Source: Janthinobacterium sp. J1-1
GTDB lineage: Bacteria; Pseudomonadota; Gammaproteobacteria; Burkholderiales; Burkholderiaceae_D
DNA length: 64,000 nt
Assembly: GCF_030944405.1 (NCBI RefSeq)
Contig: NZ_CP132339.1
Span: forward strand, 2,170,001-2,234,000
Direction of reading: 5' to 3'
Position numbers and translations under genes: made by a program. Shown piece by piece: positions 1 to 64,000 of this stretch (the stretch's first letter is position 1; each line of letters opens with the position of its first letter). Below the pieces are notes generated by a model, which worked only from the letters and a program-made list of their open reading frames with translations, was not told the origin of the DNA and did no database searches.

Positions 1-267
1 GCCATCGCCGAAGCGTTTTCGCGCGAGGCGGCCACGCGCGGCCAGTTGCGGCGCCAGCAGGAAGGGCTGGACTTGCTGCGCAGCCTGACGCCGCGTGAAA
101 GGGAAGTGATGCAGCTGGTGGTGACGGGCCGCCACAACCGCGACATCGCGCCCGTGCTGGGCATTTCCGTGCGCACCGTGGAAGTGCACAAGGCGCGCGT
201 GATGGACAAGCTGGGGGTCGACAATGTGGCCGACCTGGTGCGCATCAGCATGCTGGGGACCGACTAG
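1..267 (+). CDS. Response regulator, LuxR/FixJ type, C-terminal part (partial)
   Basis: The reading frame is open from base 1, so the 5' part (receiver domain) lies outside the window. The visible 88 residues contain a LuxR-type helix-turn-helix: SLTPREREVMQLVVTGRHNRDIA, then GISVRTVEVHKARVMDKLGV, ending in ADLVRI. The REREV and TVEVHKARVM segments are typical of FixJ-class regulators, which bind DNA after phosphorylation by a partner kinase. The partner and target cannot be seen. The gene is convergent with the glycosyltransferase that follows, 10 bases away. Confidence 0.85.
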   Translation, partial: AIAEAFSREAATRGQLRRQQEGLDLLRSLTPREREVMQLVVTGRHNRDIAPVLGISVRTVEVHKARVMDKLGVDNVADLVRISMLGTD

Positions 268-277
268 CCCCCACGTA

Positions 278-1378
278 TTATTTGATGGCTTGCAGCACCT
301 GTTCGACCGTAATCGCATCGACCCAGTCGTTGCGCCTGGCCACCGTCAGCACGGTGCTGTTGGCGCTGTCGAACGGCGCCCATTCCGGGTTCTTCTTGCG
401 CATCAGCGCCACCACCGGCACGTGCACGGCATTGGCCAGGTGCATGATCGACGTTTCCACTGAAATGATCAGGTCGCACTGCGCCAGCATGGCCGGCAGC
501 TGGAAGAAGTTGTCGACCGCGCTGAAGGCCTGCGTGCGCGCCAGACCGGCTGCCGCCACGGCGGCGTTCACCTTGGCCAGGTCGTGCGGCATGGCGTTGA
601 TCAGGAAGCAGGCGCCGGCCCATTTGGGCTGCTGCTGCATGCGCTGGATCAGCGCGCTGATGCGCTCCAGGGGCCAGCCGCGCTTGTGCGACTTGGCAAA
701 CGGATTGAGCAGCACCAGCGGCCCCTGGCGCTGGTCAAAGCCCCAGTTGGCCAGTTGCTGCCGGGCCTGCTGCAGTGCCTCTTCGGGCAGGTGCACATAG
801 GGGTAGCGTTCGGCGACGGGAATCTCCAGTGCCGTCAGCTGGCGGAACCAGTCGGCATAGACGGCACTGATATGGTGTTCGCCCGCATCCTGGCCCGCAT
901 ACGGCGTCAGCAGGGCGTCGAGCTTGCGGTAGGCAAAATAGTGCATCGGGCGCAGGATGGTCACGCGCTTGCGCATGCCGATCACCAGGCCGTCCGGGCT
1001 GATGGCGCGCGCCAGGTGGGCATAGCGCTGCGGGCGGATATGCGCCAGCGACACCACCACCGGATAATGCTCGGCCTGCGCCTCGCGCACGCTTTCCTGG
1101 TACAGGGCCGGGCTGTAGGTCTTGCGGTACACCTTGGCGAACAGCCCCGATTGCTCGACCCAGTCATACAGCGAATAGGTGCGCAGGCTTTCCCATTGCG
1201 CCGCGTCGTCGGTGCGCCGCACTTCATCGATCCACAGGTGGATCTTCAGGTGCGGATAGGCGGCGGCAAAGGCGCGAAAGCCGTTTTGCATATAGGTGTA
1301 GTCTCCCAGCGCCAAATGGGCGACAAAGAGGATCTTGTCCGACTGGGCGAGCAGTGCGGCGGGGATCAGAGGGGTCAT
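278..1378 (-). CDS. Glycosyltransferase family 9 (heptosyltransferase-like)
   Basis: This 366-residue protein looks like a GT9 sugar transferase of the kind that builds lipopolysaccharide core. The C-terminal half carries the family signature: LNPFAKSHKRGWPLERI (nucleotide-sugar binding region), then CDLIISVETSIMHLANAVHVPVVAL (the D/S..T..MHLA motif). There is no signal peptide, as expected for a cytoplasmic enzyme. It lies downstream of an O-antigen ligase on the same strand (150-base gap), so both probably act in surface polysaccharide assembly. The acceptor and sugar cannot be told from sequence. The ATG start at 1378 has only a weak ribosome site. Confidence 0.85.
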   Translation of the reverse strand: MTPLIPAALLAQSDKILFVAHLALGDYTYMQNGFRAFAAAYPHLKIHLWIDEVRRTDDAAQWESLRTYSLYDWVEQSGLFAKVYRKTYSPALYQESVREAQAEHYPVVVSLAHIRPQRYAHLARAISPDGLVIGMRKRVTILRPMHYFAYRKLDALLTPYAGQDAGEHHISAVYADWFRQLTALEIPVAERYPYVHLPEEALQQARQQLANWGFDQRQGPLVLLNPFAKSHKRGWPLERISALIQRMQQQPKWAGACFLINAMPHDLAKVNAAVAAAGLARTQAFSAVDNFFQLPAMLAQCDLIISVETSIMHLANAVHVPVVALMRKKNPEWAPFDSANSTVLTVARRNDWVDAITVEQVLQAIK

Positions 1379-1528
1379 GGTGCAATGCGGTGTGGTGGAG
1401 TGAGTCGGGCAAGCCAGGCCGCCGGCGTCCTGCGATGGCGGTGACTGGCGGTTTCATTATTTGTCGATGGGACAATACCACGACTCAGTGCACACACTCA
1501 ATGGGGGATCACCGATGAGCTCTATTAA

Positions 1529-2740
1529 TCATGTGCCGCGCTGGGCATGGCGCAGCAGCGCCCACAGCATGGCCATCGGGAACACCAGCATGATGATGCC
1601 GATATTCAAGGTGAGCGAACTGGTGGTCAGGCCGAAGATGCTGTAGCAGGTGCACAGCACCACGCCGCCCAGCGCAAACGGGTGGCCGCTGGCCGCGCCG
1701 TGGCGCAGGGCGCGCGCAAACAGGCAGAAGGGTAACAGGAGCAGGCCGAACAGGGCCAGCAGGCCCAGCGTGCCGCGCTTGACCAGCACGTCGAGATAGT
1801 CATTGTGCGCATTGGTGATGCTCAGGGAGGCTGCGTTGAGCTTGCCTTGGGCGACCATCGCCTGTTTTTCTGCCATGTAACCGTTGCGTCCCATGCCCAG
1901 CACCGGGTTTTCGGATGACAAGTGCCACGCCGTGCGCCACATCACGAAGCGTTGTCCGATCGACGTGCCGGCATTGCTGGCATCGTTGAATTTTTCCACT
2001 TGCGTCATGGCAATGGAGGCGCGCTCCTCGATCGGCGAATGGGGCAGATAATAGCCCACCGTCAGCAACACGGCCATGGTGGACAGCGTGATGGCCAGGT
2101 AGCGCAAGCCATGGACGCGGGCGTTCTGGATGGAGATGATCAGCACGCAAACAGGCAAGGCCACCCAGCCACCGCGGCTGCCGCTGAGGATGGAGCCGAA
2201 TACGCCAGCCAGGCAACCGGCCAGCAGCAAGGCGCTCCAGGCCAGGGCACGGCGCCGCGCCCTGGCCCATTCCAGGCCGGCCAGCGACAACATGCCCAGC
2301 AGCATGCTGACATTGCCGTAATGGATGGCATTGCTGGTCGAGCCCTGCGGGCGCTCCATGTCCTGCATCGTGAATTGCCACAGCGCCAGCGCGGCGCCGG
2401 CGATGGCGCCGACGGCCACGCCGCTCCACCAGGCTGCGGGCCGCGGCGGATACGCCAGCAGCAGCAGCAGCACCGGCACCACCAGCAGGGCGCGCAGCGG
2501 CATGTCGAATTCGCGCCCCGGATCGCCGTGGTACAGCATGCTGGCGACAAAGACCAGGCAATACGCCAGCAGCGCCGCGATCAACAGCCAGTCCTGGCGC
2601 TGCAGCCCCAGGCGCGGACGCTGCCACAGCAGGCAGGTGCTGCTCAGTAACAACACCACGGCGCCGAGCGAGTAGCCGCTGCCGACCGACAGGGACAAGG
2701 CTGAAAAAAGAAAAACGCAGACAGAAGTTAAACGCAGCAT
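1529..2740 (-). CDS. O-antigen ligase / polymerase family membrane protein
   Basis: The protein has 403 residues and about ten hydrophobic segments. It has a large loop before the last membrane helices containing SENPVLGMGRNGY and ITNAHNDYLDVLVKRGTLGL, the Wzy_C (O-antigen ligase/WaaL) signature with its conserved H-N-x-Y/L. Members join O-antigen or other glycans to lipid A core at the periplasmic face, or polymerise them; which applies here cannot be decided. An AGGGA ribosome site precedes the ATG. It is transcribed toward the GT9 gene. Confidence 0.85.
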   Translation of the reverse strand: MLRLTSVCVFLFSALSLSVGSGYSLGAVVLLLSSTCLLWQRPRLGLQRQDWLLIAALLAYCLVFVASMLYHGDPGREFDMPLRALLVVPVLLLLLAYPPRPAAWWSGVAVGAIAGAALALWQFTMQDMERPQGSTSNAIHYGNVSMLLGMLSLAGLEWARARRRALAWSALLLAGCLAGVFGSILSGSRGGWVALPVCVLIISIQNARVHGLRYLAITLSTMAVLLTVGYYLPHSPIEERASIAMTQVEKFNDASNAGTSIGQRFVMWRTAWHLSSENPVLGMGRNGYMAEKQAMVAQGKLNAASLSITNAHNDYLDVLVKRGTLGLLALFGLLLLPFCLFARALRHGAASGHPFALGGVVLCTCYSIFGLTTSSLTLNIGIIMLVFPMAMLWALLRHAQRGT

Positions 2741-2883
2741 TGCAGGTCCCTGGAAATTCCGGTAAAAATGGTTACTGTAACAACATCGAGGCAGGCGCCA
2801 TTGTAGACGAAAGCCCTGCGTTGAAAGAGCGTTCCAGGCTTGTCAAAGCGCTACGGCTTGATGGTTTTCATAGGGGAGAACGC

Positions 2884-2917
2884 AAAAAACCATGGTTTGC
2901 ACCATGGTTCTTTTTTT
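2884..2917 (-). terminator. Bidirectional rho-independent terminator
   Basis: A perfect 8-bp stem (AACCATGG at 2888-2895, CCATGGTT at 2902-2909, 6-base loop) is flanked by an A-run on the left and a T-run on the right, so it works as a terminator on either strand. It lies just after the malic enzyme gene (minus strand) and ahead of the ligase gene, so it probably ends the malic enzyme transcript. Confidence 0.8.
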
Positions 2918-2982
2918 GTAAGCAATAGTAACTTGCCTCATTGCCGGCATGACCGGCTTGCGGCCGGCCAAGCCCGGAGACT

Positions 2983-4236
2983 TTATTTTGCCGGCGCGCG
3001 GGTGGCTACGCCCGTGTCGATCGCCGCTTGCGACACGGCTGGCGCGACCCAGCTGCGCAGGCGTTCGTCGAATGGCGACGGGATCAGCTGCAATGGCGTC
3101 AGGGCGCTGGTTTCGTGGCCCGGCAGCGGCTCCTTGGCCAGTGCGGCGATCGCGCGCACGCAGGCCAGCTTCATCTCTTCATTGATGGTGGTGGCGCCCA
3201 CGTCGAGCGCGCCACGGAAGATGTACGGGAAGCACAGCACGTTGTTGATCTGGTTCGGGTAATCCGAGCGGCCGGTGGCGACGATGGCGTCGTCGCGCAC
3301 GGCGTGCACTTTTTCCGGCGCGATTTCCGGATGCGGATTGGCCAGGGCGAAGATCAGCGGCTTGGCGGCCATCGATTCGACCATCTGCGCGCTGACCACG
3401 CCGCCTTTCGACACGCCGATAAAGATGTCGGCGCCGACCATGGCGTCGGCCAGGTCGCGGTCGCTGGTGTCATTCGCGTAGCGCGCCTTGTTCTCTTCCA
3501 TGCTGGCGTCACGGCCCGGGTAGATCACGCCCTGGCTGTCGCATACTTTCAGCAGGGACTTGTTCAGGCCCAGCGAGACCAGCAGGTCCAGGCAGGCGAT
3601 CGAGGCCGCGCCGGCGCCCGAGACGGCCACTTTCACATTGCCGATGTCCTTGCCGACCAGTTCCAGGCCGTTCAGGATGCCGGCCGCGACGATGATGGCG
3701 GTGCCATGCTGGTCGTCATGGAAGACGGGAATCTTCATGCGCTTGCGCAATTGTTGCTCGATATAGAAGCAGTCCGGCGCCTTGATGTCTTCCAGGTTGA
3801 TGCCGCCGAAGGTCGGTTCCATGCGCACCACGGTGTCGATGAACAGGTCCGGGTCGTTCTCGGCCAGTTCGATGTCGAACACGTCGACGTCGGCGAACTG
3901 CTTGAACAGGCAGGCCTTGCCTTCCATCACCGGCTTGCTGGCCAGCGGGCCGATATCGCCCAGGCCCAGCACGGCGGTGCCGTTGGTGATCACGGCCACC
4001 AGGTTGCTGCGCGAGGTGTAGATGCCGGCCGAACGCGGATCTTCCACGATCGCTTCGCACGCAAACGCCACGCCCGGCGAATACGCCAGGGTCAGGGCGC
4101 GGGCATCGCCCAGCGGTTTGGTGGGGGTGACGGAAATCTTGCCGGCGCGGGGCTCGGCGTGATAGGCGAGGGCGGCTTCTTTCAGGTTGAAGGCTTCGCC
4201 GGTTTGCTCGGCGTGCTTGCTTTGGGCAGTAGACAT
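2983..4236 (-). CDS. NAD(P)-dependent malic enzyme, short form without phosphotransacetylase domain
   Basis: Converts malate to pyruvate and CO2 with NAD(P) reduction, in the cytoplasm. The malic N-terminal domain is seen ([58 protein letters not shown]), followed by the NAD-binding domain ([37 protein letters not shown]). The product is 417 residues. MaeB-type enzymes are about 760 residues because of a C-terminal phosphotransacetylase-like domain, which is absent here. An upstream extension of the open frame is possible, but the ATG at 4236 fits the family N-terminus and the mapped promoter. It is divergent from a LacI-type regulator. Confidence 0.9.
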
Positions 4237-4282
4237 AAGAATTCTTGGTGGGGCGCGAGAGCCCGAGTGGTAAGTCCGGACC

Positions 4283-4311
4283 ATGTTATGCAAGCGTTTG
4301 CACGCTGTCAA
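4283..4311 (-). promoter_or_regulatory. Promoter of malic enzyme gene
   Basis: Reading the minus strand, TTGACA (4306-4311) is followed after exactly 17 bases by TAACAT (4283-4288), a near-consensus housekeeping promoter. The LacI-type palindrome 4289-4302 fills most of the spacer, so a bound repressor would block RNA polymerase directly. Confidence 0.7.
4289..4302. promoter_or_regulatory. LacI-family operator O1, inside the malic enzyme promoter
   Basis: TGCAAGCGTTTGCA is a near-perfect palindrome of the form bound by LacI/GalR-family proteins (central CG). It sits between the -35 and -10 boxes of the malic enzyme promoter. Assignment to the adjacent LacI-family regulator is an inference. 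Confidence 0.7.
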
Positions 4312-4336
4312 GGCTCTATTTGTGACAATCCCATGA

Positions 4337-4346
4337 AAAGCGCTTT
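4337..4346. promoter_or_regulatory. Possible weaker LacI-family operator
   Basis: AAAGCGCTTT is a perfect 10-bp palindrome with the LacI-family GC/CG centre, between the two stronger sites. It is shorter and differs in its flanks, so it may be chance. Confidence 0.35.
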
Positions 4347-4366
4347 GAGCCAAGGGCAAGCGTCAA

Positions 4367-4380
4367 TGCAAGCGTTTGCT
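4367..4380. promoter_or_regulatory. LacI-family operator O2, upstream of the regulator's own promoter
   Basis: TGCAAGCGTTTGCT matches O1 at 13 of 14 positions. It ends 6 bases before a TTGACG that could be the regulator's -35 box. The centres of O1 and O2 are 78 bp apart, which could allow looping and autoregulation (inference). Confidence 0.65.
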
Positions 4381-4386
4381 CGGTTT

Positions 4387-4417
4387 TTGACGGCACACGC
4401 CGTTTGTGCGATAAAAT
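4387..4417 (+). promoter_or_regulatory. Putative promoter of the LacI-family regulator
   Basis: TTGACG (4387-4392) and TAAAAT (4412-4417) are separated by 19 bases, slightly long, or 18 bases if ATAAAA is taken as the -10. It leads to the ATG at 4442. Confidence 0.4.
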
Positions 4418-4441
4418 CACGCTATTGCATCCGGAAAACCC

Positions 4442-5467
4442 ATGACAAACAAGAACCCCACCCTAAGCGACGTTGCGCGGGCCACCGGCGTGCACTTTTC
4501 CACCGTGTCGCGCGTGATGAACCCGGAAACGCGGCAAAAGGTCAGCGCCGAAGTCGCCAAGCGCGTGCTGGCCGAAGCTGCCCGGCTCGGCTACCGCCCG
4601 AACCGCGCCGCCTCGACCCTGGTCACGCGCAAGTCGCGCATTATCGGCGTGGTCTTGCCCGACATTACCAACGCCGTGTTTCCCCCGATTCTGCTGGGCA
4701 TCGAGGAAGGCTTGCGCAAGCACGGCTACCTGGCCATCGTTGCCAATGTCGGCGCCGACGAGGAAGAACAATTGTTCGTCATCAATCGCCTGCTGGGCCA
4801 GCAGGTCGACGGCCTGATCCTGGCCACCGCGCGGCGCGACGACCCCGTCATCAAGATGTGCATGGCCCAGAACGTGCCGGTGGTCACCGTCAACCGCAGC
4901 GACGAAAATGGCGTGGCTTCCTGCGTGGTCAGCGACGATGTGGTCGGCATGCGCCTGGCCGTCGGCCACCTGCTGGCGCTGGGCCACCGCCATATCGCCC
5001 ATATCGCCGGCCCGGAAAACCTGTCCACCGGCCATGTGCGCCGCACGGGTTTCCTGGCCGCCATCGAAGCCAGCGAACTGGACGCTTCGCAAGCGTTCGT
5101 GTTTGAAAGCAGCGGCTATTCGCGCGAATGCGGCAAGGCGGCGTTGCTGGAACTGCTGCGCCAGTCGCCGCAGACCACGGCCGTCGTCACCGGCAGCGAC
5201 CTGGTGGCGATCGGCTGCTACGACGCCATCCGCGAGCTGGGCCTGAACTGCCCGGAAGATATTTCCGTGGTGGGCCACAACGACATGCCGTATATGGACA
5301 TGATCCGCCCGCCACTGACCACCATCCGCATCCGCCACCACGGCATCGGCGCCGAAGCGGCGCGATTGATCCTGCAAACCATCGACGCGCCCGATTCCTC
5401 GGTGGTCGACGTGCGCCTGAAACCGGAACTGGTGGTGCGCGAATCGACGGCGCCGCCCCGCTCTTGA
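4442..5467 (+). CDS. LacI-family transcriptional regulator
   Basis: The 341-residue protein has the full LacI/GalR layout. The N-terminal helix-turn-helix is LSDVARATGVHFSTVSRVMN, the hinge helix region is RPNRAASTLVTRKS, and the effector domain begins IIGVVLPDITNAVFPPIL and ends in the usual LKPELVVRES. Members repress or activate by binding palindromes like those found at 4289 and 4367. The divergent malic enzyme gene is the likely target, suggesting control of malate/pyruvate flux by a metabolite. The effector cannot be read from sequence. Confidence 0.9.
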   Translation: MTNKNPTLSDVARATGVHFSTVSRVMNPETRQKVSAEVAKRVLAEAARLGYRPNRAASTLVTRKSRIIGVVLPDITNAVFPPILLGIEEGLRKHGYLAIVANVGADEEEQLFVINRLLGQQVDGLILATARRDDPVIKMCMAQNVPVVTVNRSDENGVASCVVSDDVVGMRLAVGHLLALGHRHIAHIAGPENLSTGHVRRTGFLAAIEASELDASQAFVFESSGYSRECGKAALLELLRQSPQTTAVVTGSDLVAIGCYDAIRELGLNCPEDISVVGHNDMPYMDMIRPPLTTIRIRHHGIGAEAARLILQTIDAPDSSVVDVRLKPELVVRESTAPPRS

Positions 5468-5532
5468 TGCAGTCCCGGAGGCCGCAAGGTGGTACACTGG
5501 CGGCCCTCCCTGTTTTCCTAGCCCTCATCGCC

Positions 5533-6069
5533 ATGACCAAAACCAACACGCCTTCCCCGAAACGCCGCGAAGAGGGCGTTGCCAAGCTGACCGTCAATCC
5601 CTTTCTGGACGCCGAATTCTATGCGCGCATGCGCGACTACACCGAGCGCGACGCGGCCATCATCAAGGAACTGAAGGCGATCGCCGAAATCCGCGCCGGC
5701 AACAAGCAACCCGACCCGCGCCTGGCGCCGTCGCTGCAGGCCCTGCGCGAGACCGTCAAGAAAGGTTTGACCTTTGGCGAGATGCTGGACCGCATTGCGG
5801 CCGGCAAGGAAAAAGGCCTGTGGGAACCGTGGATGACCACCTTCGGCATCGAGATCCGCGCCGTCAACTACGGCGCCGGCCCGCGCAACGCCTGCCTGGT
5901 GCTGGACCTGGCCGCCAACGCCCCGGCCCATGCCATGTTCGCCAAGGCCGGCATCCAGAACTGGCGCAGCCTGGCCGCCGACGACTGCTCGGTGGTACGT
6001 TCCGAAAAAGCCACCGAGACGTCGCCGTTGAAAGTGTATGCCGTGTTTTACCTCGATCCGGCAGCCTGA
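5533..6069 (+). CDS. Conserved hypothetical protein, 178 residues
   Basis: I do not recognise a named family. The ATG at 5533 begins MTKTNTPSPKRREEGVAKLT. The protein is soluble with a charged helical N-terminal half (FYARMRDYTERDAAIIKELKAIAEIRAG), then a mixed C-terminal half (WEPWMTTFGIEIRAVNYGAG) ending in YAVFYLDPAA. It has no signal peptide or membrane segment. It follows the LacI-type regulator and overlaps the end of the convergent LysE gene by 22 bases. A weak GC hairpin with a short T-run (5477-5516) lies between it and the regulator gene. Confidence 0.65.
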   Translation: MTKTNTPSPKRREEGVAKLTVNPFLDAEFYARMRDYTERDAAIIKELKAIAEIRAGNKQPDPRLAPSLQALRETVKKGLTFGEMLDRIAAGKEKGLWEPWMTTFGIEIRAVNYGAGPRNACLVLDLAANAPAHAMFAKAGIQNWRSLAADDCSVVRSEKATETSPLKVYAVFYLDPAA

Positions 6070-6668
6070 ACCAGCAGCCCTGTCGCCAACGCAATCAGCA
6101 TGACGCCCGACAGCCGCTCCAGTAGCGGCAGGGCCCGTGCAAAGCGCTGGCGCAGGGTGGCGCTGCCGATCGCCAGCGCCACCGCCATATCCCACGCCAA
6201 TACGGCAAATACCATCCACGCGCCATACGCCACCATCGCCCCCGCGCTGGTGTGCCGGCTGGCCAGCACGGCCGCCAGGCTGACATAGAACAGCGCGTTC
6301 TTCGGATTCAGGATGGCCGACACAAAGCCCATCATCAAACCGCCGCGCCAGTGCGCCTTGCCGGTGCCGGGCTTTGCTTCCAGGCTGCTCTTGCCCGCAT
6401 GGCGCAGGAACAGCCAGCCCAGATAGAACAGATAGGCGCATCCCGCCAGCTGCACCACCATGAAGGCCACGCTGCCGGCCCGCAGCACCGACAAGCCGCC
6501 AAACGCCGCCACGATAAACACGCCATTGGCCAGCGCAATGCCGATGCAGGCGCCGCTGGCGCCGCGCCAGCCATGCGCCAGCGAACTGCGGGCAACAAGA
6601 AAGAAATCGGGACCGGGCGACAGCAGCGCCAGAAAGTGGGCGCCGGCGATCAAAAGAAAATCTTGCAT
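6048..6668 (-). CDS. LysE/RhtB-family amino acid exporter
   Basis: The 206-residue inner membrane protein has about six hydrophobic segments and the family start FLLIAGAHFLALLSPGPDFFLVARSSLAHG, with the conserved SPGPD. Also typical are GIALANGVF and LNPKNALFYVSL. Members export amino acids or related metabolites. The gene lies 82 bases downstream of an AraC-type regulator on the same strand, a common pairing for such exporters. Its substrate is unknown. Confidence 0.88.
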   Translation of the reverse strand: MQDFLLIAGAHFLALLSPGPDFFLVARSSLAHGWRGASGACIGIALANGVFIVAAFGGLSVLRAGSVAFMVVQLAGCAYLFYLGWLFLRHAGKSSLEAKPGTGKAHWRGGLMMGFVSAILNPKNALFYVSLAAVLASRHTSAGAMVAYGAWMVFAVLAWDMAVALAIGSATLRQRFARALPLLERLSGVMLIALATGLLVQAAGSR

Positions 6669-6750
6669 GACAACGCGACTCCGTCAATAGTGAGGAAGCG
6701 AGTATGCGGATGAGCTGGCGGCGTGTATTGAAGAAAATTGCGCGGGCTAT

Positions 6751-7539
6751 CTAACTGCGGTAGCGACCCGGCGTAATCCCCGCATGGGCCTTGAACACGC
6801 GCTGGAAATGGCTCTGGTCGGCAAAGCCCAGCTCATGGGCCAGTTGTGCCAAGGCCGTCCCTGACTGCAGGCCGCTGCGCGCGCGGTTGATATGGGCATT
6901 GAGCTGATATGCATGCGGCGTCATGCCGGTGGCGGCGCGAAAGGCGCGGATCAATTGATAACGGCTCAGTCCTGCAGCTTGCGCCAGTTGCTGCAGGCTG
7001 GCCAGGGGCTGCGCCTGCAGCACAGCAAGCACGGGTTCAAGCTGCCGCGGTACGGGTTTATATGCCGAAGGCAGCGCATCGGCAGCGGTGCCGGCGCAAG
7101 CGGCCAGAAACGCCAGCAGCGCCAAATCTTTTTCTTCTGCGCCTGCTGCTGAAAACAGCAGCGCATTCATCGCGCAGAACTGCGCATAGAGATCAGGGCA
7201 ATGCAATACTCGCGCCGTGTCGCCATCGAGCGCCGGCGCATGCTGTTGCAGCCAGTGCGCATCGAGGTGCAGCATCTGGTAGCTCCACGCCATGTCGGGC
7301 AGGGGATTGCAGGCATGGACGCAACCGGCCGGCACCAGCACCAGGCTGCCCGGCGCCAGCCTGACTGCCGCATCGCCACTGCCCGTAAATACGCTGCCGC
7401 CCGCATCGACGGCGCCGATGGAGAACGTCGGGTGGCTGTGGGCCTTGTAGCAGGCGCGGCTGTGGCAGGCGCGGCGGGTTACGATGTGGGGCAAGACGGG
7501 GTCGCGCCAGAAGGTGGCAGTGCTGTCGCTGGCACGCAT
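6751..7539 (-). CDS. AraC-family transcriptional regulator
   Basis: The 262-residue protein has an N-terminal cupin-like sensing domain (SHPTFSIGAVDAGGS, PGSLVLVPAGCVHACNP) and a C-terminal double helix-turn-helix (QLAQAAGLSRYQLIRAFRAATGMTPHAYQLN...LAQLAHELGFADQSHFQRVFKAHAGITPGRYR). The start is only 5 bases after the aspartyl protease gene, implying one transcript, and the LysE exporter follows. It probably controls that exporter (inference from position). Confidence 0.9.
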   Translation of the reverse strand: MRASDSTATFWRDPVLPHIVTRRACHSRACYKAHSHPTFSIGAVDAGGSVFTGSGDAAVRLAPGSLVLVPAGCVHACNPLPDMAWSYQMLHLDAHWLQQHAPALDGDTARVLHCPDLYAQFCAMNALLFSAAGAEEKDLALLAFLAACAGTAADALPSAYKPVPRQLEPVLAVLQAQPLASLQQLAQAAGLSRYQLIRAFRAATGMTPHAYQLNAHINRARSGLQSGTALAQLAHELGFADQSHFQRVFKAHAGITPGRYRS

Positions 7540-7544
7540 CTGTG

Positions 7545-8396
7545 TCAGCCAGCGGGTGGCCGCAGGTACAACAGTTGATGCTGGAGGTCGAATAACACGG
7601 GCATTTGCATGAAGAAGTCCGTGCCCAGTATGCCATCGGCCTGGAACTCATCTGGCAATGGCATCAGCAAGGGCGAGACACTTTTGCCACCCGGCAGCGC
7701 CAAGGTGATGCTGCGGCAGGGCAGGTCGGGCCCCAGATCGAAAGCGCATTGTGCAACCTGTGAAAACGCTACGGCAGCCGAGCTCCTGATAATGGAGATG
7801 GAGGCGGCCGTGTCGAGCACCAGGCGATAGGTTTTCTTGCCATCGGCAAGGTGCAGCAGCAGTCCTTCGTCTATCCGTTCATAGGTGACTGCCATCCAGC
7901 CGGCCGGTGGCGGACCAGCATCGCCTGCGCTGATTTGCAGCGTTCCTGCGGGCAAGTCGAACACCACTTGCTTGCCCTCGAAAAAACGCAATCCCAGCAC
8001 GGACATATTGGCCGGCAAACCCTTTTGCGTTCCCAGCGACAAGCCCCACGGCGTCAGGATGACGCCTTGCAGGGCGGCGAATGGCAAGCCGTTGACATCC
8101 AGTGCGGGGATGAGAAATTCATCCGATAACTGGATTTTACCGGCCAGGTCGATGCTTTTCTGCTGTTTCCCCGTATAGGCCAGTCCCGTCAGCGATTGTG
8201 CAACCTCCGGTGTCAGATGCAGGCTGGTGCCCGCACCCGTATCGAGCACAAAGGGCACCGTCTTGCCGTCCAGGCGCAGCTGCACCATGGGAATGCCCTT
8301 GGCGAGCGTGACGGGCAGCACTGTCTGTGTAGCGGCAACGGTGGTTGATGCGCACAGCAGCAACAGGCATAAGGTAACGATTTTTTGCATATGCAT
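7545..8396 (-). CDS. Secreted retropepsin-like aspartyl protease family protein
   Basis: The protein has a signal peptide (IVTLCLLLLCASTTVAATQ) and two copies of the aspartyl motif, PFVLDTGAGTS and RLVLDTAASIS, so it may form a pepsin-like active site from two halves within one chain. The second copy has Ala in place of the usual Gly of DTG/DSG. The mature protein would be periplasmic. Two in-frame ATGs (8396, 8390) are possible. RNase G lies 10 bases upstream and the AraC regulator 5 bases downstream, so the gene seems to be part of a long minus-strand operon. The substrate is unknown. Confidence 0.75.
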   Translation of the reverse strand: MHMQKIVTLCLLLLCASTTVAATQTVLPVTLAKGIPMVQLRLDGKTVPFVLDTGAGTSLHLTPEVAQSLTGLAYTGKQQKSIDLAGKIQLSDEFLIPALDVNGLPFAALQGVILTPWGLSLGTQKGLPANMSVLGLRFFEGKQVVFDLPAGTLQISAGDAGPPPAGWMAVTYERIDEGLLLHLADGKKTYRLVLDTAASISIIRSSAAVAFSQVAQCAFDLGPDLPCRSITLALPGGKSVSPLLMPLPDEFQADGILGTDFFMQMPVLFDLQHQLLYLRPPAG

Positions 8397-8406
8397 GCTG
8401 CCTGGC

Positions 8407-9870
8407 CTACATCAGTATCACATCATACTGTTCCTGATGATAAGCATTCTCCACCTGCAGCGAAATCTTCTTGCCGATAAAGTCCCCCAGCATCGCCAGG
8501 TGCTGCGATTCTTCTTCCAAAAACAAATCCACCACTTCCTGCGACGCCAGGATGCGGAATTCGCGCGGGTTGAACTGTTTCGCTTCCCGCAGCAGTTCGC
8601 GCAGGATTTCGTAGCAGATGGTGCGCGAGGTTTTCACTTGTCCCTTGCCGGCGCAGGCGGGGCAGGGTTCGCACAGGATGTGGGCCAAGGACTCGCGCGT
8701 GCGCTTGCGGGTCATTTCGACCAGGCCCAGGGGCGAGAAGTTGCTGACCGAGACTTTGGTGCGGTCGCGCGACAGCGTGCGTTTGAGTTCGGCCAGCACG
8801 GCGTTGCGGTGCTCGGCGTTGTCCATGTCGATGAAGTCGAGGATGATAATGCCGCCCAGGTTGCGCAGGCGCAGCTGGCGCGCGATGGCGTGGGCCGCTT
8901 CCAGGTTGGTCTTGAAGATGGTGTCGGCAAAATTGCGTCCGCCGACAAAGCCGCCTGTGTTGACGTCGATGGTGGTCATCGCTTCGGTCTGGTCGACGAT
9001 CAGATAGCCGCCGGACTTGAGGTCGACTCTGCGGCCCAGCGCGCGCAAAATTTCTTCTTCCACGCCATACAGATCGAACAGCGGGCGCTCGCCCGTGTAA
9101 TGCTGCAATCGCGTCAGTTCGCTGGGGGTATAGATTTCGGCGAATTCGCGCAGCTTGACGTAGTTCTCGCGCGAGTCGACCTGGATGGTGGCCGTCTCGT
9201 CGCCGACGAAGTCGCGCAGCACGCGCTGGGCCAGGTTCAGATCCTGGTGCAGCAGGCTGGTGGCGGGGCGCGTGCGAGCGCCGTGGACGATGGTGCTCCA
9301 GGTCTTGCGCAAATAATCCACGTCCGCTTTCAGGTCGGCGTCGGAGGCGTCTTCGGCCATGGTGCGCACGATGTAGCCGCCTTTTTCGTCCGCCGGCAGC
9401 AGGCTTTGCAAGCGCGTGCGCAGCAGTTCGCGCTCGGACTCTTTTTCAATTTTTTGCGAGATGCCGATATGCTTGTCCTGCGGCAGGTAGACCAGCATGC
9501 GGCCGGCGATCGAGATCTGCGTCGACAGGCGCGCGCCCTTGGTGCCGATCGGGTCCTTGATCACTTGTACCGTCAGCACCTGGCCGTCGAACAGGATTTT
9601 TTCAATCGGGGCAGGGGTGGTGTTCTGGCCGTCGTGGCCGCGCGCTTCCCAGATGTCGGCCACGTGCAGGAATGCCGCGCGTTCCAGGCCGATGTCGATA
9701 AAGGCGGACTGCATGCCCGGCAATACCCTGACCACTTTGCCGGAATACACATTGCCGGCCAGGCCGCGCGTGAGCGTGCGCTCGATGTGCAATTCCTGCA
9801 CCGCGCCTTGCAGGATGAGGGCGACGCGGGTTTCTTGCGGCGTGATATTGATCAGGATGTCTTCGTTCAT
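8407..9870 (-). CDS. rng: Ribonuclease G
   Basis: The 487-residue protein matches RNase G (489 in E. coli), which matures the 5' end of 16S rRNA and helps mRNA decay. It shows the start MNEDILINITPQETRVALI, an S1-type RNA-binding stretch (GNVYSGKVVRVLPGMQSAFIDIGLERAAFLHVADI), the metal-binding catalytic segment (IDVNTGGFVGGRNF...IIILDFIDMDN), and the zinc-link CPACAGKG. It has no long C-terminal scaffold as in RNase E. The frame extends upstream, but the ATG at 9870 gives the family start. maf lies immediately upstream. Confidence 0.95.
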   Translation of the reverse strand: MNEDILINITPQETRVALILQGAVQELHIERTLTRGLAGNVYSGKVVRVLPGMQSAFIDIGLERAAFLHVADIWEARGHDGQNTTPAPIEKILFDGQVLTVQVIKDPIGTKGARLSTQISIAGRMLVYLPQDKHIGISQKIEKESERELLRTRLQSLLPADEKGGYIVRTMAEDASDADLKADVDYLRKTWSTIVHGARTRPATSLLHQDLNLAQRVLRDFVGDETATIQVDSRENYVKLREFAEIYTPSELTRLQHYTGERPLFDLYGVEEEILRALGRRVDLKSGGYLIVDQTEAMTTIDVNTGGFVGGRNFADTIFKTNLEAAHAIARQLRLRNLGGIIILDFIDMDNAEHRNAVLAELKRTLSRDRTKVSVSNFSPLGLVEMTRKRTRESLAHILCEPCPACAGKGQVKTSRTICYEILRELLREAKQFNPREFRILASQEVVDLFLEEESQHLAMLGDFIGKKISLQVENAYHQEQYDVILM

Positions 9871-9913
9871 GGAGGCGCAAAAGTGGAGGCAACGAATGAC
9901 ATCATACGCCCTA

Positions 9914-10534
9914 TCAGGGCAGGGGCAAACCCGCTTGCCGCAGCAATTGCGCCGTCTCGTACAGGGGCAGGCCCATGATGCCGGAATGGCTGCCTTCGAT
10001 ATGCTCGACGAACAGCGCGGCGCTGCCCTGGATGCCGTAGGCGCCGGCCTTGTCGTACGGTTCCGGCGTGGCGCAATAGGCGGCGATCGAGGCGGCGGAC
10101 AGCACGCCGAAGCGTACCTGCGAGATCTGCGTGCGCTGCTCGGCGATGCCGTTGCCATGCACGGCGATCGAGGTCAGCACCTGGTGCGTGCGGCCGGACA
10201 ATTGCTCCAGCATGGCGATGGCCTCTGCGCGATCCGCCGGCTTGCCGAGGATAACGCCGTCGATGGTGACGGTGGTGTCGGCCGCCAGCACCGGGCGTGG
10301 CGGCAGGTGGCGCAGGCGCACCACATTGAGCGCAAAGGCCGCCTTTTCATTGGCGACGCGCGCCACATAGTCGAGCGCCGATTCGCCGGGCAGCACTTCC
10401 TCGGTCACGTCGGCGCCGCGCGGGCCGTCGCTGCGCAGCAGCAGCAGTTCGAAGTCGATGCCGATCTGGCGCAGCAGTTCGCGCCTGCGCGGGCTTTTCG
10501 ACGCCAGGTAGATCTTGTTGTCAGCCGGTTTCAT
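9914..10534 (-). CDS. Maf-like nucleoside triphosphate pyrophosphatase
   Basis: The 206-residue protein begins KIYLASKSPRRRELLRQIGI, the Maf signature, followed by LAADTTVTIDGVILGKPAD and GAYGIQGSAALFVEHIEGSHSGIMGLPLYET. These enzymes hydrolyse non-canonical or canonical dNTP/NTPs to monophosphates (house-cleaning; YhdE-type members act on dTTP/UTP). It is 15 bases downstream of rlmH and upstream of rng, the usual betaproteobacterial arrangement. Confidence 0.92.
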   Translation of the reverse strand: MKPADNKIYLASKSPRRRELLRQIGIDFELLLLRSDGPRGADVTEEVLPGESALDYVARVANEKAAFALNVVRLRHLPPRPVLAADTTVTIDGVILGKPADRAEAIAMLEQLSGRTHQVLTSIAVHGNGIAEQRTQISQVRFGVLSAASIAAYCATPEPYDKAGAYGIQGSAALFVEHIEGSHSGIMGLPLYETAQLLRQAGLPLP

Positions 10535-10549
10535 GGGAGGTGAAAAAAA

Positions 10550-11020
10550 TCAGACGCGGTGATAGGGATGGTTTTGCGTGATCGACCACGCGCGGTACAG
10601 CTGCTCGGCGAGGATCACGCGCACCACGCCGTGCGGCAGGGTCATGCTGGAGATACGGATCATGCCTTCGGCCCGTGCCTTCAAGGCAGGGTCGAGGCCA
10701 TCGGCGCCGCCGATCAGGAAAGCCGTGTCGCGGCCATCCTGCTGCCACGCCATCAACTGCTGCGACAGGCCGACGCTGGTCAGGTCCTTGCCGCGTTCGT
10801 CGAGGGCGATGATGCGCACGCCCTTGGGTAACGATGCTTCGATGCGTTCGCGTTCCAGCGCCATCGCGGTGGCGGCGGTCTTGCTGCCGGAACGCTCGAC
10901 GGGCTTGATTTCCTTCAGCACGATGCGCAATTCCGGCGGCATGCGCTTCGCGTATTCGGCGAAGCCCGTCTCGATCCAGGCCGGCATTTTATGGCCGACC
11001 GCAGCGATGATAAGCTGCAT
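10550..11020 (-). CDS. rlmH: 23S rRNA (pseudouridine1915-N3)-methyltransferase RlmH
   Basis: The 156-residue SPOUT methyltransferase has [28 protein letters not shown] at the start and the SAM-binding trefoil-knot region [11 protein letters not shown]...[24 protein letters not shown] at the end. RlmH methylates a pseudouridine in helix 69 of 23S rRNA. The gene follows rsfS by 6 bases, as in most bacteria. Confidence 0.96.
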
Positions 11021-11026
11021 GAACGC

Positions 11027-11716
11027 TTACTCTTCGACTTTTTTGATACGCTTGATGACGGTTTTCGCCGGTGCCGCATCGGCTGCCGGTTTGGCCGCGC
11101 GCGGTGCACGGACTTTTTTCTCCGGCAGCGCTTTCAGGGCCTTGACGGCGGCCGTCTCGGTCTTGGTTGGCGCCACTTTCACGGTCTTGCCGACGGCTTT
11201 GGAAGCGACGGCTTTCTTGGCCGGTGCTTTCTTGGCGGCGGTGGTGGCGGCAGCTTTTTTGGCCGGCGCTTTTTTCTCGATCACTGGCGTCGCTTCGACA
11301 TTGGCCTTGCTTGCTGCCAGGTGGCCGCTGACCTTTTTCGGCTCGTCGCCTGCGGCTTTTTTCGGCGCGCGTTTGGCGGCGCCCAGCTTGACCGGCTTGT
11401 CGCCCCAGATTTCTTCCAGGCGGTAGTAGGCGCGGATCGGCGCTTGCATGATGTGGACGATCATGTCGCCCAGGTCGACCAGTACCCATTCGCCGGTGTC
11501 TTCACCTTCCATGCCGATGATTTCGCCGCCGGCTTCCTTGACCTTGTCGCGTACCGAAGCGGCCAGCGCCTTGGTCTGGCGGTTCGAGGTACCGGAAACG
11601 ATGGCGATGCGGTCGAACAGGCTGGTCAGGTGGACCGTGTCGAATACGGCGATGTCTTGGCCTTTGACGTCTTCGAGGGCGTCAACGACGAGGGTTTGCA
11701 GTTTTTTGATGTCCAT
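11027..11716 (-). CDS. rsfS: Ribosome silencing factor RsfS with long Lys/Ala-rich tail
   Basis: Residues 1 to about 115 are the RsfS (DUF143) domain: MDIKKLQTLVVDALEDVKGQDI, FDRIAIVSGTSNRQTKALA, GEWVLVDLGDMIVHIMQAPIRAYYRLEEIW. RsfS binds ribosomal protein L14 and prevents subunit joining under starvation. The remaining roughly 110 residues are a basic low-complexity tail rich in A-K-K-A-P-A-K-K units, like histone H1 tails. Typical RsfS proteins are only 105-130 residues. The ATG follows the nadD stop codon directly. Confidence 0.93.
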   Translation of the reverse strand: MDIKKLQTLVVDALEDVKGQDIAVFDTVHLTSLFDRIAIVSGTSNRQTKALAASVRDKVKEAGGEIIGMEGEDTGEWVLVDLGDMIVHIMQAPIRAYYRLEEIWGDKPVKLGAAKRAPKKAAGDEPKKVSGHLAASKANVEATPVIEKKAPAKKAAATTAAKKAPAKKAVASKAVGKTVKVAPTKTETAAVKALKALPEKKVRAPRAAKPAADAAPAKTVIKRIKKVEE

Positions 11717-12388
11717 TTAGCTTTTGTATAAATTGTGTTGTTCAATATAGTCTAGCACTAGCGGGGAAACAAGCTCGTTTGCCGGAAACCCCCGTTGTAA
11801 TGCCGCACGTATTTCGGTGGCGGAGATATCCACCGCGAAGTCTTGTGCCAGATAAGTCAGACCGTGCGGCGTGTTGCGGATGCTGCTGAGCGTGCCCAGG
11901 CGGCGCGCAAACTCCTGCGCGACTGCCGGCGGCATCGCCGTGCCATTCAACGCGAAGCCGGGGCGGGCCGCGACGCAGATATGGGCGTATTCAAATAATT
12001 GCTGCCATGCGCGCCAGGTATCGAGCCGCTGCAGCTGGTCGGCGCCCATCAGGAACACGATGGATGCTTGCGGCCCCAGTTCGGCGCGCACCTGGCGCAG
12101 GGTATCGATGGTGTAGCTGGGCTGGCCCTGCTCGCTGCGTTCGATTTCCTGCAGATCGATCATCACCGGCAGCGGCAGGCTTGAGAACGCCAGCCGCGTC
12201 ATCTCGGCGCGCTGTTCGCAGGTGGCGCCCAGGCGGCCCTTTTGCCACGGCGCGCCGGCCGGTATCACGCGCAGTGTATCGGCCTGCAGCAAACGGGAAA
12301 AATACGACCCCAGCGCGACATGGCCCGTATGCACCGGATCGTAACTGCCGCCCAACAGCGCAACGCACGCCGCAGCATTTTTCGTCAC
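11717..12388 (-). CDS. nadD: Nicotinate-nucleotide adenylyltransferase
   Basis: The 223-residue protein carries the nucleotidyltransferase motifs [17 protein letters not shown] (with HTGH) and [10 protein letters not shown] (ISxTxxR). It transfers AMP to nicotinate mononucleotide in NAD synthesis. The start is GTG at 12388, overlapping the hemF stop by four bases (GTGA), so it is translationally coupled. rsfS follows without a gap, the common nadD-rsfS-rlmH order. Confidence 0.94.
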
Positions 12389-13299
12389 GTTCGCAGCCAG
12401 TCGCGATGCACGAGAAAGTCGGTGTACAGCGCCGCCTCAGGGCTGTTCTCTTCCGGATGCCAGTCGTAGCGCCACTTGACGATGGGCGGCATCGACATCA
12501 GGATCGCCTCGGTACGTCCACCCGACTGCAGGCCGAAATGCGTGCCGCGGTCGAACACCAGGTTGAACTCGACATAGCGGCCGCGCCGGTAGGCCTGGAA
12601 ATCGCGTTCGCGCTCGCCGTATTGGGTGTCCTTGCGGCGCGCCAGAATAGGCACATAGGCGTCGATGAACGCATCGCCGGCGCTGCGCATCATGGCGAAG
12701 CTGTCGTCAAAGCCCAGGGCGTTGAAGTCATCGAAAAAGATGCCGCCCACGCCGCGCGGCTCCTTGCGGTGTTTCAAATAAAAATACTCGTCGCACCAGG
12801 CCTTGAACTTCGGATGCAGCCCGTCGCCAAACGGTTCAAGGGCATCATGGCACACCCGGTGAAAGTGCTTTACATCGTCCACGTTACCGTAATACGGCGT
12901 CAGGTCCATGCCGCCGCCGAACCACCATACCGGTTCATTGTCGGCGTTCACCGTGCTGAAAAAACGCACGTTCATGTGCACCGTCGGCGCGTACGGATTG
13001 CGCGGATGGAGCACCAGCGACACGCCCATCGCTTCCCACGGTTTGCCACCCAGTTCAGGGCGCGCGGCAGCCGCCGATGGTGGCAACGCGGCGCCGGTGA
13101 CGTGCGAAAAATTCACGCCGCCCCGCTCGAACACATTGCCTTCCTCGATCAGGCGCGAAATGCCGCCGCCGCCTTCCGGACGCTGCCAGCTGTCGGTCAG
13201 GAAAGGCTTGCCATCCTGCGCTTCGAGCGCCTGCACGATACGGCTTTGCAAATCGAGCAAATAGGCTTTGACAGCCGAAGGGGAGGGAGTGGACGACAT
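12385..13299 (-). CDS. hemF: Oxygen-dependent coproporphyrinogen III oxidase
   Basis: The 304-residue protein aligns along its length with Hem[128 protein letters not shown]. It makes protoporphyrinogen IX in aerobic heme synthesis. The open frame extends upstream, but the ATG at 13299 matches the family start. Its promoter region (13300-13400) follows the unknown four-gene cluster. Confidence 0.96.
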
Positions 13300-13400
13300 C
13301 GCGTGGGCCGACGAGGCCGAAATAAAAAAGTGAGGACGGATTGTACCCTGTAACGGATTTTTGTGATAGCAAAACCGGCGATGCTGTTGCCGGTCATGCC

Positions 13401-14204
13401 TTACCGTGGCGGCTTGTCCTGTATCACCTGCACCTCGAACTGGGGCGCATCCGTGCCTGGCTGGCGGGCATCCTCCACCATGCTGGCCGCGCGCTGTTGC
13501 AAGTCCGTGCGTTCGACCGTGTCGGCCGGCTGCGCCAGCGGCGCCACGGGCGCTGGCTGCTCGCGCCTGAACCATGAGCGCCCCGCAAACGTCAGCATCG
13601 TCAGTATCGCCAGCAGCAGCACCGCGGCCAGGATGGTGGAAGGACGCGGGCGGGGTCGGCCATATTGGGCTGGCGGCTTGCCGGCGGCGTCGACGATCAT
13701 GCGCGCCAGCGGCGCGCCGTTCGCGCGCGTGCGCGCCTGCAGCTCCTTGTATTGCAGCGGCGATAGCGTGCCCTGTTTCAGCATATGGCGCAAGGCCGCG
13801 ACGGGCGTGGCGGCCAGCTGATCGGCTGGCAGGCTGTCATGGGCAGCATCGCGCTGGCACTGGTTGATCAGGTTCATGTCGTACAGCGCGTCGACCGCTT
13901 CGCGGTTCACCTGCTGCAGCGCGGCGCTGGCCAGTTCCGTGCGCTGGTCGCCGGCAGGCAGCTTGCGCAGCATCCTGAAAAAACGGTCCCCGGGCACCAG
14001 TTCGGCGCCCAGCAGCCAGGCCAGCGTCCTGACCTGATCGGCATTCATCGCCAGTTCGGGCACATCGATGTCTTCGGCGGCGTTGTGCGCGCGCTGCAGG
14101 TCGATGATTTGCAGCTCGCCCAGCGTATCGTCGTATTCGTCGCTGGTGATCAGCTCCAGCTGCCGCAGTTCGCCGAGCGGTTTGAGACGCGGATCGGTGC
14201 TCAT
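13401..14204 (-). CDS. Unknown single-pass membrane protein, cluster member D (two helical repeats)
   Basis: The 267-residue protein has no function I recognise. Residues 9-80 and 103-160 are two diverged copies of a helical unit, L..L..L.LI...Q.DA...L......TP..AL..ML..G.LS...Y. The second copy ([23 protein letters not shown]) is very close to that of the upstream neighbour. A membrane segment follows (about 190-208), then a Pro/Gln-rich tail of 59 residues. With no signal peptide the repeats should be cytoplasmic and the tail outside, if the inside-positive rule holds (RPRPRPS precedes the segment). Its ATG overlaps the previous stop (ATGA). It is last of four genes. Confidence 0.75.
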
Positions 14205-14848
14205 GGCCGCAGGCCGCCGGTAGCAACACCGTACATCACGGACATCACCAGGATCATGCCCAGCACGATCAGCGCGCCTTTCCAGGCCGGCGGCCGCTTG
14301 TACGGGATGCGGTCATGGCCATGCCGCAGCCTGGACGCTGCCATGATCTCGCGCGCCAGTTCGCTGCCGTGCGCACGCACGCGCACCTCCAGCGCCTCGA
14401 ACTGCTGCGTGGATAGCACGCCGTTGACCACCAGCCAGCGCATGGCGATCCAGGGGGAATACAGGATGCGGTCGCCCGGCACCGCCGCGTGCGCGGCGTC
14501 GCGCTGGAACTGGTTCAGCAAATCGAGTTCATATAAATCGTCGATCTCGCGGCGGTTATAGTGCCGCACGCCGTCGGCCAGCAGCGCCTGCTGCCCGGGC
14601 GGCAGTGTGGGCATGCGCTGGTCAAGGTCATTTTTCGGAAGCAGATCGGTCAGCAGCAGCCAGCCCAGGGTACTCGCCAGGTCGGCGTCCTGCGCCAGTG
14701 CCGGCATGTCGACCGGATCCTCGGGCGGGTGCAGGCGCTCGCAGGCGGCCACGTCGCGTTCGGCGTTGGCGTCTTCCAGTTCCTGCGCGCTGATCAGGCC
14801 GAGCCGGTGCAGCTGCTGCAGCGACGGATGCGGTGGTTCGGTATGCAT
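14201..14848 (-). CDS. Unknown membrane-anchored protein, cluster member C (two helical repeats)
   Basis: The 215-residue protein has the same architecture as its downstream neighbour without the tail. Repeat one is at about residues 9-79 (LQQLHRLGLISAQELEDANA...STLGWLLLTDLLPKNDL), repeat two at about 101-156 (IDDLYELDLLNQFQRDAAHAAVP...AMRWLVVNGVLSTQQF). A single hydrophobic segment sits at 190-209, near the C-terminus, preceded by positive residues (HGHDRIPYKRPPAWK). It lies 4 bases after member B and overlaps member D by 4, so the three are surely co-translated. Function unknown. Confidence 0.75.
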   Translation of the reverse strand: MHTEPPHPSLQQLHRLGLISAQELEDANAERDVAACERLHPPEDPVDMPALAQDADLASTLGWLLLTDLLPKNDLDQRMPTLPPGQQALLADGVRHYNRREIDDLYELDLLNQFQRDAAHAAVPGDRILYSPWIAMRWLVVNGVLSTQQFEALEVRVRAHGSELAREIMAASRLRHGHDRIPYKRPPAWKGALIVLGMILVMSVMYGVATGGLRP

Positions 14849-14852
14849 GAAT

Positions 14853-16145
14853 TTACTCTTTTATTTTGGCCTGGCGCAGCTCGCCGGCAAATTGCGGCGT
14901 GACCGACCAGCCATTGCCAGCGGCGTCACGCTGGAAGGTAAACTCGCCTTCCTGCATCACCGCCACGCCGCCGTTGAGCATGCCCAGCAGGGCGTCATTG
15001 CGTTCGATCAGCAGGCGGCAGGAATAGACGCCGGGCGAGATTTCCTTGCACGGCGCCAGCGGTTCGATTTCGGCGATTTCGCGCGTGCGTTCCATCGATT
15101 GCGTCAGCGAAAACGCCTGCCGTGGCCGGGGCATGATGCGCGCGCCGTCCATGCCGGCGCGGAAAGCCTGTTCCAGCGCTTCGCGGCCCAAGGGCTTGGC
15201 CTGCTGGGCAAAGTCGCCATCCTCGATGGTGCCAAAGCGCGCCCGGACCAGCATGGGCTGCGCGCCCGCATAGCTGATGCGGTTCTTGCTGCCGCTGTCG
15301 TCGCGCGCAACGGTATAGGCATAGTCGACCTTTTCGCCATCGAGTGCGATCGTGGCCAGGCAGCCGCGGATATTGTGCGACGAGGCGTAACCGGCTTCCT
15401 TCACGTCCTGCAGGCTGGCCTTGCCCACCCCTTCCGGCGCAGCCTTGTTGAGCATGCGCGTCACGGTGGAGATCGTGTCGGTGGCGTCGCACTCGGGGAC
15501 GGAATTGCTGCTGAACAGGTACCAGACCATGCCGGCCAGCGCCAGCGGCGCGGCGATCAGCCAGGCCAGGCGCGAACCGGGAAACAGGCCATCAAGCACT
15601 ACGCCGCGCACCGCCTTTTTGTGCTCATCCTGGCGCGCTTGCGTGTGCCGGACCACGCGTTTTGCATCATCGCTGCCACCGGCCTCGATGCGCTGCACCG
15701 TGCTTTTGAACTGCGCGCGCGGCAGCAGTCCCACATGGGCCATCCAGTTCAGCGCTTCGCCCGGCGTGGGCAACAGAACCTCGTCCGGCAGGTGCTGCAG
15801 CGCCTGTTGATGCAGCTCTGGCGCAATGATCGCTTCGTCGCGCAGAGCATCGAGCGACTCGCGATTGAGCACCTCCACCACCTGCTGCAGGATCGACAGG
15901 CGCAGCGCCAGTTCGTCGCCGCTGTAGTGGCGCGCCACGCTCAGCGACAGGCTCGTCACATCCTCGGACGCGATGATCTGGCGCCGGTACAGCCACAGCA
16001 GGGCATCGGGCAGCGGCGTGCCGATGGCCAGCTGGGGCAACTCGGGATGGGCCAGCGCCTGCTCGCGCTGGCGGCGCGTGAGCAGCTTGAGCACATGCAG
16101 CGCTTCGATGGAAGTATGCGGGGAAGCAGGTTGATTGCTGGTCAT
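14853..16145 (-). CDS. Unknown bitopic membrane protein, cluster member B (repeats plus four-Cys domain)
   Basis: The 430-residue protein combines both domain types of the cluster. Residues 13-66 and 97-152 are the helical repeats (ALHVLKLLTRRQREQAL; SLDALRDEAIIAPELHQQAL...TPGEALNWMAHVGLLPRAQF). A membrane segment follows at about 191-212. The C-terminal 215 residues, probably periplasmic, have cysteines in VPECD, RGCLA, APCKE and YSCRLLIERND and end FTFQR...WSVTPQF, matching member A. The open frame extends to a TTG at 16163, but the ATG at 16145 is preferred. No known family was recognised. Confidence 0.75.
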   Translation of the reverse strand: MTSNQPASPHTSIEALHVLKLLTRRQREQALAHPELPQLAIGTPLPDALLWLYRRQIIASEDVTSLSLSVARHYSGDELALRLSILQQVVEVLNRESLDALRDEAIIAPELHQQALQHLPDEVLLPTPGEALNWMAHVGLLPRAQFKSTVQRIEAGGSDDAKRVVRHTQARQDEHKKAVRGVVLDGLFPGSRLAWLIAAPLALAGMVWYLFSSNSVPECDATDTISTVTRMLNKAAPEGVGKASLQDVKEAGYASSHNIRGCLATIALDGEKVDYAYTVARDDSGSKNRISYAGAQPMLVRARFGTIEDGDFAQQAKPLGREALEQAFRAGMDGARIMPRPRQAFSLTQSMERTREIAEIEPLAPCKEISPGVYSCRLLIERNDALLGMLNGGVAVMQEGEFTFQRDAAGNGWSVTPQFAGELRQAKIKE

Positions 16146-16154
16146 CGGGAGTGG

Positions 16155-16180
16155 GTTTATCAAGAATCAAGATGATAAAC
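16155..16180. repeat. Inverted repeat between cluster members A and B
   Basis: GTTTATCA (16155-16162) and TGATAAAC (16173-16180) form a perfect 8-bp inverted repeat with a 10-base centre, just ahead of the member B start. It could be an mRNA hairpin or a protein-binding site. There is no adjacent T-run, so it is not a good terminator. Confidence 0.4.
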
Positions 16181-16210
16181 TTTACAACATAATCTCGTTT
16201 CTCCAGCGCA

Positions 16211-16978
16211 CTATTGAAGCTGAGCCTGATCCAGTTCGTCCCTGAACTGCGGCGTGACCGACCAGTGCTTGCCATCCTTGCCGCGCTGGAAGGTGAAGTC
16301 GCCTTGCTGCAGCACCGAGAGACCCCACACGATGCTTGGCGCAATGCGCGGCAGATCGTTGCGCTCGACCAGCAGCCGGCAGGACTGGATGCCGGGCGCC
16401 ACCTCGTGGCAGGGCGCGATGGCTTCGACATCGGCAATTTCGCGGTAGTGCTGCGGCGACAGCAGCGTGCCGAGATCCGGGAACAGCAGCGGTTTGCCGC
16501 GGATAGTATCCATCCCTGCCAGCATCGCCTGCAACAGTGCCTCGCGCCCGATCGGCCCTGCCTGCTGCACAAAGTCGCCATGCCAGGCGATCTGGCCGAA
16601 GCGCGCCTGTATCAGCGCCGGCTGCGCATAGTCGTGGACGATACGGCTTTTGCGGCGGCCTTCCACACGCGTCACGGTATACGCGTATGACATGGATTTG
16701 CCGCTGGTGGTGACATTGGCCAGGCAGCCACGGGTTTTCTGCGACCACGCGTAGCCGGCCTGTTTGATATCGTGCAGGCGCATATCGCCTGTCGTCATCG
16801 TGGCCACGGTTTCCTTGTCGTCGCAGCGCGGTACCGCGTAGCTGCCGAACCAGTACCAGGCCAGGCCGGCAACGAGCAGCAAGGCAAGCGTCAGCCAGGT
16901 CAGGGGACTCAGCGGCGCATCGTTGTCTGGTGCGGCAATCCCGGTTGGATCGGTCATGGGGAGGGATGGCAATGACAT
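16211..16978 (-). CDS. Unknown membrane-anchored protein, cluster member A (four-Cys domain)
   Basis: The 255-residue protein has one hydrophobic segment near the N-terminus (about 26-46, LTWLTLALLLVAGLAWYWFG). The rest is a domain homologous to the C-terminus of member B: VPRCDDKETV, TRGCLANV, YAYTV, ARFGQI..GDFVQQAGPIGREAL, APCHEV, QSCRLLVERND, LQQGDFTFQR...HWSVTPQFRDEL. Four cysteines at matching places suggest disulfides and a periplasmic location. It lacks the helical repeats. Starts at 16978 (ATG), 16981 (TTG) or 16957 (ATG) are possible. Function unknown. Confidence 0.72.
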   Translation of the reverse strand: MSLPSLPMTDPTGIAAPDNDAPLSPLTWLTLALLLVAGLAWYWFGSYAVPRCDDKETVATMTTGDMRLHDIKQAGYAWSQKTRGCLANVTTSGKSMSYAYTVTRVEGRRKSRIVHDYAQPALIQARFGQIAWHGDFVQQAGPIGREALLQAMLAGMDTIRGKPLLFPDLGTLLSPQHYREIADVEAIAPCHEVAPGIQSCRLLVERNDLPRIAPSIVWGLSVLQQGDFTFQRGKDGKHWSVTPQFRDELDQAQLQ

Positions 16979-16984
16979 CAAATT

Positions 16985-17022
16985 GAAAACGGGCCGGGAC
17001 GGATGAACTCCGCGCCGGCCCG
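16985..17022 (-). terminator. Rho-independent terminator of purD
   Basis: CGGGCCGG (16990-16997) pairs with CCGGCCCG (17015-17022). On the minus strand the stem is followed by TTTTCAATTT. It lies 22 bases after the purD stop. Its T-run ends right at the start codon of cluster member A, so that gene needs read-through or its own, very close promoter. Confidence 0.65.
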
Positions 17023-17044
17023 CCGTGTGATCGTTATGGGACGA

Positions 17045-18313
17045 TCAATGCTTCAAACCGCGCCAGCCGATATCGCGGCGGTATTGCGCGCCGTCGAAAT
17101 GGATTTTCTCCACGGTTTCATACGCCTGCTTCTGCGCCATCTTGACGCTGTCGCCCAGGCCGACCACGCACAGCACGCGCCCGCCGTTGGTGACCAGGCG
17201 CTCGCCCTCGATGCGGGTACCCGCATGGAAGGTCACAGCGTCGTGGGTTTCGGCCGGGATATCGCCAATCGGCGTGCCCTTGACCGGATCGTCCGGGTAG
17301 CCGGCGGCGGCCATCACCACGCCCACGGCGGTGCGGCGATCCCATTCCAGTTCCACCGCGTCCAGGGTGCCGTTGACGGCGTGTTCCATCACGGTGACCA
17401 GATCCGTTTTCAGGCGCGCCATGATGGGTTGCGTTTCCGGGTCGCCCATGCGGCAGTTGAATTCCAGCGTCTTGGGCGTGCCCTTGTCGTCGATCATCAG
17501 GCCGGCGTACAGGAAACCCGTGAACGTGATGCCGTCCTTCGCCATGCCTTGAATTGTCGGCACAATGATTTCGCGCATCACGCGCGCATGCATGGCCGGC
17601 GTGACGATGGGCGCCGGCGAATAGGCGCCCATGCCGCCCGTGTTCGGGCCCAGGTCGTGGTCTTTCAGGCGTTTGTGGTCCTGGCTGGTGGCCAGCGGCA
17701 GGATGTTCTTGCCGTCGCACATGACGATAAAGCTGGCTTCTTCGCCGGCCAAAAATTCTTCGATGACGATGCGCGCGCCGGCGTCGCCGAACTGGTTATC
17801 GGCCAGCATATTGTCGACCGCCTGGTGCGCTTCTTCCAGGCTCATCGCCACCACCACGCCCTTGCCGGCGGCCAGGCCGTCGGCCTTGATGACGATCGGT
17901 GCGCCCATGGCATCGATATAGGCGTGGGCCGGTGCGACTTCCGAAAACGTCTGGTAGGCGGCCGTCGGGATGCCGTGGCGCTGCATGAAGGCCTTGGCGA
18001 AATCCTTCGACGATTCCAGCTGCGCCGCTTCTTTCGTCGGGCCGAAGATCTTCAGGCCGCGCGAGCGGAACAGGTTGACGATGCCGGCGGCCAGCGGCAC
18101 TTCCGGGCCGACCACGGTCAGGCCGATATGTTCCTGCTGAACGAAATCGGCCAGCAATTGCGGATCGCTGATGTCGAGATTGACCAGGCGCGCATCGCGC
18201 GCGGTGCCGCCGTTGCCCGGAGCGACATACACCATCTGTATGCGTTCGGACTGGGCCAGTTTCCAGGCCAGGGCGTGTTCGCGGCCGCCAGAGCCGACTA
18301 CCAGAATTTTCAT
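17045..18313 (-). CDS. purD: Phosphoribosylamine-glycine ligase
   Basis: The 422-residue ATP-grasp enzyme joins glycine to phosphoribosylamine in purine synthesis. It begins MKILVVGSGGREHALAWKLAQS and shows VYVAPGNGGTA, PTKEAAQLESSKDFAKAFM, PIVIKADGLAAGKGVVVA, the NTGGMGAYSPAPIVT loop and LEFNCRMGDPETQPIM. It follows yebC by 71 bases; a small GC hairpin (18342-18360) lies in that gap without a T-run. Confidence 0.97.
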   Translation of the reverse strand: MKILVVGSGGREHALAWKLAQSERIQMVYVAPGNGGTARDARLVNLDISDPQLLADFVQQEHIGLTVVGPEVPLAAGIVNLFRSRGLKIFGPTKEAAQLESSKDFAKAFMQRHGIPTAAYQTFSEVAPAHAYIDAMGAPIVIKADGLAAGKGVVVAMSLEEAHQAVDNMLADNQFGDAGARIVIEEFLAGEEASFIVMCDGKNILPLATSQDHKRLKDHDLGPNTGGMGAYSPAPIVTPAMHARVMREIIVPTIQGMAKDGITFTGFLYAGLMIDDKGTPKTLEFNCRMGDPETQPIMARLKTDLVTVMEHAVNGTLDAVELEWDRRTAVGVVMAAAGYPDDPVKGTPIGDIPAETHDAVTFHAGTRIEGERLVTNGGRVLCVVGLGDSVKMAQKQAYETVEKIHFDGAQYRRDIGWRGLKH

Positions 18314-18384
18314 AAGGACCGTTCGTTCAGTGTGGGGTTGCAGGGCGCCGGAAGCGCCCTTGAGGCGTACTGCTTGTTTTTTGC

Positions 18385-19110
18385 TTAGTTCTCGATCAGG
18401 GCGTTGGTAAACACTTCCTGCACATCGTCCAGCAATTCCAGCGCATCGATCAGCTTTTGCATCTTGATCGCGTCGTCGCCCGCGTACACGGTTTCGGTGG
18501 ACGGTTTCATGATCACTTCGGCCACTTCGGCCTTGAAACCAGCCGCTTCCAGCGCTTCCTTGACGGCGGCGAAATCGTGCACCGGGGTCACTACTTCGAA
18601 GCCGCCTTCTTCATCGGCGATCACGTCGTCGGCGCCCGCTTCCAGCGCCGCTTCCATCAGCTTGTCTTCGTCGGTGCCCGGCGCAAACAGCAGCTGGCCG
18701 CAGTGCTGGAACATGAAGGCGACCGAGCCTTCGTTGCCCATGTTGCCGCCGTTCTTGTTGAAGGCGTTGCGTACTTCGGCCACCGTGCGCACTTTATTGT
18801 CGGTCATGCATTCGACGATGACGGCCGCGCCGCCCACGCCGTAGCCTTCGTAGCGCACTTCTTCGTAGTTGGCGCCATCGACGCCGCCGCTGCCGCGGTT
18901 GATCGCGCGCTGGACGTTGTCTTTCGGCATATTGGCGTCGGCCGCCTTGTCGACCGCCAGGCGCAGGCGCGGATTGGTGATGGCGTCGGGACCGCCCATG
19001 CGGGCCGCCACCGTGATCTCCTTGATCAGGCGCGTCCAGATTTTGCCGCGCTTGGCATCCGTGGCAGCCTTTTTATGCTTGATGTTGGCCCATTTGCTAT
19101 GTCCTGCCAT
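18385..19110 (-). CDS. YebC/PmpR-family protein
   Basis: The 241-residue protein begins [37 protein letters not shown], the invariant YebC/PmpR signature, and has [10 protein letters not shown] and [19 protein letters not shown]. Members have been described as DNA-binding regulators and, more recently for some, as helpers of translation through proline stretches. Which role this one has cannot be decided from sequence. A clear GGAAGA-type ribosome site precedes the ATG. Confidence 0.93.
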
Positions 19111-19255
19111 GTCGAATCTTCCTTAGACGGGTGTTCAATTGTGGCCGACATTTTAGCATAGTGGCACCCCCGGCCGCCTGCCGGCCAGGTCATGAAGCCG
19201 ACATATTGTGTTGCTAAAGTGACGCGCATTCGGATTACTTTATGGAAAGAAAATC

Positions 19256-21739
19256 ATGGCAAGTCAGATCAACAGGCGTCAATTCCTGAAATTGGGTGGC
19301 TTCATCACCGTGTCGGTGGCCACCGCCGGACTGACCGCCTGCGGCAGCAGCGACTACAGCGACGCCGGCGTGCCGCTGGCCTCGGGCAGCGACTGGAAGT
19401 TCCCGCAAAGCGTGGCCTCCGGCGATCCGCGCCCCGACAGCGCCATGCTGTGGACCCGCGTGGTGCCCGCCAGCCTGGACGCCGTCGCGCCGGCCCCGGC
19501 CAGCGCCGCCGAAGTGGCGGTGCGCCTGATCGTCAGCGCCACCGACAATTCGGCTTCGCTGGGCAGCAACAAGGCCTTGAGCGGCGCCAATATCGTCGAC
19601 GCCAAGCTGCCGCTGAAATCCGACTTCGACAACACCCTGCGCCACAAGGTCACCGGCCTGCAGCCGGGCCAGGTGTATTTCTACCAGTTTATCGCCGGCG
19701 ACGTGCGCTCGAACGTGGGCCGCTTCAAGACGGCGCCCGCCGCCACCGCCGACGTGGCGCAGCTGCAGTTCGCCTACCTGACCTGCCAGGACTGGAGCAT
19801 CAACCACTGGGGCGCGCTGGGCCATATCGCCGCCAATGAAAGCCTGGACTTTATCGTCCACCTGGGCGACTACATCTACGAAACGGTCGGTGAAGCGTTC
19901 CAGAGCGGCGCCGTGGAAAGCCGCCACGACCAGCTCAAACTGCCGGACGGCACTTATAAAAGCGGCAGCAGCGGCGCCAAATACGCCACCACCACCGCCG
20001 ACTACCGCTATCTGTACAAGAAATACCGCACCGATAGCCGCCTGCAGGCCGTGCACGAGCGTTTTGCCTTTATCGCCGTCTGGGACGACCACGAATTTAC
20101 CGACGACGCCTGGCAGGATGCGTCCACCTACGAAGGCATCGTGGCGGCCGACGGCAGCGACCTGCACCAGCCCACGCGCCGGCGCAGCGCCAACCAGGCC
20201 TGGTTCGAATACATGCCGGCCGACGTCACGTTCGACTCGGCCGCGACCACCTTCCAGAATATCCAGATCTACCGCGATTTCCAGTTCGGTAAACTGATGC
20301 AACTGATCATGACGGACGAGCGCCTGTACCGCGCCGACCATGCGATTCCGGAAGCGTCGATCAATCCCGCCACCGGCAAGGCGCTCGGCAGCATCGGTAG
20401 CCGCTACCTGGTGCCGCAGCAGCTGTTCGACAGCGTGGAAGCGCAAAAGATGGCGGCCGCGACGAAAGCCGGCGCCGACGCCCTGGGCGCGGTCGGCATG
20501 CTGGGCACCACCCAGCGCGAATGGTGGAAGACCAGGATGAAAGCGGCCACCTCGACCTGGAAACTGTGGGGCAATGAAGTGTCGCTGCTGCGCATGGGTT
20601 TGAATGGCGTCGATGCGATCGCCACCCTGATTGCGCTGAGCGCCATGAGCACGGTCGGCGCGGCGATCGCCTCGACCCTGCCGCTGGTCGGCGGCAGCGT
20701 GCCGCTGGCGAACGCCATCGTGGCCGCCTCGACGGCCGGCGCCAGCACCAGCGTGGCACAGGCGGCGGCAATGGCGATTGCCGGCGCGGGCAGCAATACG
20801 GCAGCGCAGGGCGCGGCGGCGGTCGGCGCGGGCCTGTCCGCGGCGCAGGCCGGCATCACGGTGGCGGCCTTCAACAGCGCCTCGCCAACGGCCGCTGCGC
20901 AAGTGATCGCCTTTGGCTGGATCAAGCCCGATGTGCAGGCCAAGCAAGCCGCCTCCACCTTTGTCACCGGTTCCGGCAAGGCGGCCTCGCTGGCGCCGTT
21001 CTTTACCCGTTTCCTGCTCAATTGCGACCAGTGGGATGGCTACAACAGCGAGCGCAAGGCGCTGATGGCGCATCTGAAAACCAACGCCATCGGCAACGTG
21101 GTGGCGCTGACGGGCGACATCCACTCCTTCTTTGCCGGCACCGTCAGCGACGATTTCGATGCCACCGGCGGCGGCACGCCGGTGATGGTCGACCTGGTGT
21201 CGGCCGGCGTCAGCTCCGACTCATTCTTCAGCTATCTGAAGTCCGCTGCGGCGGAACTGGGTGATATCGGCACCCTGGTCAGCTACCCGCTCGCGATTCC
21301 CGTCACCGGCATCGGCACCGTCAACCTCGATATCAACCTGCTCGACTACACCATGGGCAAGACGGCGCCGACCGTCGACAGCCTGCTGGAACAGCTGCGC
21401 GTGCAACTGCGCGGCGCCCTGGCGGCCAAGGGCGTGCCCGAAGCCCAGCTCGACGCGACCGTGACGGCGGTGCAGGCCGGCCTGAAGGCGAGCACGGACT
21501 TCAGCGGCACCTTGCTGGGTCTGGCGCAGCAGTTGTCGGGCCTGGGCAACAACCCGTGGATCAAGCATCTGAACACCGATGCCCAGGGTTATACGGTGGT
21601 GACCCTCACGCCAGGCAAGCTGGTGGCCCAGTTCAAGCAGGTCAATAAACTGATCGGCACTGCCGCGCCGGCGACCGTGATTGCGCGGGTGACCACGGCG
21701 ACCGTCACGGCGGGAGCGGCGGCGGTGGTGGTGGCGTAA
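19256..21739 (+). CDS. PhoD-like alkaline phosphatase with large inserts, Tat-exported
   Basis: The start MASQINRRQFLKLGGFITVSVATAG is a Tat signal (RRQFLK), and a Cys follows at LTACGSS, so it may be a lipoprotein. The PhoD core is clear: FPQSVASGDPRPDSAMLWTRV, HLGDYIYE, AVWDDHEFTDDAW, RRRSANQAWFEY, QLIMTDERLYR, WKLWGNEV and VALTGDIHSFFAG. Such enzymes hydrolyse phosphodi- or monoesters with Fe/Ca. At 827 residues it is well above the usual 520-600. An Ala/Gly/Ser-rich insert occupies about residues 450-585 and a further helical insert about 690-780. Confidence 0.88.
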   Translation: MASQINRRQFLKLGGFITVSVATAGLTACGSSDYSDAGVPLASGSDWKFPQSVASGDPRPDSAMLWTRVVPASLDAVAPAPASAAEVAVRLIVSATDNSASLGSNKALSGANIVDAKLPLKSDFDNTLRHKVTGLQPGQVYFYQFIAGDVRSNVGRFKTAPAATADVAQLQFAYLTCQDWSINHWGALGHIAANESLDFIVHLGDYIYETVGEAFQSGAVESRHDQLKLPDGTYKSGSSGAKYATTTADYRYLYKKYRTDSRLQAVHERFAFIAVWDDHEFTDDAWQDASTYEGIVAADGSDLHQPTRRRSANQAWFEYMPADVTFDSAATTFQNIQIYRDFQFGKLMQLIMTDERLYRADHAIPEASINPATGKALGSIGSRYLVPQQLFDSVEAQKMAAATKAGADALGAVGMLGTTQREWWKTRMKAATSTWKLWGNEVSLLRMGLNGVDAIATLIALSAMSTVGAAIASTLPLVGGSVPLANAIVAASTAGASTSVAQAAAMAIAGAGSNTAAQGAAAVGAGLSAAQAGITVAAFNSASPTAAAQVIAFGWIKPDVQAKQAASTFVTGSGKAASLAPFFTRFLLNCDQWDGYNSERKALMAHLKTNAIGNVVALTGDIHSFFAGTVSDDFDATGGGTPVMVDLVSAGVSSDSFFSYLKSAAAELGDIGTLVSYPLAIPVTGIGTVNLDINLLDYTMGKTAPTVDSLLEQLRVQLRGALAAKGVPEAQLDATVTAVQAGLKASTDFSGTLLGLAQQLSGLGNNPWIKHLNTDAQGYTVVTLTPGKLVAQFKQVNKLIGTAAPATVIARVTTATVTAGAAAVVVA

Positions 21740-21759
21740 TTCAATCCACCGCGAGGGCC

Positions 21760-21800
21760 GGGGGCGGATCCTGAGGAACTAGGCGTTCCCGTCCGCCCCC
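21760..21800 (-). repeat. Intergenic structured repeat, copy A
   Basis: The 41-base element has arms GGGGGCGGA and TCCGCCCCC. Its reverse complement matches copy B (48551-48591) at 33 of 41 positions without gaps, with the shared core around GGACGC/GCGTCC. It follows the phosphatase gene and could also act as a transcription stop, though no T-run follows. Confidence 0.65.
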
Positions 21801-21856
21801 AGTATTTGCCGTTGGGGTTGTAAGCCGCCTTTAGCTTTTGCCATTACAATCTGGTC

Positions 21857-22774
21857 ATGAGCACCAGTCCCTTGCCCGCGTCATCCTCCATCCCCCGCTC
21901 CGTCTACCTCGGTGGCCTGGCCATCGCTGTCGGCGGGGCGGTGCTGTTTTCCACCAAGGCCATCGTCGCCAAGCTGCTGTACCGCTACCAGATCGATGCG
22001 GTCACGGTGATCGCCTTCCGCATGATCTTTTCGCTACCGGTGTTTGCGGTGATTGCCTGGTGGCAGATGCGCACCGAGCCGCCGCTGGCGTGGCGCGACC
22101 GCTGGCAGCTGGTGGGCCTGGGCCTGGTCGGCTACTACCTGTCCAGCTATTTCGATTTCCTGGGGCTGCAATATATTTCCGTCGGCCTGGAACGGCTGAT
22201 TTTGTTCCTCACGCCCACCTTCGTGCTGCTGATCAGCACCGTCTATTTCAAGCACGCCATCAGCCGCCTGCAGTGGCTGGCGCTGCTGACCTCGTATTGC
22301 GGCATCGTGCTGGTCTTCGTGCATGACCTGCAATCGGGCGCCAGCAATATCGTGCTCGGTTCGACCCTGGTACTGGGTTCGGCCTGTTCGTATGCCGTCT
22401 ACCTGCTGGGCTCTGGCGAACTGGTGAAACGCATCGGCGCCATGCGGCTGGTGTCGTACGCGATGTGCGTGGCCAGCTTTGCCTGCATCGCCCAGTTCTT
22501 TATCCTGCGCCCGGTCGGCATGCTGATCCAGCCGGCGCCCGTGTATGGCTGGTCGCTGGTGAACGGCATCTTTTGCACCGTGCTGCCGGTGTTCATGACC
22601 ATGATCGCCGTCGAGCGCATCGGCGCGCCCGTCGCTTCGCAGGCCGGCATGATCGGCCCCGTCTCGACCTTGTTCCTGGGCGCCATGATCCTCGACGAAG
22701 CGATCACCGGCTGGCAGCTGGCCGGCACCGGCCTGGTATTGGCCGGCATCTACCTGCTTTCCAAGAAAAAATAA
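21857..22774 (+). CDS. EamA/DMT-family transporter
   Basis: The 305-residue inner membrane protein has ten hydrophobic segments in two EamA halves. The first half includes [19 protein letters not shown] and [25 protein letters not shown]; the second includes [20 protein letters not shown] and [47 protein letters not shown]. Members move metabolites such as amino acids or nucleotides; the substrate is not predictable. mgsA follows on the same strand after 28 bases. Confidence 0.88.
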
Positions 22775-22802
22775 TCCTTCCAACCAAAGAGACGGCACCA
22801 CC

Positions 22803-23195
22803 ATGAAAACACGCATCGCCCTGATTGCCCACGACAAGAAAAAAGATGACATGATCACCCTGGCGGGCGAATACCGGGACTTCCTTGCCAGCTGCGAGCT
22901 GACGGCCACCGGCACCACGGGCGGACGCCTGATCAACGAGCTGGGCCTGGCGGTCGAGCGCAAGCATTCGGGCCCCTTCGGCGGCGACCTGCAGATCGGC
23001 GCGCTGCTGGTCGAAGGCCTGATCGATTGCGTGATCTTCCTGCGCGACCCGATGACGCCGCAGCCGCACGAACCGGACATCAACGCCCTGGTGCGCGCCT
23101 GCGACGTGCACAATGTGGCGTGCGCCACCAATCTGTCGACGGCCCATCTGGTGCTGTCGCAACTGCAAGCGCTGGCCAAAGCCGAAGCAGTTTGA
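22803..23195 (+). CDS. mgsA: Methylglyoxal synthase
   Basis: The 130-residue protein has the full MgsA pattern: [75 protein letters not shown]. It converts dihydroxyacetone phosphate to methylglyoxal and phosphate, relieving phosphate starvation or sugar-phosphate stress. It lies between a transporter and a quinone oxidoreductase that may be co-transcribed (22-base gap). The PhoD-type phosphatase upstream fits a phosphate theme, but this is only suggestive. Confidence 0.95.
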
Positions 23196-23217
23196 TTCAT
23201 CATCCGAGGAGACGACA

Positions 23218-24207
23218 ATGAGTGAAATAATTACCACCAAGGCGATCCGCATGCACCGCACGGGTGGCCCTGAAGTGATGGAGTATGTCGACGTGGAGCT
23301 GGCGCCGCCCGGCCCCGGCGAAGCGCGCGTGAAGCATGAGGCGATCGGCCTCAATTTCATCGACGTGTATTTCCGCACCGGCCTGTATCCGCAGCTGCTG
23401 CCGGCCGGCCTGGGCGTGGAGGGCGCGGGCATTGTCGAGGCGGTGGGCGAGGGCGTCACCGACATCAAGGTGGGCGACAGGGTGGCGTATGCGGCGCGCA
23501 TCAATGGCGCGTATGCCGAGCAGCGCAATATCCCGGCGGCGCTGCTGCTGGCGCTGCCCGACCGCATCGGCTTCGACACGGCCGCCGCCATGATGCTGCA
23601 AGGCCTGACGGTGCAATACCTGTTTCACCGCACGGTGGCGCTGAAGGCGGGCGACACGATTCTGTTCCACGCGGCCGCCGGCGGCGTCGGCCTGATCGCC
23701 TGCCAGTGGGCGAAAGTGCTGGGCGTGAACCTGATCGGCACGGTCGGCTCGGACGACAAGGCGCAGCTGGCGCTGGCCCATGGCGCGGCCCACGTCATCA
23801 ACTACAACACGGAAAACTTTGTCGAGCGCGTGCGCGAGATCACGGGCGGCAAGGGCGTCTCGGTGGTGTACGACTCGATCGGCAAGGATACCTTCACCGG
23901 TTCGCTGGACTGCCTGGCGCCGCTGGGCATGATGGTCAGCTTCGGCAATGCCTCCGGCCCGGTGCCGGCATTTACCTTGAGCGAACTGGCGTCGCGCGGC
24001 TCGCTGTTCATCACGCGCCCGGCCCTGTTCAGCTATGCCTCGGACCGCGAAAAGCTCGAAGAGATGTCGGCCTCGCTGTTCGGCGTCGTCAGCAGCGGCG
24101 AAGTGCAGGTCGAAGTGCGCCAGCGCTACAAGCTGGCCGATATCGCCCAGGCCCATCGCGACCTGGAAGGGCGCAAGACCTCCGGTTCCACCATCATCGT
24201 GCCATGA
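23218..24207 (+). CDS. NADPH:quinone oxidoreductase family protein (zinc-independent MDR)
   Basis: The 329-residue protein has the medium-chain dehydrogenase fold: GGPEVMEYVDVELAPPGPGEARVKHEAIGLNFIDVYFRTGLYP (the quinone oxidoreductase N-terminus), GVEGAGIVEAVGEGV, and the NADP-binding VLFHAAAGGVGLIACQWAK-like segment. Structural zinc cysteines are absent, as in QOR. It reduces quinones or enals with NADPH. GAGGAGA precedes the ATG at 23218; the frame extends upstream into mgsA but is not needed. A small membrane peptide overlaps its stop. Confidence 0.92.
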   Translation: MSEIITTKAIRMHRTGGPEVMEYVDVELAPPGPGEARVKHEAIGLNFIDVYFRTGLYPQLLPAGLGVEGAGIVEAVGEGVTDIKVGDRVAYAARINGAYAEQRNIPAALLLALPDRIGFDTAAAMMLQGLTVQYLFHRTVALKAGDTILFHAAAGGVGLIACQWAKVLGVNLIGTVGSDDKAQLALAHGAAHVINYNTENFVERVREITGGKGVSVVYDSIGKDTFTGSLDCLAPLGMMVSFGNASGPVPAFTLSELASRGSLFITRPALFSYASDREKLEEMSASLFGVVSSGEVQVEVRQRYKLADIAQAHRDLEGRKTSGSTIIVP

Positions 24208-24317
24208 GCGGCGACGACGACGGCAACCCGAAATTCGGCCGCCTGCTGATCGTGCTGCTGCTGGCCGTGGCGCTGGTGGGCGCGATCACGTTCGCGACCG
24301 AAGCGTATTACATGTAA
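24204..24317 (+). CDS. Small membrane peptide, 37 residues, coupled to quinone oxidoreductase
   Basis: The ATG overlaps the TGA of the oxidoreductase (ATGA, 24204-24207), a classic coupling arrangement. The peptide is acidic at the N-terminus (MSGDDDGNPKFG), then has one hydrophobic segment (RLLIVLLLAVALVGAITFA) and ends TEAYYM. It stops 13 bases before a strong terminator, so it is inside the transcript. Function unknown; a role in the inner membrane is inferred only from hydrophobicity. Confidence 0.6.
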   Translation: MSGDDDGNPKFGRLLIVLLLAVALVGAITFATEAYYM

Positions 24318-24330
24318 ATCCGCGGACGTA

Positions 24331-24371
24331 AAAAAACCGGCTGAACGCTTGCGCGCACCAGCCGGTTTTTT
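24331..24371. terminator. Bidirectional rho-independent terminator
   Basis: AAAAAACCGGCTG pairs with CAGCCGGTTTTTT around a 15-base loop. It separates the plus-strand EamA/mgsA/oxidoreductase group from the convergent DUF4136 lipoprotein gene. Confidence 0.9.
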
Positions 24372-24384
24372 ATGGATAGATGAT

Positions 24385-25011
24385 TTATTCGACCTTGACT
24401 TCCACCTTGCGCGGCACGCCGCTGCGGCCCGGGAAATCGGCAAAGGCGCTGGCCACCATGGCCGGCATCACTTGCGGCGTGGCGCGCTTGCCGCTGGTCG
24501 AATGCACGCTCACGTCATACAGTTTCTTGCCCGTGTTTTCATTGATCGTCACGCGCAGTTCGCGTTCGAATTTATGGCGCACGGTCTCTTCCACTTCCAT
24601 CGGACCACCCCAGAACGGGCTGTAGCCGAAGCGGCCATAGCCGGGCCAGGCGCCGTAGCGATAGCCATAACGGCCAGGCCAGTAGCCGGGACCGTACCAG
24701 AACGGATCGGTGGCCTGCAGCACGCGCTCAGGCACATCCATGGTGCCGAAGCGCATGCTGATGCGCAGCTTGGCGCTGTCCGGGCCCGACGCTTCGCCAA
24801 AGCCATGCTTGGCCAGTTCGGCGCGCACCAGGTTCTGGTAGCTGCGGTATTCCAGCGTGTCTTCCTCGGCGGGCGGCGCCACGAAGACATACGATTTGTC
24901 GTTCTGCTGGGCCGGCCAGTCGTGGAACGCCGTGACATCGCTGCGGATGGTGGTGGCGCAGCCGGTCAGCAGCACCGTCAGCGCAGTCATTAATATGGCC
25001 AGGTATCTCAT
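24385..25011 (-). CDS. DUF4136-family lipoprotein
   Basis: The 208-residue protein has a lipoprotein signal (MRYLAILMTALTVLLTGC, lipobox LTGC, Cys18). The body has the DUF4136 look: DVTAFHDWP, SYVFV...LEYRSYQNLVRAELAKHGF, then a Tyr/Gly/Trp/Pro-rich stretch (FWYGPGYWPGRYGYRYG), then a beta-rich end with VYDVSV-type strands. It is probably attached to the outer membrane. Function unknown in this family. Confidence 0.85.
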   Translation of the reverse strand: MRYLAILMTALTVLLTGCATTIRSDVTAFHDWPAQQNDKSYVFVAPPAEEDTLEYRSYQNLVRAELAKHGFGEASGPDSAKLRISMRFGTMDVPERVLQATDPFWYGPGYWPGRYGYRYGAWPGYGRFGYSPFWGGPMEVEETVRHKFERELRVTINENTGKKLYDVSVHSTSGKRATPQVMPAMVASAFADFPGRSGVPRKVEVKVE

Positions 25012-25245
25012 TGCCGAATCTCCTCAATATGTATCCACCACTTGGCAGACGCAATTCATCGCTTTACAGTGTAAGACTACGCCATTCCAGTGCTGATTAT
25101 TATTACAGATTGTTACCCTGTGTGTTCGCTGGCTCGCAATTGCCGATATTCATTTGCGTAAATGGCGCAAATCAAGGCCAAATCAGGCACGCCGGGGGCT
25201 GGTATTGGTAAAATAGGCTTTTGCCTCCGCTCCCATTCCATCCCT

Positions 25246-27900
25246 ATGCGCACAGACAGCCCTCAGACGATTTACCGCCAGGACTACACGCCGCCCAGCT
25301 ATCTGGTCGACACCGTGGAACTGGGTTTCGATCTCGATCCCGCCCGCACGATAGTGGCGAGCCGGATCCGCATGCATCACAATCCCGACAGCACCAGCCG
25401 CAGCATCGAACTGCACGGCGAGCATATCGAACTGGTACAGGTGCGCCTGAACGGCAAGGTACTGAAGCCCTCGCAATACAAGCTGACGGCCAGCATGCTG
25501 ACCATTCCGAAAGCGCCTGACGACGTCGAACTCGATATCGAAACCATCCTCGCGCCGCAGGACAATACGTCCCTGTCCGGCCTGTATGTATCGAACCATA
25601 ACTTCTTCACCCAGTGCGAAGCCGAGGGTTTTCGCCGCATCACCTTCTTCCCGGACCGCCCGGACGTGATGGCGAAATACACCGTCATGCTGCGCGCCGA
25701 CAAGGAGCAATATCCGGTGCTGCTGTCGAACGGTAACCTGATCGAAGAGGGCGACCTCGGTGACGGCCGCCATTACGCCAAGTGGGAAGATCCGTTCAAG
25801 AAGCCTTCCTATCTGTTCGCGCTGGTCGCCGCGCGCCTGGTCTGCCAGGAAGAGCGCTACACGCTCAACTCGGGCCGCGAAGTGCTGCTGCAGGTATGGG
25901 TCGAAGACGGCAACCTCGATAAAACCGACTACGCCATGCAGTCGCTGAAAAACTCGATCCGCTGGGACGAAGAGCGCTTCGGCCTGGAGCTGGACCTGGA
26001 CCGCTTCATGATCGTCGCCGTCGGCGACTTCAACATGGGCGCGATGGAAAACAAGGGCCTGAACATCTTCAACACCAAATACGTGCTGGCCAACTCGCGC
26101 GTGGCCACCGACGTCGATTACGCCGGCATCGAAGCGGTGGTGGGCCACGAATATTTTCACAACTGGACCGGCAACCGCGTGACGTGCCGCGACTGGTTCC
26201 AGTTGTCGCTGAAAGAAGGCCTGACGGTGTTCCGCGACCAGGAATTCTCGGCCGACATGATCGGCACCGACACCGGCCGCGCCGTGACCCGCATCGACCA
26301 GGTGCGGACCCTGCGCCAGGCGCAGTTCCCGGAGGACGCCGGCCCGATGGCGCACCCGGTGCGCCCCGACTCCTTCGTCGAGATCAACAATTTTTACACC
26401 GTCACGATCTACGAAAAAGGCGCCGAAGTGGTGCGCATGTATCAGACCCTGGTGGGCCGCGAGGGCTTCCGCAAGGGCATGGACCTGTATTTCGAACGCC
26501 ACGATGGCCAGGCCGTGCAGTGCGACGACTTCCGCGCCGCCATGGCCGATGCCAACGGCCGCGACTTCAATCAGTTCGAACGCTGGTACAGCCAGGCCGG
26601 CACACCCATCGTGCAAGCCGAAACGCGCTACGACGCCGCCGGAAAAACCTTCGAGCTGACCCTGCGGCAAAGCTGCCCGGCCACGCCCGGCCAGGCCGAA
26701 AAGCTGCCGTTCCATATTCCCGTCACCGTGGGGCTCTTGGGCGCCGATGGCCGCGACCTGCCTTTGCAGCTGGAAGGCGGCGACGTCATCGCCGGCACCA
26801 GCGCCGTGCTGGAACTGACCGAAGGCTGGCAGACCTTCCGCTTCATCAATGTGGAAGAACTGCCCGTGCCGTCGCTGCTGCGCGACTTTTCCGCGCCGGT
26901 GGTGCTGGAATATGCCTACACCGACGCCGAACTGCTGCACCTGTTCCGCCACGACAGCGACCCTGTCAACCGCTGGGAAGCGGGCCAGCGCCTGGCCATG
27001 GCGCGCCTGCTGACACTGACGGCGCAAGTGGCCGCCGGCGAAACGCTGGCGCTGGACGACACCTTTATCGAAGCGCAGCGCGCCTTGCTGGCCGACGAGA
27101 CGCTGGACCCGGCCTTCCGCGAGCTGGCCCTGATCCTGCCGTCGGAGACCATCATCGCCGAGCGCATGGCGCAGGTCGACCCGCAGGCGATTCACACGGC
27201 GCGCCAGTTCATGCGCCGCACGATTGCCGCCGCACTGAAACCGGAACTGCTGGCGCAATACCACGCCAACCAGACGCCGGGCGACTACAGCCCCGACGCC
27301 CTGTCGGCCGGCAAGCGCGCGCTAAAAAACCTGGCGCTCGCTTACCTCTTGATCGCGCCCGAAGCGGACGAACTGGCGCTGGCGCAGCGGCAGTTCGACG
27401 GCGCCGGCAACATGACCGACCGCGCGGCCGCGCTGGGCGCCCTGATCCACTCCGGCGCCCAGGAAGCGTCGCAAGCGGCCCTGACCAGTTTCTACAGCGA
27501 CTTCCAGGGCGAAGCGCTGGTGGTGGACAAATGGTTCGCCATGCAGGCGGCCGCACCGACCACCGACCTGGCGGCCGTGCGCGAGCTGATGACGCATCCG
27601 GCCTTCACCTTGAAGAACCCGAACCGCGCGCGCAGCCTGATCTTCAATTTCACCAACGGCAATCCGTCGCAGTTCCACGCGCCGGACGGCAGCGGCTACG
27701 CCTACTGGGCCGAGCAGGTGATCGCGCTCGACGCGTTAAATCCGCAAGTGGCGGCGCGCCTGGCGCGCTCGATGGACCGCTGGCGCCGCTACCTGCCGGC
27801 CCTGCAAACCCATATGCGCGCCGCGCTGGAACAGGTCGCCGGCCAGGCCAGCCTGTCGAACGACGTGATGGAAGTCGTTTCCAAGGCGTTGGCGAACTAA
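25246..27900 (+). CDS. pepN: Aminopeptidase N
   Basis: The 884-residue M1 metallopeptidase (870 in E. coli) removes N-terminal residues from peptides in the cytoplasm. The substrate-binding motif GAMEN is in FNMGAMENKGLNIFN, and the zinc motif HExxH is H301-EYF-H305 in VVGHEYFHNWTGNRVTCRDWFQLSLKEGLTVFRDQEF, with the third ligand Glu in LKEGLT. The start MRTDSPQTIYRQDYTPPSYLV at 25246 matches the family; an upstream in-frame ATG at 25162 is less likely. fbp follows 33 bases later. Confidence 0.96.
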   Translation: MRTDSPQTIYRQDYTPPSYLVDTVELGFDLDPARTIVASRIRMHHNPDSTSRSIELHGEHIELVQVRLNGKVLKPSQYKLTASMLTIPKAPDDVELDIETILAPQDNTSLSGLYVSNHNFFTQCEAEGFRRITFFPDRPDVMAKYTVMLRADKEQYPVLLSNGNLIEEGDLGDGRHYAKWEDPFKKPSYLFALVAARLVCQEERYTLNSGREVLLQVWVEDGNLDKTDYAMQSLKNSIRWDEERFGLELDLDRFMIVAVGDFNMGAMENKGLNIFNTKYVLANSRVATDVDYAGIEAVVGHEYFHNWTGNRVTCRDWFQLSLKEGLTVFRDQEFSADMIGTDTGRAVTRIDQVRTLRQAQFPEDAGPMAHPVRPDSFVEINNFYTVTIYEKGAEVVRMYQTLVGREGFRKGMDLYFERHDGQAVQCDDFRAAMADANGRDFNQFERWYSQAGTPIVQAETRYDAAGKTFELTLRQSCPATPGQAEKLPFHIPVTVGLLGADGRDLPLQLEGGDVIAGTSAVLELTEGWQTFRFINVEELPVPSLLRDFSAPVVLEYAYTDAELLHLFRHDSDPVNRWEAGQRLAMARLLTLTAQVAAGETLALDDTFIEAQRALLADETLDPAFRELALILPSETIIAERMAQVDPQAIHTARQFMRRTIAAALKPELLAQYHANQTPGDYSPDALSAGKRALKNLALAYLLIAPEADELALAQRQFDGAGNMTDRAAALGALIHSGAQEASQAALTSFYSDFQGEALVVDKWFAMQAAAPTTDLAAVRELMTHPAFTLKNPNRARSLIFNFTNGNPSQFHAPDGSGYAYWAEQVIALDALNPQVAARLARSMDRWRRYLPALQTHMRAALEQVAGQASLSNDVMEVVSKALAN

Positions 27901-27933
27901 TACTGCAGTCATTATTAAAACAAAAGGGAAGTC

Positions 27934-28935
27934 ATGAAACGCATCAGTCTTACGCAATATCTGGTTGAAGAACAGCGCTCGAACAACAGCATCCCGGCCG
28001 AACTGCGCCTGTTGATCGAAGTCGTCGCGCGCGCCTGCAAGACCATCAGCCACGCGGTGGGCAAGGGCGCCCTGGGCGAAGTGCTGGGCACGGCCGATAC
28101 GGAAAACGTGCAGGGCGAAGTACAGAAAAAACTCGACATCATCTCCAACGAGATCCTGCTCGAAGCGAACGAATGGGGCGGCCACCTGGCGGCGATGGCG
28201 TCGGAAGAAATGGAATCGATCCACCCGATCCCGAACCGCTATCCGAAGGGCGAATACATGCTGCTGTTCGACCCACTGGACGGTTCGTCGAACATCGACG
28301 TCAACGTCTCGATCGGCACCATTTTCTCGGTACTGAAAGCGCCCGATGGCATGGGCCAGCCGACCGAACAGGACTTCATGCAGGCCGGCACCAAGCAGGT
28401 CGCCGCCGGCTACGCCGTGTACGGCCCGCAAACCATGCTGGTGCTGACCTTCGGCAATGGCGTCAACTGCTTCACGCTGGACCGCGAAATGGGTTCGTGG
28501 GTGCTCACGCAAAGCAATATCCAGATTCCGGCCACCACCAAGGAATTCGCCATCAACATGTCGAACGCGCGCCACTGGCACCCGCCCGTGCAGCGCTACG
28601 TCAACGAACTGCTGGCCGGCGAAACCGGCCCGCGCGGCACCAATTTCAACATGCGCTGGATCGCCTCGATGGTGGCCGACGTGCACCGCATCCTGAACCG
28701 CGGCGGCATCTTCATGTACCCGGCCGACCTGCGCGACACCTCGATGCCGGGCAAGCTGCGCCTGATGTACGAAGCGAACCCGATGGCCTTCATCGTCGAA
28801 CAGGCCGGCGGCGCCGCCACCGACGGCCAGCAGCGCATCATGGACATCGCCCCGCACAAGCTGCACCAGCGCGTGCCGGTCTACCTGGGCTCGAAAGACG
28901 AAGTCGCCCGCGTGACCGCCTACCACCAGGAATAA
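27934..28935 (+). CDS. fbp: Fructose-1,6-bisphosphatase class 1
   Basis: The 333-residue protein has the class 1 signatures: [10 protein letters not shown], the metal/phosphate site [65 protein letters not shown] and [25 protein letters not shown]. It dephosphorylates fructose-1,6-bisphosphate in gluconeogenesis. AAGGGAAG precedes the ATG. It may be co-transcribed with pepN. Confidence 0.97.
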
Positions 28936-29019
28936 GCAGGCGCTTTCCCCCACACTCTGCAAAAAAGTTCGTGTTGACACTAGCAAATTTTGTGCTTTGT
29001 TTGTAGAATGTGGGTCTTC

Positions 29020-29095
29020 GCCGCTTTAGCTCAGTTGGTAGAGCAGTTCATTCGTAATGAAAAGGTCGCCAGTTCGATTCCGGCAAGCGGCACCA
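29020..29095 (+). tRNA. tRNA-Thr, anticodon CGT
   Basis: The 76 bases fold as a cloverleaf: acceptor GCCGCTT/AAGCGGC, D arm GCTC-AGTTGGTA-GAGC, anticodon loop TTCGTAA with CGT at 29053-29055, T loop TTCGATT, and an encoded ACCA end. It reads ACG codons. The anticodon stem has a G-A at its base and the T stem an A-C, so two pairs are not Watson-Crick. TTGACA (28974-28979) and TAGAAT (29004-29009) lie upstream but are 24 bases apart, too far for a standard promoter. Confidence 0.95.
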
Positions 29096-29105
29096 AAGAT
29101 TCATT

Positions 29106-29143
29106 AAAAAGCCCGTTTATCTGTAAAGGTAAGCGGGTTTTTT
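29106..29143 (+). terminator. Terminator after tRNA-Thr
   Basis: GCCCGTTTA pairs with TAAGCGGGT (one G-T pair) and is followed by TTTTTT; an A-run precedes it. It is 11 bases past the tRNA 3' end. Confidence 0.75.
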
Positions 29144-29207
29144 GTTGTTTGTTCAAATACGGCAGTCTGGCCTGATGGTGATTTCGGCTGTTTTCAAGGA
29201 GCGTGAG

Positions 29208-29585
29208 ATGGGTAGAATTGCGGTCCTGGCAGGTGTTGCCCACGACATCGCGCATCATGCGGCCAGCAGCCTTGCCTATCTGTCGCCGCATCTCGCCCTG
29301 GCGCTGCGCGCGGCACACCAGCAAACGACGCAGATGGAACTGCTCGATCCTGCGCCTTATCCCGCGCTGGTCGCCGAACATCCGCCCTTGCGCAGTGCGC
29401 TGGCGGCATTGCATGTCACCGCAATGCAGATCTTGCAGACGCATGGTCTGCAGCCAGACAATCTGTCGGCCATGGTGTTTCATGCAACGCCGTCACCGTG
29501 GAACCAGCAGGGATATGGCCTGCATACGCGCATGGTCATCGTTGCGCGTAGTGGCAAGGTGTTTGATTCTGGGTGGTTGTCATAG
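29208..29585 (+). CDS. Hypothetical protein, 125 residues
   Basis: The start at 29208 is chosen because AAGGAG sits 6 bases before the ATG; an earlier in-frame ATG at 29142 has no such site. The protein (MGRIAVLAGVAHDIAHHAASSLAYLSPHLALALR...) has several histidines near the N-terminus and a mixed alpha/beta C-terminus ending MVIVARSGKVFDSGWLS. No signal peptide or membrane segment is seen. I recognise no family. It stands alone between the tRNA terminator and the lipid-kinase gene. Confidence 0.65.
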   Translation: MGRIAVLAGVAHDIAHHAASSLAYLSPHLALALRAAHQQTTQMELLDPAPYPALVAEHPPLRSALAALHVTAMQILQTHGLQPDNLSAMVFHATPSPWNQQGYGLHTRMVIVARSGKVFDSGWLS

Positions 29586-29727
29586 CGCATCAGGCGGGCG
29601 CGCTGTGTAAGTACTGTATTGTCATCCGCTGGTCGCTTACGTACGCTAACACCCACAGCCCAAGCCAATCTCCACGTTAAGATACGTGCACGCACCGCCC
29701 CGGTGACGATGATCAAGCAACCCCGCC

Positions 29728-30744
29728 ATGCCAACCACTGCTGTTGCACCCGACGCCCCGTTTTTCATCGCGCTCAATGCCGGCTCCGGCCATGACGAGA
29801 CGGAGGAACGGCGTTCGACCATCGAGTCGGTGCTGGGCGCCGCTGGCCGGCAGTTTCATCTGACCATGATTGATGAGCCGGGCACCATCGACGAGGTCGC
29901 CGCGAGGCTGGCGCAGCAAGCTGCGGATGCTGGCGGGGTGCTGGTGGCGGCCGGTGGCGATGGCACCATCAATGCCGTGGCGCGCCAGGCGATCGCGCAT
30001 GGCTGTGCGTTCGGGGTGCTGCCGCAAGGCACGTTCAATTATTTTGGCCGCACCCACGGCATACCCGAGGATTTGAGCGAGGCGGTACATGCGCTGCTCG
30101 TGGCGCGGCTGCATCCGGTGCAGGTCGGCATGGTCAATGACCGCGTGTTCCTGGTCAACGCCAGCATCGGCCTGTATCCGAAGATGCTGGAAGAGCGTGA
30201 AGTGGACAAGAAGCAGTTTGGCCGCAGCCGCCTGGTAGCGGGGCTGTCGGCCCTGAAAACCATCCTCAGCCCGCATCGCCGCTTGCGCCTGGTATTGAAT
30301 CTCGACGGCAAATTGCAGCGCATGCGTACCGCTACGTTTTTTGTCGGTAATAACCGACTGCAAATGGAGCAGGTCGGCATTGCGCCACTCAGCGCCGCGC
30401 TGGAAGATGGTCACCTGGCTGCCGTGGCGCCACGCACCAAAGGCAAGCTGGGCATGTTGTGGCTGATGCTGCATGGCGTGCTGGGCCAACTGGGGCGCCT
30501 GGATCATGCCGAGCAGCTGGCCACCTTCAGTTTCAAGCACATGCAGGTGAAGGTGCGCACCTTGTCGCGGCGCCGCAAGATCAAGGTGGCGACCGATGGC
30601 GAGGTCAGCTACATGAGCAATCCGCTGGAGTTTCGCGTGCTCGATGAGCAGTTGTTGCTGTTGAAGCCTCATGCGTCACCGGTGTCCGAATCACCTCCTG
30701 GCCGGCCGCCCGCATTCGCCCCCGGACTGGTTGATATCCGTTAG
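29728..30744 (+). CDS. Diacylglycerol/sphingosine kinase-like protein (DAGKc domain)
   Basis: The 338-residue protein has the DAGK catalytic fold: FFIALNAGSG at the start, the nucleotide-binding GGVLVAAGGDGTINAVARQA, and FGVLPQGTFNYFGRTHGIP. The C-terminal beta-sandwich includes ATFFVGNNRLQM and KIKVATDGEVSYMSNPLEFRVL. Members phosphorylate diacylglycerol or related lipids at the membrane. The exact lipid is not known. It is convergent with the lipoprotein gene that follows. Confidence 0.88.
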   Translation: MPTTAVAPDAPFFIALNAGSGHDETEERRSTIESVLGAAGRQFHLTMIDEPGTIDEVAARLAQQAADAGGVLVAAGGDGTINAVARQAIAHGCAFGVLPQGTFNYFGRTHGIPEDLSEAVHALLVARLHPVQVGMVNDRVFLVNASIGLYPKMLEEREVDKKQFGRSRLVAGLSALKTILSPHRRLRLVLNLDGKLQRMRTATFFVGNNRLQMEQVGIAPLSAALEDGHLAAVAPRTKGKLGMLWLMLHGVLGQLGRLDHAEQLATFSFKHMQVKVRTLSRRRKIKVATDGEVSYMSNPLEFRVLDEQLLLLKPHASPVSESPPGRPPAFAPGLVDIR

Positions 30745-30762
30745 CGGACGCCGCCTTGCAGC

Positions 30763-31905
30763 TTATTGGCACTGCAGCAGTGGTGCCCAGGTGCAGTGCT
30801 CTCGATACCATTCGGGATAAAAGATGATGACATGCTGATTCGGCGGCAAGGCAGGCAGGTTTGCTATCTGCGCTTCCATCGTCTTTCCGGTTTCGAGGTC
30901 GATCATGCCGAAATTGAAATCTGGCAAAGCCGGGTCTTGCGGAACGCGATAGTCTTTTTGCCAGAATATGGCAAGTTGGCGGCCATCGGGACTTTGTCCC
31001 ATCACCGAGTAAGTGAGGTTACGGAACTTGGGCAGCATGAAGACCTCGGCTGTCCTGGTGTCGACCACGACATTCGCGTCATGATATAGCCGGTCATCCG
31101 AAAGGCGCCTTTGCTCGCCGTGGACCTCGCCGACAAAACGCGATGACCATGCCGAGCTGTCACCGCTGACAACAAACCAGCCAATATTGTTATTGCCCAG
31201 GTCCGCAGTGACCAGCCACCCGGCATTATTGCCAAGCAGATCAAGCGCCCTGAATTCCTCAATGGACCGCGTTCTGTCCCCATGCGGGTATTCTTGCTCG
31301 AACCGCAAGGCGACATGCTTGTCCTTGTGGATCAGGGTTTGATAGGTCATCGTATCCGTGCCGCCGTGTTCGTAGCGTTTCTGGCTGTAGGTCACGGTAT
31401 GGTGCCTGAGGCTGTTTGCCATGCCCGGCGCCAGGCGCGGCAGCGCTACCGGCTGCGCGCATGAGAGCATGCTGCGATCCTGGTGGGCGCGGGCCAGGTT
31501 CTCGCTGTCAGTGCCTGGACGGATATCGCCGATCAGACTGGCACAGACGAAGTTGTCCGGACGCATGTAAATTTCAATAATGGTGCCATCGGCCTGCTCC
31601 ACTTTTACCGGCAAGGTCGCGCGGTACCAGGTGGCGCGGCCTTCGCCGGCTATCCATTCGAGCGTGATGGAGCGTTCTTTTTTGAATGATTCCACGCTGC
31701 CAAATAGATTGGCGCTTTGATCCGGGATGCGTTCCCTTGACACGGCATGATGTCCGGTGTTGCTCAGCACCACAGGCGAGATGACTGGCTTGCCTGAATA
31801 ATTATAGATGGCGTACGCACCCTTGTCGTCCGAGCTGCAGGCGCTCAATGCAGCTGCGGCGCACAGCAGCAAGATCGGGTCAGGACGCCGGGCCAGGCGC
31901 TTCAT
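30763..31905 (-). CDS. Putative lipoprotein of unknown function, 380 residues
   Basis: The start MKRLARRPDPILLLCAAAALSACSS at 31905 gives a good lipoprotein signal with Cys23. The open frame runs further upstream to 32031, with another ATG at 31953, so the start is uncertain. The body contains IYNYSGKPV, LEWIAGEGRATWYRATLPVKV, MRPDNFVCASLIGDI and repeated beta-strand-like segments (NNAGWLVTADLGNNNIGWFVVSGDS; NLTYSVMGQSPDGRQLAIFW) that suggest a beta-propeller or sandwich. I recognise no family. Confidence 0.65.
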   Translation of the reverse strand: MKRLARRPDPILLLCAAAALSACSSDDKGAYAIYNYSGKPVISPVVLSNTGHHAVSRERIPDQSANLFGSVESFKKERSITLEWIAGEGRATWYRATLPVKVEQADGTIIEIYMRPDNFVCASLIGDIRPGTDSENLARAHQDRSMLSCAQPVALPRLAPGMANSLRHHTVTYSQKRYEHGGTDTMTYQTLIHKDKHVALRFEQEYPHGDRTRSIEEFRALDLLGNNAGWLVTADLGNNNIGWFVVSGDSSAWSSRFVGEVHGEQRRLSDDRLYHDANVVVDTRTAEVFMLPKFRNLTYSVMGQSPDGRQLAIFWQKDYRVPQDPALPDFNFGMIDLETGKTMEAQIANLPALPPNQHVIIFYPEWYREHCTWAPLLQCQ

Positions 31906-32101
31906 GCCAGCAACAAGCCCGCCTGATATTAAGCTCACTAACAATCCTTTCATATGGACGGCCCCGGTGTTGCCACGCAGGGCAGGTATCGTCATCAACC
32001 CCGCGACACGGCGTGCCTGGCCCATGCACATTACCCTAACACAACTCCTGTCAATGTTAATGATTGGTCAATTGTGCGGGCAAGGGGGGGTAGCCAATGC
32101 T

Positions 32102-32512
32102 TTAAATCCACTGATCATTCTCCACCGTCCGCTCGTCCGCCGCGCCATCGCCCGTGTTGACCACGCCGCGCGGCTCGATCAGCAGCAGCCGGGTTTCGGC
32201 GGCGGCGCCGGGCTTGTGCTCGACGCCCCTTGGTACCACCGCCATCTGGCCGGCGGTCAGCACGATGACGTGATTGTCCGCATAGCCGGGGCCGCGCAGG
32301 GCGATGTGCAACTCTCCTTTCAGCACGATAAAGGTCTCGTCAGTATCGGCATGACGGTGCCACTGGAAGTCGCCTTGCACTTTCACCACCTTGAACTGGT
32401 AGTCATTCATTTCGGCGACCACGCGCGGCTGCCAGTGGCCGTCGATCAGGTCGATTTTGGCTGACAGGTCGATCGACTGGCCCTGGCCGCGCGTGCTGGT
32501 GATAATGGACAT
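32102..32512 (-). CDS. Cupin-domain protein
   Basis: The 136-residue single-domain cupin has motif 1 in WHRHADTDETFIVLKGELHIAL (HxH, then E) and motif 2 in GQMAVVPRGVEHKPGA (final His). The four metal ligands look intact (two His, Glu, His). Such small cupins are often sugar-isomerase-like or dioxygenase-like; no substrate can be assigned. It lies 5' to an insertion sequence that begins 70 bases upstream of its start. Confidence 0.85.
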   Translation of the reverse strand: MSIITSTRGQGQSIDLSAKIDLIDGHWQPRVVAEMNDYQFKVVKVQGDFQWHRHADTDETFIVLKGELHIALRGPGYADNHVIVLTAGQMAVVPRGVEHKPGAAAETRLLLIEPRGVVNTGDGAADERTVENDQWI

Positions 32513-32581
32513 GCTGTGCTCCGTTGAAGTGGTGATCCACTCAGAGTACGCAGGCGCCGCCAGCCCGTATTGAACGATCGT

Positions 32582-32607
32582 GGGTGTTTTTAAAGGGCTA
32601 TGTCATC
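32582..32607 (+). repeat. Left terminal inverted repeat of the insertion sequence
   Basis: Begins GGGTGTTTTTAAAGGGCTAT and continues to GTCATC. Pairs with the right end at 33636-33661. Confidence 0.8.
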
Positions 32608-32676
32608 GAAAGCAGTGGGAACGCCAAGCAGTTGCTGAGGTCTAACTGATCAGGTATTTCCTTCCAGGAGCCGATC

Positions 32677-33645
32677 GTGGACACAGCCCAGTGGCAGATT
32701 TTCGCCCAACAATTTTCACAACTATCGCATCGCCAGCGTATTGCCAGCAGCAACTTGTTGCGCAGCGGCGCGCCGCAGGAGGCGGCTGTCTCCCTGATTG
32801 AGCAGATAGCACAAGCGCAACTGCATTGCCCCGCCTGCCAATCGACCCATTTCCACCGCCACGGCCAGGCCCACGGCCTGCAACGCTATCGCTGTGTTCC
32901 TTGTGGCAAAACGTTCAACGCCTTGACGGGCACGCCGCTGGCACATTTGCACCATAAAGAGCGATGGCTGGTTTATGCCGACTGCCTGCTCAACTCGTTT
33001 TCGGTGCGCAAGGCCGCCGCGCAAGTAAATGTCCATCGCAATACCAGCTTTCGCTGGCGCCATCGTTTTCTCGTGCTGGCCAAGACCGACCGGCCACGCT
33101 GTCTGCACGGCATTGCCGAGGCCGACGAGATGTATGTACTGGAGTCGCAAAAAGGTTCACGGCATCTGACGCGGCCGACACGCAAGCGGGGTGGGACTGC
33201 CCGCAAGCGCGGCATTTCGGATGAGCAAGTATGCATCCTGGTGGCGCGTGACCGCACCGGGCAAACCGTCGATTTCGTCACTGGCCTGGGCCAGCTGACC
33301 AAGGCCAAGCTGCACGCCTGCCTGCCGCCGGTGATCGACCGCGACATTTTGTTGGTCAGCGATGGCCATCCGGCCTATCCCGTGTTTGCCAGGGAGATCG
33401 GCATCCAGCATGAAGCCGTCAACTTGCGGGCCGGCATCCGTGTGCGCGGCACGGTGCACGTGCAGAATGTCAACGCGTATCACAGCCGGCTGCGTGACTG
33501 GCTGCGCGCCTTTCATGGCGTCGCGACGCGCTATCTGCCCAACTACCTGGGCTGGCGCTGGATACTGGACGCCAGAAGAATCTTGTCCCCCGAAAGCTTG
33601 CTCAGGGCCACCTTGGGTACATTCCCTCATTTGATGGTGACATAG
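32677..33645 (+). CDS. IS1595-family transposase
   Basis: The 322-residue protein starts at GTG (32677) with CCAGGAG 6 bases before it. The N-terminal zinc ribbon is CPACQSTHFHRHGQ...YRCVPCGKTF, followed by a helix-turn-helix region (SVRKAAAQVNVHRNTSFRWRHRF). The DDE/DDN domain follows, with acidic residues in GIAEADEMYVLESQKGS and ILLVSDGHPAY and a conserved end (NAYHSRLRDWLRAFHGVATRYLPNYLGWRWIL). The third catalytic residue cannot be fixed by eye. The gene is not frameshifted and may be active. Confidence 0.9.
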   Translation: MDTAQWQIFAQQFSQLSHRQRIASSNLLRSGAPQEAAVSLIEQIAQAQLHCPACQSTHFHRHGQAHGLQRYRCVPCGKTFNALTGTPLAHLHHKERWLVYADCLLNSFSVRKAAAQVNVHRNTSFRWRHRFLVLAKTDRPRCLHGIAEADEMYVLESQKGSRHLTRPTRKRGGTARKRGISDEQVCILVARDRTGQTVDFVTGLGQLTKAKLHACLPPVIDRDILLVSDGHPAYPVFAREIGIQHEAVNLRAGIRVRGTVHVQNVNAYHSRLRDWLRAFHGVATRYLPNYLGWRWILDARRILSPESLLRATLGTFPHLMVT

Positions 33646-33661
33646 CCTTTTAAAGTCTGCC
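33636..33661 (-). repeat. Right terminal inverted repeat, also encodes the end of the AraC gene
   Basis: On the minus strand it reads GGCAGACTTTAAAAGGCTAT then GTCACC. Its first nine bases are the last three sense codons of the adjacent AraC gene (Gly-Arg-Leu) and the next three are its TAA stop. Confidence 0.8.
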
Positions 33662-34465
33662 GGCAAAGCGCAGCCAGCGCCCCGGCGTCAATCCATAGGT
33701 TTTCAGGAAGTGCCGGTTCATGTGGCTCTGGTCGGCAAAGCCGGCGGCCGTGGCGGCGTGGGCCAGCGTGCCGCCGGCCAGCAGCAGGCTGCGCACCAGA
33801 TCGAGGCGGCGCATGGTCAGGTAGCGGTAAGGGCTGGTGCCATAAAACACGCGAAAGTCATGCGACAGGCTCCAGCGATCGCGCCCGGTGGCCGCTTCCA
33901 GTTCGCCCAATGTGACGGCGCGCGTGCAGTGCGCCTGCAGGTAATCGCGTGCGCGGCGCGCCGCAAGGTAGTCGCCTTTTTCCCGTTGCGCGGGCGTGCC
34001 GGAAACCAGCGCCAGCGCATGTGCCAGTTCGGCCAGCGCCTCGCCCTGTTCCAGCGGTTCAAGCAGCTGGCCGGCCTGCGGCAGCAGGGCGGCGGTCGCC
34101 ACGGCCAGGCGCGGATCGGTCGAAATGCCGCCTTCGAGAAAGGGTAGGGCACGTCCGCCCAGCACGTCCTGGAACAGCGCCGGTTCGATATACACCATGC
34201 GGTAACGAAAGCCCTCCATGGTGCCGGCCTGGCCATCGTGCGCCTCGTCGGGGTGCAGCACCATGGTATTGCCGGGCAGGCTGTTGCGCTGGCTGCGCCG
34301 GTAGCTGAACCGCTGCACGCCGGCCAGCGTGCGGCCGATGGCGTAGGTGTCGTGGCGGTGCATGGCATAGGCTTTGCCGCTGAACCACGCTTCGATGCGT
34401 GTCATGCCTTCTACCGGTTCGGCGCACCGGACCCAGTCCTGGCGCGCTGGCGCTGCCTGCTTCAT
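33650..34465 (-). CDS. AraC-family transcriptional regulator, 3' end supplied by an IS
   Basis: The 271-residue protein has an N-terminal cupin-like domain (MHRHDTYAIGRTLAGVQRFSYR, MVLHPDEAHDGQ) and a C-terminal AraC domain (TLGELEAATGRDRWSLSHDFRVFYGTSPYRYLTMRRLDLVRSLLL...HAATAAGFADQSHMNRHFLKTYGLTPGRWLRF). GAGGAAA precedes the ATG at 34465; an upstream in-frame start is less likely. The last residues A-G-R-L-stop come partly from the IS inverted repeat, so the original C-terminus may have been slightly different, but the DNA-binding domain is complete. Confidence 0.88.
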   Translation of the reverse strand: MKQAAPARQDWVRCAEPVEGMTRIEAWFSGKAYAMHRHDTYAIGRTLAGVQRFSYRRSQRNSLPGNTMVLHPDEAHDGQAGTMEGFRYRMVYIEPALFQDVLGGRALPFLEGGISTDPRLAVATAALLPQAGQLLEPLEQGEALAELAHALALVSGTPAQREKGDYLAARRARDYLQAHCTRAVTLGELEAATGRDRWSLSHDFRVFYGTSPYRYLTMRRLDLVRSLLLAGGTLAHAATAAGFADQSHMNRHFLKTYGLTPGRWLRFAGRL

Positions 34466-34629
34466 GATGGTTTCCTCTCGCTCAGGAAGACTGTACCCGC
34501 GCCACACGCGGCTGTCCACGAAAAGCCGGGACTAGGTGCGTGCGCCCACATACGCATGCCCCACCACCGGTTAAGGTAATCCTTCATGGCATGCCATTTC
34601 GCGCATGCCCACCAGCAAAGGAGCTCACC

Positions 34630-35211
34630 ATGGCAGCAAACCTACCAGACACCCCCCTCGACGCCAAGCGTATCGCGGTATTGATGACGGACGGCTTTGA
34701 ACAGGTCGAATTCACGGGACCGCGCGATTTCCTGCAGGAGCATGGCGCGGTGATCACCATCGTCTCGCCCAAGGCCAAGGGCAAGCAGGTGGTCGGCATG
34801 CATCACAAGGATGTGGGCGATTCGTTTGATATCGACCTGACCGTGGCCGAAGCGCAGGCGCGAGATTATGATGCGCTGCTGCTGCCGGGCGGCGTGGCCA
34901 ATCCCGATGAACTGCGCATCGACCCGGTGTCGGTGGCGTTCGTCAAGGAATTTGCCGATGCGGGCAAACCGATTGCGGCGATCTGCCACGGTCCCTGGAC
35001 CCTGATCGACGCCGAAGCTGTCAAGGGCAAGCAGATGACCAGCTGGCCAAGTCTGCAGGCCGACTTGCGCAACGCCGGCGCCGTGTGGCGCGACGAGAAA
35101 GTCGTGGTTGATGGTAATCTGGTCACCAGCCGCAAGCCGGACGATATCCCGGCTTTCAATGAGGCCTTCCTGACCGTGCTGACGCAAGCCAGGGCGGCCA
35201 GGGCGTCATGA
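34630..35211 (+). CDS. DJ-1/PfpI-family protein
   Basis: The 193-residue protein has the type 1 glutamine amidotransferase-like fold of the PfpI/YhbO group: RIAVLMTDGFEQVEFTGPRDFL (with the conserved Glu), DALLLPGGVANPDELR, and the nucleophile elbow PIAAICHGPWTLIDA (Cys). Members act as protein or nucleic acid deglycases, or stress-induced peptidases. AAAGGAG precedes the ATG; the frame also extends upstream. It is followed by an orphan FecR-like gene. Confidence 0.88.
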   Translation: MAANLPDTPLDAKRIAVLMTDGFEQVEFTGPRDFLQEHGAVITIVSPKAKGKQVVGMHHKDVGDSFDIDLTVAEAQARDYDALLLPGGVANPDELRIDPVSVAFVKEFADAGKPIAAICHGPWTLIDAEAVKGKQMTSWPSLQADLRNAGAVWRDEKVVVDGNLVTSRKPDDIPAFNEAFLTVLTQARAARAS

Positions 35212-35248
35212 ACAACTAGTCTCCGACTTTATCCAGGCAAGCGATTCC

Positions 35249-35827
35249 ATGAGCATCTCTCCCGACATTGAGCGCCCGCGCATCGCGGCATCCCGCAGAC
35301 TGTGGCCGGTGCTTGCCATTGCGGCGGGCGCCGTGCTGGCGTGCGCCATGGGTGCGCGGGCCTGGAGCCATTGGCTGGCGCAGCCGCTGATGGTAAAAAC
35401 CTGCAGCACCGCGCGCGGTGAGCAGTCCGAGGTGCAGCTGGACGATGGCAGCCGGCTGTGGCTCGATGGCGCCACCCGGCTCGAAGTGCGTTACTACCCG
35501 TATCGCCGTGAAGTGACGCTGTTCGATGGGCAAGCCCTGTTTTCCGTCGAGGACGATGCCACTCGTCCTTTCCAGGTAAGGGCCGGGCCACTGCGCGCCA
35601 CTGTGACTGGCGCGCGCTTTGCCGTGCGCCATGCGCCGGATGCCGCGCACCATGAACAGGTGCGCGTCGCCGTCGAGCTGGGCAGGGTGCGGGTGGACAA
35701 TGTGACGGCCAAGTCCGCGGACCATGCCGTGCAGCTGACGGCCGGCCAGCAGGTGTGGGGCACGGCGCACGGCGTGTCGTCCGTATCGCTGCTCGCTGGC
35801 GCCGACGTGGCGCCGTGGCGCTGGTGA
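35249..35827 (+). CDS. Orphan FecR-like protein, truncated at both ends
   Basis: The 192-residue protein has one membrane segment (RLWPVLAIAAGAVLACAMGA) and a FecR beta domain: STARGEQSEVQLDDGSRLWLDGATRLEV, REVTLFDGQALFSVEDDATRPFQVRAGPLRATVTGARFAVRH, VELGRVRVDN. Full anti-sigma FecR proteins are about 320 residues, with an N-terminal sigma-binding region and a C-terminal secretin/TonB short-like domain; both are missing. No sigma factor or receptor is adjacent. It may be a decayed remnant or a stand-alone sensor. Confidence 0.7.
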   Translation: MSISPDIERPRIAASRRLWPVLAIAAGAVLACAMGARAWSHWLAQPLMVKTCSTARGEQSEVQLDDGSRLWLDGATRLEVRYYPYRREVTLFDGQALFSVEDDATRPFQVRAGPLRATVTGARFAVRHAPDAAHHEQVRVAVELGRVRVDNVTAKSADHAVQLTAGQQVWGTAHGVSSVSLLAGADVAPWRW

Positions 35828-35863
35828 TGCCCAATTGATTGCGCACCGCCTGGCCATGCGCCA

Positions 35864-36604
35864 TCAGTTCCGAGTCGGCTGCCGTGGCGTCGCCGTGTGG
35901 TGGGCGGGTTCGACCAGCCGGCGCGACCAGTCCTCCAGCGCGCCCGTCTGCACGCGGCGCGCAAACGTGGCGCGCCAGTTGGCCGTCAATGCGTCGATGG
36001 CCGCCGCCTCTTGCCACTCCTGCGCCAGCCCTGGCGCCTGCGGATCGACCGGGAACAGCGCCGCGATCAAGCGCCGCAGCGGCCAGCCGGGGCAGGGCCG
36101 TTCCAGCAGGTCGAAGCGGTCGCCGGGCGCCAGCCAGCCTTCCTGCAGCACGCGGTAATACCAGCCGGTGGCGCCAGACATTTGCATCGCCAGCGCGGCG
36201 CCGTCCGTGCGCAGCAAGCGGTTCAGCTTCCAGCAGGGCTGGCGGCCTTGCGACACCTGCACGATGGCCGTGCCCGCGCGGTATATGTCACCGATATGCA
36301 CGTTCGCTTCCGTCATGCCATGCGTCGATACGTTCTCGCCAAAGGCGCCCGCCACCAGCGCCACCGGACTGTCGTGGTGACACGCCTGCCACCACGCGTA
36401 GTGCTCGACGGCGTAGTGATGCACGGCTTTTTCAGGGCCGCCGTGATACACCGCATCGCCCTGTTCATCGCCGGCCAGGCCATTCCTCGACAGCCACAAG
36501 GGGCTACTCTGCGCCGTCTTGACGATACCGCTGGCGACAGGCGGATAACCGTCGCGCGCCAGTGGCGCCGCGCGGCCGGTAAACAGCGTGTCGATCACGC
36601 TCAC
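35864..36604 (-). CDS. MOSC-domain protein (YiiM-like)
   Basis: The product is 246 residues from a GTG at 36604 that overlaps the stop of the upstream amidotransferase (GTGA). The MOSC core is clear: LWLSRNGLAGDEQGDAVYHGGPEKAVHHYAVEHYAWW, GAFGENVSTHGMTEANVHIGDIYRAGTAIVQVSQGRQPCWKLNRLL, with the conserved Cys in QPCWK. MOSC proteins bind molybdenum cofactor; YiiM-type proteins detoxify N-hydroxylated compounds. A GC-shadow frame runs far upstream but is not coding. It is last of a four-gene coupled group. Confidence 0.85.
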   Translation of the reverse strand: MSVIDTLFTGRAAPLARDGYPPVASGIVKTAQSSPLWLSRNGLAGDEQGDAVYHGGPEKAVHHYAVEHYAWWQACHHDSPVALVAGAFGENVSTHGMTEANVHIGDIYRAGTAIVQVSQGRQPCWKLNRLLRTDGAALAMQMSGATGWYYRVLQEGWLAPGDRFDLLERPCPGWPLRRLIAALFPVDPQAPGLAQEWQEAAAIDALTANWRATFARRVQTGALEDWSRRLVEPAHHTATPRQPTRN

Positions 36605-37290
36605 GGCGCCAGCTCGCGTAGCCAGTCTTGCAGCACGGCTTGGCCCGCTTGCACCAGGCGTGGGCCATGCTGGCGCGTGTCGGCGCGCAGCTGCGCCAGG
36701 TCGGTGCCGGCCTGCCGCAGTTCCACCGCGTGACCCGTCAGCCACTCTTCCAGCATGGCCGGATCGAATTCCACGTGACACTGCAGGCCCAGCGCATGGG
36801 TACCGATGCGAAACGCCTGGCAGGGCGTGGGCCCGGTATGCGCCTCGGCCAGCAGGGCGGCGCCGGGCACGATATTGTCGCCATGCCAGTGCAGCACCGG
36901 CACGCCGCGCAGGTGTTCCAAAGAACCGGCGCCGGGCGCGATGGCCAATGGCGACCAGCCGATTTCCATGGCGCCGCTGGCAAGCACCTGGCCGCCCAGC
37001 GCGACGGCCATCAGTTGCGCGCCCAGGCAGATGCCCAGGGTGGGCTGACGGTGTGCCAGGCGCAGGGCGATGCCGTCGATTTCGGCGGCCAGCCACGGAT
37101 AGCTGGCCACGTCAGCCACGCCGATCGGGCCGCCAAGGATCACGATCAGGTCCGTGTCGCGCCACTCCTCGATGGTCAAGGGCGCGGCGCCCGCATGGCG
37201 GTAGCCGATATCGTAGCCGGCCGTCGCCAGGGGCTGGGCAAAGGCGCCCAGGTCTTCGAAGCGCACGTGGTACAGGGCGATGCATTTCAT
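36601..37290 (-). CDS. Class I glutamine amidotransferase-like protein
   Basis: The 229-residue protein has the triad-type motifs of class I GATases: LIVILGGPIGVAD, the nucleophile LGICLGAQLMAVALGG (Cys) and LQCHVEFDPAMLEEW (His, Glu). It is a stand-alone domain, like the gamma-glutamyl hydrolase or GuaA-like proteins often annotated as putative GMP synthase. AAAGGAATCGGC precedes the ATG at 37290, which overlaps the redoxin stop. The glutamine donor role and partner are unknown. Confidence 0.85.
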   Translation of the reverse strand: MKCIALYHVRFEDLGAFAQPLATAGYDIGYRHAGAAPLTIEEWRDTDLIVILGGPIGVADVASYPWLAAEIDGIALRLAHRQPTLGICLGAQLMAVALGGQVLASGAMEIGWSPLAIAPGAGSLEHLRGVPVLHWHGDNIVPGAALLAEAHTGPTPCQAFRIGTHALGLQCHVEFDPAMLEEWLTGHAVELRQAGTDLAQLRADTRQHGPRLVQAGQAVLQDWLRELAP

Positions 37291-37835
37291 GCCGATTCCT
37301 TTGTAATGAGGCAAGCGCCATCGTCGCAGTTTGACGCAGTTGAAATTGCCGGCGTTTCGGCCACCAGCCGGGCCACCAAGGCGCCGGCCTGCATGTCGTC
37401 GACCATGCCGAACAGGCTGTGGCGCAGCACGCCGTGACGGTCGAACAGCAGCAAGGTGGGCGTGCCGCGCAGCCGGTAGTTTGCCATGGTCAGTGGCACA
37501 GGTCCCGTTGGCGATGGCTGATCGATGGCGACCGGAAAATCGATCCGGTATTCATGCAGGAAGACCTGCAGCGCCGCCGACGTCATCACCGCATGGTGCT
37601 CGAATACCGAGTGCAGGCCCAGCACTTCCACCTCGTCGCGGGCAAACGCCTGGCGCAAGCGCTTCGCTTGCGGCAAGCCGTGCGACACGCAGCCGGGGCA
37701 CAGCATCTGGAAGGCGTACACCGCCACCACCTTGCCGCGCAGGGCGGCAAGGCTGACGGGACCCTTGGCGTTGAGCCAGGCCGCGACCTCGAATTCGGGC
37801 GCGGCGCTGATGCTGCTCAAGGTCCCGGCGCTCAT
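37287..37835 (-). CDS. Redoxin (AhpC/TSA or TlpA-like) protein
   Basis: The 182-residue thioredoxin-fold protein has LRGKVVAVYAFQMLCPGCVSHGLPQAKRLRQAF, with a CPGC active site of the thioredoxin type, and the cis-Pro segment RGTPTLLLFDRHG. There is no signal peptide, so it is cytoplasmic. A further Cys pair (SNCDDGACLI) lies near the C-terminus. It overlaps both neighbours by four bases (ATGA), so it is tightly coupled with the AhpD-like protein and the amidotransferase. Confidence 0.85.
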   Translation of the reverse strand: MSAGTLSSISAAPEFEVAAWLNAKGPVSLAALRGKVVAVYAFQMLCPGCVSHGLPQAKRLRQAFARDEVEVLGLHSVFEHHAVMTSAALQVFLHEYRIDFPVAIDQPSPTGPVPLTMANYRLRGTPTLLLFDRHGVLRHSLFGMVDDMQAGALVARLVAETPAISTASNCDDGACLITKESA

Positions 37836-38374
37836 TTGGCGCGCAGCTTGATGTGCGGGAAATCGAGCGGCACGTCGAACGCCACATTCACATAATTGGT
37901 GAACAGATTCAGCGCCACATGGGCCATGATTTCCATGATCCCGGCGTCGTCAAAGCCGGCCGCGCGCAGGGCGTCGACATCGGCCGCCGTGATCTTGGCG
38001 CGCTGGCGCACCACCGTGACGGCAAAGTGCAATGCGGCGGCGGTTTTCGGGTCGTGCGACTGGCCGGCCTGGGCCGCAGCCATCTCTTCGCTGGAGGCGC
38101 CCGCCTTGCGGCCCAGCGCCGTATGGGCAGCCAGGCAGTAGTGGCAGTCGTTCTGGTCGGCGATGGCCACGGCGATCTGTTCTCCCAGCTTGGCGCCCAA
38201 GGTGCCGCCGCCCAAGGCGCCAAACGCGCCCCACATGCTGGCCAGCGCCGCCGGGGAATTGGCGACGGCGCGGAACATGTTCGGCGTGGCGCCAAAGGCG
38301 GCGTGGATGTGCGCCAGCACGGGTTGCGCCGCGGCGCTGGCGTTCTCAATGGTAACGAGGTCGATACGGGACAT
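37832..38374 (-). CDS. AhpD-like carboxymuconolactone decarboxylase-family protein
   Basis: The 180-residue protein has the AhpD motif DQNDCHYCLAAHTALGRKAG (CxxC...H), the catalytic pair of peroxidase-active members, and helical segments typical of the family (PAALASMWGAFGALGG; HVALNLFTNYVNVAFDVPLDFP). It probably reduces peroxides together with the coupled redoxin (inference). The ATG at 38374 fits AAAGGA spacing better than the one at 38380. A promoter with a palindromic operator lies directly upstream. Confidence 0.88.
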   Translation of the reverse strand: MSRIDLVTIENASAAAQPVLAHIHAAFGATPNMFRAVANSPAALASMWGAFGALGGGTLGAKLGEQIAVAIADQNDCHYCLAAHTALGRKAGASSEEMAAAQAGQSHDPKTAAALHFAVTVVRQRAKITAADVDALRAAGFDDAGIMEIMAHVALNLFTNYVNVAFDVPLDFPHIKLRAK

Positions 38375-38434
38375 GGTCATTCCTTTCAATGGGCCGTGAG
38401 AAACATGAAAAGGCTGGCCGCCCTTCCTTTTCAA

Positions 38435-38445
38435 TAGGAGTCCTA
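38435..38445. promoter_or_regulatory. Palindromic operator, probably for the MarR regulator
   Basis: TAGGA-G-TCCTA is a perfect odd palindrome immediately downstream of the -10 of the minus-strand promoter. The half GAGTCCTA recurs upstream of the MarR gene (39154-39161), suggesting the same regulator controls both. Confidence 0.6.
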
Positions 38446-38473
38446 AATATAATGCTCAAAAAAAATCAGGCAA
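38446..38473 (-). promoter_or_regulatory. Promoter of the AhpD/redoxin/GATase/MOSC operon
   Basis: On the minus strand TTGCCT (38468-38473), 16 bases, then TATATT (38446-38451). The -35 overlaps the end of the MarR gene; the operator follows the -10 directly, where a bound repressor would block initiation. Confidence 0.5.
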
Positions 38474-39119
38474 AAATTTCCCAGTTGCGCCGCTCGGTGG
38501 CCGCATCGGTTGGCTGGTGCTCGGCGCAATCGATGCGCAGGAACGTGATCGGCAGCGGCGCCTTGACCAGCGCGCAATGGTGCGGCGTGGGCTGGCCGGG
38601 AAACTTGTTCGCTTCAAAATAACGGCATGACAGGCAGGCGCGCAGGGCGGGAAAACGTTCGCTCTGTTGCAGCTGCGCGATCAGCTTGAACAGGCCCACC
38701 AGCAACTGGCCCTGCACCTGCGCTTCCAGCGCGGCGGCGGCGTCGTCGGCAAAGCCCAGCGCCGAACCCATGCGCGTCACCAGTTCCTTACCTTGATCTG
38801 TCAGCCACAAGGCGCTGGCGCGGCCGTCGTCCGGAGCACGCGCCTTGCGCACCAGGCCTTTACTCACCAGCGCGGTGACCGAATCGCTGGCGCTGGCCGC
38901 CGACACGGACAGCTGCGCCGCCAGCCACGACAGGCGCACGCCTTCGGTGCGGTCGCTGAGCAACTGCAATATCTCGGCCTGGGTGGGATTGAGATGCTCG
39001 GCCGTGGCAAACTCCCACATGCCGGCCCGCAACACGCTCGAGACGCGGCTGATCGCGGCGATAATGCGGGCCGAGATGTCCGGAGTGCTGTCCCAAGGGG
39101 TTTCAGGTGTGATGTCCAT
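38466..39119 (-). CDS. MarR-family regulator with Cys-rich C-terminal extension
   Basis: The 217-residue protein has a MarR winged helix: LNPTQAEILQLLSDRTEGVRLSWLAAQLSVSAASASDSVTALVSKGLVRKARAPDDGRASALWLTDQG. After residue 150 comes an extension not found in basic MarR proteins, with Cys162, Cys165, Cys182 and Cys198 (CLSC...HHC...DC) plus His180, 181 and 201, a likely metal or Fe-S site or redox switch. The ATG at 39119 is used; a TTG at 39140 is also in frame. It lies upstream of the peroxide-type operon with shared palindromic sites. Confidence 0.88.
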   Translation of the reverse strand: MDITPETPWDSTPDISARIIAAISRVSSVLRAGMWEFATAEHLNPTQAEILQLLSDRTEGVRLSWLAAQLSVSAASASDSVTALVSKGLVRKARAPDDGRASALWLTDQGKELVTRMGSALGFADDAAAALEAQVQGQLLVGLFKLIAQLQQSERFPALRACLSCRYFEANKFPGQPTPHHCALVKAPLPITFLRIDCAEHQPTDAATERRNWEIFA

Positions 39120-39150
39120 GGAGGAATCATAGCACGGCAAAATAATAAGT

Positions 39151-39161
39151 AAAGAGTCCTA
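39151..39161. promoter_or_regulatory. Second, imperfect copy of the MarR-type operator
   Basis: AAAGAGTCCTA matches the palindrome TAGGAGTCCTA in its right half (GAGTCCTA identical) 32 bases upstream of the MarR ATG. It could mediate autoregulation. Confidence 0.45.
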
Positions 39162-39240
39162 ACTAAATTTGTGGTGAATCCACACAGCGCCTGCGCGCTA
39201 GAATATTGCCTTGTCCTTTACCCTGAACGGAGCCACGCCC

Positions 39241-39681
39241 ATGCCCCACAACCTCCACCAGTACCTGACTTCGCTGCCTGACGACGATGGCGATACGCCG
39301 CCCGTGGTCGATCTCGATCTCTACTTTGCCGGCAATGCCGATGAAGAGTCGATCGCGCCGAACCAGTGGGGCTATGGCCGCCCGCCGATCGCGCAGCTGT
39401 ATGCGATGTTCCGCGAGATCGCGGCCAGGCCGGAGGTGGAAAAAGTGCTGGTCGGCCTGCACCAGGACTGGTGCGATTATGACGAGGCGGACGTGGCCGC
39501 GAAACGCTTTCCGCCGGCGGAAAACGTGCACATTTTTACGTCCGCCAGCCAGGAAGAAGTCGAGCGCTGGATCGCCGGCATGGAAGCCGACGGCGTGATT
39601 CCCGGCTGGCCATATGGCAAGCCGGGCAATGCTGCCGAGCCGTCAACGGGCTACAGCGTGTTGTCGGTCTGCTGGGACTGA
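39241..39681 (+). CDS. Conserved hypothetical protein, 146 residues
   Basis: The ATG at 39241 gives MPHNLHQYLTSLPDDDGDTP. The protein is acidic, soluble and without signal peptide or membrane segment. Features include VVDLDLYFAGNADEESIAPNQW, a helical AMFREIAARPEVEKVLVGLHQDW, and VHIFTSASQEEVERWIAGMEADGVIPGWPYG. I recognise no family with certainty. It is convergent with the porin gene, six bases away, and is divergent from the MarR gene. Confidence 0.65.
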   Translation: MPHNLHQYLTSLPDDDGDTPPVVDLDLYFAGNADEESIAPNQWGYGRPPIAQLYAMFREIAARPEVEKVLVGLHQDWCDYDEADVAAKRFPPAENVHIFTSASQEEVERWIAGMEADGVIPGWPYGKPGNAAEPSTGYSVLSVCWD

Positions 39682-39687
39682 CCCGGC

Positions 39688-40773
39688 TCAGAAATTGTGC
39701 CGCATGCCCAGCACCACCCCCGACAGGGTGGCCCCCGGCGTATCTGCTGCGCTGCCCAAACTGTTGATGGCAAAGTCGGCCACGCCGTTGCGGCCGTTGT
39801 CGAGCCGCGTGTAGTAGGCGAACAGGCTGCTGCGTTTCGACAGCAGGTAGTCGTAGCCGACTGTGGCGTGGGTGGCGCCGGTGCCCGGCCCCGCGCGCAC
39901 GGTGCCGATGGTATCGACCGCGCTGCCGCTGGCGCTTTGCGCATGTGCCAGGCCGAAGCGCAGGCCGTGGCGGCCGAACTGGCGCGTGGCCGAGACATAC
40001 ACCGTGCGCCGGCGCAGGTCTCCCGTCGCCGTTTCATAGCGCAGGCTTTCCACCGCTGCCGCCAGCTGCGTGGCGCTGTCGACGCGCCAGGCCAGGGCCA
40101 GCTTGCTGCCACGGTCGCTCAAGCCCCGCCCCTGGTAGTCGTGATGGTCTTCATGCGCCAGGGTGGCATACCACGCGCCGCTGTCGTACAGCAGGGCGGC
40201 GGACATCAATGACGGCCGCGCGCCGCTGGCCGGGCGTTCCTCGCCCATGCCGCGCGCCACCCGCAGCGACCAGCCGGCCCAGGTGGGCGTCCAGTAATGC
40301 ACGCTGTTCTGCTGGCGCCGGTCGAAGGAATACGTGTTGCTGGTATTGCTTTCGGTCGGCGCCGAGCCGTTGCCCATCAGGCTCATGTAGCCGGCCGTGG
40401 TGGGATAGAACGGATCGAGCGCGGAGGTGGCGCTGTTGTAGGGCAGGGTCCAGTTGCCGCCAAACAGCGTGCCCCACGGTCCCTGGATGCCGACGCGGGT
40501 ATCGCGCGCGGCAATGCTGCCCGCGCCGGTGTCGGGCGACAGCGTGCCCTCGACCTGGAACAGCGCCTGCCAGCCGCCGCCCAGGTCTTCCGTGCCGCGA
40601 AAACCGAGCACCGAACGGTTGTTGGACAGCCGCTGTACATTGTCGCCGGTGCCGGACGAGTGCAGCGCTTCGATGCCGACGTTCAGGCGGCCATACAGCT
40701 GAACATTTTGCTGTGCGGCGGCCGGGAAAGCCACCGCCAGCGCGCCGGCGGCGAGCAGATACATGCGCATCAT
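39688..40773 (-). CDS. Outer membrane porin (Gram-negative porin family)
   Basis: The 361-residue protein has a signal peptide (MYLLAAGALAVAFPAAAQQ) and a porin barrel: VQLYGRLNVGIEAL, SNNRSVLGFRGTEDLGGGWQALFQVEG, AARDTRVGIQGPWGTLFGGNW, ending in GVVLGMRHNF with the terminal Phe required for barrel assembly. It is a general diffusion porin of betaproteobacterial type. Its start (ATG 40773, or 40770) lies 10 bases after the amidohydrolase stop, suggesting uptake coupled to that enzyme. Confidence 0.9.
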   Translation of the reverse strand: MMRMYLLAAGALAVAFPAAAQQNVQLYGRLNVGIEALHSSGTGDNVQRLSNNRSVLGFRGTEDLGGGWQALFQVEGTLSPDTGAGSIAARDTRVGIQGPWGTLFGGNWTLPYNSATSALDPFYPTTAGYMSLMGNGSAPTESNTSNTYSFDRRQQNSVHYWTPTWAGWSLRVARGMGEERPASGARPSLMSAALLYDSGAWYATLAHEDHHDYQGRGLSDRGSKLALAWRVDSATQLAAAVESLRYETATGDLRRRTVYVSATRQFGRHGLRFGLAHAQSASGSAVDTIGTVRAGPGTGATHATVGYDYLLSKRSSLFAYYTRLDNGRNGVADFAINSLGSAADTPGATLSGVVLGMRHNF

Positions 40774-40783
40774 GCGGCGGGCC

Positions 40784-42676
40784 TCAGAAGGCAAAGCAGC
40801 TGCAGCCCAGCGCGCCCCAGAAGCCCGAATGGCTGGAGACGGGCACGGAACTCTTGCGCGCCACGTCGTGCGCGTGGGCGTGCACGCCGCAAGCGCCCTG
40901 GCACTGGTGCTGCTGCAGCACGCTGGTCTTTTGCGGCGGTGCGTTGCGGTAGTGGCCGGCCACGTTTTTCACCGGCGACCAGTCCGGCAGTACGGGAATC
41001 GCTGGCGGCGCCAGGGTCGTGAATTCGGACTGGCCGTAGACGATCTTGCCGCCGACGATGGTCAGCACGGATTCGATCGACTTGATCGCTTCTTCGTCGA
41101 TGCTGAAGAAGTCCGCGCTCAGTACCGCCAGGTCGGCCAGCATGCCTTCCTGGATGCGGCCTTTTTTGTCCTTCTCGTTCGAGAACCAGGCGCTGCCGGT
41201 GGTCCACAGTTCCAGCGCCGTGTCGCGCGACAAACGCGACCCCGCGTCGTACAGCCGCAGGCCGCCCACGGTGCGCCCCGACACCAGCCAGTACAGCGCC
41301 GTCCACGGGTTGTAGCTGGCCACGCGGGTGGCGTCGGTACCGGCGCCGACCGGCACGCCCGACTGCAGCATGCGCTGGATCGGCGGCGTCAGCTTGGCCG
41401 CTTCCGCGCCGTAGCGGTCGACGAAATATTCGCCCTGGAAGGCCATGCGGTGCTGGATCGCGATGCCGCCGCCCAGCGCCTTGACGCGGTCGATATTACG
41501 CGGCGTGATGGTTTCGCAGTGGTCGAACATCCAGGTCAGGCCGTCGAATGGAATCTCGCGGTTGACCTTTTCAAACACGGTCAGCATGCGGTCGATCGAC
41601 TCGTCGTAGGTGGCGTGCAGGCGGAACGGCCAGCGTTTGCTGACCAGATGGCGCACGACTTTTTCCAGCTCGTCGTCCATGCCGGGCGCCAGGTCGGGGC
41701 GCGGCTCCAGGAAGTCTTCGAAGTCGGCCGCCGAGAACACCAGCATTTCGCCGGCGCCGTTGTGGCGGTAGTAATCGTCGCCCTGGCCCGGCGTGACCAT
41801 CTCGGTCCACTTCTGAAAATCTTCCAGTTCGCGGCCCTTGTTCTGCGTGAACAGGTTGTAGGCGATGCGGATGGTCAGCTGATTATCCTTGGCCAACTGG
41901 TCGACCACGGCGTAATCTTCAGGGTAGTTCTGGAAGCCGCCGCCGGCGTCGATGGCGCTGGTCAGGCCCAGGCGGTTCAGTTCGCGCATGAACTGGCGCG
42001 TGGAGTTCACCTGCAGTTCGCGCGGCAGGGTCGGGCCCTTGGCCAGCGTGGCGTACAGTATCATCGCGTTCGGGCGGGCGATCAGCATGCCGGTCGGGTT
42101 GCCGGAGGCGTCGCGCACGATTTCGCCGCCCGGCGGGTTCGGCGTGTTCTTGTCGTAGCCGACCACGCGCAAGGCGGCGCGGTTGAGCAGGGCGCGGTCG
42201 TACAGGTGCAAAATGAAGACCGGGGTGTCGGGCGCGGCCGCATTGATTTCTTCCAGCGTCGGCATGCGTTTTTCGGCGAACTGGAATTCGTTCCAGCCGC
42301 CCACCACGCGCACCCATTGCGGGTTCGGCGTGCGCAGCGCCTGCTCCTTCAGCATGCGCAGCGCGTCGGCCAGCGAGGGCACGCCTTCCCAGCGCAGTTC
42401 CAGGTTGTAGTTCAAGCCGCCGCGGATCAGGTGCAGGTGCGAGTCGTTCAGGCCCGGAATCACGGTGCGGCCGTTCAGGTCGATCACGCGGCTGTCGGGC
42501 GTGCGGTGGCGCATGACTTCATCGACGTCGCCGACGGCCAGGAACTTGCCGTCGGCAATCGCCACGGCGCTCGCTTGCGGGCAGCTCTTGTCGACCGTAT
42601 GGAAGCAGCCGTTGAACAGGATCAGCGGGGCTTCTTTCGACGGCGCGCCGGTGGACGGGATAGTTTGTGCGGTCAT
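40784..42676 (-). CDS. YtcJ-like amidohydrolase with Cys/His-rich tail
   Basis: The 630-residue metal-dependent hydrolase has the YtcJ-type features: LNGRTVIPGLNDSHLHLIRGG (HxH metal site), SAIDAGGG, WPFRLHATYDESIDRML, GVPVGAGTDATRVASYNPW (catalytic Asp), and LADLAVLSADFF. Members hydrolyse amide or related bonds of unknown small molecules. The C-terminal 60 residues contain HQCQGACGVHAHAHDVARKS and end GFWGALGCSCFAF, an extra Cys/His tail. The ATG at 42676 is used because the frame upstream is unlikely. The porin is co-transcribed. Confidence 0.88.
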   Translation of the reverse strand: MTAQTIPSTGAPSKEAPLILFNGCFHTVDKSCPQASAVAIADGKFLAVGDVDEVMRHRTPDSRVIDLNGRTVIPGLNDSHLHLIRGGLNYNLELRWEGVPSLADALRMLKEQALRTPNPQWVRVVGGWNEFQFAEKRMPTLEEINAAAPDTPVFILHLYDRALLNRAALRVVGYDKNTPNPPGGEIVRDASGNPTGMLIARPNAMILYATLAKGPTLPRELQVNSTRQFMRELNRLGLTSAIDAGGGFQNYPEDYAVVDQLAKDNQLTIRIAYNLFTQNKGRELEDFQKWTEMVTPGQGDDYYRHNGAGEMLVFSAADFEDFLEPRPDLAPGMDDELEKVVRHLVSKRWPFRLHATYDESIDRMLTVFEKVNREIPFDGLTWMFDHCETITPRNIDRVKALGGGIAIQHRMAFQGEYFVDRYGAEAAKLTPPIQRMLQSGVPVGAGTDATRVASYNPWTALYWLVSGRTVGGLRLYDAGSRLSRDTALELWTTGSAWFSNEKDKKGRIQEGMLADLAVLSADFFSIDEEAIKSIESVLTIVGGKIVYGQSEFTTLAPPAIPVLPDWSPVKNVAGHYRNAPPQKTSVLQQHQCQGACGVHAHAHDVARKSSVPVSSHSGFWGALGCSCFAF

Positions 42677-42926
42677 GGTGCAGCTCCATGGTAGGTAAAG
42701 AGGGGCGGATCCGCGCGCAATACAGGCGCGGCAGGCGATAATCTCGTTACCCAGTGTAGTAGCGCAGCGCGGCTTTTGCACGGGCCAAAAGATCAGTAAG
42801 GCGGCAGGAACTGGACTAATGGGTGGTGTGCCGGCGCGCCGCCTGTTTTACCATGCAGGCATGCCGCAGCGGCCTTGCCGGCCGCCGCGTTTTTCACAGT
42901 ATGTCAGAATGCAGGGAGTTATCACC

Positions 42927-43622
42927 ATGGATCAACCACCACACAGCCGCCTGTTCGGCGCCAGCCTGGGCTTTTTGGCCGGCTACGTCGACACGCTGGG
43001 CTTTATCGCCCTGTTCGGCCTGTTTACCGCCCACGTCACGGGCAACTTCGTGCTGATCGGCGCGGCCCTGGCCGACCCGTCGCGCGTCTCGATTCTGCTC
43101 AAATTCCTCGCTTTTCCCGCTTTTGTCATCGGCGTGGCCGTCACGCGCCTGATGGTGCTGGCGATCGACCGCCGCGGCGGCCCGTCGCTCACCCTGGCGC
43201 TGATCCTGCAATGGGTGCTGCTGGCCGCCTTCATGGTCTTCGGCTGCCTGGCCGAGCCGATCGGCAAGGACGTCAGCGACATGGCGATGATCGCCGGCCT
43301 GCTGGGCACGGCCGCGATGGGTGTGCACAGCGCCACCAGCCGCCTGCTGCTGGCGCATCTGGCGCCGACCTCGATGATGACCGGTAACGTCACCCAGATC
43401 GTGCTCGACACGGTCGACGTGCTGCGCGGCGCGGCCGACGCCTCCACCAGCGCGCGCTGCGTGAAAACCCTGTGGCCGTTGGCGGCGTTTGCCATCGGCG
43501 CGATCGCCGCCGCGTTTGCCTATCTGGCCTACGGCTTTATCGCGCTGGCCGTGCCCCTGATCGTGCTGGGCGCCGTGATCCTGGTGCAACGCAGCGTGCG
43601 CCCGGCCTTGCCGGCGGCTTGA
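42927..43622 (+). CDS. DUF1275 (YoaK-like) membrane protein
   Basis: The 231-residue inner membrane protein has about six hydrophobic segments and the family signature LGFLAGYVDTLGFIALFGLFTAHVTGNFVLIG, then LLGTAAMGVHSATSRLLLAHLAPTSMMTGNVTQIVLD. GGGAG precedes the ATG at 42927; starts at 42909 or further upstream are possible but less like the family. Function in this family is not established. The sensor kinase starts 19 bases later. Confidence 0.85.
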   Translation: MDQPPHSRLFGASLGFLAGYVDTLGFIALFGLFTAHVTGNFVLIGAALADPSRVSILLKFLAFPAFVIGVAVTRLMVLAIDRRGGPSLTLALILQWVLLAAFMVFGCLAEPIGKDVSDMAMIAGLLGTAAMGVHSATSRLLLAHLAPTSMMTGNVTQIVLDTVDVLRGAADASTSARCVKTLWPLAAFAIGAIAAAFAYLAYGFIALAVPLIVLGAVILVQRSVRPALPAA

Positions 43623-43641
43623 CCATGTAAGGTGCGCGGCC

Positions 43642-46600
43642 ATGCGTTTGTTCCTGCTGTGCTTGACCCTGATGCTGGCCAGTCCGTTCGGGCTGGCGAT
43701 CGATGCCGCGCGCGGTATTCATCAGTTGCAGCACAGCAGCTGGACCGCCAGGGACGGCGCACCGGACGACATCACCGTCATGGCCCAGGGCCATGACGGT
43801 TTTTTGTGGCTCGGCACCCATGCGGGCCTGATCCGTTTCGACGGCTTGCGTTTCGAACCCCTGGCCGTGCGCCAAGGGCGCTTCCCCGATACGGTGGTGC
43901 TGGCCATCAGCCGCGCGCGCGACGGCGGCATGTGGGTCGGCTGGCAGGTGGGCGGCATCAGCCATGTCAGGGATGGCGGGGTGACCAATTACGGCGAGGC
44001 GCAGGGCCTGCGCGCCGGCACCATCTGGGGTTTTGCCATCGATGGCGCGGGCGCCGTGTGGGCCGCCGGCGCCAGCGGCGTGGCGCGCTTCGACGGTGCG
44101 CGCTGGCAGATGATGGGCCCGGGGCAGGGCTTTACGGCGCAAAAGGCTTCGGCCGTGTTTGCCGGCCGCGATGGCCAACTGGGCGTGTTTTCCGAACAGG
44201 GGCTGTTCCTGTGGCGCCCGGAAGAACGCCGCTTCGCGCCGCCCATCGGCAAGCTGGACCTGCGCGCGCCGCCGCAGCAGGGACCGGACGGGCGCCTCTA
44301 TCTTCTGGAACTGCGCGGCATCCGCATCATCGACTCGCTGGCGCAATACGAACAAATCACCCACCCGTGGATCTACCGCGATACCAGCGGCACCAGCGGC
44401 AGCATGCTGGTCGACCGCCAGGGCACCCTGTGGTTCGACAGCCAGCATGGCCTGCACCGCACGCGCAGCAGCGGCACGCTGGCGCCCGGCGCGCTGGGCA
44501 TCAGCGGCGACACCGAATCGTTCCTGCCGAAAGATGGCCTCGGCAATGAGCTGATCGGCAGTCTGTGCGACGACAATGAAGGCAATCTCTGGGTCGCCAC
44601 CGCCGCAGGGCTGGACCGTTTTCGCCAGGGCGCGGCGGTGCCCCTGCGCGGGGGCGCCGGGCCGGGCCAGCCCGAAGTCTTTCGCGCCCAGCAGGTGCTG
44701 GCCGGGACGGACGGCGCCATGTGGCTGTCGCGGATACAGCCGTCATCGACGCTGATGCTGGTGCGGCCAGACGGCGCCAGGGTGCGCTCCTTCGCGCTGC
44801 CGCCGGTATCGAACATGATGGCGGCGCCCGGTGGCCTGTGGCTCAGCCTGTCCAGCGAGCTGCAACTGCTCGACACGGACAGCGGGCGCGTGCTGCGCCG
44901 CGTCGCCTATCCGCCGCAGGCGCGGGCGATCGGGCGCACGCGCGCCATCGCCCTGGCGCCGGACGGCGGCATCTGGGTTATTTTCAGCAGCGGCGGCCTG
45001 TTTCACTACCGCGATGGCGCATGGCGGCGCGAACCGCTGCTCGATGGCAAACTGAGCTCGCCACTGACGCTGCTGGCGGACACGGCCGGCCGCGTGTGGC
45101 TGTCGTATGCCGACGGCAGCGTGGCGATGCTGGACAAGGGCACGCTGCACCGTTACGAGGGGCAAATCGGCAAAGTCCCCGCCTTCTTTGACGATGCCGG
45201 CCAGGTGTGGGCGGCCGGCGAACATGGCGTGGCGCTGTGGCGCGCCGGCCGGTTTGTCATGTTGCATGGCCTGGACGCAGCCGCCTTCGAGGGCGTGGTG
45301 GGGATCTTGCGGGCGCGCGACGGCAGCCTGTGGCTCAACACGGCCAACGGCGCCGTGCAGGTGGCGGCCAGCGAAGTGGCGCGGGCGCTGCGCGATCCGT
45401 CCTACCGCATGCGCACGCGCGTGTACGACGCCACCGATGGCGTGGCGGGCAAGCTCGGCATGCTGCACAGCCAGTCGATCGCCGAAGCGAGCGATGGCAA
45501 GCTCTGGTTTTCGCGCCAGAGCGTGACTTTCTGGATCGACCCGCGCCAGCCACCGGCCACCTTGCCGGCGCCGCGCGTGGAGATCGGCCCGCTGTCGGTG
45601 GATGGCGTGGCGCTGGACGCCGGCCATGAGCACCTGCCGGCCGGCACGCGCGACCTGCAATTGACGTACAACGCCAGCAGCCTGGGCACGCCGTCGCGGC
45701 TGCAATTTCATTATCTGCTCGACGGCTATGACCGCCACTGGCACAGTGCGGGCAGCCGGCGCCAGGCGCAATACACGGGCCTGGGCCCGGGCAGTTATCG
45801 TTTCAAGGTGCTCGCGTTCAATGGCGACGGCGTGGCCAGTCCCGTGGCGGAACGGGCGTTCCGGGTGCTGCCCGCGTTCTACCAGACCTGGTGGTTCCGC
45901 ACACTGTGTGCGCTGGCCTTGCTGGCGGCGCTGCATGCGGCGTTTCGCTGGCGCGTGCGCCGCCATGGCGCGCTGCTGCGGGCGCGGCTGGAGGCGCAGC
46001 AGGCCGAACGCGAACGCATTGCGAGGGAATTGCACGACACGTTATTGCAGGGCACGCAAGCGGTGATCCTGCATTTTCATAATGCCAGCATGGCCTTGCC
46101 GGCGCACGAACCGGCCAGGGGCGGCATGCTGCGCGCGCTCGACGCGGCCGACCGCATGCTGGCCGAAGGGCGCGACCATGTGCAGGAATTGCGCAGCGGC
46201 GACGCTGACGGTGAGCCGTGGCCGGCGGCCCTGCGGCGCGAGGGCGAGCGCCTGGCCGCGCTGCATGGCGTCGCCTTCCACTATCTTGAAAACGGTACGG
46301 CAAGCGCGCTGCCGGCGGCCACTCGCCACGAGATCGGCCGCATCGCCGGCGAAGCGCTGCGCAATGCCTTTGTGCATGCGCGCGCCGCGCTGGTGGAGCT
46401 GGAGGTGCGCCATGCGCGCGGCATGGCGCAGGTCGATGTGCGCGACGATGGCACCGGCTTGCCGCCGGCGCTGGCGGCGGGCGGACAGGTGGCGGGCCAC
46501 TGGGGCCTGCCCGGCATGCGCGAGCGCGCCGCGGCAATCGGCGCCAGGCTGGAGTTGATCGAGCGCGAAGGCGGCGGCACCCACTGGCGCTTGCGCCTGC

Positions 46601-46677
46601 CGCGCAATTGGCTGCAATGCTGGAAGCTGCGCTGGCGCCGCCGAAGCCGATCAGGTATCGAGGATGCCGCGCCGTAG
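43642..46677 (+). CDS. Membrane sensor histidine kinase with beta-propeller sensor (Reg_prop/Y_Y_Y)
   Basis: The 1011-residue protein starts with a signal peptide (MRLFLLCLTLMLASPFGLAI). A long periplasmic part carries two-component propeller repeats (GFLWLGTHAGLIRFDG; GMWVGWQVGGISHV; GNLWVATAAGLDRF) to about residue 640, then a Y_Y_Y domain (LQLTYNASSLGTPSRLQFHYLLDGYDRHWHSAG). One membrane segment follows at about 752-770. The kinase is HisKA_3 type with His798 in ERIARELHDTLLQG, and an ATPase ending HWGLPGMRERAAAIGARLELIEREGGGTHW. Its stop overlaps the convergent response regulator by 27 bases. Confidence 0.9.
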   Translation: MRLFLLCLTLMLASPFGLAIDAARGIHQLQHSSWTARDGAPDDITVMAQGHDGFLWLGTHAGLIRFDGLRFEPLAVRQGRFPDTVVLAISRARDGGMWVGWQVGGISHVRDGGVTNYGEAQGLRAGTIWGFAIDGAGAVWAAGASGVARFDGARWQMMGPGQGFTAQKASAVFAGRDGQLGVFSEQGLFLWRPEERRFAPPIGKLDLRAPPQQGPDGRLYLLELRGIRIIDSLAQYEQITHPWIYRDTSGTSGSMLVDRQGTLWFDSQHGLHRTRSSGTLAPGALGISGDTESFLPKDGLGNELIGSLCDDNEGNLWVATAAGLDRFRQGAAVPLRGGAGPGQPEVFRAQQVLAGTDGAMWLSRIQPSSTLMLVRPDGARVRSFALPPVSNMMAAPGGLWLSLSSELQLLDTDSGRVLRRVAYPPQARAIGRTRAIALAPDGGIWVIFSSGGLFHYRDGAWRREPLLDGKLSSPLTLLADTAGRVWLSYADGSVAMLDKGTLHRYEGQIGKVPAFFDDAGQVWAAGEHGVALWRAGRFVMLHGLDAAAFEGVVGILRARDGSLWLNTANGAVQVAASEVARALRDPSYRMRTRVYDATDGVAGKLGMLHSQSIAEASDGKLWFSRQSVTFWIDPRQPPATLPAPRVEIGPLSVDGVALDAGHEHLPAGTRDLQLTYNASSLGTPSRLQFHYLLDGYDRHWHSAGSRRQAQYTGLGPGSYRFKVLAFNGDGVASPVAERAFRVLPAFYQTWWFRTLCALALLAALHAAFRWRVRRHGALLRARLEAQQAERERIARELHDTLLQGTQAVILHFHNASMALPAHEPARGGMLRALDAADRMLAEGRDHVQELRSGDADGEPWPAALRREGERLAALHGVAFHYLENGTASALPAATRHEIGRIAGEALRNAFVHARAALVELEVRHARGMAQVDVRDDGTGLPPALAAGGQVAGHWGLPGMRERAAAIGARLELIEREGGGTHWRLRLPRNWLQCWKLRWRRRSRSGIEDAAP

Positions 46678-47298
46678 CGCGATGGTGACCGCGTGCGTGC
46701 GGTCCTTGGCGCCCAGCTTGGCCAGGATGGTGCTCATGTGAGCCTTGACGGTTTCTTCCTTGATCGAGAGCAGGGCGCCCGTCTCGCGGTTGGAATTGCC
46801 TTGCGCAACCAGCCGCAGCACTTCCAGTTCGCGGTTCGACAGCACGTCGGCGCAGGCGTAGCGCGCCATCTCGGCCTCGGCTTCGGGCGCAATATAGCGC
46901 CGGCCCGCATGCACGGCCTGTATTGCCGCCAGCAATTCATGGCGCAGCGAACTTTTCAGCAGATAGCCGCACGCGCCTGCCTGCACGGCGCGCCCGACCA
47001 GGGTGTCGCCCTTGTAGGTGGTCAGCACGATGATGCGCGCCCGGGGATGCTGCACGCGGATGGCGGCGATCGCGTCGAGACCGGTCATCACCGGCATTTG
47101 CAGGTCCATCAGGGTCACATCCGGCTGCAGCGCAAGGAACTGCTGCACCGCCTGCTGGCCATTGCCGGCCTGGCCCACCAGTTCCACCCCCGGAAAGGAC
47201 TGCAGCAGGGTGGCGATGCCGTCGAGCAGCAATTGATGGTCGTCAGCAATCAACACGCGTATCGCCTGGCTGTCGCTGTGCATCGTGCTGGCCGTCAT
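46651..47298 (-). CDS. NarL/FixJ-type response regulator
   Basis: The 215-residue protein has a receiver domain (IRVLIADDHQLLLDGI; phosphoacceptor Asp65 in TLMDLQMPVMTGLDAI; LTTYKGD; GYLLKSS) and a LuxR helix-turn-helix (LSNRELEVLRLVAQGNSNRETGALLSIKEETVKAHMSTILAKLGAKDRTHAV). It is probably the partner of the adjacent HisKA_3 kinase. The ATG at 47298 is preferred to the TTG at 47316; an ATG at 47283 is also possible. It is divergent from the isochorismatase gene, with 198 bases between. Confidence 0.9.
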   Translation of the reverse strand: MTASTMHSDSQAIRVLIADDHQLLLDGIATLLQSFPGVELVGQAGNGQQAVQQFLALQPDVTLMDLQMPVMTGLDAIAAIRVQHPRARIIVLTTYKGDTLVGRAVQAGACGYLLKSSLRHELLAAIQAVHAGRRYIAPEAEAEMARYACADVLSNRELEVLRLVAQGNSNRETGALLSIKEETVKAHMSTILAKLGAKDRTHAVTIALRRGILDT

Positions 47299-47496
47299 GG
47301 AGGATAAATCGATCAAGAGTCGTCAATAAATAGTGAGTGAAAGGCATTTTACATCAGGGCTTGCCACGCTGCAGCAGCGGCTTCCCGGCGTGGAAAAAAT
47401 CGCCCGCCTATAACTTTAGATAGTGGTGCGCAAGGCTGGCCAGGCATACGATAGGCAGCAGTAACCCACCCCACATTTTTTATTACGGATGCCATC

Positions 47497-48186
47497 ATGA
47501 CCAACCCTAAACTCGAAGTCCTTACCCCCGACAACTGCCAGATCATCTTTATCGACCAGCAGCCGCAAATGGCCTTCGGCGTGCAGTCGATGGACCGCCA
47601 GGCGCTGAAAAACAATACCGTGGGCCTGGCGAAAGCCGCCAAGGTGTTCAACATTCCGACCATTATCACCACCGTCGAAACCGAAAGTTTTTCCGGCCAC
47701 ACCTACCCGGAACTGCTGGACGTGTTCCCGGGCAAGGATATCCTGGAACGCACGTCGATGAACTCGTGGGACGACCAGAAAGTGCGTGACGCGCTGGCCG
47801 CCAACGGCAAGAAAAAGGTCGTCGTCTCGGGCCTGTGGACGGAAGTGTGCAACAACAGCTTCGCCCTGTGCGCGATGCTGGAAGGCGACTATGAAATCTA
47901 CATGGTGGCCGATGCGTCGGGCGGCACCTCGAAAGAAGCGCACGACTACGCCATGCAGCGCATGATCCAGGCCGGCGTGGTGCCGGTGACCTGGCAGCAA
48001 GTGCTGCTGGAATGGCAGCGCGACTGGGCGCACAAGGAAACCTATGACGCCGTCATGAAGATCGTCAAGGAGCACTCGGGTGCCTACGGCATGGGCGTCG
48101 ACTACGCCTACACCATGGTGCACAAGGCGGCACAGCGCACCACCACCGAGCACACCACCCTGGCGCCGGTTCCTGCCAACAAGTAA
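47497..48186 (+). CDS. Isochorismatase-family hydrolase (YcaC-like)
   Basis: The 229-residue protein has the cysteine hydrolase layout: CQIIFIDQQPQMAFGVQS (Asp), ...NSWDDQKVRDALAANGKKKVVVSGLWTEVCNNSFALCAMLEGDYEIYMVADASGGTS, with the nucleophile Cys in TEVC. Family members hydrolyse amides or C-C/C-O bonds of small compounds; YcaC-like proteins have no known substrate. The product is cytoplasmic. A strong terminator follows, then a small XapX gene. Confidence 0.88.
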   Translation: MTNPKLEVLTPDNCQIIFIDQQPQMAFGVQSMDRQALKNNTVGLAKAAKVFNIPTIITTVETESFSGHTYPELLDVFPGKDILERTSMNSWDDQKVRDALAANGKKKVVVSGLWTEVCNNSFALCAMLEGDYEIYMVADASGGTSKEAHDYAMQRMIQAGVVPVTWQQVLLEWQRDWAHKETYDAVMKIVKEHSGAYGMGVDYAYTMVHKAAQRTTTEHTTLAPVPANK

Positions 48187-48216
48187 GCCTGCAAGCAATA
48201 CCCCCGCTGTCTTTGC

Positions 48217-48251
48217 CGCCGCGCCCGATCCCGTGCGCGGCGGTTTTTTTT
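48217..48251 (+). terminator. Rho-independent terminator after isochorismatase gene
   Basis: CCGCCGCGC (48217-48225) pairs with GCGCGGCGG (48235-48243) and is followed by eight T. The downstream XapX gene lies close (18 bases), so it needs read-through or a second promoter. Confidence 0.85.
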
Positions 48252-48268
48252 ATCAAGAGGATTCAATC

Positions 48269-48526
48269 ATGAAACTGTATGTGATCTCGCTGGCCGTCGG
48301 CCTGCTGGTCGGCATTATTTATGCCGTGTTGCAAGTACGCTCGCCGGCGCCACCGGCGATCGCCCTGATCGGCTTGCTGGGCATGCTGATCGGCGAACAG
48401 ATCGTGCCGAGCGTCAAGCGCCTGATGGAGGGCGAGAAGATCACCGTGTCGTGGCTGCGCAGCGAGTGCGTGCCGAAGATCAGTGGCGTGGAGGCGAAGC
48501 CGAAGTCTGAAGACAAGATTGTTTGA
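48269..48526 (+). CDS. XapX-domain small membrane protein (DUF1427)
   Basis: The 85-residue protein begins MKLYVISLAVGLLVGIIYAVLQVRSPAPPAIALIGLLGMLIGEQ, the XapX domain with its SPAPP turn between two hydrophobic segments, and ends in a charged, lysine-rich tail (KPKSEDKIV). AAGAGG precedes the ATG. Members often sit next to hydrolases or oxidoreductases, as here. Function unknown. Confidence 0.85.
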   Translation: MKLYVISLAVGLLVGIIYAVLQVRSPAPPAIALIGLLGMLIGEQIVPSVKRLMEGEKITVSWLRSECVPKISGVEAKPKSEDKIV

Positions 48527-48550
48527 TTGAACCCCTAACGGCGAAATGCC

Positions 48551-48591
48551 GGGGTCGGACGGGGACGCCGAGTCCCTGAGGGTCCGACCAC
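48551..48591 (+). repeat. Intergenic structured repeat, copy B
   Basis: The arms GGTCGGAC (48553-48560) and GTCCGACC (48582-48589) enclose GGGGACGCCGAGTCCC. It matches the reverse complement of copy A at 33 of 41 bases and shares CGGGGACGCCGAGTCCC with copy C. It sits between the XapX gene and the convergent response regulator. Confidence 0.7.
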
Positions 48592-48621
48592 AGATCTTGT
48601 TTTGGGCTAACTATGTGAAGA

Positions 48622-49278
48622 TTAAAACGCCCCCAGCAACCCCCGCTGCGAGGCCACCGTCGCCGCCTCGGTGCGGCTGGAAACGTTGAGTTTCGACAGG
48701 ATATTGTTCACGTGGAATTTCACCGTGCCCACCTCGATGCCGGCGCTGCGCGCGATCATCTTGTTGCTCTTGCCGGCCGATAAATGTTGCAGGATGTCGA
48801 GTTCGCGCTTCGACAGGCGGTTGGCGTCGATGCGCTCGGCCAGCTGGGCCGCCAGTTCGGCCGGCAGGTATTGCTTGCCGGCCGCCACGGTGGTGATGCA
48901 GTCGGTCAGCTGCTTGAAGCCCGAGGCCTTGAGCAGGTAGCCGCGCGCGCCGGCGCGCAGGCCGCGGTGCACGTTTTCCTCGCCCTGGTAGGTGGTCAGG
49001 ATGACGATGCGGGCGTCGGCGTCGAAGGCGCAGATATGTTCGATCGCCTGCACGCCGTTCATTTCCGGCATGTTCAGGTCCATCAGCACCACGTCGGGGC
49101 GCAGGCGCTGGTACAGCTCGAGCGCCTGCTGGCCGGTGGAGGCCTGGCCCAGCAGGCGAAAGCCCGACATGGAATTGATCAGCGAGGCCAGGCCCGCCAG
49201 GATCAAGGGATGGTCGTCGGCGATCAGGATGGAGATCGGAGTATCGCCCGGCGCTTCGGTGTAGTCTGTGTTTTGCAT
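48622..49278 (-). CDS. NarL/FixJ-type response regulator
   Basis: The 218-residue protein has a receiver domain (ISILIADDHPLILAGLASLI; Asp67 in VVLMDLNMPEMNG; LTTYQGEENV; GYLLKASG) and a LuxR domain (LSKRELDILQHLSAGKSNKMIARSAGIEVGTVKFHVNNILSKLNVSSRTEA). It lies 51 bases downstream of a histidine kinase gene on the same strand, its likely partner. It is distinct from the regulator at 46651, so the segment has two systems. Confidence 0.9.
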   Translation of the reverse strand: MQNTDYTEAPGDTPISILIADDHPLILAGLASLINSMSGFRLLGQASTGQQALELYQRLRPDVVLMDLNMPEMNGVQAIEHICAFDADARIVILTTYQGEENVHRGLRAGARGYLLKASGFKQLTDCITTVAAGKQYLPAELAAQLAERIDANRLSKRELDILQHLSAGKSNKMIARSAGIEVGTVKFHVNNILSKLNVSSRTEAATVASQRGLLGAF

Positions 49279-49329
49279 GGTCGTGCTTTCCTTCAGGGTG
49301 CGCCCTTGCGGGCGCTGTGCAGCGCGGGG

Positions 49330-50085
49330 TCAGGGCGACGGCACGGTAAAGTGGAAGATGGCGCCGCGCCCCTTGGCCGCTTCGTGCCACAGGCGGCCAC
49401 CATGCGCTTCGACGATGGCGCGGCAGATGGCCAGGCCCAGGCCCATGCCGTCCGGCCGGGTCGAATACAGGGCCTCGTAGATGCGCGCCGCCGCCTCGGG
49501 CGCGACGCCTTCGCCGCTGTCGGTCACGCTGAACCGCAGCATGGCGCCATCGCGCCGCGACGACAGCACCAGGATGCGCGGATGCTCGCCATTGGCGCGC
49601 ATGGCGTCGACGGCATTCGTCACCAGGTTCATGATCACCTGCTGCAATTGCACCCGGTCCGCGCGCACGGCCTGCTGGCCCAGGGTCAGTTGTGTGTCGA
49701 TGGCGATACCCTGCTGTTGCAGCTCGGTGTGCAGCAACAGCAGCACTTCCCTGGCGGGGTCGTCCGCTGGGAAGGTGGCGTGGGCGCCGTTATTCTTGCA
49801 AGCCAGGCAGCGCAGGCTGCGTATCATCGCGCTGGCGTGGTTGCCGGCGCTGGCGATAATCGACAACGCGTCGCGCACATGGTCCAGGCGCGGCGGGTCC
49901 TGCTCCAGCCAGCGCAGCGCGGCGCTGGCGTTCAGGGCGATGGCGGCCAGCGGCTGGTTCACCTCATGCGCGATCGAGGCGGCGAACTGGCCCATGCTAT
50001 TGATGCGCGCCGTGCGCGCCTGCTCGGCCTGGGGCGCGCTGGCAGTGGCAGAGCGAGGCGCGGCCTGGTACAGGATGCTGGCCAT
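49330..50085 (-). CDS. Histidine kinase without sensor domain
   Basis: The 251-residue protein is a bare kinase core: the H-box with His40 in RINSMGQFAASIAHEVNQPLAAIALNASAALRWL, the N-box VIMNLVTNAVDAMRA, and the G-boxes VTDSGEGVAPEA and GMGLGLAICRAIVEAHGG. No transmembrane or PAS domain precedes it, so it may sense through a partner or be soluble. A TTG at 50097 is also in frame. It is transcribed toward the response regulator. The 212 bases upstream hold no other gene. Confidence 0.88.
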   Translation of the reverse strand: MASILYQAAPRSATASAPQAEQARTARINSMGQFAASIAHEVNQPLAAIALNASAALRWLEQDPPRLDHVRDALSIIASAGNHASAMIRSLRCLACKNNGAHATFPADDPAREVLLLLHTELQQQGIAIDTQLTLGQQAVRADRVQLQQVIMNLVTNAVDAMRANGEHPRILVLSSRRDGAMLRFSVTDSGEGVAPEAAARIYEALYSTRPDGMGLGLAICRAIVEAHGGRLWHEAAKGRGAIFHFTVPSP

Positions 50086-50309
50086 GGTGTCAGGCAAGGC
50101 TATGGATGGTGGTGCTGCGGCGGCAGACTGAATGGGCGTTCATCGTGAAGGTCCTGTCGGTCGTTGCGGCCGATGCCGCGATCACACCGAGTATGCATGG
50201 ACTTGCCGGCAATGCGGTTATACGAATGGGGGAAAGGTCGATGTTTTTGCGGCATATCAGCCGCAAGATGGCATCGCCGGCGGCCGCCAGCGATGCGGTC
50301 AAGCAATGA

Positions 50310-51284
50310 TCAGGATTTGATAAAGGCCAGCAGGTCTTCGTTCAGGCGATCCTTGTGGGTGGTTGGCAGGCCGTGCGGCGCGCCTTCATAGATGATCAGC
50401 TTGGCGTTCTTGATGATCTTGGCCGACGCCTTGCCGGCGGCGTCGATCGGCACGATCTGGTCGTCGCTGCCGTGCACCACCAGGGTCGGCACGGTGATTT
50501 TCTTCAGGTCGGCCGTGTAATCGACTTCCGAGAACTGCTTGATGCAGTCATAGGCGTTCTTGATGCCGCACTGCATGCCTTGCAGCCAGAACGTGTCGCG
50601 CTGGCCTTGCGTGACTTTCGAGCCCGGGCGGTTGGCGCCATAGAACGGGCCCGACAGATCCTTGAAGAATTGCGAGCGGTCGGCCAGCACGCTGGCGCGG
50701 ATGCCGTCGAAGACCGACATCGGCAGGCCACCCGGATTGCTTGGCGACTGCACCATCTGCGGTGGCACGGCGCCCACCAGCACGGCCTTGGCCACGCGTT
50801 TTTCGCCATGGCGGCCGATATAGTGGGCCACTTCGCCGCCGCCGGTCGAATGGCCGACCAGGGTCGCGCCCTTGATGTCGAGCGCGTCGAGCAGGGTCGC
50901 CAGGTCGTCGGCGTAGGTGTCCATGTCATTGCCCTGCCAAGGCTGGCTCGACAGGCCATGGCCGCGGCGGTCGTGCGCGATCACGCGGTAGCCGTGGCTG
51001 GCCAGGAACATCATCTGGTCTTCCCAGGCGTCGCCCTGCAGCGGCCAGCCGTGGCTGAAGACCACGGGCGTGCCGGTGCCCCAGTCCTTGAAGTGAATCA
51101 CGGTGCCGTCCTTGACGGTGATGCTGTTGACGGTCTTGCCAGCGGCGGCGGTGGCGGCAGGCTTGGCTGCGGCGGCAGCGGCGCCGCCGGTGGCCAGCAG
51201 GCCTGCGCCGGCGGCAACGCCAGCGACACTGACCAACAGTTTGCGGCGCGAGGTGATTTCTTCGGCTTCGATTTTCTTGGACAT
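50310..51284 (-). CDS. Tat-exported alpha/beta hydrolase (non-heme haloperoxidase-like)
   Basis: The 324-residue protein has a Tat-type leader ([23 protein letters not shown]) and the hydrolase core: [46 protein letters not shown], nucleophile [18 protein letters not shown] (Ser), acid [12 protein letters not shown] (Asp), and [11 protein letters not shown] (His). This resembles chloroperoxidase/arylesterase proteins, which act as perhydrolases or esterases. AGAAGGAAAC precedes the ATG at 51284. It is divergent from the DoxX gene. Confidence 0.9.
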
Positions 51285-51358
51285 GGTGTTTCCTTCTGAG
51301 TGGGGTGGGTTACTTTGCACAGCGTGGACCAGTGTAGTGGGCCGCCAGGCGAAAAGCT

Positions 51359-51418
51359 CCTGCCAAAAGGCCAGTCGCCGCGCGCTTTTTCACCCCCCGG
51401 CGCTGGCCTTTTGGCAGG
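51359..51418. promoter_or_regulatory. Perfect 16-bp inverted repeat between hydrolase and DoxX genes
   Basis: CCTGCCAAAAGGCCAG (51359-51374) and CTGGCCTTTTGGCAGG (51403-51418) are exact reverse complements separated by 28 bases. Each arm is itself a short palindrome (GCC-AAAA-GGC), so the region may hold two operators for one dimeric regulator controlling both divergent genes. It could also form a long hairpin. Confidence 0.6.
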
Positions 51419-51486
51419 GGCAGGACGTGCGGCCGCTGCCTATGATGGACAGTCATGGCGCGTGGCGCCTTTCCTGGAGCAAGACG

Positions 51487-51909
51487 ATGAAACCATCCCC
51501 CTGGCCGGCAAGACTGATCGGCCCTTTTACGCCTGACGCCGGCCTGCTGTTCGCGCGCGTGACGGGCGCGCTGCTGGTGCTGCACGTGCACGGCCTGCCC
51601 AAGCTGCTGCATTTTTCCGACGAGCTGGCGCATATCGACGATCCGCTGCACATGGGCCGCGCACTGACCCTGTATTGCGCGCTGTTCGCCGAACTGGTGT
51701 GCCCGGTGCTGGTGGCCGCCGGCCTGTTGACGCGCCTGGCCACCTTGCCCTTTCTGTTCCTGCTGCTGGTGTCGATGCTGCTGGTGCATCCGGACTGGAG
51801 CATCGCCGACGGCCAGTTCGGCTGGCTGCTGATCATCGTCTTCGGCACGATTGCCGTCAGCGGCGCGGGCAAGTATTCGGTCGATGCGCACTGGCGCCGT
51901 GTGGCGTAA
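51487..51909 (+). CDS. DoxX-family membrane protein
   Basis: The 140-residue protein has four hydrophobic segments with the DoxX pattern DAGLLFARVTGALLVLHVHGLPKLLHF, LFAELVCPVLVAAGLLTRLATLPFLFLLLVSMLLVHPDWSIADGQFGWLLIIVFGTIAVSGAGKYSVD. GGAG lies 9 bases before the ATG; an in-frame ATG upstream (51442) is also possible. DoxX proteins associate with redox or sulphur metabolism in some species; here the role is unknown. It is paired divergently with the Tat-exported hydrolase. Confidence 0.85.
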   Translation: MKPSPWPARLIGPFTPDAGLLFARVTGALLVLHVHGLPKLLHFSDELAHIDDPLHMGRALTLYCALFAELVCPVLVAAGLLTRLATLPFLFLLLVSMLLVHPDWSIADGQFGWLLIIVFGTIAVSGAGKYSVDAHWRRVA

Positions 51910-51947
51910 GGCTGACAACAGGATTGCCAAACATCTATCATTCATCC

Positions 51948-51968
51948 ATAATGAGAATGACTCTTATT
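51948..51968. promoter_or_regulatory. Fur box upstream of the sigma factor gene
   Basis: ATAATGAGAATGACTCTTAT plus one T resembles the Fur consensus (GATAATGATAATCATTATC) with conserved AATGAGAAT and inverted TCTTATT. It lies 81 bases before the ECF sigma factor gene, so iron-replete Fur should repress the whole iron-uptake cascade. Confidence 0.75.
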
Positions 51969-52048
51969 CACAATTCGTGATCAGGGTCGCATGTCCCGCT
52001 CTTTTCAGTGAAGGACAGCAACTGTTCCTTCTCTGACTGGGGTGTGAC

Positions 52049-52561
52049 GTGGATGTCCGGCACTACAACGAATTACTGGGTTTTTTCATGCATGCGGTCA
52101 GGGACTGGCACGAGGCGCAGGACCTGGTGCAGCAGACTTTCGAGCGCATGCTGTCGAAGCGCCAGGCGGGCCGCCATATCGAGAATGTGCGCGCGCTGCT
52201 GTACCAGATCGCGCGCAACCTGCTGGTCGACCGTCACCGCCACCTGAGCGTGCGCCTGCACGAGGGCGAGGAAGCCTTGCTCGACTATGCGGCCTTGCCC
52301 GCCTGCCAACCGGAGATGGTGTATGCCGGCATGCAGCGCGTGCGCATCCTGATCGCCACCATCGAAGCCTTGCCGCCGCGCTGCCGGACCGCCTTCGTGC
52401 GCCATCGCATCGACGGCCTGTCGCATGCCGAAGTGGCCGAGGAAATGGGCATCAGCCTGAACATGGTGGAGCGCCATGTGATGCTGGCCGTCGCCGCCTG
52501 CCGCAAAGCGCTGGGCGAAGAGGCGCGCCGCAAGCAGGCTGGCCCTGAAGCGATGGCGTGA
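52049..52561 (+). CDS. FecI-like ECF sigma factor
   Basis: The 170-residue protein starts at GTG and has region 2 (HEAQDLVQQTFERMLSKR...VRALLYQIARNLLVDRHRH) and region 4 (LPPRCRTAFVRHRIDGLSHAEVAEEMGISLNMVERHVMLAVAACRKAL). It fits the FecI group, which directs polymerase to TonB-receptor genes upon siderophore binding. A Fur box precedes it and a FecR anti-sigma gene and receptor follow (43 and 95 base gaps), the classic signalling order. Confidence 0.92.
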   Translation: MDVRHYNELLGFFMHAVRDWHEAQDLVQQTFERMLSKRQAGRHIENVRALLYQIARNLLVDRHRHLSVRLHEGEEALLDYAALPACQPEMVYAGMQRVRILIATIEALPPRCRTAFVRHRIDGLSHAEVAEEMGISLNMVERHVMLAVAACRKALGEEARRKQAGPEAMA

Positions 52562-52604
52562 GCGCCTGGCCGCCGGCGTCGCCACTGGCTGCCGCTATAA
52601 TCCG

Positions 52605-53687
52605 ATGATGAGCAAGCACCCGCCCAAGCAGCCTTCCCCTTCGTCCGCGCCGGACGAGGACGAGGCCTTGCTCGATGAACTGTCGCCCCTGGAATTCGAT
52701 GCGCTGCGCTGGTCGGTGCGTGTGGCCGACGGCCTGGACGACGAGGCGCAGGCGCGGTTCGAGGCCTGGCTGGCCGCCACGCCCGGGCATCGCCGCGCTT
52801 ACCGGGAGATGACGGGCGTATTCGACGCCGTCGATGCGCTGCCAGCGGACGCCGCCGCGCACCTGAGCACGCGCGTGGTGCTCGATAAAGTGTCCTCGTT
52901 GCCGGCGCCGGTGGTGTCGGTCCGGCCGGCGCGGCGCGCCTGGTTGCCGCAGGCGCTGGCCGGCGCGGCGCTGCTCTTGACGCTGGGCGGTGGATGGGCC
53001 GGCTGGCAGCACTGGCAGAGCCTGCCTGTGTTCAGCCAGCATTACGCCAGCGCGCGCGGCCAGCAGCTGGCGGCCGACTTGCCCGACGGCAGCCGGCTGC
53101 AGCTCGATACCGCCACCAGCGCCGACGTCACCCTGTACCGCCAGCGGCGCCAGGTGGTGCTGGCGGAAGGCCAGGCCCTGTTCCAGGTGCGGGGCGACCG
53201 GGCGCGCCCGTTCGACGTGCTGGCCGGCGCGGCCCGCATCACGGTGGTCGGCACCCGCTTTTCAGTACGCCATACGCCAGCGAGCGGCGACCATGCGGTG
53301 CGGATCGCCGTGCTGGAAGGCAAGGTCAAGGTGCAGGGCGCTGGCGCCGCTGGCGTCGTCTACCTGGTGCCGGGCCAGACCGTCAGCGCCGACGCCCAGG
53401 GCCATCTCGGCGAGGTGACCGGCATGCCGATTGACGCCATGGCTTCCTGGCTGGGTGGGCGGCTCGGTTTCGACAACGTGCCGCTGGCCGAGGTGCTGGC
53501 GGAACTGGCACGCTATGGCGACAGCGGCCTGCGCCTGGGCGATGCCGCCGCCGGGCGCCTGCCCGTCACCGCGAATATCGACCTGGGCCATCTCGACGGT
53601 TTTGCGCGCAGCCTGCCGCTGGTGCTGCCGGTGCGCCTGCAGCGCGATGGCGATGGCAGGCAGGTGATCAGCAGCACGCTCAAATAA
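52605..53687 (+). CDS. FecR-like anti-sigma/signal transducer
   Basis: The 360-residue protein has the complete layout: N-terminal sigma-interacting domain (LSPLEFDALRWSVRVADGLDDEAQARFEAWLAATPGHRRAYREM), a membrane segment (LAGAALLLTLGGGWAGW), a FecR domain (LPDGSRLQLDTATSADVTLY, VVLAEGQALFQVRGDRARPFDVLAGAARITVVGTRFSVR), and a C-terminal domain (GGRLGFDNVPLAEVLAELARYG) that contacts the receptor. It passes the iron-siderophore signal from receptor to the sigma factor. A TATAAT just before the ATG is probably chance. Confidence 0.92.
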   Translation: MMSKHPPKQPSPSSAPDEDEALLDELSPLEFDALRWSVRVADGLDDEAQARFEAWLAATPGHRRAYREMTGVFDAVDALPADAAAHLSTRVVLDKVSSLPAPVVSVRPARRAWLPQALAGAALLLTLGGGWAGWQHWQSLPVFSQHYASARGQQLAADLPDGSRLQLDTATSADVTLYRQRRQVVLAEGQALFQVRGDRARPFDVLAGAARITVVGTRFSVRHTPASGDHAVRIAVLEGKVKVQGAGAAGVVYLVPGQTVSADAQGHLGEVTGMPIDAMASWLGGRLGFDNVPLAEVLAELARYGDSGLRLGDAAAGRLPVTANIDLGHLDGFARSLPLVLPVRLQRDGDGRQVISSTLK

Positions 53688-53782
53688 TTTTAATCTGCAC
53701 ATCAGGGTTATGCATCCTGATTCGTCTTCTCCAGGCACGGTGCGCTGTCGCGCCACCACCCACTACCTTTGGAGAAGAATTC

Positions 53783-56254
53783 ATGCCCTTGTCACGACCC
53801 CGCACGACCCTCGCGCCACTGGCGCTGGCGATCGCCATGGCGCTGGGCGCCGCCCCCCACGCCTTGGCGCAAGCAGTTGCCGGCCAGGAGGCCGTGATCG
53901 AACTGGCGATCGCCGCCCAGCCACTGGCGGGCGCGCTGGGCGACGTGGCGCGCAAGGCCGGCGTGACGCTGGTGGCCGCGCCTGCCTTGCTGGCCGGCCG
54001 GCAGGCACCCGCCGTTTCCGGCAAATTGACATTGCGCCAGGCACTGGACCGGCTGCTGGCCGGCAGCGGCCTGATGGCCAATATCGACGCCGATCACCGC
54101 GCCGTGACGGTGGTGCCCGCGCCGCGTCCTGGCGCGCCGGAAGCGACCATGGCACCCGTGCTGGTCACGGCCCGTGCCGACGCCGCCACCGAAAACAGCG
54201 GCTCCTATACGGCGCGCCAGGTCACCATCGGCAAGACGGCCCAGTCGCTGCGTGAAACGCCGCAATCGGTGACGGTGGTCACGCGCCAGCGCATGGACGA
54301 CCAGAACATGGTGTCGGTGGCCGACGTGATGCTGCAGACCACCGGCGTCAGCGCCCAGGAACGCAATTTTGGCCACGTCGTCTACAATGCGCGCGGTTTT
54401 TCGATCAGTAACTTCCAGGTCGATGGCGTGCCGCGCGGCGACTACGGCGGCATCGGCATCGCGCCCGACCTGGCCATTTTCGACCGCGTGGAAGTGCTGC
54501 GCGGCGCGCCCGGCGTACTGGTCGGCAATGGCGACCCCAGCGGCACGGTCAACTTCGTGCGCAAGCGCCCGACGGCTGAAAAACAGATCAACGCCGTGGC
54601 GCGCGCCGGCCGCTGGTCCAATTACCGGCTGGACGTGGACGCGGCCGGCCCCCTGAATGACAGCGGCTCGCTGCGCGGGCGCGTGGTGGCCGCCTACGAG
54701 CGGCGTGAAACGTGGATCGAGGGCACCGACATCGATGTGCCGCTGCTGTACGGCATTATCGAGGCCGACCTGGGCAAGGACAGCATGCTGACCCTGGGCG
54801 CGCGCACCCAGGCCTATCACCAGGATGGCGGACGCTGGGTCGGCGGCTTGCCAAGTTCGTCGGACGGCAGCGACCTGCAATTGCCGCGCTCCACGTCGCT
54901 GGGGCCGTCCTGGACCAGTTTCGACGCCAGGGCGAACGAAGTCTTTGCCGAGTTGTCGCATCGTTTCAACGATGACTGGCAGTTCAAGCTGAACGCCAGC
55001 CACATGCGCAGCGAGCGCCAGGACAAGGCCCAGCGCCGGCTGGGTTATGTTGTCCCTGCCACGCTGACGGGCATGCTGCTCAACGCCGTCGACTATGGCG
55101 ATGTGGATTACAGCAATAGCGGTCTCGATGGCCAGGTGACGGGCAAGTTTTCGGCGCTGGGCCGCCAGCACAGCGTGATGGTGGGCGCCAACTGGCAACG
55201 CGACAAGACCCTCAGCCACAACGAACGGGCGACCTATGCCACGGCGCTTCCCGTCAACTTCAATCGCTACAATCTGGCCGGCGTGGCCGAACCCGTGCGT
55301 CCGGCCCGGGGTCCGCTTTACCACAGCCTGACCACCACGCAGGGCGTGTACGGCAATCTGAAACTGAGCCTGGCCGAGCCGCTGAGCCTGATACTGGGCG
55401 GGAGGGTCAGCTGGTACGATTACAAGCAGGTCAACCAGACCAGCGGCCAGGTCACCAGCGCCTACAAGCAGAGCCAGGAAGTGACGCCCTTCGTCGCCGC
55501 CCTCTACAGCTTGAACCAGGAATGGTCGCTGTACGGCAGCTACACCGATATCTTCAAGCCGCAAAGCAGCAACTATACCGCCAGCGGCAAGCCGCTGGCG
55601 CCTGCCATCGGCAGCAACCATGAAGCGGGCGTGAAGGGCGAATTGTTCGGCGGCCGGCTCAATGCGTCGGCCGCCGTGTTCCGTACGGTGCAGGACGGCC
55701 TGGCCGCCACCGACCCGCAGTTTCCGGTCAGTTGCCCGGGCACGCCGGCCACGGGCGGCTGTTCGATCAATGGCGGCAAGGTCAGGAGCGAAGGCTTCGA
55801 GGCCGAGCTGAGCGGCGAAGTGCTGAAGCACCTGCAGGTCTCGGCCGGCTACACGTATACCACCGCAAAATATGTGATCAACCGCGACGCCAGCGGCAAG
55901 CCGACCCGGTACGAAGGCGCGGCCTACGGCCACGACTACAATCCGCGCCATATGCTGCGCCTGTGGACCTCGTACCAGGCGCAAGGCGCGCTGGCCGGCC
56001 TGCAGGTCGGCGGCGGCGTGTCGCTGCAGTCGGAAACCTCGACCATCGACGACTACGCGCCGGTCGGCCCCGTGCTGCGCCAGCAAAGCGGCTACGCCGT
56101 GTGGAGCGCGATGGCCGGCTACCGCCTGTCGCCGCACTGGCATGCCACGCTGAACGTGGCCAATCTGTTCGACAAGCATTACTACCAGGGAGCCTATCAG
56201 GGTTGGTACGGCGCGCCGCGCAATGTTACCCTGACCTTGCGCGCGCAGTTTTAA
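53783..56254 (+). CDS. TonB-dependent siderophore receptor with signalling domain
   Basis: The 823-residue outer membrane protein has a signal peptide (LAPLALAIAMALGAAPHALAQ), an N-terminal secretin/TonB short domain (IAAQPLAGALGDVARKAGVTLVAAPALLAGRQAPAVSGKLTLRQALDRLLAGSGL) that talks to FecR, a TonB-box region (APVLVTARAD), a plug (LRETPQSVTVVTRQRMDDQNM; GVLVGNGDPSGTVNFVRKRP), and a barrel ending VTLTLRAQF. This is the FpvA/FhuE-type class for ferric siderophores. GGAGAAG precedes the ATG. A hairpin follows the stop. Confidence 0.93.
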   Translation: MPLSRPRTTLAPLALAIAMALGAAPHALAQAVAGQEAVIELAIAAQPLAGALGDVARKAGVTLVAAPALLAGRQAPAVSGKLTLRQALDRLLAGSGLMANIDADHRAVTVVPAPRPGAPEATMAPVLVTARADAATENSGSYTARQVTIGKTAQSLRETPQSVTVVTRQRMDDQNMVSVADVMLQTTGVSAQERNFGHVVYNARGFSISNFQVDGVPRGDYGGIGIAPDLAIFDRVEVLRGAPGVLVGNGDPSGTVNFVRKRPTAEKQINAVARAGRWSNYRLDVDAAGPLNDSGSLRGRVVAAYERRETWIEGTDIDVPLLYGIIEADLGKDSMLTLGARTQAYHQDGGRWVGGLPSSSDGSDLQLPRSTSLGPSWTSFDARANEVFAELSHRFNDDWQFKLNASHMRSERQDKAQRRLGYVVPATLTGMLLNAVDYGDVDYSNSGLDGQVTGKFSALGRQHSVMVGANWQRDKTLSHNERATYATALPVNFNRYNLAGVAEPVRPARGPLYHSLTTTQGVYGNLKLSLAEPLSLILGGRVSWYDYKQVNQTSGQVTSAYKQSQEVTPFVAALYSLNQEWSLYGSYTDIFKPQSSNYTASGKPLAPAIGSNHEAGVKGELFGGRLNASAAVFRTVQDGLAATDPQFPVSCPGTPATGGCSINGGKVRSEGFEAELSGEVLKHLQVSAGYTYTTAKYVINRDASGKPTRYEGAAYGHDYNPRHMLRLWTSYQAQGALAGLQVGGGVSLQSETSTIDDYAPVGPVLRQQSGYAVWSAMAGYRLSPHWHATLNVANLFDKHYYQGAYQGWYGAPRNVTLTLRAQF

Positions 56255-56264
56255 ACTGCGCACA

Positions 56265-56301
56265 GCATGCTTGATGTAAATCAAGCGTGCCCTTGTTTTT
56301 T
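56265..56301 (+). terminator. Hairpin after receptor gene, also an FNR/CRP-like palindrome
   Basis: GCATGCTTGAT pairs with ATCAAGCGTGC (one G-T) around GTAA and is followed by a short gap and TTTTTT, so it can terminate the receptor transcript. The same bases hold TTGATGTAAATCAA (56271-56284), a perfect match to the FNR/Anr box TTGAT-N4-ATCAA, 92 bases before the dehydrogenase operon. Either or both may be real. Confidence 0.55.
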
Positions 56302-56375
56302 GAGCATGCTGGTATAGTCAAAGCAGCCAGCCGCCCAGTCTTGGCAGGGCGGCGCCAATCTGCGAAAGGCCATGC

Positions 56376-56921
56376 ATGCCGACACCGTACTCTCCCATGC
56401 GGCGCACTGTGCTTGCCAGCGCCGCCAGCCTGGCGGCGGTCAGCTGCCTGGCGCCCTGGTCGTGGGCCGTCGACAAGACCGCCGCCAATACCACCGATGC
56501 CCCCAAGGGGCCGCCACCGGCGCCGGCCGAATTCCTGGCCTTGTCCAAACTGCTGATCCCGGACCTGCGCCTGGACGAACATGTCGGCGCGCGCCTGCAT
56601 GCGGCCCTGCTGCGCCAGGATGGCCGGTTCCCGATTAAAACCAAAGCCCTGGCCGATGTGGCGCGCCAGGGGCCGCTCACCGAGGCCGAGGCACTGGCCG
56701 AGGCCGTCAAGGCTGATACCACGCTGTCCGCCACCTTGCGCGCCATCGTCAGCGCCTGGTACCTGGGCATTGTCGGCGACCATGTCACGGGCCAGGTCCT
56801 CGCCTACGACCTGGCGCTGATGCAGGAGGTGGTGCGCGATACCGTGGTCACGCCCAGCTATTGCACCCGGGCGCCAGGCTACTGGTCGGCGCCGCCGGGT
56901 TTGACGGAAGGAAGAGCATGA
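56376..56921 (+). CDS. Small subunit of FAD-dependent sugar dehydrogenase (Tat signal)
   Basis: The 181-residue protein has a twin-arginine leader (MRRTVLASAASLAAVSCLAPWSWA) and the small gamma-subunit pattern of gluconate/sorbitol/glucose dehydrogenases: FLALSKLLIPDLRLDEHVGARLHAALL, ...YLGIVGDHVTGQVLAYDLALMQEVVRDTVVTPSYCTRAPGYW. In that family it carries the catalytic subunit through the Tat pathway, which has no signal of its own. The stop overlaps the next ATG (ATGA). Confidence 0.85.
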   Translation: MPTPYSPMRRTVLASAASLAAVSCLAPWSWAVDKTAANTTDAPKGPPPAPAEFLALSKLLIPDLRLDEHVGARLHAALLRQDGRFPIKTKALADVARQGPLTEAEALAEAVKADTTLSATLRAIVSAWYLGIVGDHVTGQVLAYDLALMQEVVRDTVVTPSYCTRAPGYWSAPPGLTEGRA

Positions 56922-58495
56922 CGGACAAGCTTTCTGCCGAGGTCGTCATCGTCGGTTCCGGCGTGGCCGGTGCGCTGGTGGCGCACCAGCTGGCGCAGGC
57001 CGGCGTGTCGGTGCTGATACTGGAGGCCGGTCCGTGCATCGAGCGCTGGCGCATCGTCGAAAATTTCCGCAATACGCCTGCCAAGGATGACTTCATGGCG
57101 CCGTATCCATCGACCCGCCATGCGCCCCACCCGCAGTACACGCCGCCCAACGACTACCTGATCTTCAAGGGCACGCACAAATACAACTCGCAATATATCC
57201 GCGCCGTCGGCGGCACCACCTGGCATTGGGCGGCGTCCACCTGGCGTTTCCTGCCGAACGATTTCCGGATGCAAACCCTGTACGGGGTGGGGCGCGACTG
57301 GCCCATCAGCTACGACGCGCTGGAACCGTTTTATTATCGCGCCGAGGTGGAGCTGGGCGTGTCGGGGCCGAACGACGGCACCGACCTGGGCTCGCCGCGC
57401 CGGCAGCCGTATCCGATGGATCACTTGCCGCTGTCGTACATGGACCAGCGCTTTTCGGAGGTGCTCAATGCCAGGGGTTTCAAGGTGGTGCCGGAACCGG
57501 TGGCGCGCAACAGCCGCGCGTATGATCAGCGGCCGTCCTGCTGCGGCAACAACAACTGCATGCCGATCTGCCCGATCGCCGCCATGTGCAGCGGCATCAT
57601 CCACGTGGAAAAGGCGGAAAAGGCGGGCGCGCGGCTGATCGCCAACGCCGTCGTCTACCGTATCGAACTCGATGGCAAGCGGGTGGTGGCCGTGCATTAC
57701 AAGGACCCGCAAGGCGTGTCGCACCGCGTGACCGGCAAGCAATTCGTGCTGGCCGCCAATGGCATCGAGACGCCCAAGCTGATGCTGATGTCCGAGGTGG
57801 GCAACAGCTCGGGCCAGGTGGGGCGCAACCTGATGGACCATCCGGGCACGGGCGTGACGTTCCAGGCCGATGAAGACCTGTGGCCGGGGCGCGGGCCGAT
57901 GGAACTGACTTCCATTGTCGACATGCGCGACGGCGCGTTTCGCAGCGACTATGCGGGCAAGAAGCTGCACCTGAATAATATGGCGCAGACGGGGTCGGCC
58001 ACCCGTACGGCGCTGCGCCTGGGGCTGGTGGGCAGGAAGCTCAACGACGAGATCCGCCGGCGCGCCGCGCGCACCGTCAACTTCAACAGTTTCCACGACA
58101 TCCTGCCCGATCCCGCCAACCGCATCGTGCCCAGCCGCCAGCACAAGGATGGCCTCGGGATTGCCCGCCCGGAAATCACCTATGCCATCGGCGACTACGT
58201 GAAAAAGAGCGCGGTCCATACACGCGCCGCCTATGCCCGCATCGCGCAATTGTTCGGCGGCACGGAAGTGCACTTTGACGACGATTTCGCGCCCAACAAC
58301 CATATCATGGGCACTTTGATCATGGGCAAGGACCCGAAGACCTCGGTGGTCGACGCCGACTGCCGTACGCATGACCATGAGAATCTGTTTATCGCCGGCA
58401 GCGCCGTGATGCCGACGGCCGGCACCGTCAATTGCACCCTGACCCTGGCCGCGCTGGCGCTGCGCCTGGCCGACCGGTTGCGGGGGCAGACATGA
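56918..58495 (+). CDS. GMC-family FAD dehydrogenase catalytic subunit with Fe-S motif
   Basis: The 525-residue protein has the FAD site VVIVGSGVAGALVAHQLAQAGVSVLILEAG, GMC features (RAVGGTTWHWAASTWRF; NLMDHPGTG; GTVNCTLTLAALALRLAD), and a cysteine cluster CCGNNNCMPICPIAAMC with Cys208, 209, 214 and 218. In FAD-glucose dehydrogenase of Burkholderia this segment binds a 3Fe-4S cluster. There is no signal peptide, so it is exported with the small subunit. It oxidises a sugar or polyol; the substrate is unknown. Confidence 0.9.
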   Translation: MTDKLSAEVVIVGSGVAGALVAHQLAQAGVSVLILEAGPCIERWRIVENFRNTPAKDDFMAPYPSTRHAPHPQYTPPNDYLIFKGTHKYNSQYIRAVGGTTWHWAASTWRFLPNDFRMQTLYGVGRDWPISYDALEPFYYRAEVELGVSGPNDGTDLGSPRRQPYPMDHLPLSYMDQRFSEVLNARGFKVVPEPVARNSRAYDQRPSCCGNNNCMPICPIAAMCSGIIHVEKAEKAGARLIANAVVYRIELDGKRVVAVHYKDPQGVSHRVTGKQFVLAANGIETPKLMLMSEVGNSSGQVGRNLMDHPGTGVTFQADEDLWPGRGPMELTSIVDMRDGAFRSDYAGKKLHLNNMAQTGSATRTALRLGLVGRKLNDEIRRRAARTVNFNSFHDILPDPANRIVPSRQHKDGLGIARPEITYAIGDYVKKSAVHTRAAYARIAQLFGGTEVHFDDDFAPNNHIMGTLIMGKDPKTSVVDADCRTHDHENLFIAGSAVMPTAGTVNCTLTLAALALRLADRLRGQT

Positions 58496-59889
58496 AGCTG
58501 GCCGCCGCCCTGCTGGCGCTGGCGCTGGCCAGTCCGCTCCATGCCCAGCAGGCCGCTCCCGCCGCGCCGCTCCCCGGCAGCGCCACCGACCAGATCCTGC
58601 GCGGCCAGTACCTGGCCACCGCCGCCGACTGCATCGCCTGCCATACGGTTGATGAAAAAAAGCCGTTCGCGGGCGGTTACCCGATCGCCACGCCGTTCGG
58701 CACCATCTACGGCCCCAACATCACGCCGGACAAGGAAACCGGCATCGGCAACTGGAGCGACGAGGAGTTCGTGCGCGCCCTGCACGAGGGCATCGGCAAG
58801 CACGGCGAACATCTGTACCCGGCCTTTCCCTACACGGCCTTCAGCAAGATGACGCGCGACGATGTGCTGGCCATCAAGGCCTATCTGTTCAGCCTGCCGC
58901 CGATCGCGCAGAAAACGCCGCCCAATCCGCTGGCGTTTCCCTTCAACCAGCGCGCCATCCTGGCCGGCTGGAAACTGTTCAACTTCCAGCCCGGCAAGCT
59001 GCAGCAGGATGACAGCCCCGCCAATGCCGTGCTGCGCCGGGGCGCCTACCTGGCCGAAGCGCTGGCGCACTGCCAGGAATGCCATACGCCGCGCAACCTC
59101 ACCATGGGCCTCGATAAAAAGCTGGCCTACGGCGGCGCCAATGTGGCGGGCTGGAAAGCCTACAACATCACGCCCGATCCCATGAGCGGCATCGGCGCCT
59201 GGACCGATGCCGAGCTGATGCAGTACCTGCGCACGGGCGTGGTCAAGGGCAAGGCCTCGGCCGCCGGCGGCATGGCCGAAGCCATCGAACACAGCCTGCG
59301 CCACCTGAGTGAAGACGATCTGAAGGCGCTGGTGCGCTACCTGCGCAGCGTGCCGCCCATCCATGACAGCCTGGACAGCAAACCGCGCTTTGCCATGGGC
59401 AAACCTGCCACCGACGAGGTCGAACTGCGCGGTGCAGCCGCTGTCAGCACCAGCAATAGCACCTCCAGCGCCGCCGAATTGTTCAGCGGCAACTGCGCCA
59501 GCTGCCATGCGGCCAGCGGCGCCGGCAGCAGCGACGGCACGTATCCTTCGCTGATGAACAACTCGGCCGTCGGCGCGCGCGACCCCAGCAACCTGGTGAT
59601 GGTGATCCTGCAGGGCGTCAGCCGCAAGACCGCCGAGGGTCACGCCTTTATGCCGGGCTTCGCCGGCCGGCTCGATGACGCGCAAGTGGCGACGCTGGCC
59701 AACTATATGCTGGGCCAGTTTGGCGACGAACGCAGCAAGGTCGATGCCGGCTTTGTGGCGCGGCAGCGCGCCGGTGGCCCGCCATCGCCACTGCCGAAAC
59801 TGATGGCCGCCGGCGCCTTCGCCATGGCGGCTGCGGTGCTGGCGCTGCTGGCCTGGTGGTGGCGCAAACGCCGCACACGCACAGCCTGA
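58492..59889 (+). CDS. Three-heme membrane cytochrome c subunit of the dehydrogenase
   Basis: The 465-residue protein has a signal peptide (MKLAAALLALALASPLHA), three heme sites at residues 47-51 (CIACH), 194-198 (CQECH) and 335-339 (CASCH), and a C-terminal membrane segment (LMAAGAFAMAAAVLALLAWWW) followed by RKRR. This is the cytochrome subunit that takes electrons from the FAD subunit to ubiquinone. It overlaps the FAD gene by ATGA and is last of the operon. Confidence 0.92.
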   Translation: MKLAAALLALALASPLHAQQAAPAAPLPGSATDQILRGQYLATAADCIACHTVDEKKPFAGGYPIATPFGTIYGPNITPDKETGIGNWSDEEFVRALHEGIGKHGEHLYPAFPYTAFSKMTRDDVLAIKAYLFSLPPIAQKTPPNPLAFPFNQRAILAGWKLFNFQPGKLQQDDSPANAVLRRGAYLAEALAHCQECHTPRNLTMGLDKKLAYGGANVAGWKAYNITPDPMSGIGAWTDAELMQYLRTGVVKGKASAAGGMAEAIEHSLRHLSEDDLKALVRYLRSVPPIHDSLDSKPRFAMGKPATDEVELRGAAAVSTSNSTSSAAELFSGNCASCHAASGAGSSDGTYPSLMNNSAVGARDPSNLVMVILQGVSRKTAEGHAFMPGFAGRLDDAQVATLANYMLGQFGDERSKVDAGFVARQRAGGPPSPLPKLMAAGAFAMAAAVLALLAWWWRKRRTRTA

Positions 59890-59916
59890 TTATTTCCTTC
59901 CAAAATTTTCCTGTGC

Positions 59917-59929
59917 CTCACTAGGTGAG
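59917..59929. other. Short palindrome in the gap between cytochrome and DUF883 genes
   Basis: CTCAC-TAG-GTGAG is a perfect 5-bp arm palindrome. The surrounding 223 bases hold no gene. It could be an operator for the stress-type genes that follow; nothing else supports this. Confidence 0.25.
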
Positions 59930-60112
59930 ACAACGCACGGTTATTGCTAGCGGACGGCGTTAATGTAGCAACAACAGCTCGCTGCTGATGACGTTGATAC
60001 GCATCAGCCCGGCAGCGTTTAGTTGCCTCTGGTTGACTGGAGGCGAGGAAAATCATGATTCGGTCAGGCATCGAGCATGGTTGGGATTATTTATCACGAA
60101 AAGGAAACCATC

Positions 60113-60472
60113 ATGAACGCAAACGCAATCGACAAAGCCGCCAACGACATCAACAACACCGCCCAGGATGCCCGCAAGGACGTGCATGCCGCCGTCGACA
60201 AAGCGGCTGACAAAGCCCAGCCGGTGGTCGACAAAGTCGCTGCCAGCGTACACAGCGGCGTGGACCAGGTCGGCGAAAAAATCAATGCCGTCACCGATTC
60301 CGTCAGCTCGGCATCGGAAAAATTGATGGAACGCGGCAAAGAGTGGAGCGCCGCTTGCCAGCGCGCCGGCGAAACGGGCCGCACCTACGTGCGCGAACGT
60401 CCCGCCACTTCGCTGCTGGTCGCCCTGGCAGCTGGTTATGGCCTGTCGAAACTGCTCGGTGCGCGCAAGTAA
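60113..60472 (+). CDS. DUF883/YqjD-ElaB-like membrane-anchored protein
   Basis: The 119-residue protein has a long charged helical part with alanine/valine/aspartate periodicity (AIDKAANDINNTAQDARKDVHAAVDKAADKAQPVVDKV) and a C-terminal glycine-containing hydrophobic anchor (RPATSLLVALAAGYGLSKLLGARK). YqjD and ElaB of E. coli are inner membrane proteins that bind ribosomes in stationary phase. AAGGAAACC precedes the ATG. katE follows, so both may be stationary-phase genes. Confidence 0.8.
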   Translation: MNANAIDKAANDINNTAQDARKDVHAAVDKAADKAQPVVDKVAASVHSGVDQVGEKINAVTDSVSSASEKLMERGKEWSAACQRAGETGRTYVRERPATSLLVALAAGYGLSKLLGARK

Positions 60473-60513
60473 GGCGTAGATAACAACTGACGCAGTCAGA
60501 CACCAGTCTGCCG

Positions 60514-60568
60514 TGGGCGCTGGCCCGGTTTGCCCAAGCGGCGTACCGGTCCGGCGCCCATTGTTTTT
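60514..60568 (+). terminator. Probable terminator of the DUF883 gene
   Basis: TGGGCGC (60514-60520) pairs with GCGCCCA (60554-60560) across a 33-base loop that may contain a second stem, and TTGTTTTT follows. Confidence 0.5.
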
Positions 60569-60646
60569 GAATACAGGATTTGTACGCAGTGAAACTGTTG
60601 GCCTTGTTCATTATTTTTGCTTTTATCTAATACCCACAGGAGATAT

Positions 60647-63055
60647 ATGGCTACCAAACAAAACACCCCATCGGTCGATGGCGCAGGTTCCGTCTTGAGC
60701 AGCTCGGGCGGCCCGTCCGACACGACGCCGCCGCAAAGCCTGGGCAGCAGCAATGACGCGGCCGACACCCTGCTGCGCAAGGTGGCCGCCAGCCAGGCCC
60801 TGGCCGACGCCATGCCCGACAATCCGAATGTCGCCGGCCAGTATGGCGAGGCGGCGCGCAGTCCGGAAGAAGGGGTGCATGTGGACGCCAGCGACCCGGC
60901 CGCCACCGGCAGCACCACCGGCGAAACCACGGCCTCGCCGAAAACCGGCGATGGCCAGCCTGCGCTGGGCGCCAATGCGGGTACCGCGCCGCTGGACCGC
61001 GCGCGCGCCGACGACAGCGGTCGCGTGCTGACCACCAACCAGGGCGTGCCGGTGGGCGACAACCAGAATTCGCTCAAAGCAGGGTTGCGCGGCCATACCC
61101 TGATGGAAGATTTCATCCTGCGCGAAAAGCTCACGCACTTTGATCATGAGCGTATCCCCGAACGCGTCGTGCATGCGCGCGGTTCGGCCGCCCACGGCTA
61201 CTTCGAATGCTACAAGGAACAAAGCGACCTGACGCGCGCCTCGCTGTTTGCCAGGGCCGGCAAGCGCACGCCCGTGTTCGTGCGCTTTTCCACCGTGGCC
61301 GGCGAACGCGGTTCGACCGATACGGCGCGCGACGTGCGCGGCTTTGCCGTCAAGTTCTATACGGACGAAGGCAACTGGGATCTGGTCGGCAACAATATTC
61401 CCGTCTTCTTTATCCAGGACGCGATGAAATTCCCCGACCTGGTGCATGCGGTCAAGCCCGAGCCGCACAACGGCATTCCGCAGGCAGCCAGCGCGCATGA
61501 CACCTTCTGGGATTTCGCCTCGCTGATGCCGGAAATTACGCATATGCTGATGTGGGCCATGTCCGACCGCGCGATTCCGCGCAGCTACCGCACCATGCAG
61601 GGCTTTGGCGTGCATACCTTCCGCCTGGTCAATGCCGAAGGCCAGTCCGTGTTCTGTAAATTCCACTGGTCGCCCACGGCCGGCACGCATTCGCTGGTCT
61701 GGGACGAGGCCGTCAAGATCAGTGGCGCCGACTCCGATTTCCACCGCCGCGACCTGTGGGAAGCCATCGAATGCGGCGAATATCCCGAGTGGGAACTGGC
61801 GTTCCAGGTCTTCACGGAAGAGCAGGCCGACGCGTTCGAATTCGACGTGCTGGACCCGACCAAGCTGATTCCCGAGGAAATGATTCCATTGACGCCGGTC
61901 GGCAAGATGGTGCTCAACCGTAACCCGGACAATTTCTTTGCCGAGACCGAGCAGGTGGCCTTCTGTACCGCGCACATCGTGCCCGGCATAGATTTCAGTA
62001 ACGATCCGCTGCTGCAAGGGCGTATCCATTCCTATGTGGACACGCAGATCAGCCGCCTCGGTGGCGCCAATTTCCATGAGATCCCGATCAACTCGGCCAT
62101 TGCGCCCGTGCACAACAACCAGCGCGACGGCATTCACCGCCAGGCCATCAACCGTGGCCGCGTGGCCTACGAGCCGAACTCGCTGGCCGGCGGCGCGCCG
62201 TACCAGGCCGGCAGCCGCGGCTTCAACAGCTTCCCGCAGCCGACCGAAGGCGACAAGGTGCGCGGCAAGCCCGAGAAATTCGCCGAGCATTATGGCCAGG
62301 CGCGCCTGTTCTTCATCAGCCAGACGCCGCCCGAGCAGGACCATATCGCCAACGCCTTCCGCTTCGAGCTGAGCAAGGTGCAGACCGTGGCCATCCGCAA
62401 GCGCATCGTCGCCATGCTGCGCAATGTCGATGAAACGCTGGCGCAGAAGGTGGCCGATGGCCTGGGCCTGGCCTTGCCGCCGGCCATGCCGACCCTGGAC
62501 CTGGTGCCGATTCCGGACTACGCGCCGGCGCCGTCCTTGTCGCTGACCTTCCGTCTTGGCAAGACCGGCATCCACACCAAACGCGTGGCCATCCTGGTGG
62601 GGCCGGGCAGCGACGCGGCGCAGGTGCGCGCCATCTACGCCTCGCTGCTGGCGGACGGCGCCGTGCCGCGCCTGGTGGGCAGCGCCCTGGGCCAGGTCGA
62701 TACCAAGGCCGGTGCGCCGCTGGCCGTCGAAGTGACGCTGGAAACGGCGCCGGCGGTGCTGTTCGACGGCGTCGTCATTCCCGATGGCGAAGCGGCGGCC
62801 CAGCAACTGAGCCTGGACGCCAACGCGCTCGACTTCGTGCGCCTGCAATACCGCCACTGCAAGCCGCTGCTGGTGATCGACGCCGGCAAGACCCTGCTCG
62901 ACAAGGCCGGCGTGCCGTTGACCTTGCCGGACGGCAGTGCCGATCCGGCCCTCGTCATCGCCGCCGCTGGCGATGCCAAGGCGGTGGCGGCGTTCAAGAA
63001 GGCGCTGGCCGGCCAGCGTGCGTATGCGCGCGAGACGGATCCGCCGCGCGTTTAA
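60647..63055 (+). CDS. katE: Large-subunit catalase (HPII type)
   Basis: The 802-residue protein destroys hydrogen peroxide using heme. An extended, Ser/Gly/Thr-rich N-terminus (about 125 residues) precedes the core. The catalytic His is His176 in [15 protein letters not shown], the Asn region is [31 protein letters not shown], and the heme-iron Tyr region is [22 protein letters not shown]-terminal flavodoxin/GATase-like domain ([27 protein letters not shown]...[12 protein letters not shown]) marks the large clade (753 in E. coli). GGAGATAT precedes the ATG. Confidence 0.96.
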
Positions 63056-63067
63056 GTTAGCGTAAAG

Positions 63068-63151
63068 CCAGGGTCAGTTCCTTCGGAATCGGAATGCCTC
63101 CCACTGGGAGGCATTCCCCCGACGGGACTCGGCGTCCCCGCCTGACCCTGG
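63068..63151 (-). repeat. Intergenic structured repeat, copy C
   Basis: CCAGGGTCAG (63068-63077) and CTGACCCTGG (63142-63151) form the outer stem; inside, GGAATGCCTCCC and GGGAGGCATTCC (63091-63117) form a perfect 12-bp hairpin with a 3-base loop. The reverse complement holds CGGGGACGCCGAGTCCC, shared exactly with copy B. It follows katE and may end its transcript. Confidence 0.7.
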
Positions 63152-63276
63152 TTCTCCGCTGCGTCATAGTTTTACTCAGCAATCCGCACGCCTTTCCATC
63201 TTTCTGCAACATAAACAATAAAAATTCCCCGCGGTGATATGCTGCTGACTGTAGCGGTTGGTGCCTTCAGGCACGA

Positions 63277-64000
63277 ATGAACCGCACCAGCAAACACGAT
63301 CACGACAGCCGCATGGACAAGTACACACCAAGAACCTGGAATCCGGGAGAACGCCCGAACTTGCCCGGTTCGCCATCGACGCCCGAGCACTCGACGCCGA
63401 AGCGCGTCGCGTACTTTATCGTCGGCCTGATCGTGGCGCTGACGGGCGGCCTGGGCAATGGCCTGGTGACGGCCAATATCCTCAACCTGCAAGGCTCGCT
63501 GGGCGCCTACGCCTACCAGATGCAGTGGTTGCCGGCTGCTTACGTGATGACGATTGTGTCCATGAATCTGCTGCTGGTGAAATTTCGCCAGCAGTTCGGC
63601 CTGCGCCTGTTTACGGAAGCATTTTTGATCCTGTATGCGCTGGTCACCTTTGCCCATTTGTATGCGAACACCCTGTCGTCGGCGATCGCCGTGCGCGCCG
63701 CGCATGGCATGGTGGGCGGCGCGCTGGGCGTGCTGGGCCTGTATTACACCTTGCAGGCTTTTCCCGCCAAACACCGGCTCAAAGGCGTGGTGCTGGGCCT
63801 CGGTTTTGCCCAGCTGGCGCTGCCGCTGGCGCGCATCTTTACCTCCGAACTGCTGGAACTGGGCGAGTGGCACGGCCTGTATCTGTTCGAGCTGGGCCTG
63901 TGCCTGCTGGCGCTGGGCTGCGTGCTGGCCCTGAAACTGCCGCCGGGCGACCGCATGCAGACCTTCGAGCCGCTCGACTTCCTCACCTTTATTTTATTTG
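63277..64000 (+). CDS. MFS transporter (partial, 3' end beyond window)
   Basis: The frame is open from an ATG at 63277 (another at 63313) to the last base. The first ~45 residues are hydrophilic, then hydrophobic helices follow: VAYFIVGLIVALTGGLGNGLVTANI, YQMQWLPAAYVMTIVSMNLLLVKF, FLILYALVTFAHLYA, IAVRAAHGMVGGALGVLGLYYTLQ, and LFELGLCLLALGCVLAL. The WLPAAYVMT segment resembles motif C/D regions of drug-exporting (DHA2-like) MFS proteins. Substrate unknown. Confidence 0.75.
   Translation, partial: MNRTSKHDHDSRMDKYTPRTWNPGERPNLPGSPSTPEHSTPKRVAYFIVGLIVALTGGLGNGLVTANILNLQGSLGAYAYQMQWLPAAYVMTIVSMNLLLVKFRQQFGLRLFTEAFLILYALVTFAHLYANTLSSAIAVRAAHGMVGGALGVLGLYYTLQAFPAKHRLKGVVLGLGFAQLALPLARIFTSELLELGEWHGLYLFELGLCLLALGCVLALKLPPGDRMQTFEPLDFLTFILF

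Follow-up and report, generated by a model that had tools for sequence, protein, structure and literature searches.

A family of single-pass membrane proteins that combines helical hairpin repeats with a four-cysteine domain at the variable purD-hemF junction of Janthinobacterium

Four minus-strand ORFs (A, B, C and D) occupy the 3.7 kb separating purD and hemF in Janthinobacterium sp. J1-1, within a window of 64,000 nucleotides, the whole stretch of DNA analysed here. We document the domain content of their products, an internal repeat, the relationships among them and the variable junction in which they lie. We propose, with a probability of about 0.5, that they represent an undescribed family of single-pass inner-membrane adaptors or sensors that is accessory, often exchanged and partitioned by domain loss. 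No papers on the family were found in the literature on Janthinobacterium with hemF/purD or with the SHOCT domain, or on its combination of domains, and within the literature searched the family appears to be undescribed. It joins parts of known kinds in a new way and is not a new kind of system. The analysis outlines an unnamed membrane protein family in several Burkholderiales genera and provides a clear example of tandem copies that differ by reciprocal loss of domains.

Gene B (14853-16145, minus strand, 430 aa) is the full-length form. It encodes a helical domain of two ~65-residue units with two hairpins each (15585..16124, minus strand; residues 8-187, from hhalign and the model), a membrane span (15510..15572, minus strand; residues 192-212, from hydropathy and the model) and a four-cysteine domain (14856..15491, minus strand; residues 219-430 with Cys 219, 262, 366 and 376, from the model and alignment). 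Gene A (16211-16978, minus strand, 255 aa) specifies a short N-terminal tail and one span followed by a two-lobe four-cysteine domain (16214..16840, minus strand; residues 47-255 with Cys 52, 85, 190 and 200, from the AF2 model and the cysteine alignment). Its likely start is 16957, an ATG 7 codons downstream that is the equivalent ORF start in 6 of 9 relatives with a long A ORF. Gene C (14201-14848, minus strand, 215 aa) and gene D (13401-14204, minus strand, 267 aa) each carry a helical domain and a membrane span, followed in D by a ~55-residue tail, and both are without the four-cysteine domain. Hydropathy revealed one hydrophobic segment in each of the four proteins, which was also found in the models of A and B. 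From the coordinates, A and B are separated by 65 bases and B and C by 4 bases, while C and D overlap by 4 bases. The original prediction of four minus-strand genes between purD and hemF with one membrane segment each was thus borne out by the ORF list and hydropathy, as was the close coupling of three of them. The same was true of its two domain types, a helical repeat in B, C and D and a four-cysteine domain in A and B with B holding both, and of the order of helices, one span and cysteine domain, which was seen in the models of A and B and in the hydropathy profiles.

Searches of A to D against Pfam, NCBIfam, PHROGs and PADLOC returned nothing above cut-off or below E 0.05. PADLOC matched none of its families to A to D at E up to 1, and no known anti-phage defence system was found. 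A PDB sequence search gave no match for B and one, at E 0.49, for the family profile. The earlier statement that these proteins hold no recognised domain stands for A to D themselves, which match no curated family, and is too strong for their orthologs, because three D-type orthologs pass the Pfam cut-off for SHOCT.

The helical domain of B is internally duplicated, residues 8-75 aligning with residues 92-158 at an hhalign probability of 98.8% (P 1.3e-16). Among the individual hairpins, the pairs 1-3 (97.3%), 2-4 (97.0%) and 1-2 (92.7%) were the most alike, with weaker scores for 3-4 (37%) and 1-4 (47%); the comparisons of hairpins and units in B used 45 sequences per slice, of which 29 were left after filtering. 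The helical domain is common to B and D (unit 2 against unit 2, 98.9% probability, P 2.3e-17), and C aligns with D. The two units of the D/C family are less alike (40.8%, 14 sequences). We scanned 10 D/C-type relatives with the SHOCT model (PF09851, gathering cut-off 27 bits), five picked for a precomputed PF09851 label and five others. Three relatives (P0115, P0118 and P0129) passed with 33.9, 31.5 and 27.6 bits, two labelled relatives fell just under the cut-off (25.6 and 25.4 bits), and none of the five unlabelled ones passed. The label occurs on 5 of the best 120 of 148 relatives, and NCBI calls two of these five SHOCT domain-containing protein. Sub-cut-off matches were obtained for 3 of 13 B-like proteins (best E 0.0015; P0046, 18.7 bits), and none of A to D nor any of these 13 reached 27 bits.

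SHOCT is described as a short, predominantly C-terminal domain for which oligomerisation was tested and found to be unsupported (PMC3581485). The family resembles SHOCT proteins in its short two-helix hairpin and in the three D-type orthologs above the Pfam cut-off. It differs in that its hairpins precede the membrane span and are repeated, as two units of two in B, rather than forming a single C-terminal copy; the five best SHOCT matches lie at residues 9-30 or 135-158 of proteins of 264-266 aa and are not C-terminal. SHOCT-like domains are predicted to anchor or assemble proteins or complexes at the inner leaflet (PMC11237479). The SHOCT-like partners of the phage-shock (PSP) system are comparable in that they too place such hairpins on membrane-associated proteins with predicted complex assembly at the inner leaflet (PMC11237479), and are unlike the family in the outer domain, which here has two lobes. 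By eye, no PspA, PspC, Toastrack or LiaF-type gene was recognised among the ORFs at the junctions or at loci elsewhere.

A and B have exactly four cysteines each, at corresponding positions, and an alignment of 47 proteins that includes A and B shows all four in every one of the 47; C and D have one cysteine each, located elsewhere. In the AF2 model of A (pLDDT 87, pTM 0.75) the domain forms two lobes with weak cystatin/NTF2-like fold matches. Such chains were frequent in the structure-match lists for this domain, always with Z below 8, and no sequence relation was found to the cystatin/NTF2-like domains of latexin, the PBP2a N-domain, MTB12 or IseA. Profile comparison gave no support for the idea that lobes 1 and 2 arose by duplication of one sequence. 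A cystatin/NTF2-like fold by itself says nothing about the ligand.

The widespread B-like form has two SHOCT-like units before the span and, in the models, two cystatin/NTF2-like lobes after it; in the proposed mechanism the cysteine domain would lie outside the cell and the helices inside. Each outer lobe probably contains one disulfide. The protein would act as a membrane adaptor, its outer lobes binding an envelope protein or some other ligand and its inner hairpins holding a cytoplasmic or sub-membrane partner. A would then be a receptor-only copy, and C, D and the solo gene found at other junctions would be inner-only copies. In genomes that carry A to D together, the truncated proteins may associate with B and modulate it, and such mixing would be optional, because B-like and solo forms are also found alone. 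The natural inner-only and outer-only variants provide test material for the role of the SHOCT-like hairpins.

The four ORFs are real genes that are fast-evolving yet constrained. Median dN/dS among orthologs was 0.36 for A (n=8), 0.34 for B (n=9), 0.28 for C (n=8) and 0.48 for D (n=9; 34 of 36 pairs usable), compared with 0.42 for the solo gene (n=7) and 0.095 for hemF (n=6); the median synonymous difference among the orthologs of A to D was 19-37%. A search of public proteins yielded 48 relatives of B at E <= 0.01. The cluster ORFs therefore go beyond chance, given median dN/dS values of 0.28-0.48 together with these 48 relatives.

We compared the junction in the 37 genomes of the genus that have both flanks on one contig (G000-G039 minus the fragmentary G013, G026 and G034). 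It held the cluster or its remains in 12, a solo helical gene in 16, a B-like fusion in one (G015) and no family gene in eight, and the earlier placement of the cluster at this junction is supported. All four long ORFs were present in only half of the cluster genomes (G000, G012, G016, G019, G025 and G033); in the others A was broken or reduced (G014, G036), B (G018, G020) or C (G035) carried an internal deletion, or only A, C and a shorter D were present (G003). Six of the 16 solo genomes also have a methyltransferase gene at the junction, which is split into two frames in G038 and carries a MethyTransf_Reg domain in G004. The C-terminal frame of the G038 solo gene is shifted. Six of the eight family-free junctions are shorter than 300 bp, one (G006) holds the methyltransferase gene alone and one (G022) has 1,045 bp of other sequence; tblastn found only short pieces in these eight, with a best E of 0.12, and no family remnants. 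In 24 genomes taken from other families of the order, the distance between purD and hemF is at most ~100 bp in 10 and 0.5-1.6 kb in 7, and in the remaining 7 the genes are apart, on different contigs or without a hemF match. These results indicate that the locus is accessory and that its content often changes between close relatives, and the junction could be used as an allele-exchange marker in Janthinobacterium.

The suggestion that the four genes form a single system was not supported by this comparison. The four-gene set was recovered in the window's genus only, by a search of 100 genomes and by three further searches in which just a few top candidates were scored for each genome; in six of the 12 cluster genomes a member is broken or missing, and solo genes occur. 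In all 16 solo genomes the single match to B was the solo gene itself, with no cysteine-domain relative (in 9 of the 16 also by profile), and in G022 and G027 B-like genes occur away from the junction with no C or D partner at the junction. Both observations disfavour an obligate four-protein complex, because the solo gene is the only B match where it occurs and the off-site B-like genes have no such partner.

Full-length B-like proteins, alone or in tandem, are more widely distributed, and were found in Janthinobacterium, Massilia, Pseudoduganella, Variovorax and Ideonella. The 12 named loci comprise six from Janthinobacterium, one each from Ideonella azotifigens, Pseudoduganella buxea and a Massilia, and three from Variovorax. 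A search of 100 genomes with B gave 32 matches, all in the window's genus, to which 40 of the 100 belong. Of 245 genomes of the family, a 13-row profile matched at least 29, spread over 5 of 44 genera, and in the order it matched at least 5 of 399; both are lower bounds, because scoring was confined to a few top first-look candidates from each genome. Two genomes of genus g11 have 2-3 tandem B-like copies beside what by eye is a tRNA/rRNA methyltransferase-like gene, and single copies in Variovorax lie near genes labelled by eye as sigma/anti-sigma and infB-rbfA. No neighbour common to the off-site loci across genera was recognised by eye. The C/D type was found in the window's genus only; the two genomes outside it that gave matches did so by way of the helical domain of B-like proteins. 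Among the best 120 of 148 relatives, all those with a named source are from Janthinobacterium.

The trees suggest how the shorter forms arose. The outer-domain tree (31 sequences) joins A with the cluster B (99.7 SH-aLRT/99 UFBoot), and each also forms a group of its own, A with 100/100 and B with 82.6/84. The inner-domain tree (40 sequences) places C and D in one clade with the solo genes and the inner part of the G015 fusion (100/100), apart from the cluster B (100/100). C is grouped with the G031 solo gene (100/100), and no clade uniting all the junction genes was recovered. From these trees we infer that A, a sister of B, has shed its inner half, and that C, D and the solo gene descend from another full-length form, resembling the one in G015, whose outer half they have shed; the direction is taken as loss because the full-length forms are the widespread ones. 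The G015 protein may alternatively be a gain by fusion. Mapped on a tree of three flanking genes, a thin basis because flanking genes can recombine too, the junction states required 13 changes (mean of shuffles 17.4, with 11 of 1000 as few), and 11 within the core clade of 32 genomes (mean of shuffles 13.1, with 115 of 1000 as few). The fit of the states to the local tree is therefore weak, which is what exchange of alleles would produce. More speculatively, tandem duplication and reciprocal domain loss might have split one transmembrane receptor-adaptor into subunits of three kinds (receptor-only, full-length and inner-only) that assemble in combinations differing from strain to strain, while conflict with toxins, phages or neighbours drives the swapping of alleles at a single chromosomal site; this extended scenario we consider quite improbable.

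Much of this pattern could also arise in a lineage-specific family of little present function, in which tandem copies arise, decay and vanish and no complex is selected. The damaged clusters, the family-free junctions, the patchy occurrence in the family and order and dN/dS values well above that of hemF all fit such a history. We nevertheless hold it to be unlikely, if conceivable, as the median dN/dS stays below 0.5 for all four genes at 19-37% synonymous difference, the four cysteines are kept without exception and broken members adjoin intact ones. The arrays and allele switching would likewise be explained if the proteins were orphan immunity or exclusion factors that bind and neutralise toxins delivered to the periplasm by competitors, or that keep phages out. 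The poor fit of states to the flanking-gene tree in the core clade and the tandem arrays in another genus lend something to this idea, which nonetheless appears distinctly improbable: PADLOC gave no match, no toxin-like neighbour was recognised by eye, B had no relatives in viral contigs (searched with two peptide patterns only), plasmids or phages, nor a solo protein in plasmids, and neither the large size of the helical domain nor the existence of a solo form restricted to the inner side suits a periplasmic immunity protein.

Two further possibilities start from resemblances of single domains. The hairpin repeats might be degenerate MshEN-type motifs that gate the outer domain in response to cyclic-di-GMP, and the MshE-related NCBIfam model NF053729 does match one hairpin of P0046 (E 0.00033). 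That match reaches only 20.4 bits against a cut-off of 38. MshEN receptors carry a tandem 24-residue RLG...LxxxLxxQ motif (PMC5013675). This motif, strict or relaxed, was absent from all 228 proteins analysed; binding through MshEN motifs was rejected on this ground, and a cyclic-di-GMP receptor of this type is very unlikely. VirB8 and TcpC have one membrane span followed by two NTF2-like outer domains. The models of the family suggest a comparable arrangement, with two lobes that give weak NTF2-like fold matches, and VirB8-like OrfG (8s7l, E 6.7e-4) and the TcpC-type 3ub1 were near the top of the Foldseek list for A. In contrast to these proteins, the family has four conserved cysteines and, in B, a long helical repeat before the span; no profile match to VirB8/TcpC was obtained for A to D in Pfam at E up to 5, and no secretion genes were recognised near family loci. 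A conjugation or secretion subunit of this kind is the least probable of the readings considered. The adaptor or sensor family with domain loss is the reading we prefer.

A mobile origin of the cluster was considered and rejected, as no relatives of B were found in viral contigs (two peptide patterns only), plasmids or phages and none of a solo protein in plasmids, there is no strong GC shift (0.60-0.68 in 1-kb windows around the site, with the peak inside the cluster), and blastn found neither the purD end nor the hemF start duplicated in 36 junction loci. No Rfam match was found in 12000-18500, and the pattern scan detected no sigma-70-type promoter just upstream of A. Just upstream of A and after purD, a GC-rich hairpin identified by eye (16990..17022, minus strand), with an 8-bp perfect outer stem followed by TTTT, is likely the purD terminator; it is absent from the list of the computed hairpin scan owing to the loop limit of that scan. 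A similar hairpin was seen by eye in 8 of 8 relatives inspected, and a stricter pattern matched 12 of 36 loci. Downstream of D, the pattern scan identified a hemF promoter-like site (13340..13367, minus strand; ATCACA-16-TACAAT), one where 0.7 would be expected by chance. The same pattern is present in 34 of 36 junction loci (all except G021 and G031), including 5 of 6 empty ones.

A methyltransferase gene lies at the purD-hemF junction in seven of the compared Janthinobacterium genomes (G004, G006, G010, G028, G030, G038 and G039), on the same strand as the flanking genes. The G004 copy (L036 3452-5002) encodes a 516-aa protein with a PF10119 MethyTransf_Reg domain, and in G038 the gene is split over two frames. 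This methyltransferase gene may represent a further exchanged cassette. At the G028 junction, the solo gene (a lone helical gene) and the methyltransferase gene are separated by an ORF (L058 4470-4931) that weakly matched the end of PurD (27 residues, 52%, E 4e-4); blastn detected no duplicated purD end. The G020 junction (L051) carries approximately 100 additional bases between the purD hairpin and family gene A, and these include the short palindromic repeat GGTTAGCGCGAAGCGCGTAACC, which is perhaps a dispersed REP-like element.

Full-length B-like genes, encoding the helical repeat, one membrane span and the four-Cys domain, are arranged in tandem in two genomes of another genus, with three copies at L141 7226-11368 and two at L142 7502-10356. 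These tandem copies show local duplication to be recurrent in this protein family. In the early-branching Janthinobacterium genomes G027 and G022 (L070 and L071), a B-like gene was observed at a site other than the junction. The two neighbourhoods are alike and, as labelled by eye, contain a GspE-like ATPase with a response regulator, MFS, DeoR, TetR and PCMT genes.

Within the window, an 827-aa ORF (19256-21739), judged by eye to resemble a PhoD-type phosphatase, has a long Ala-rich stretch in the middle of the protein.
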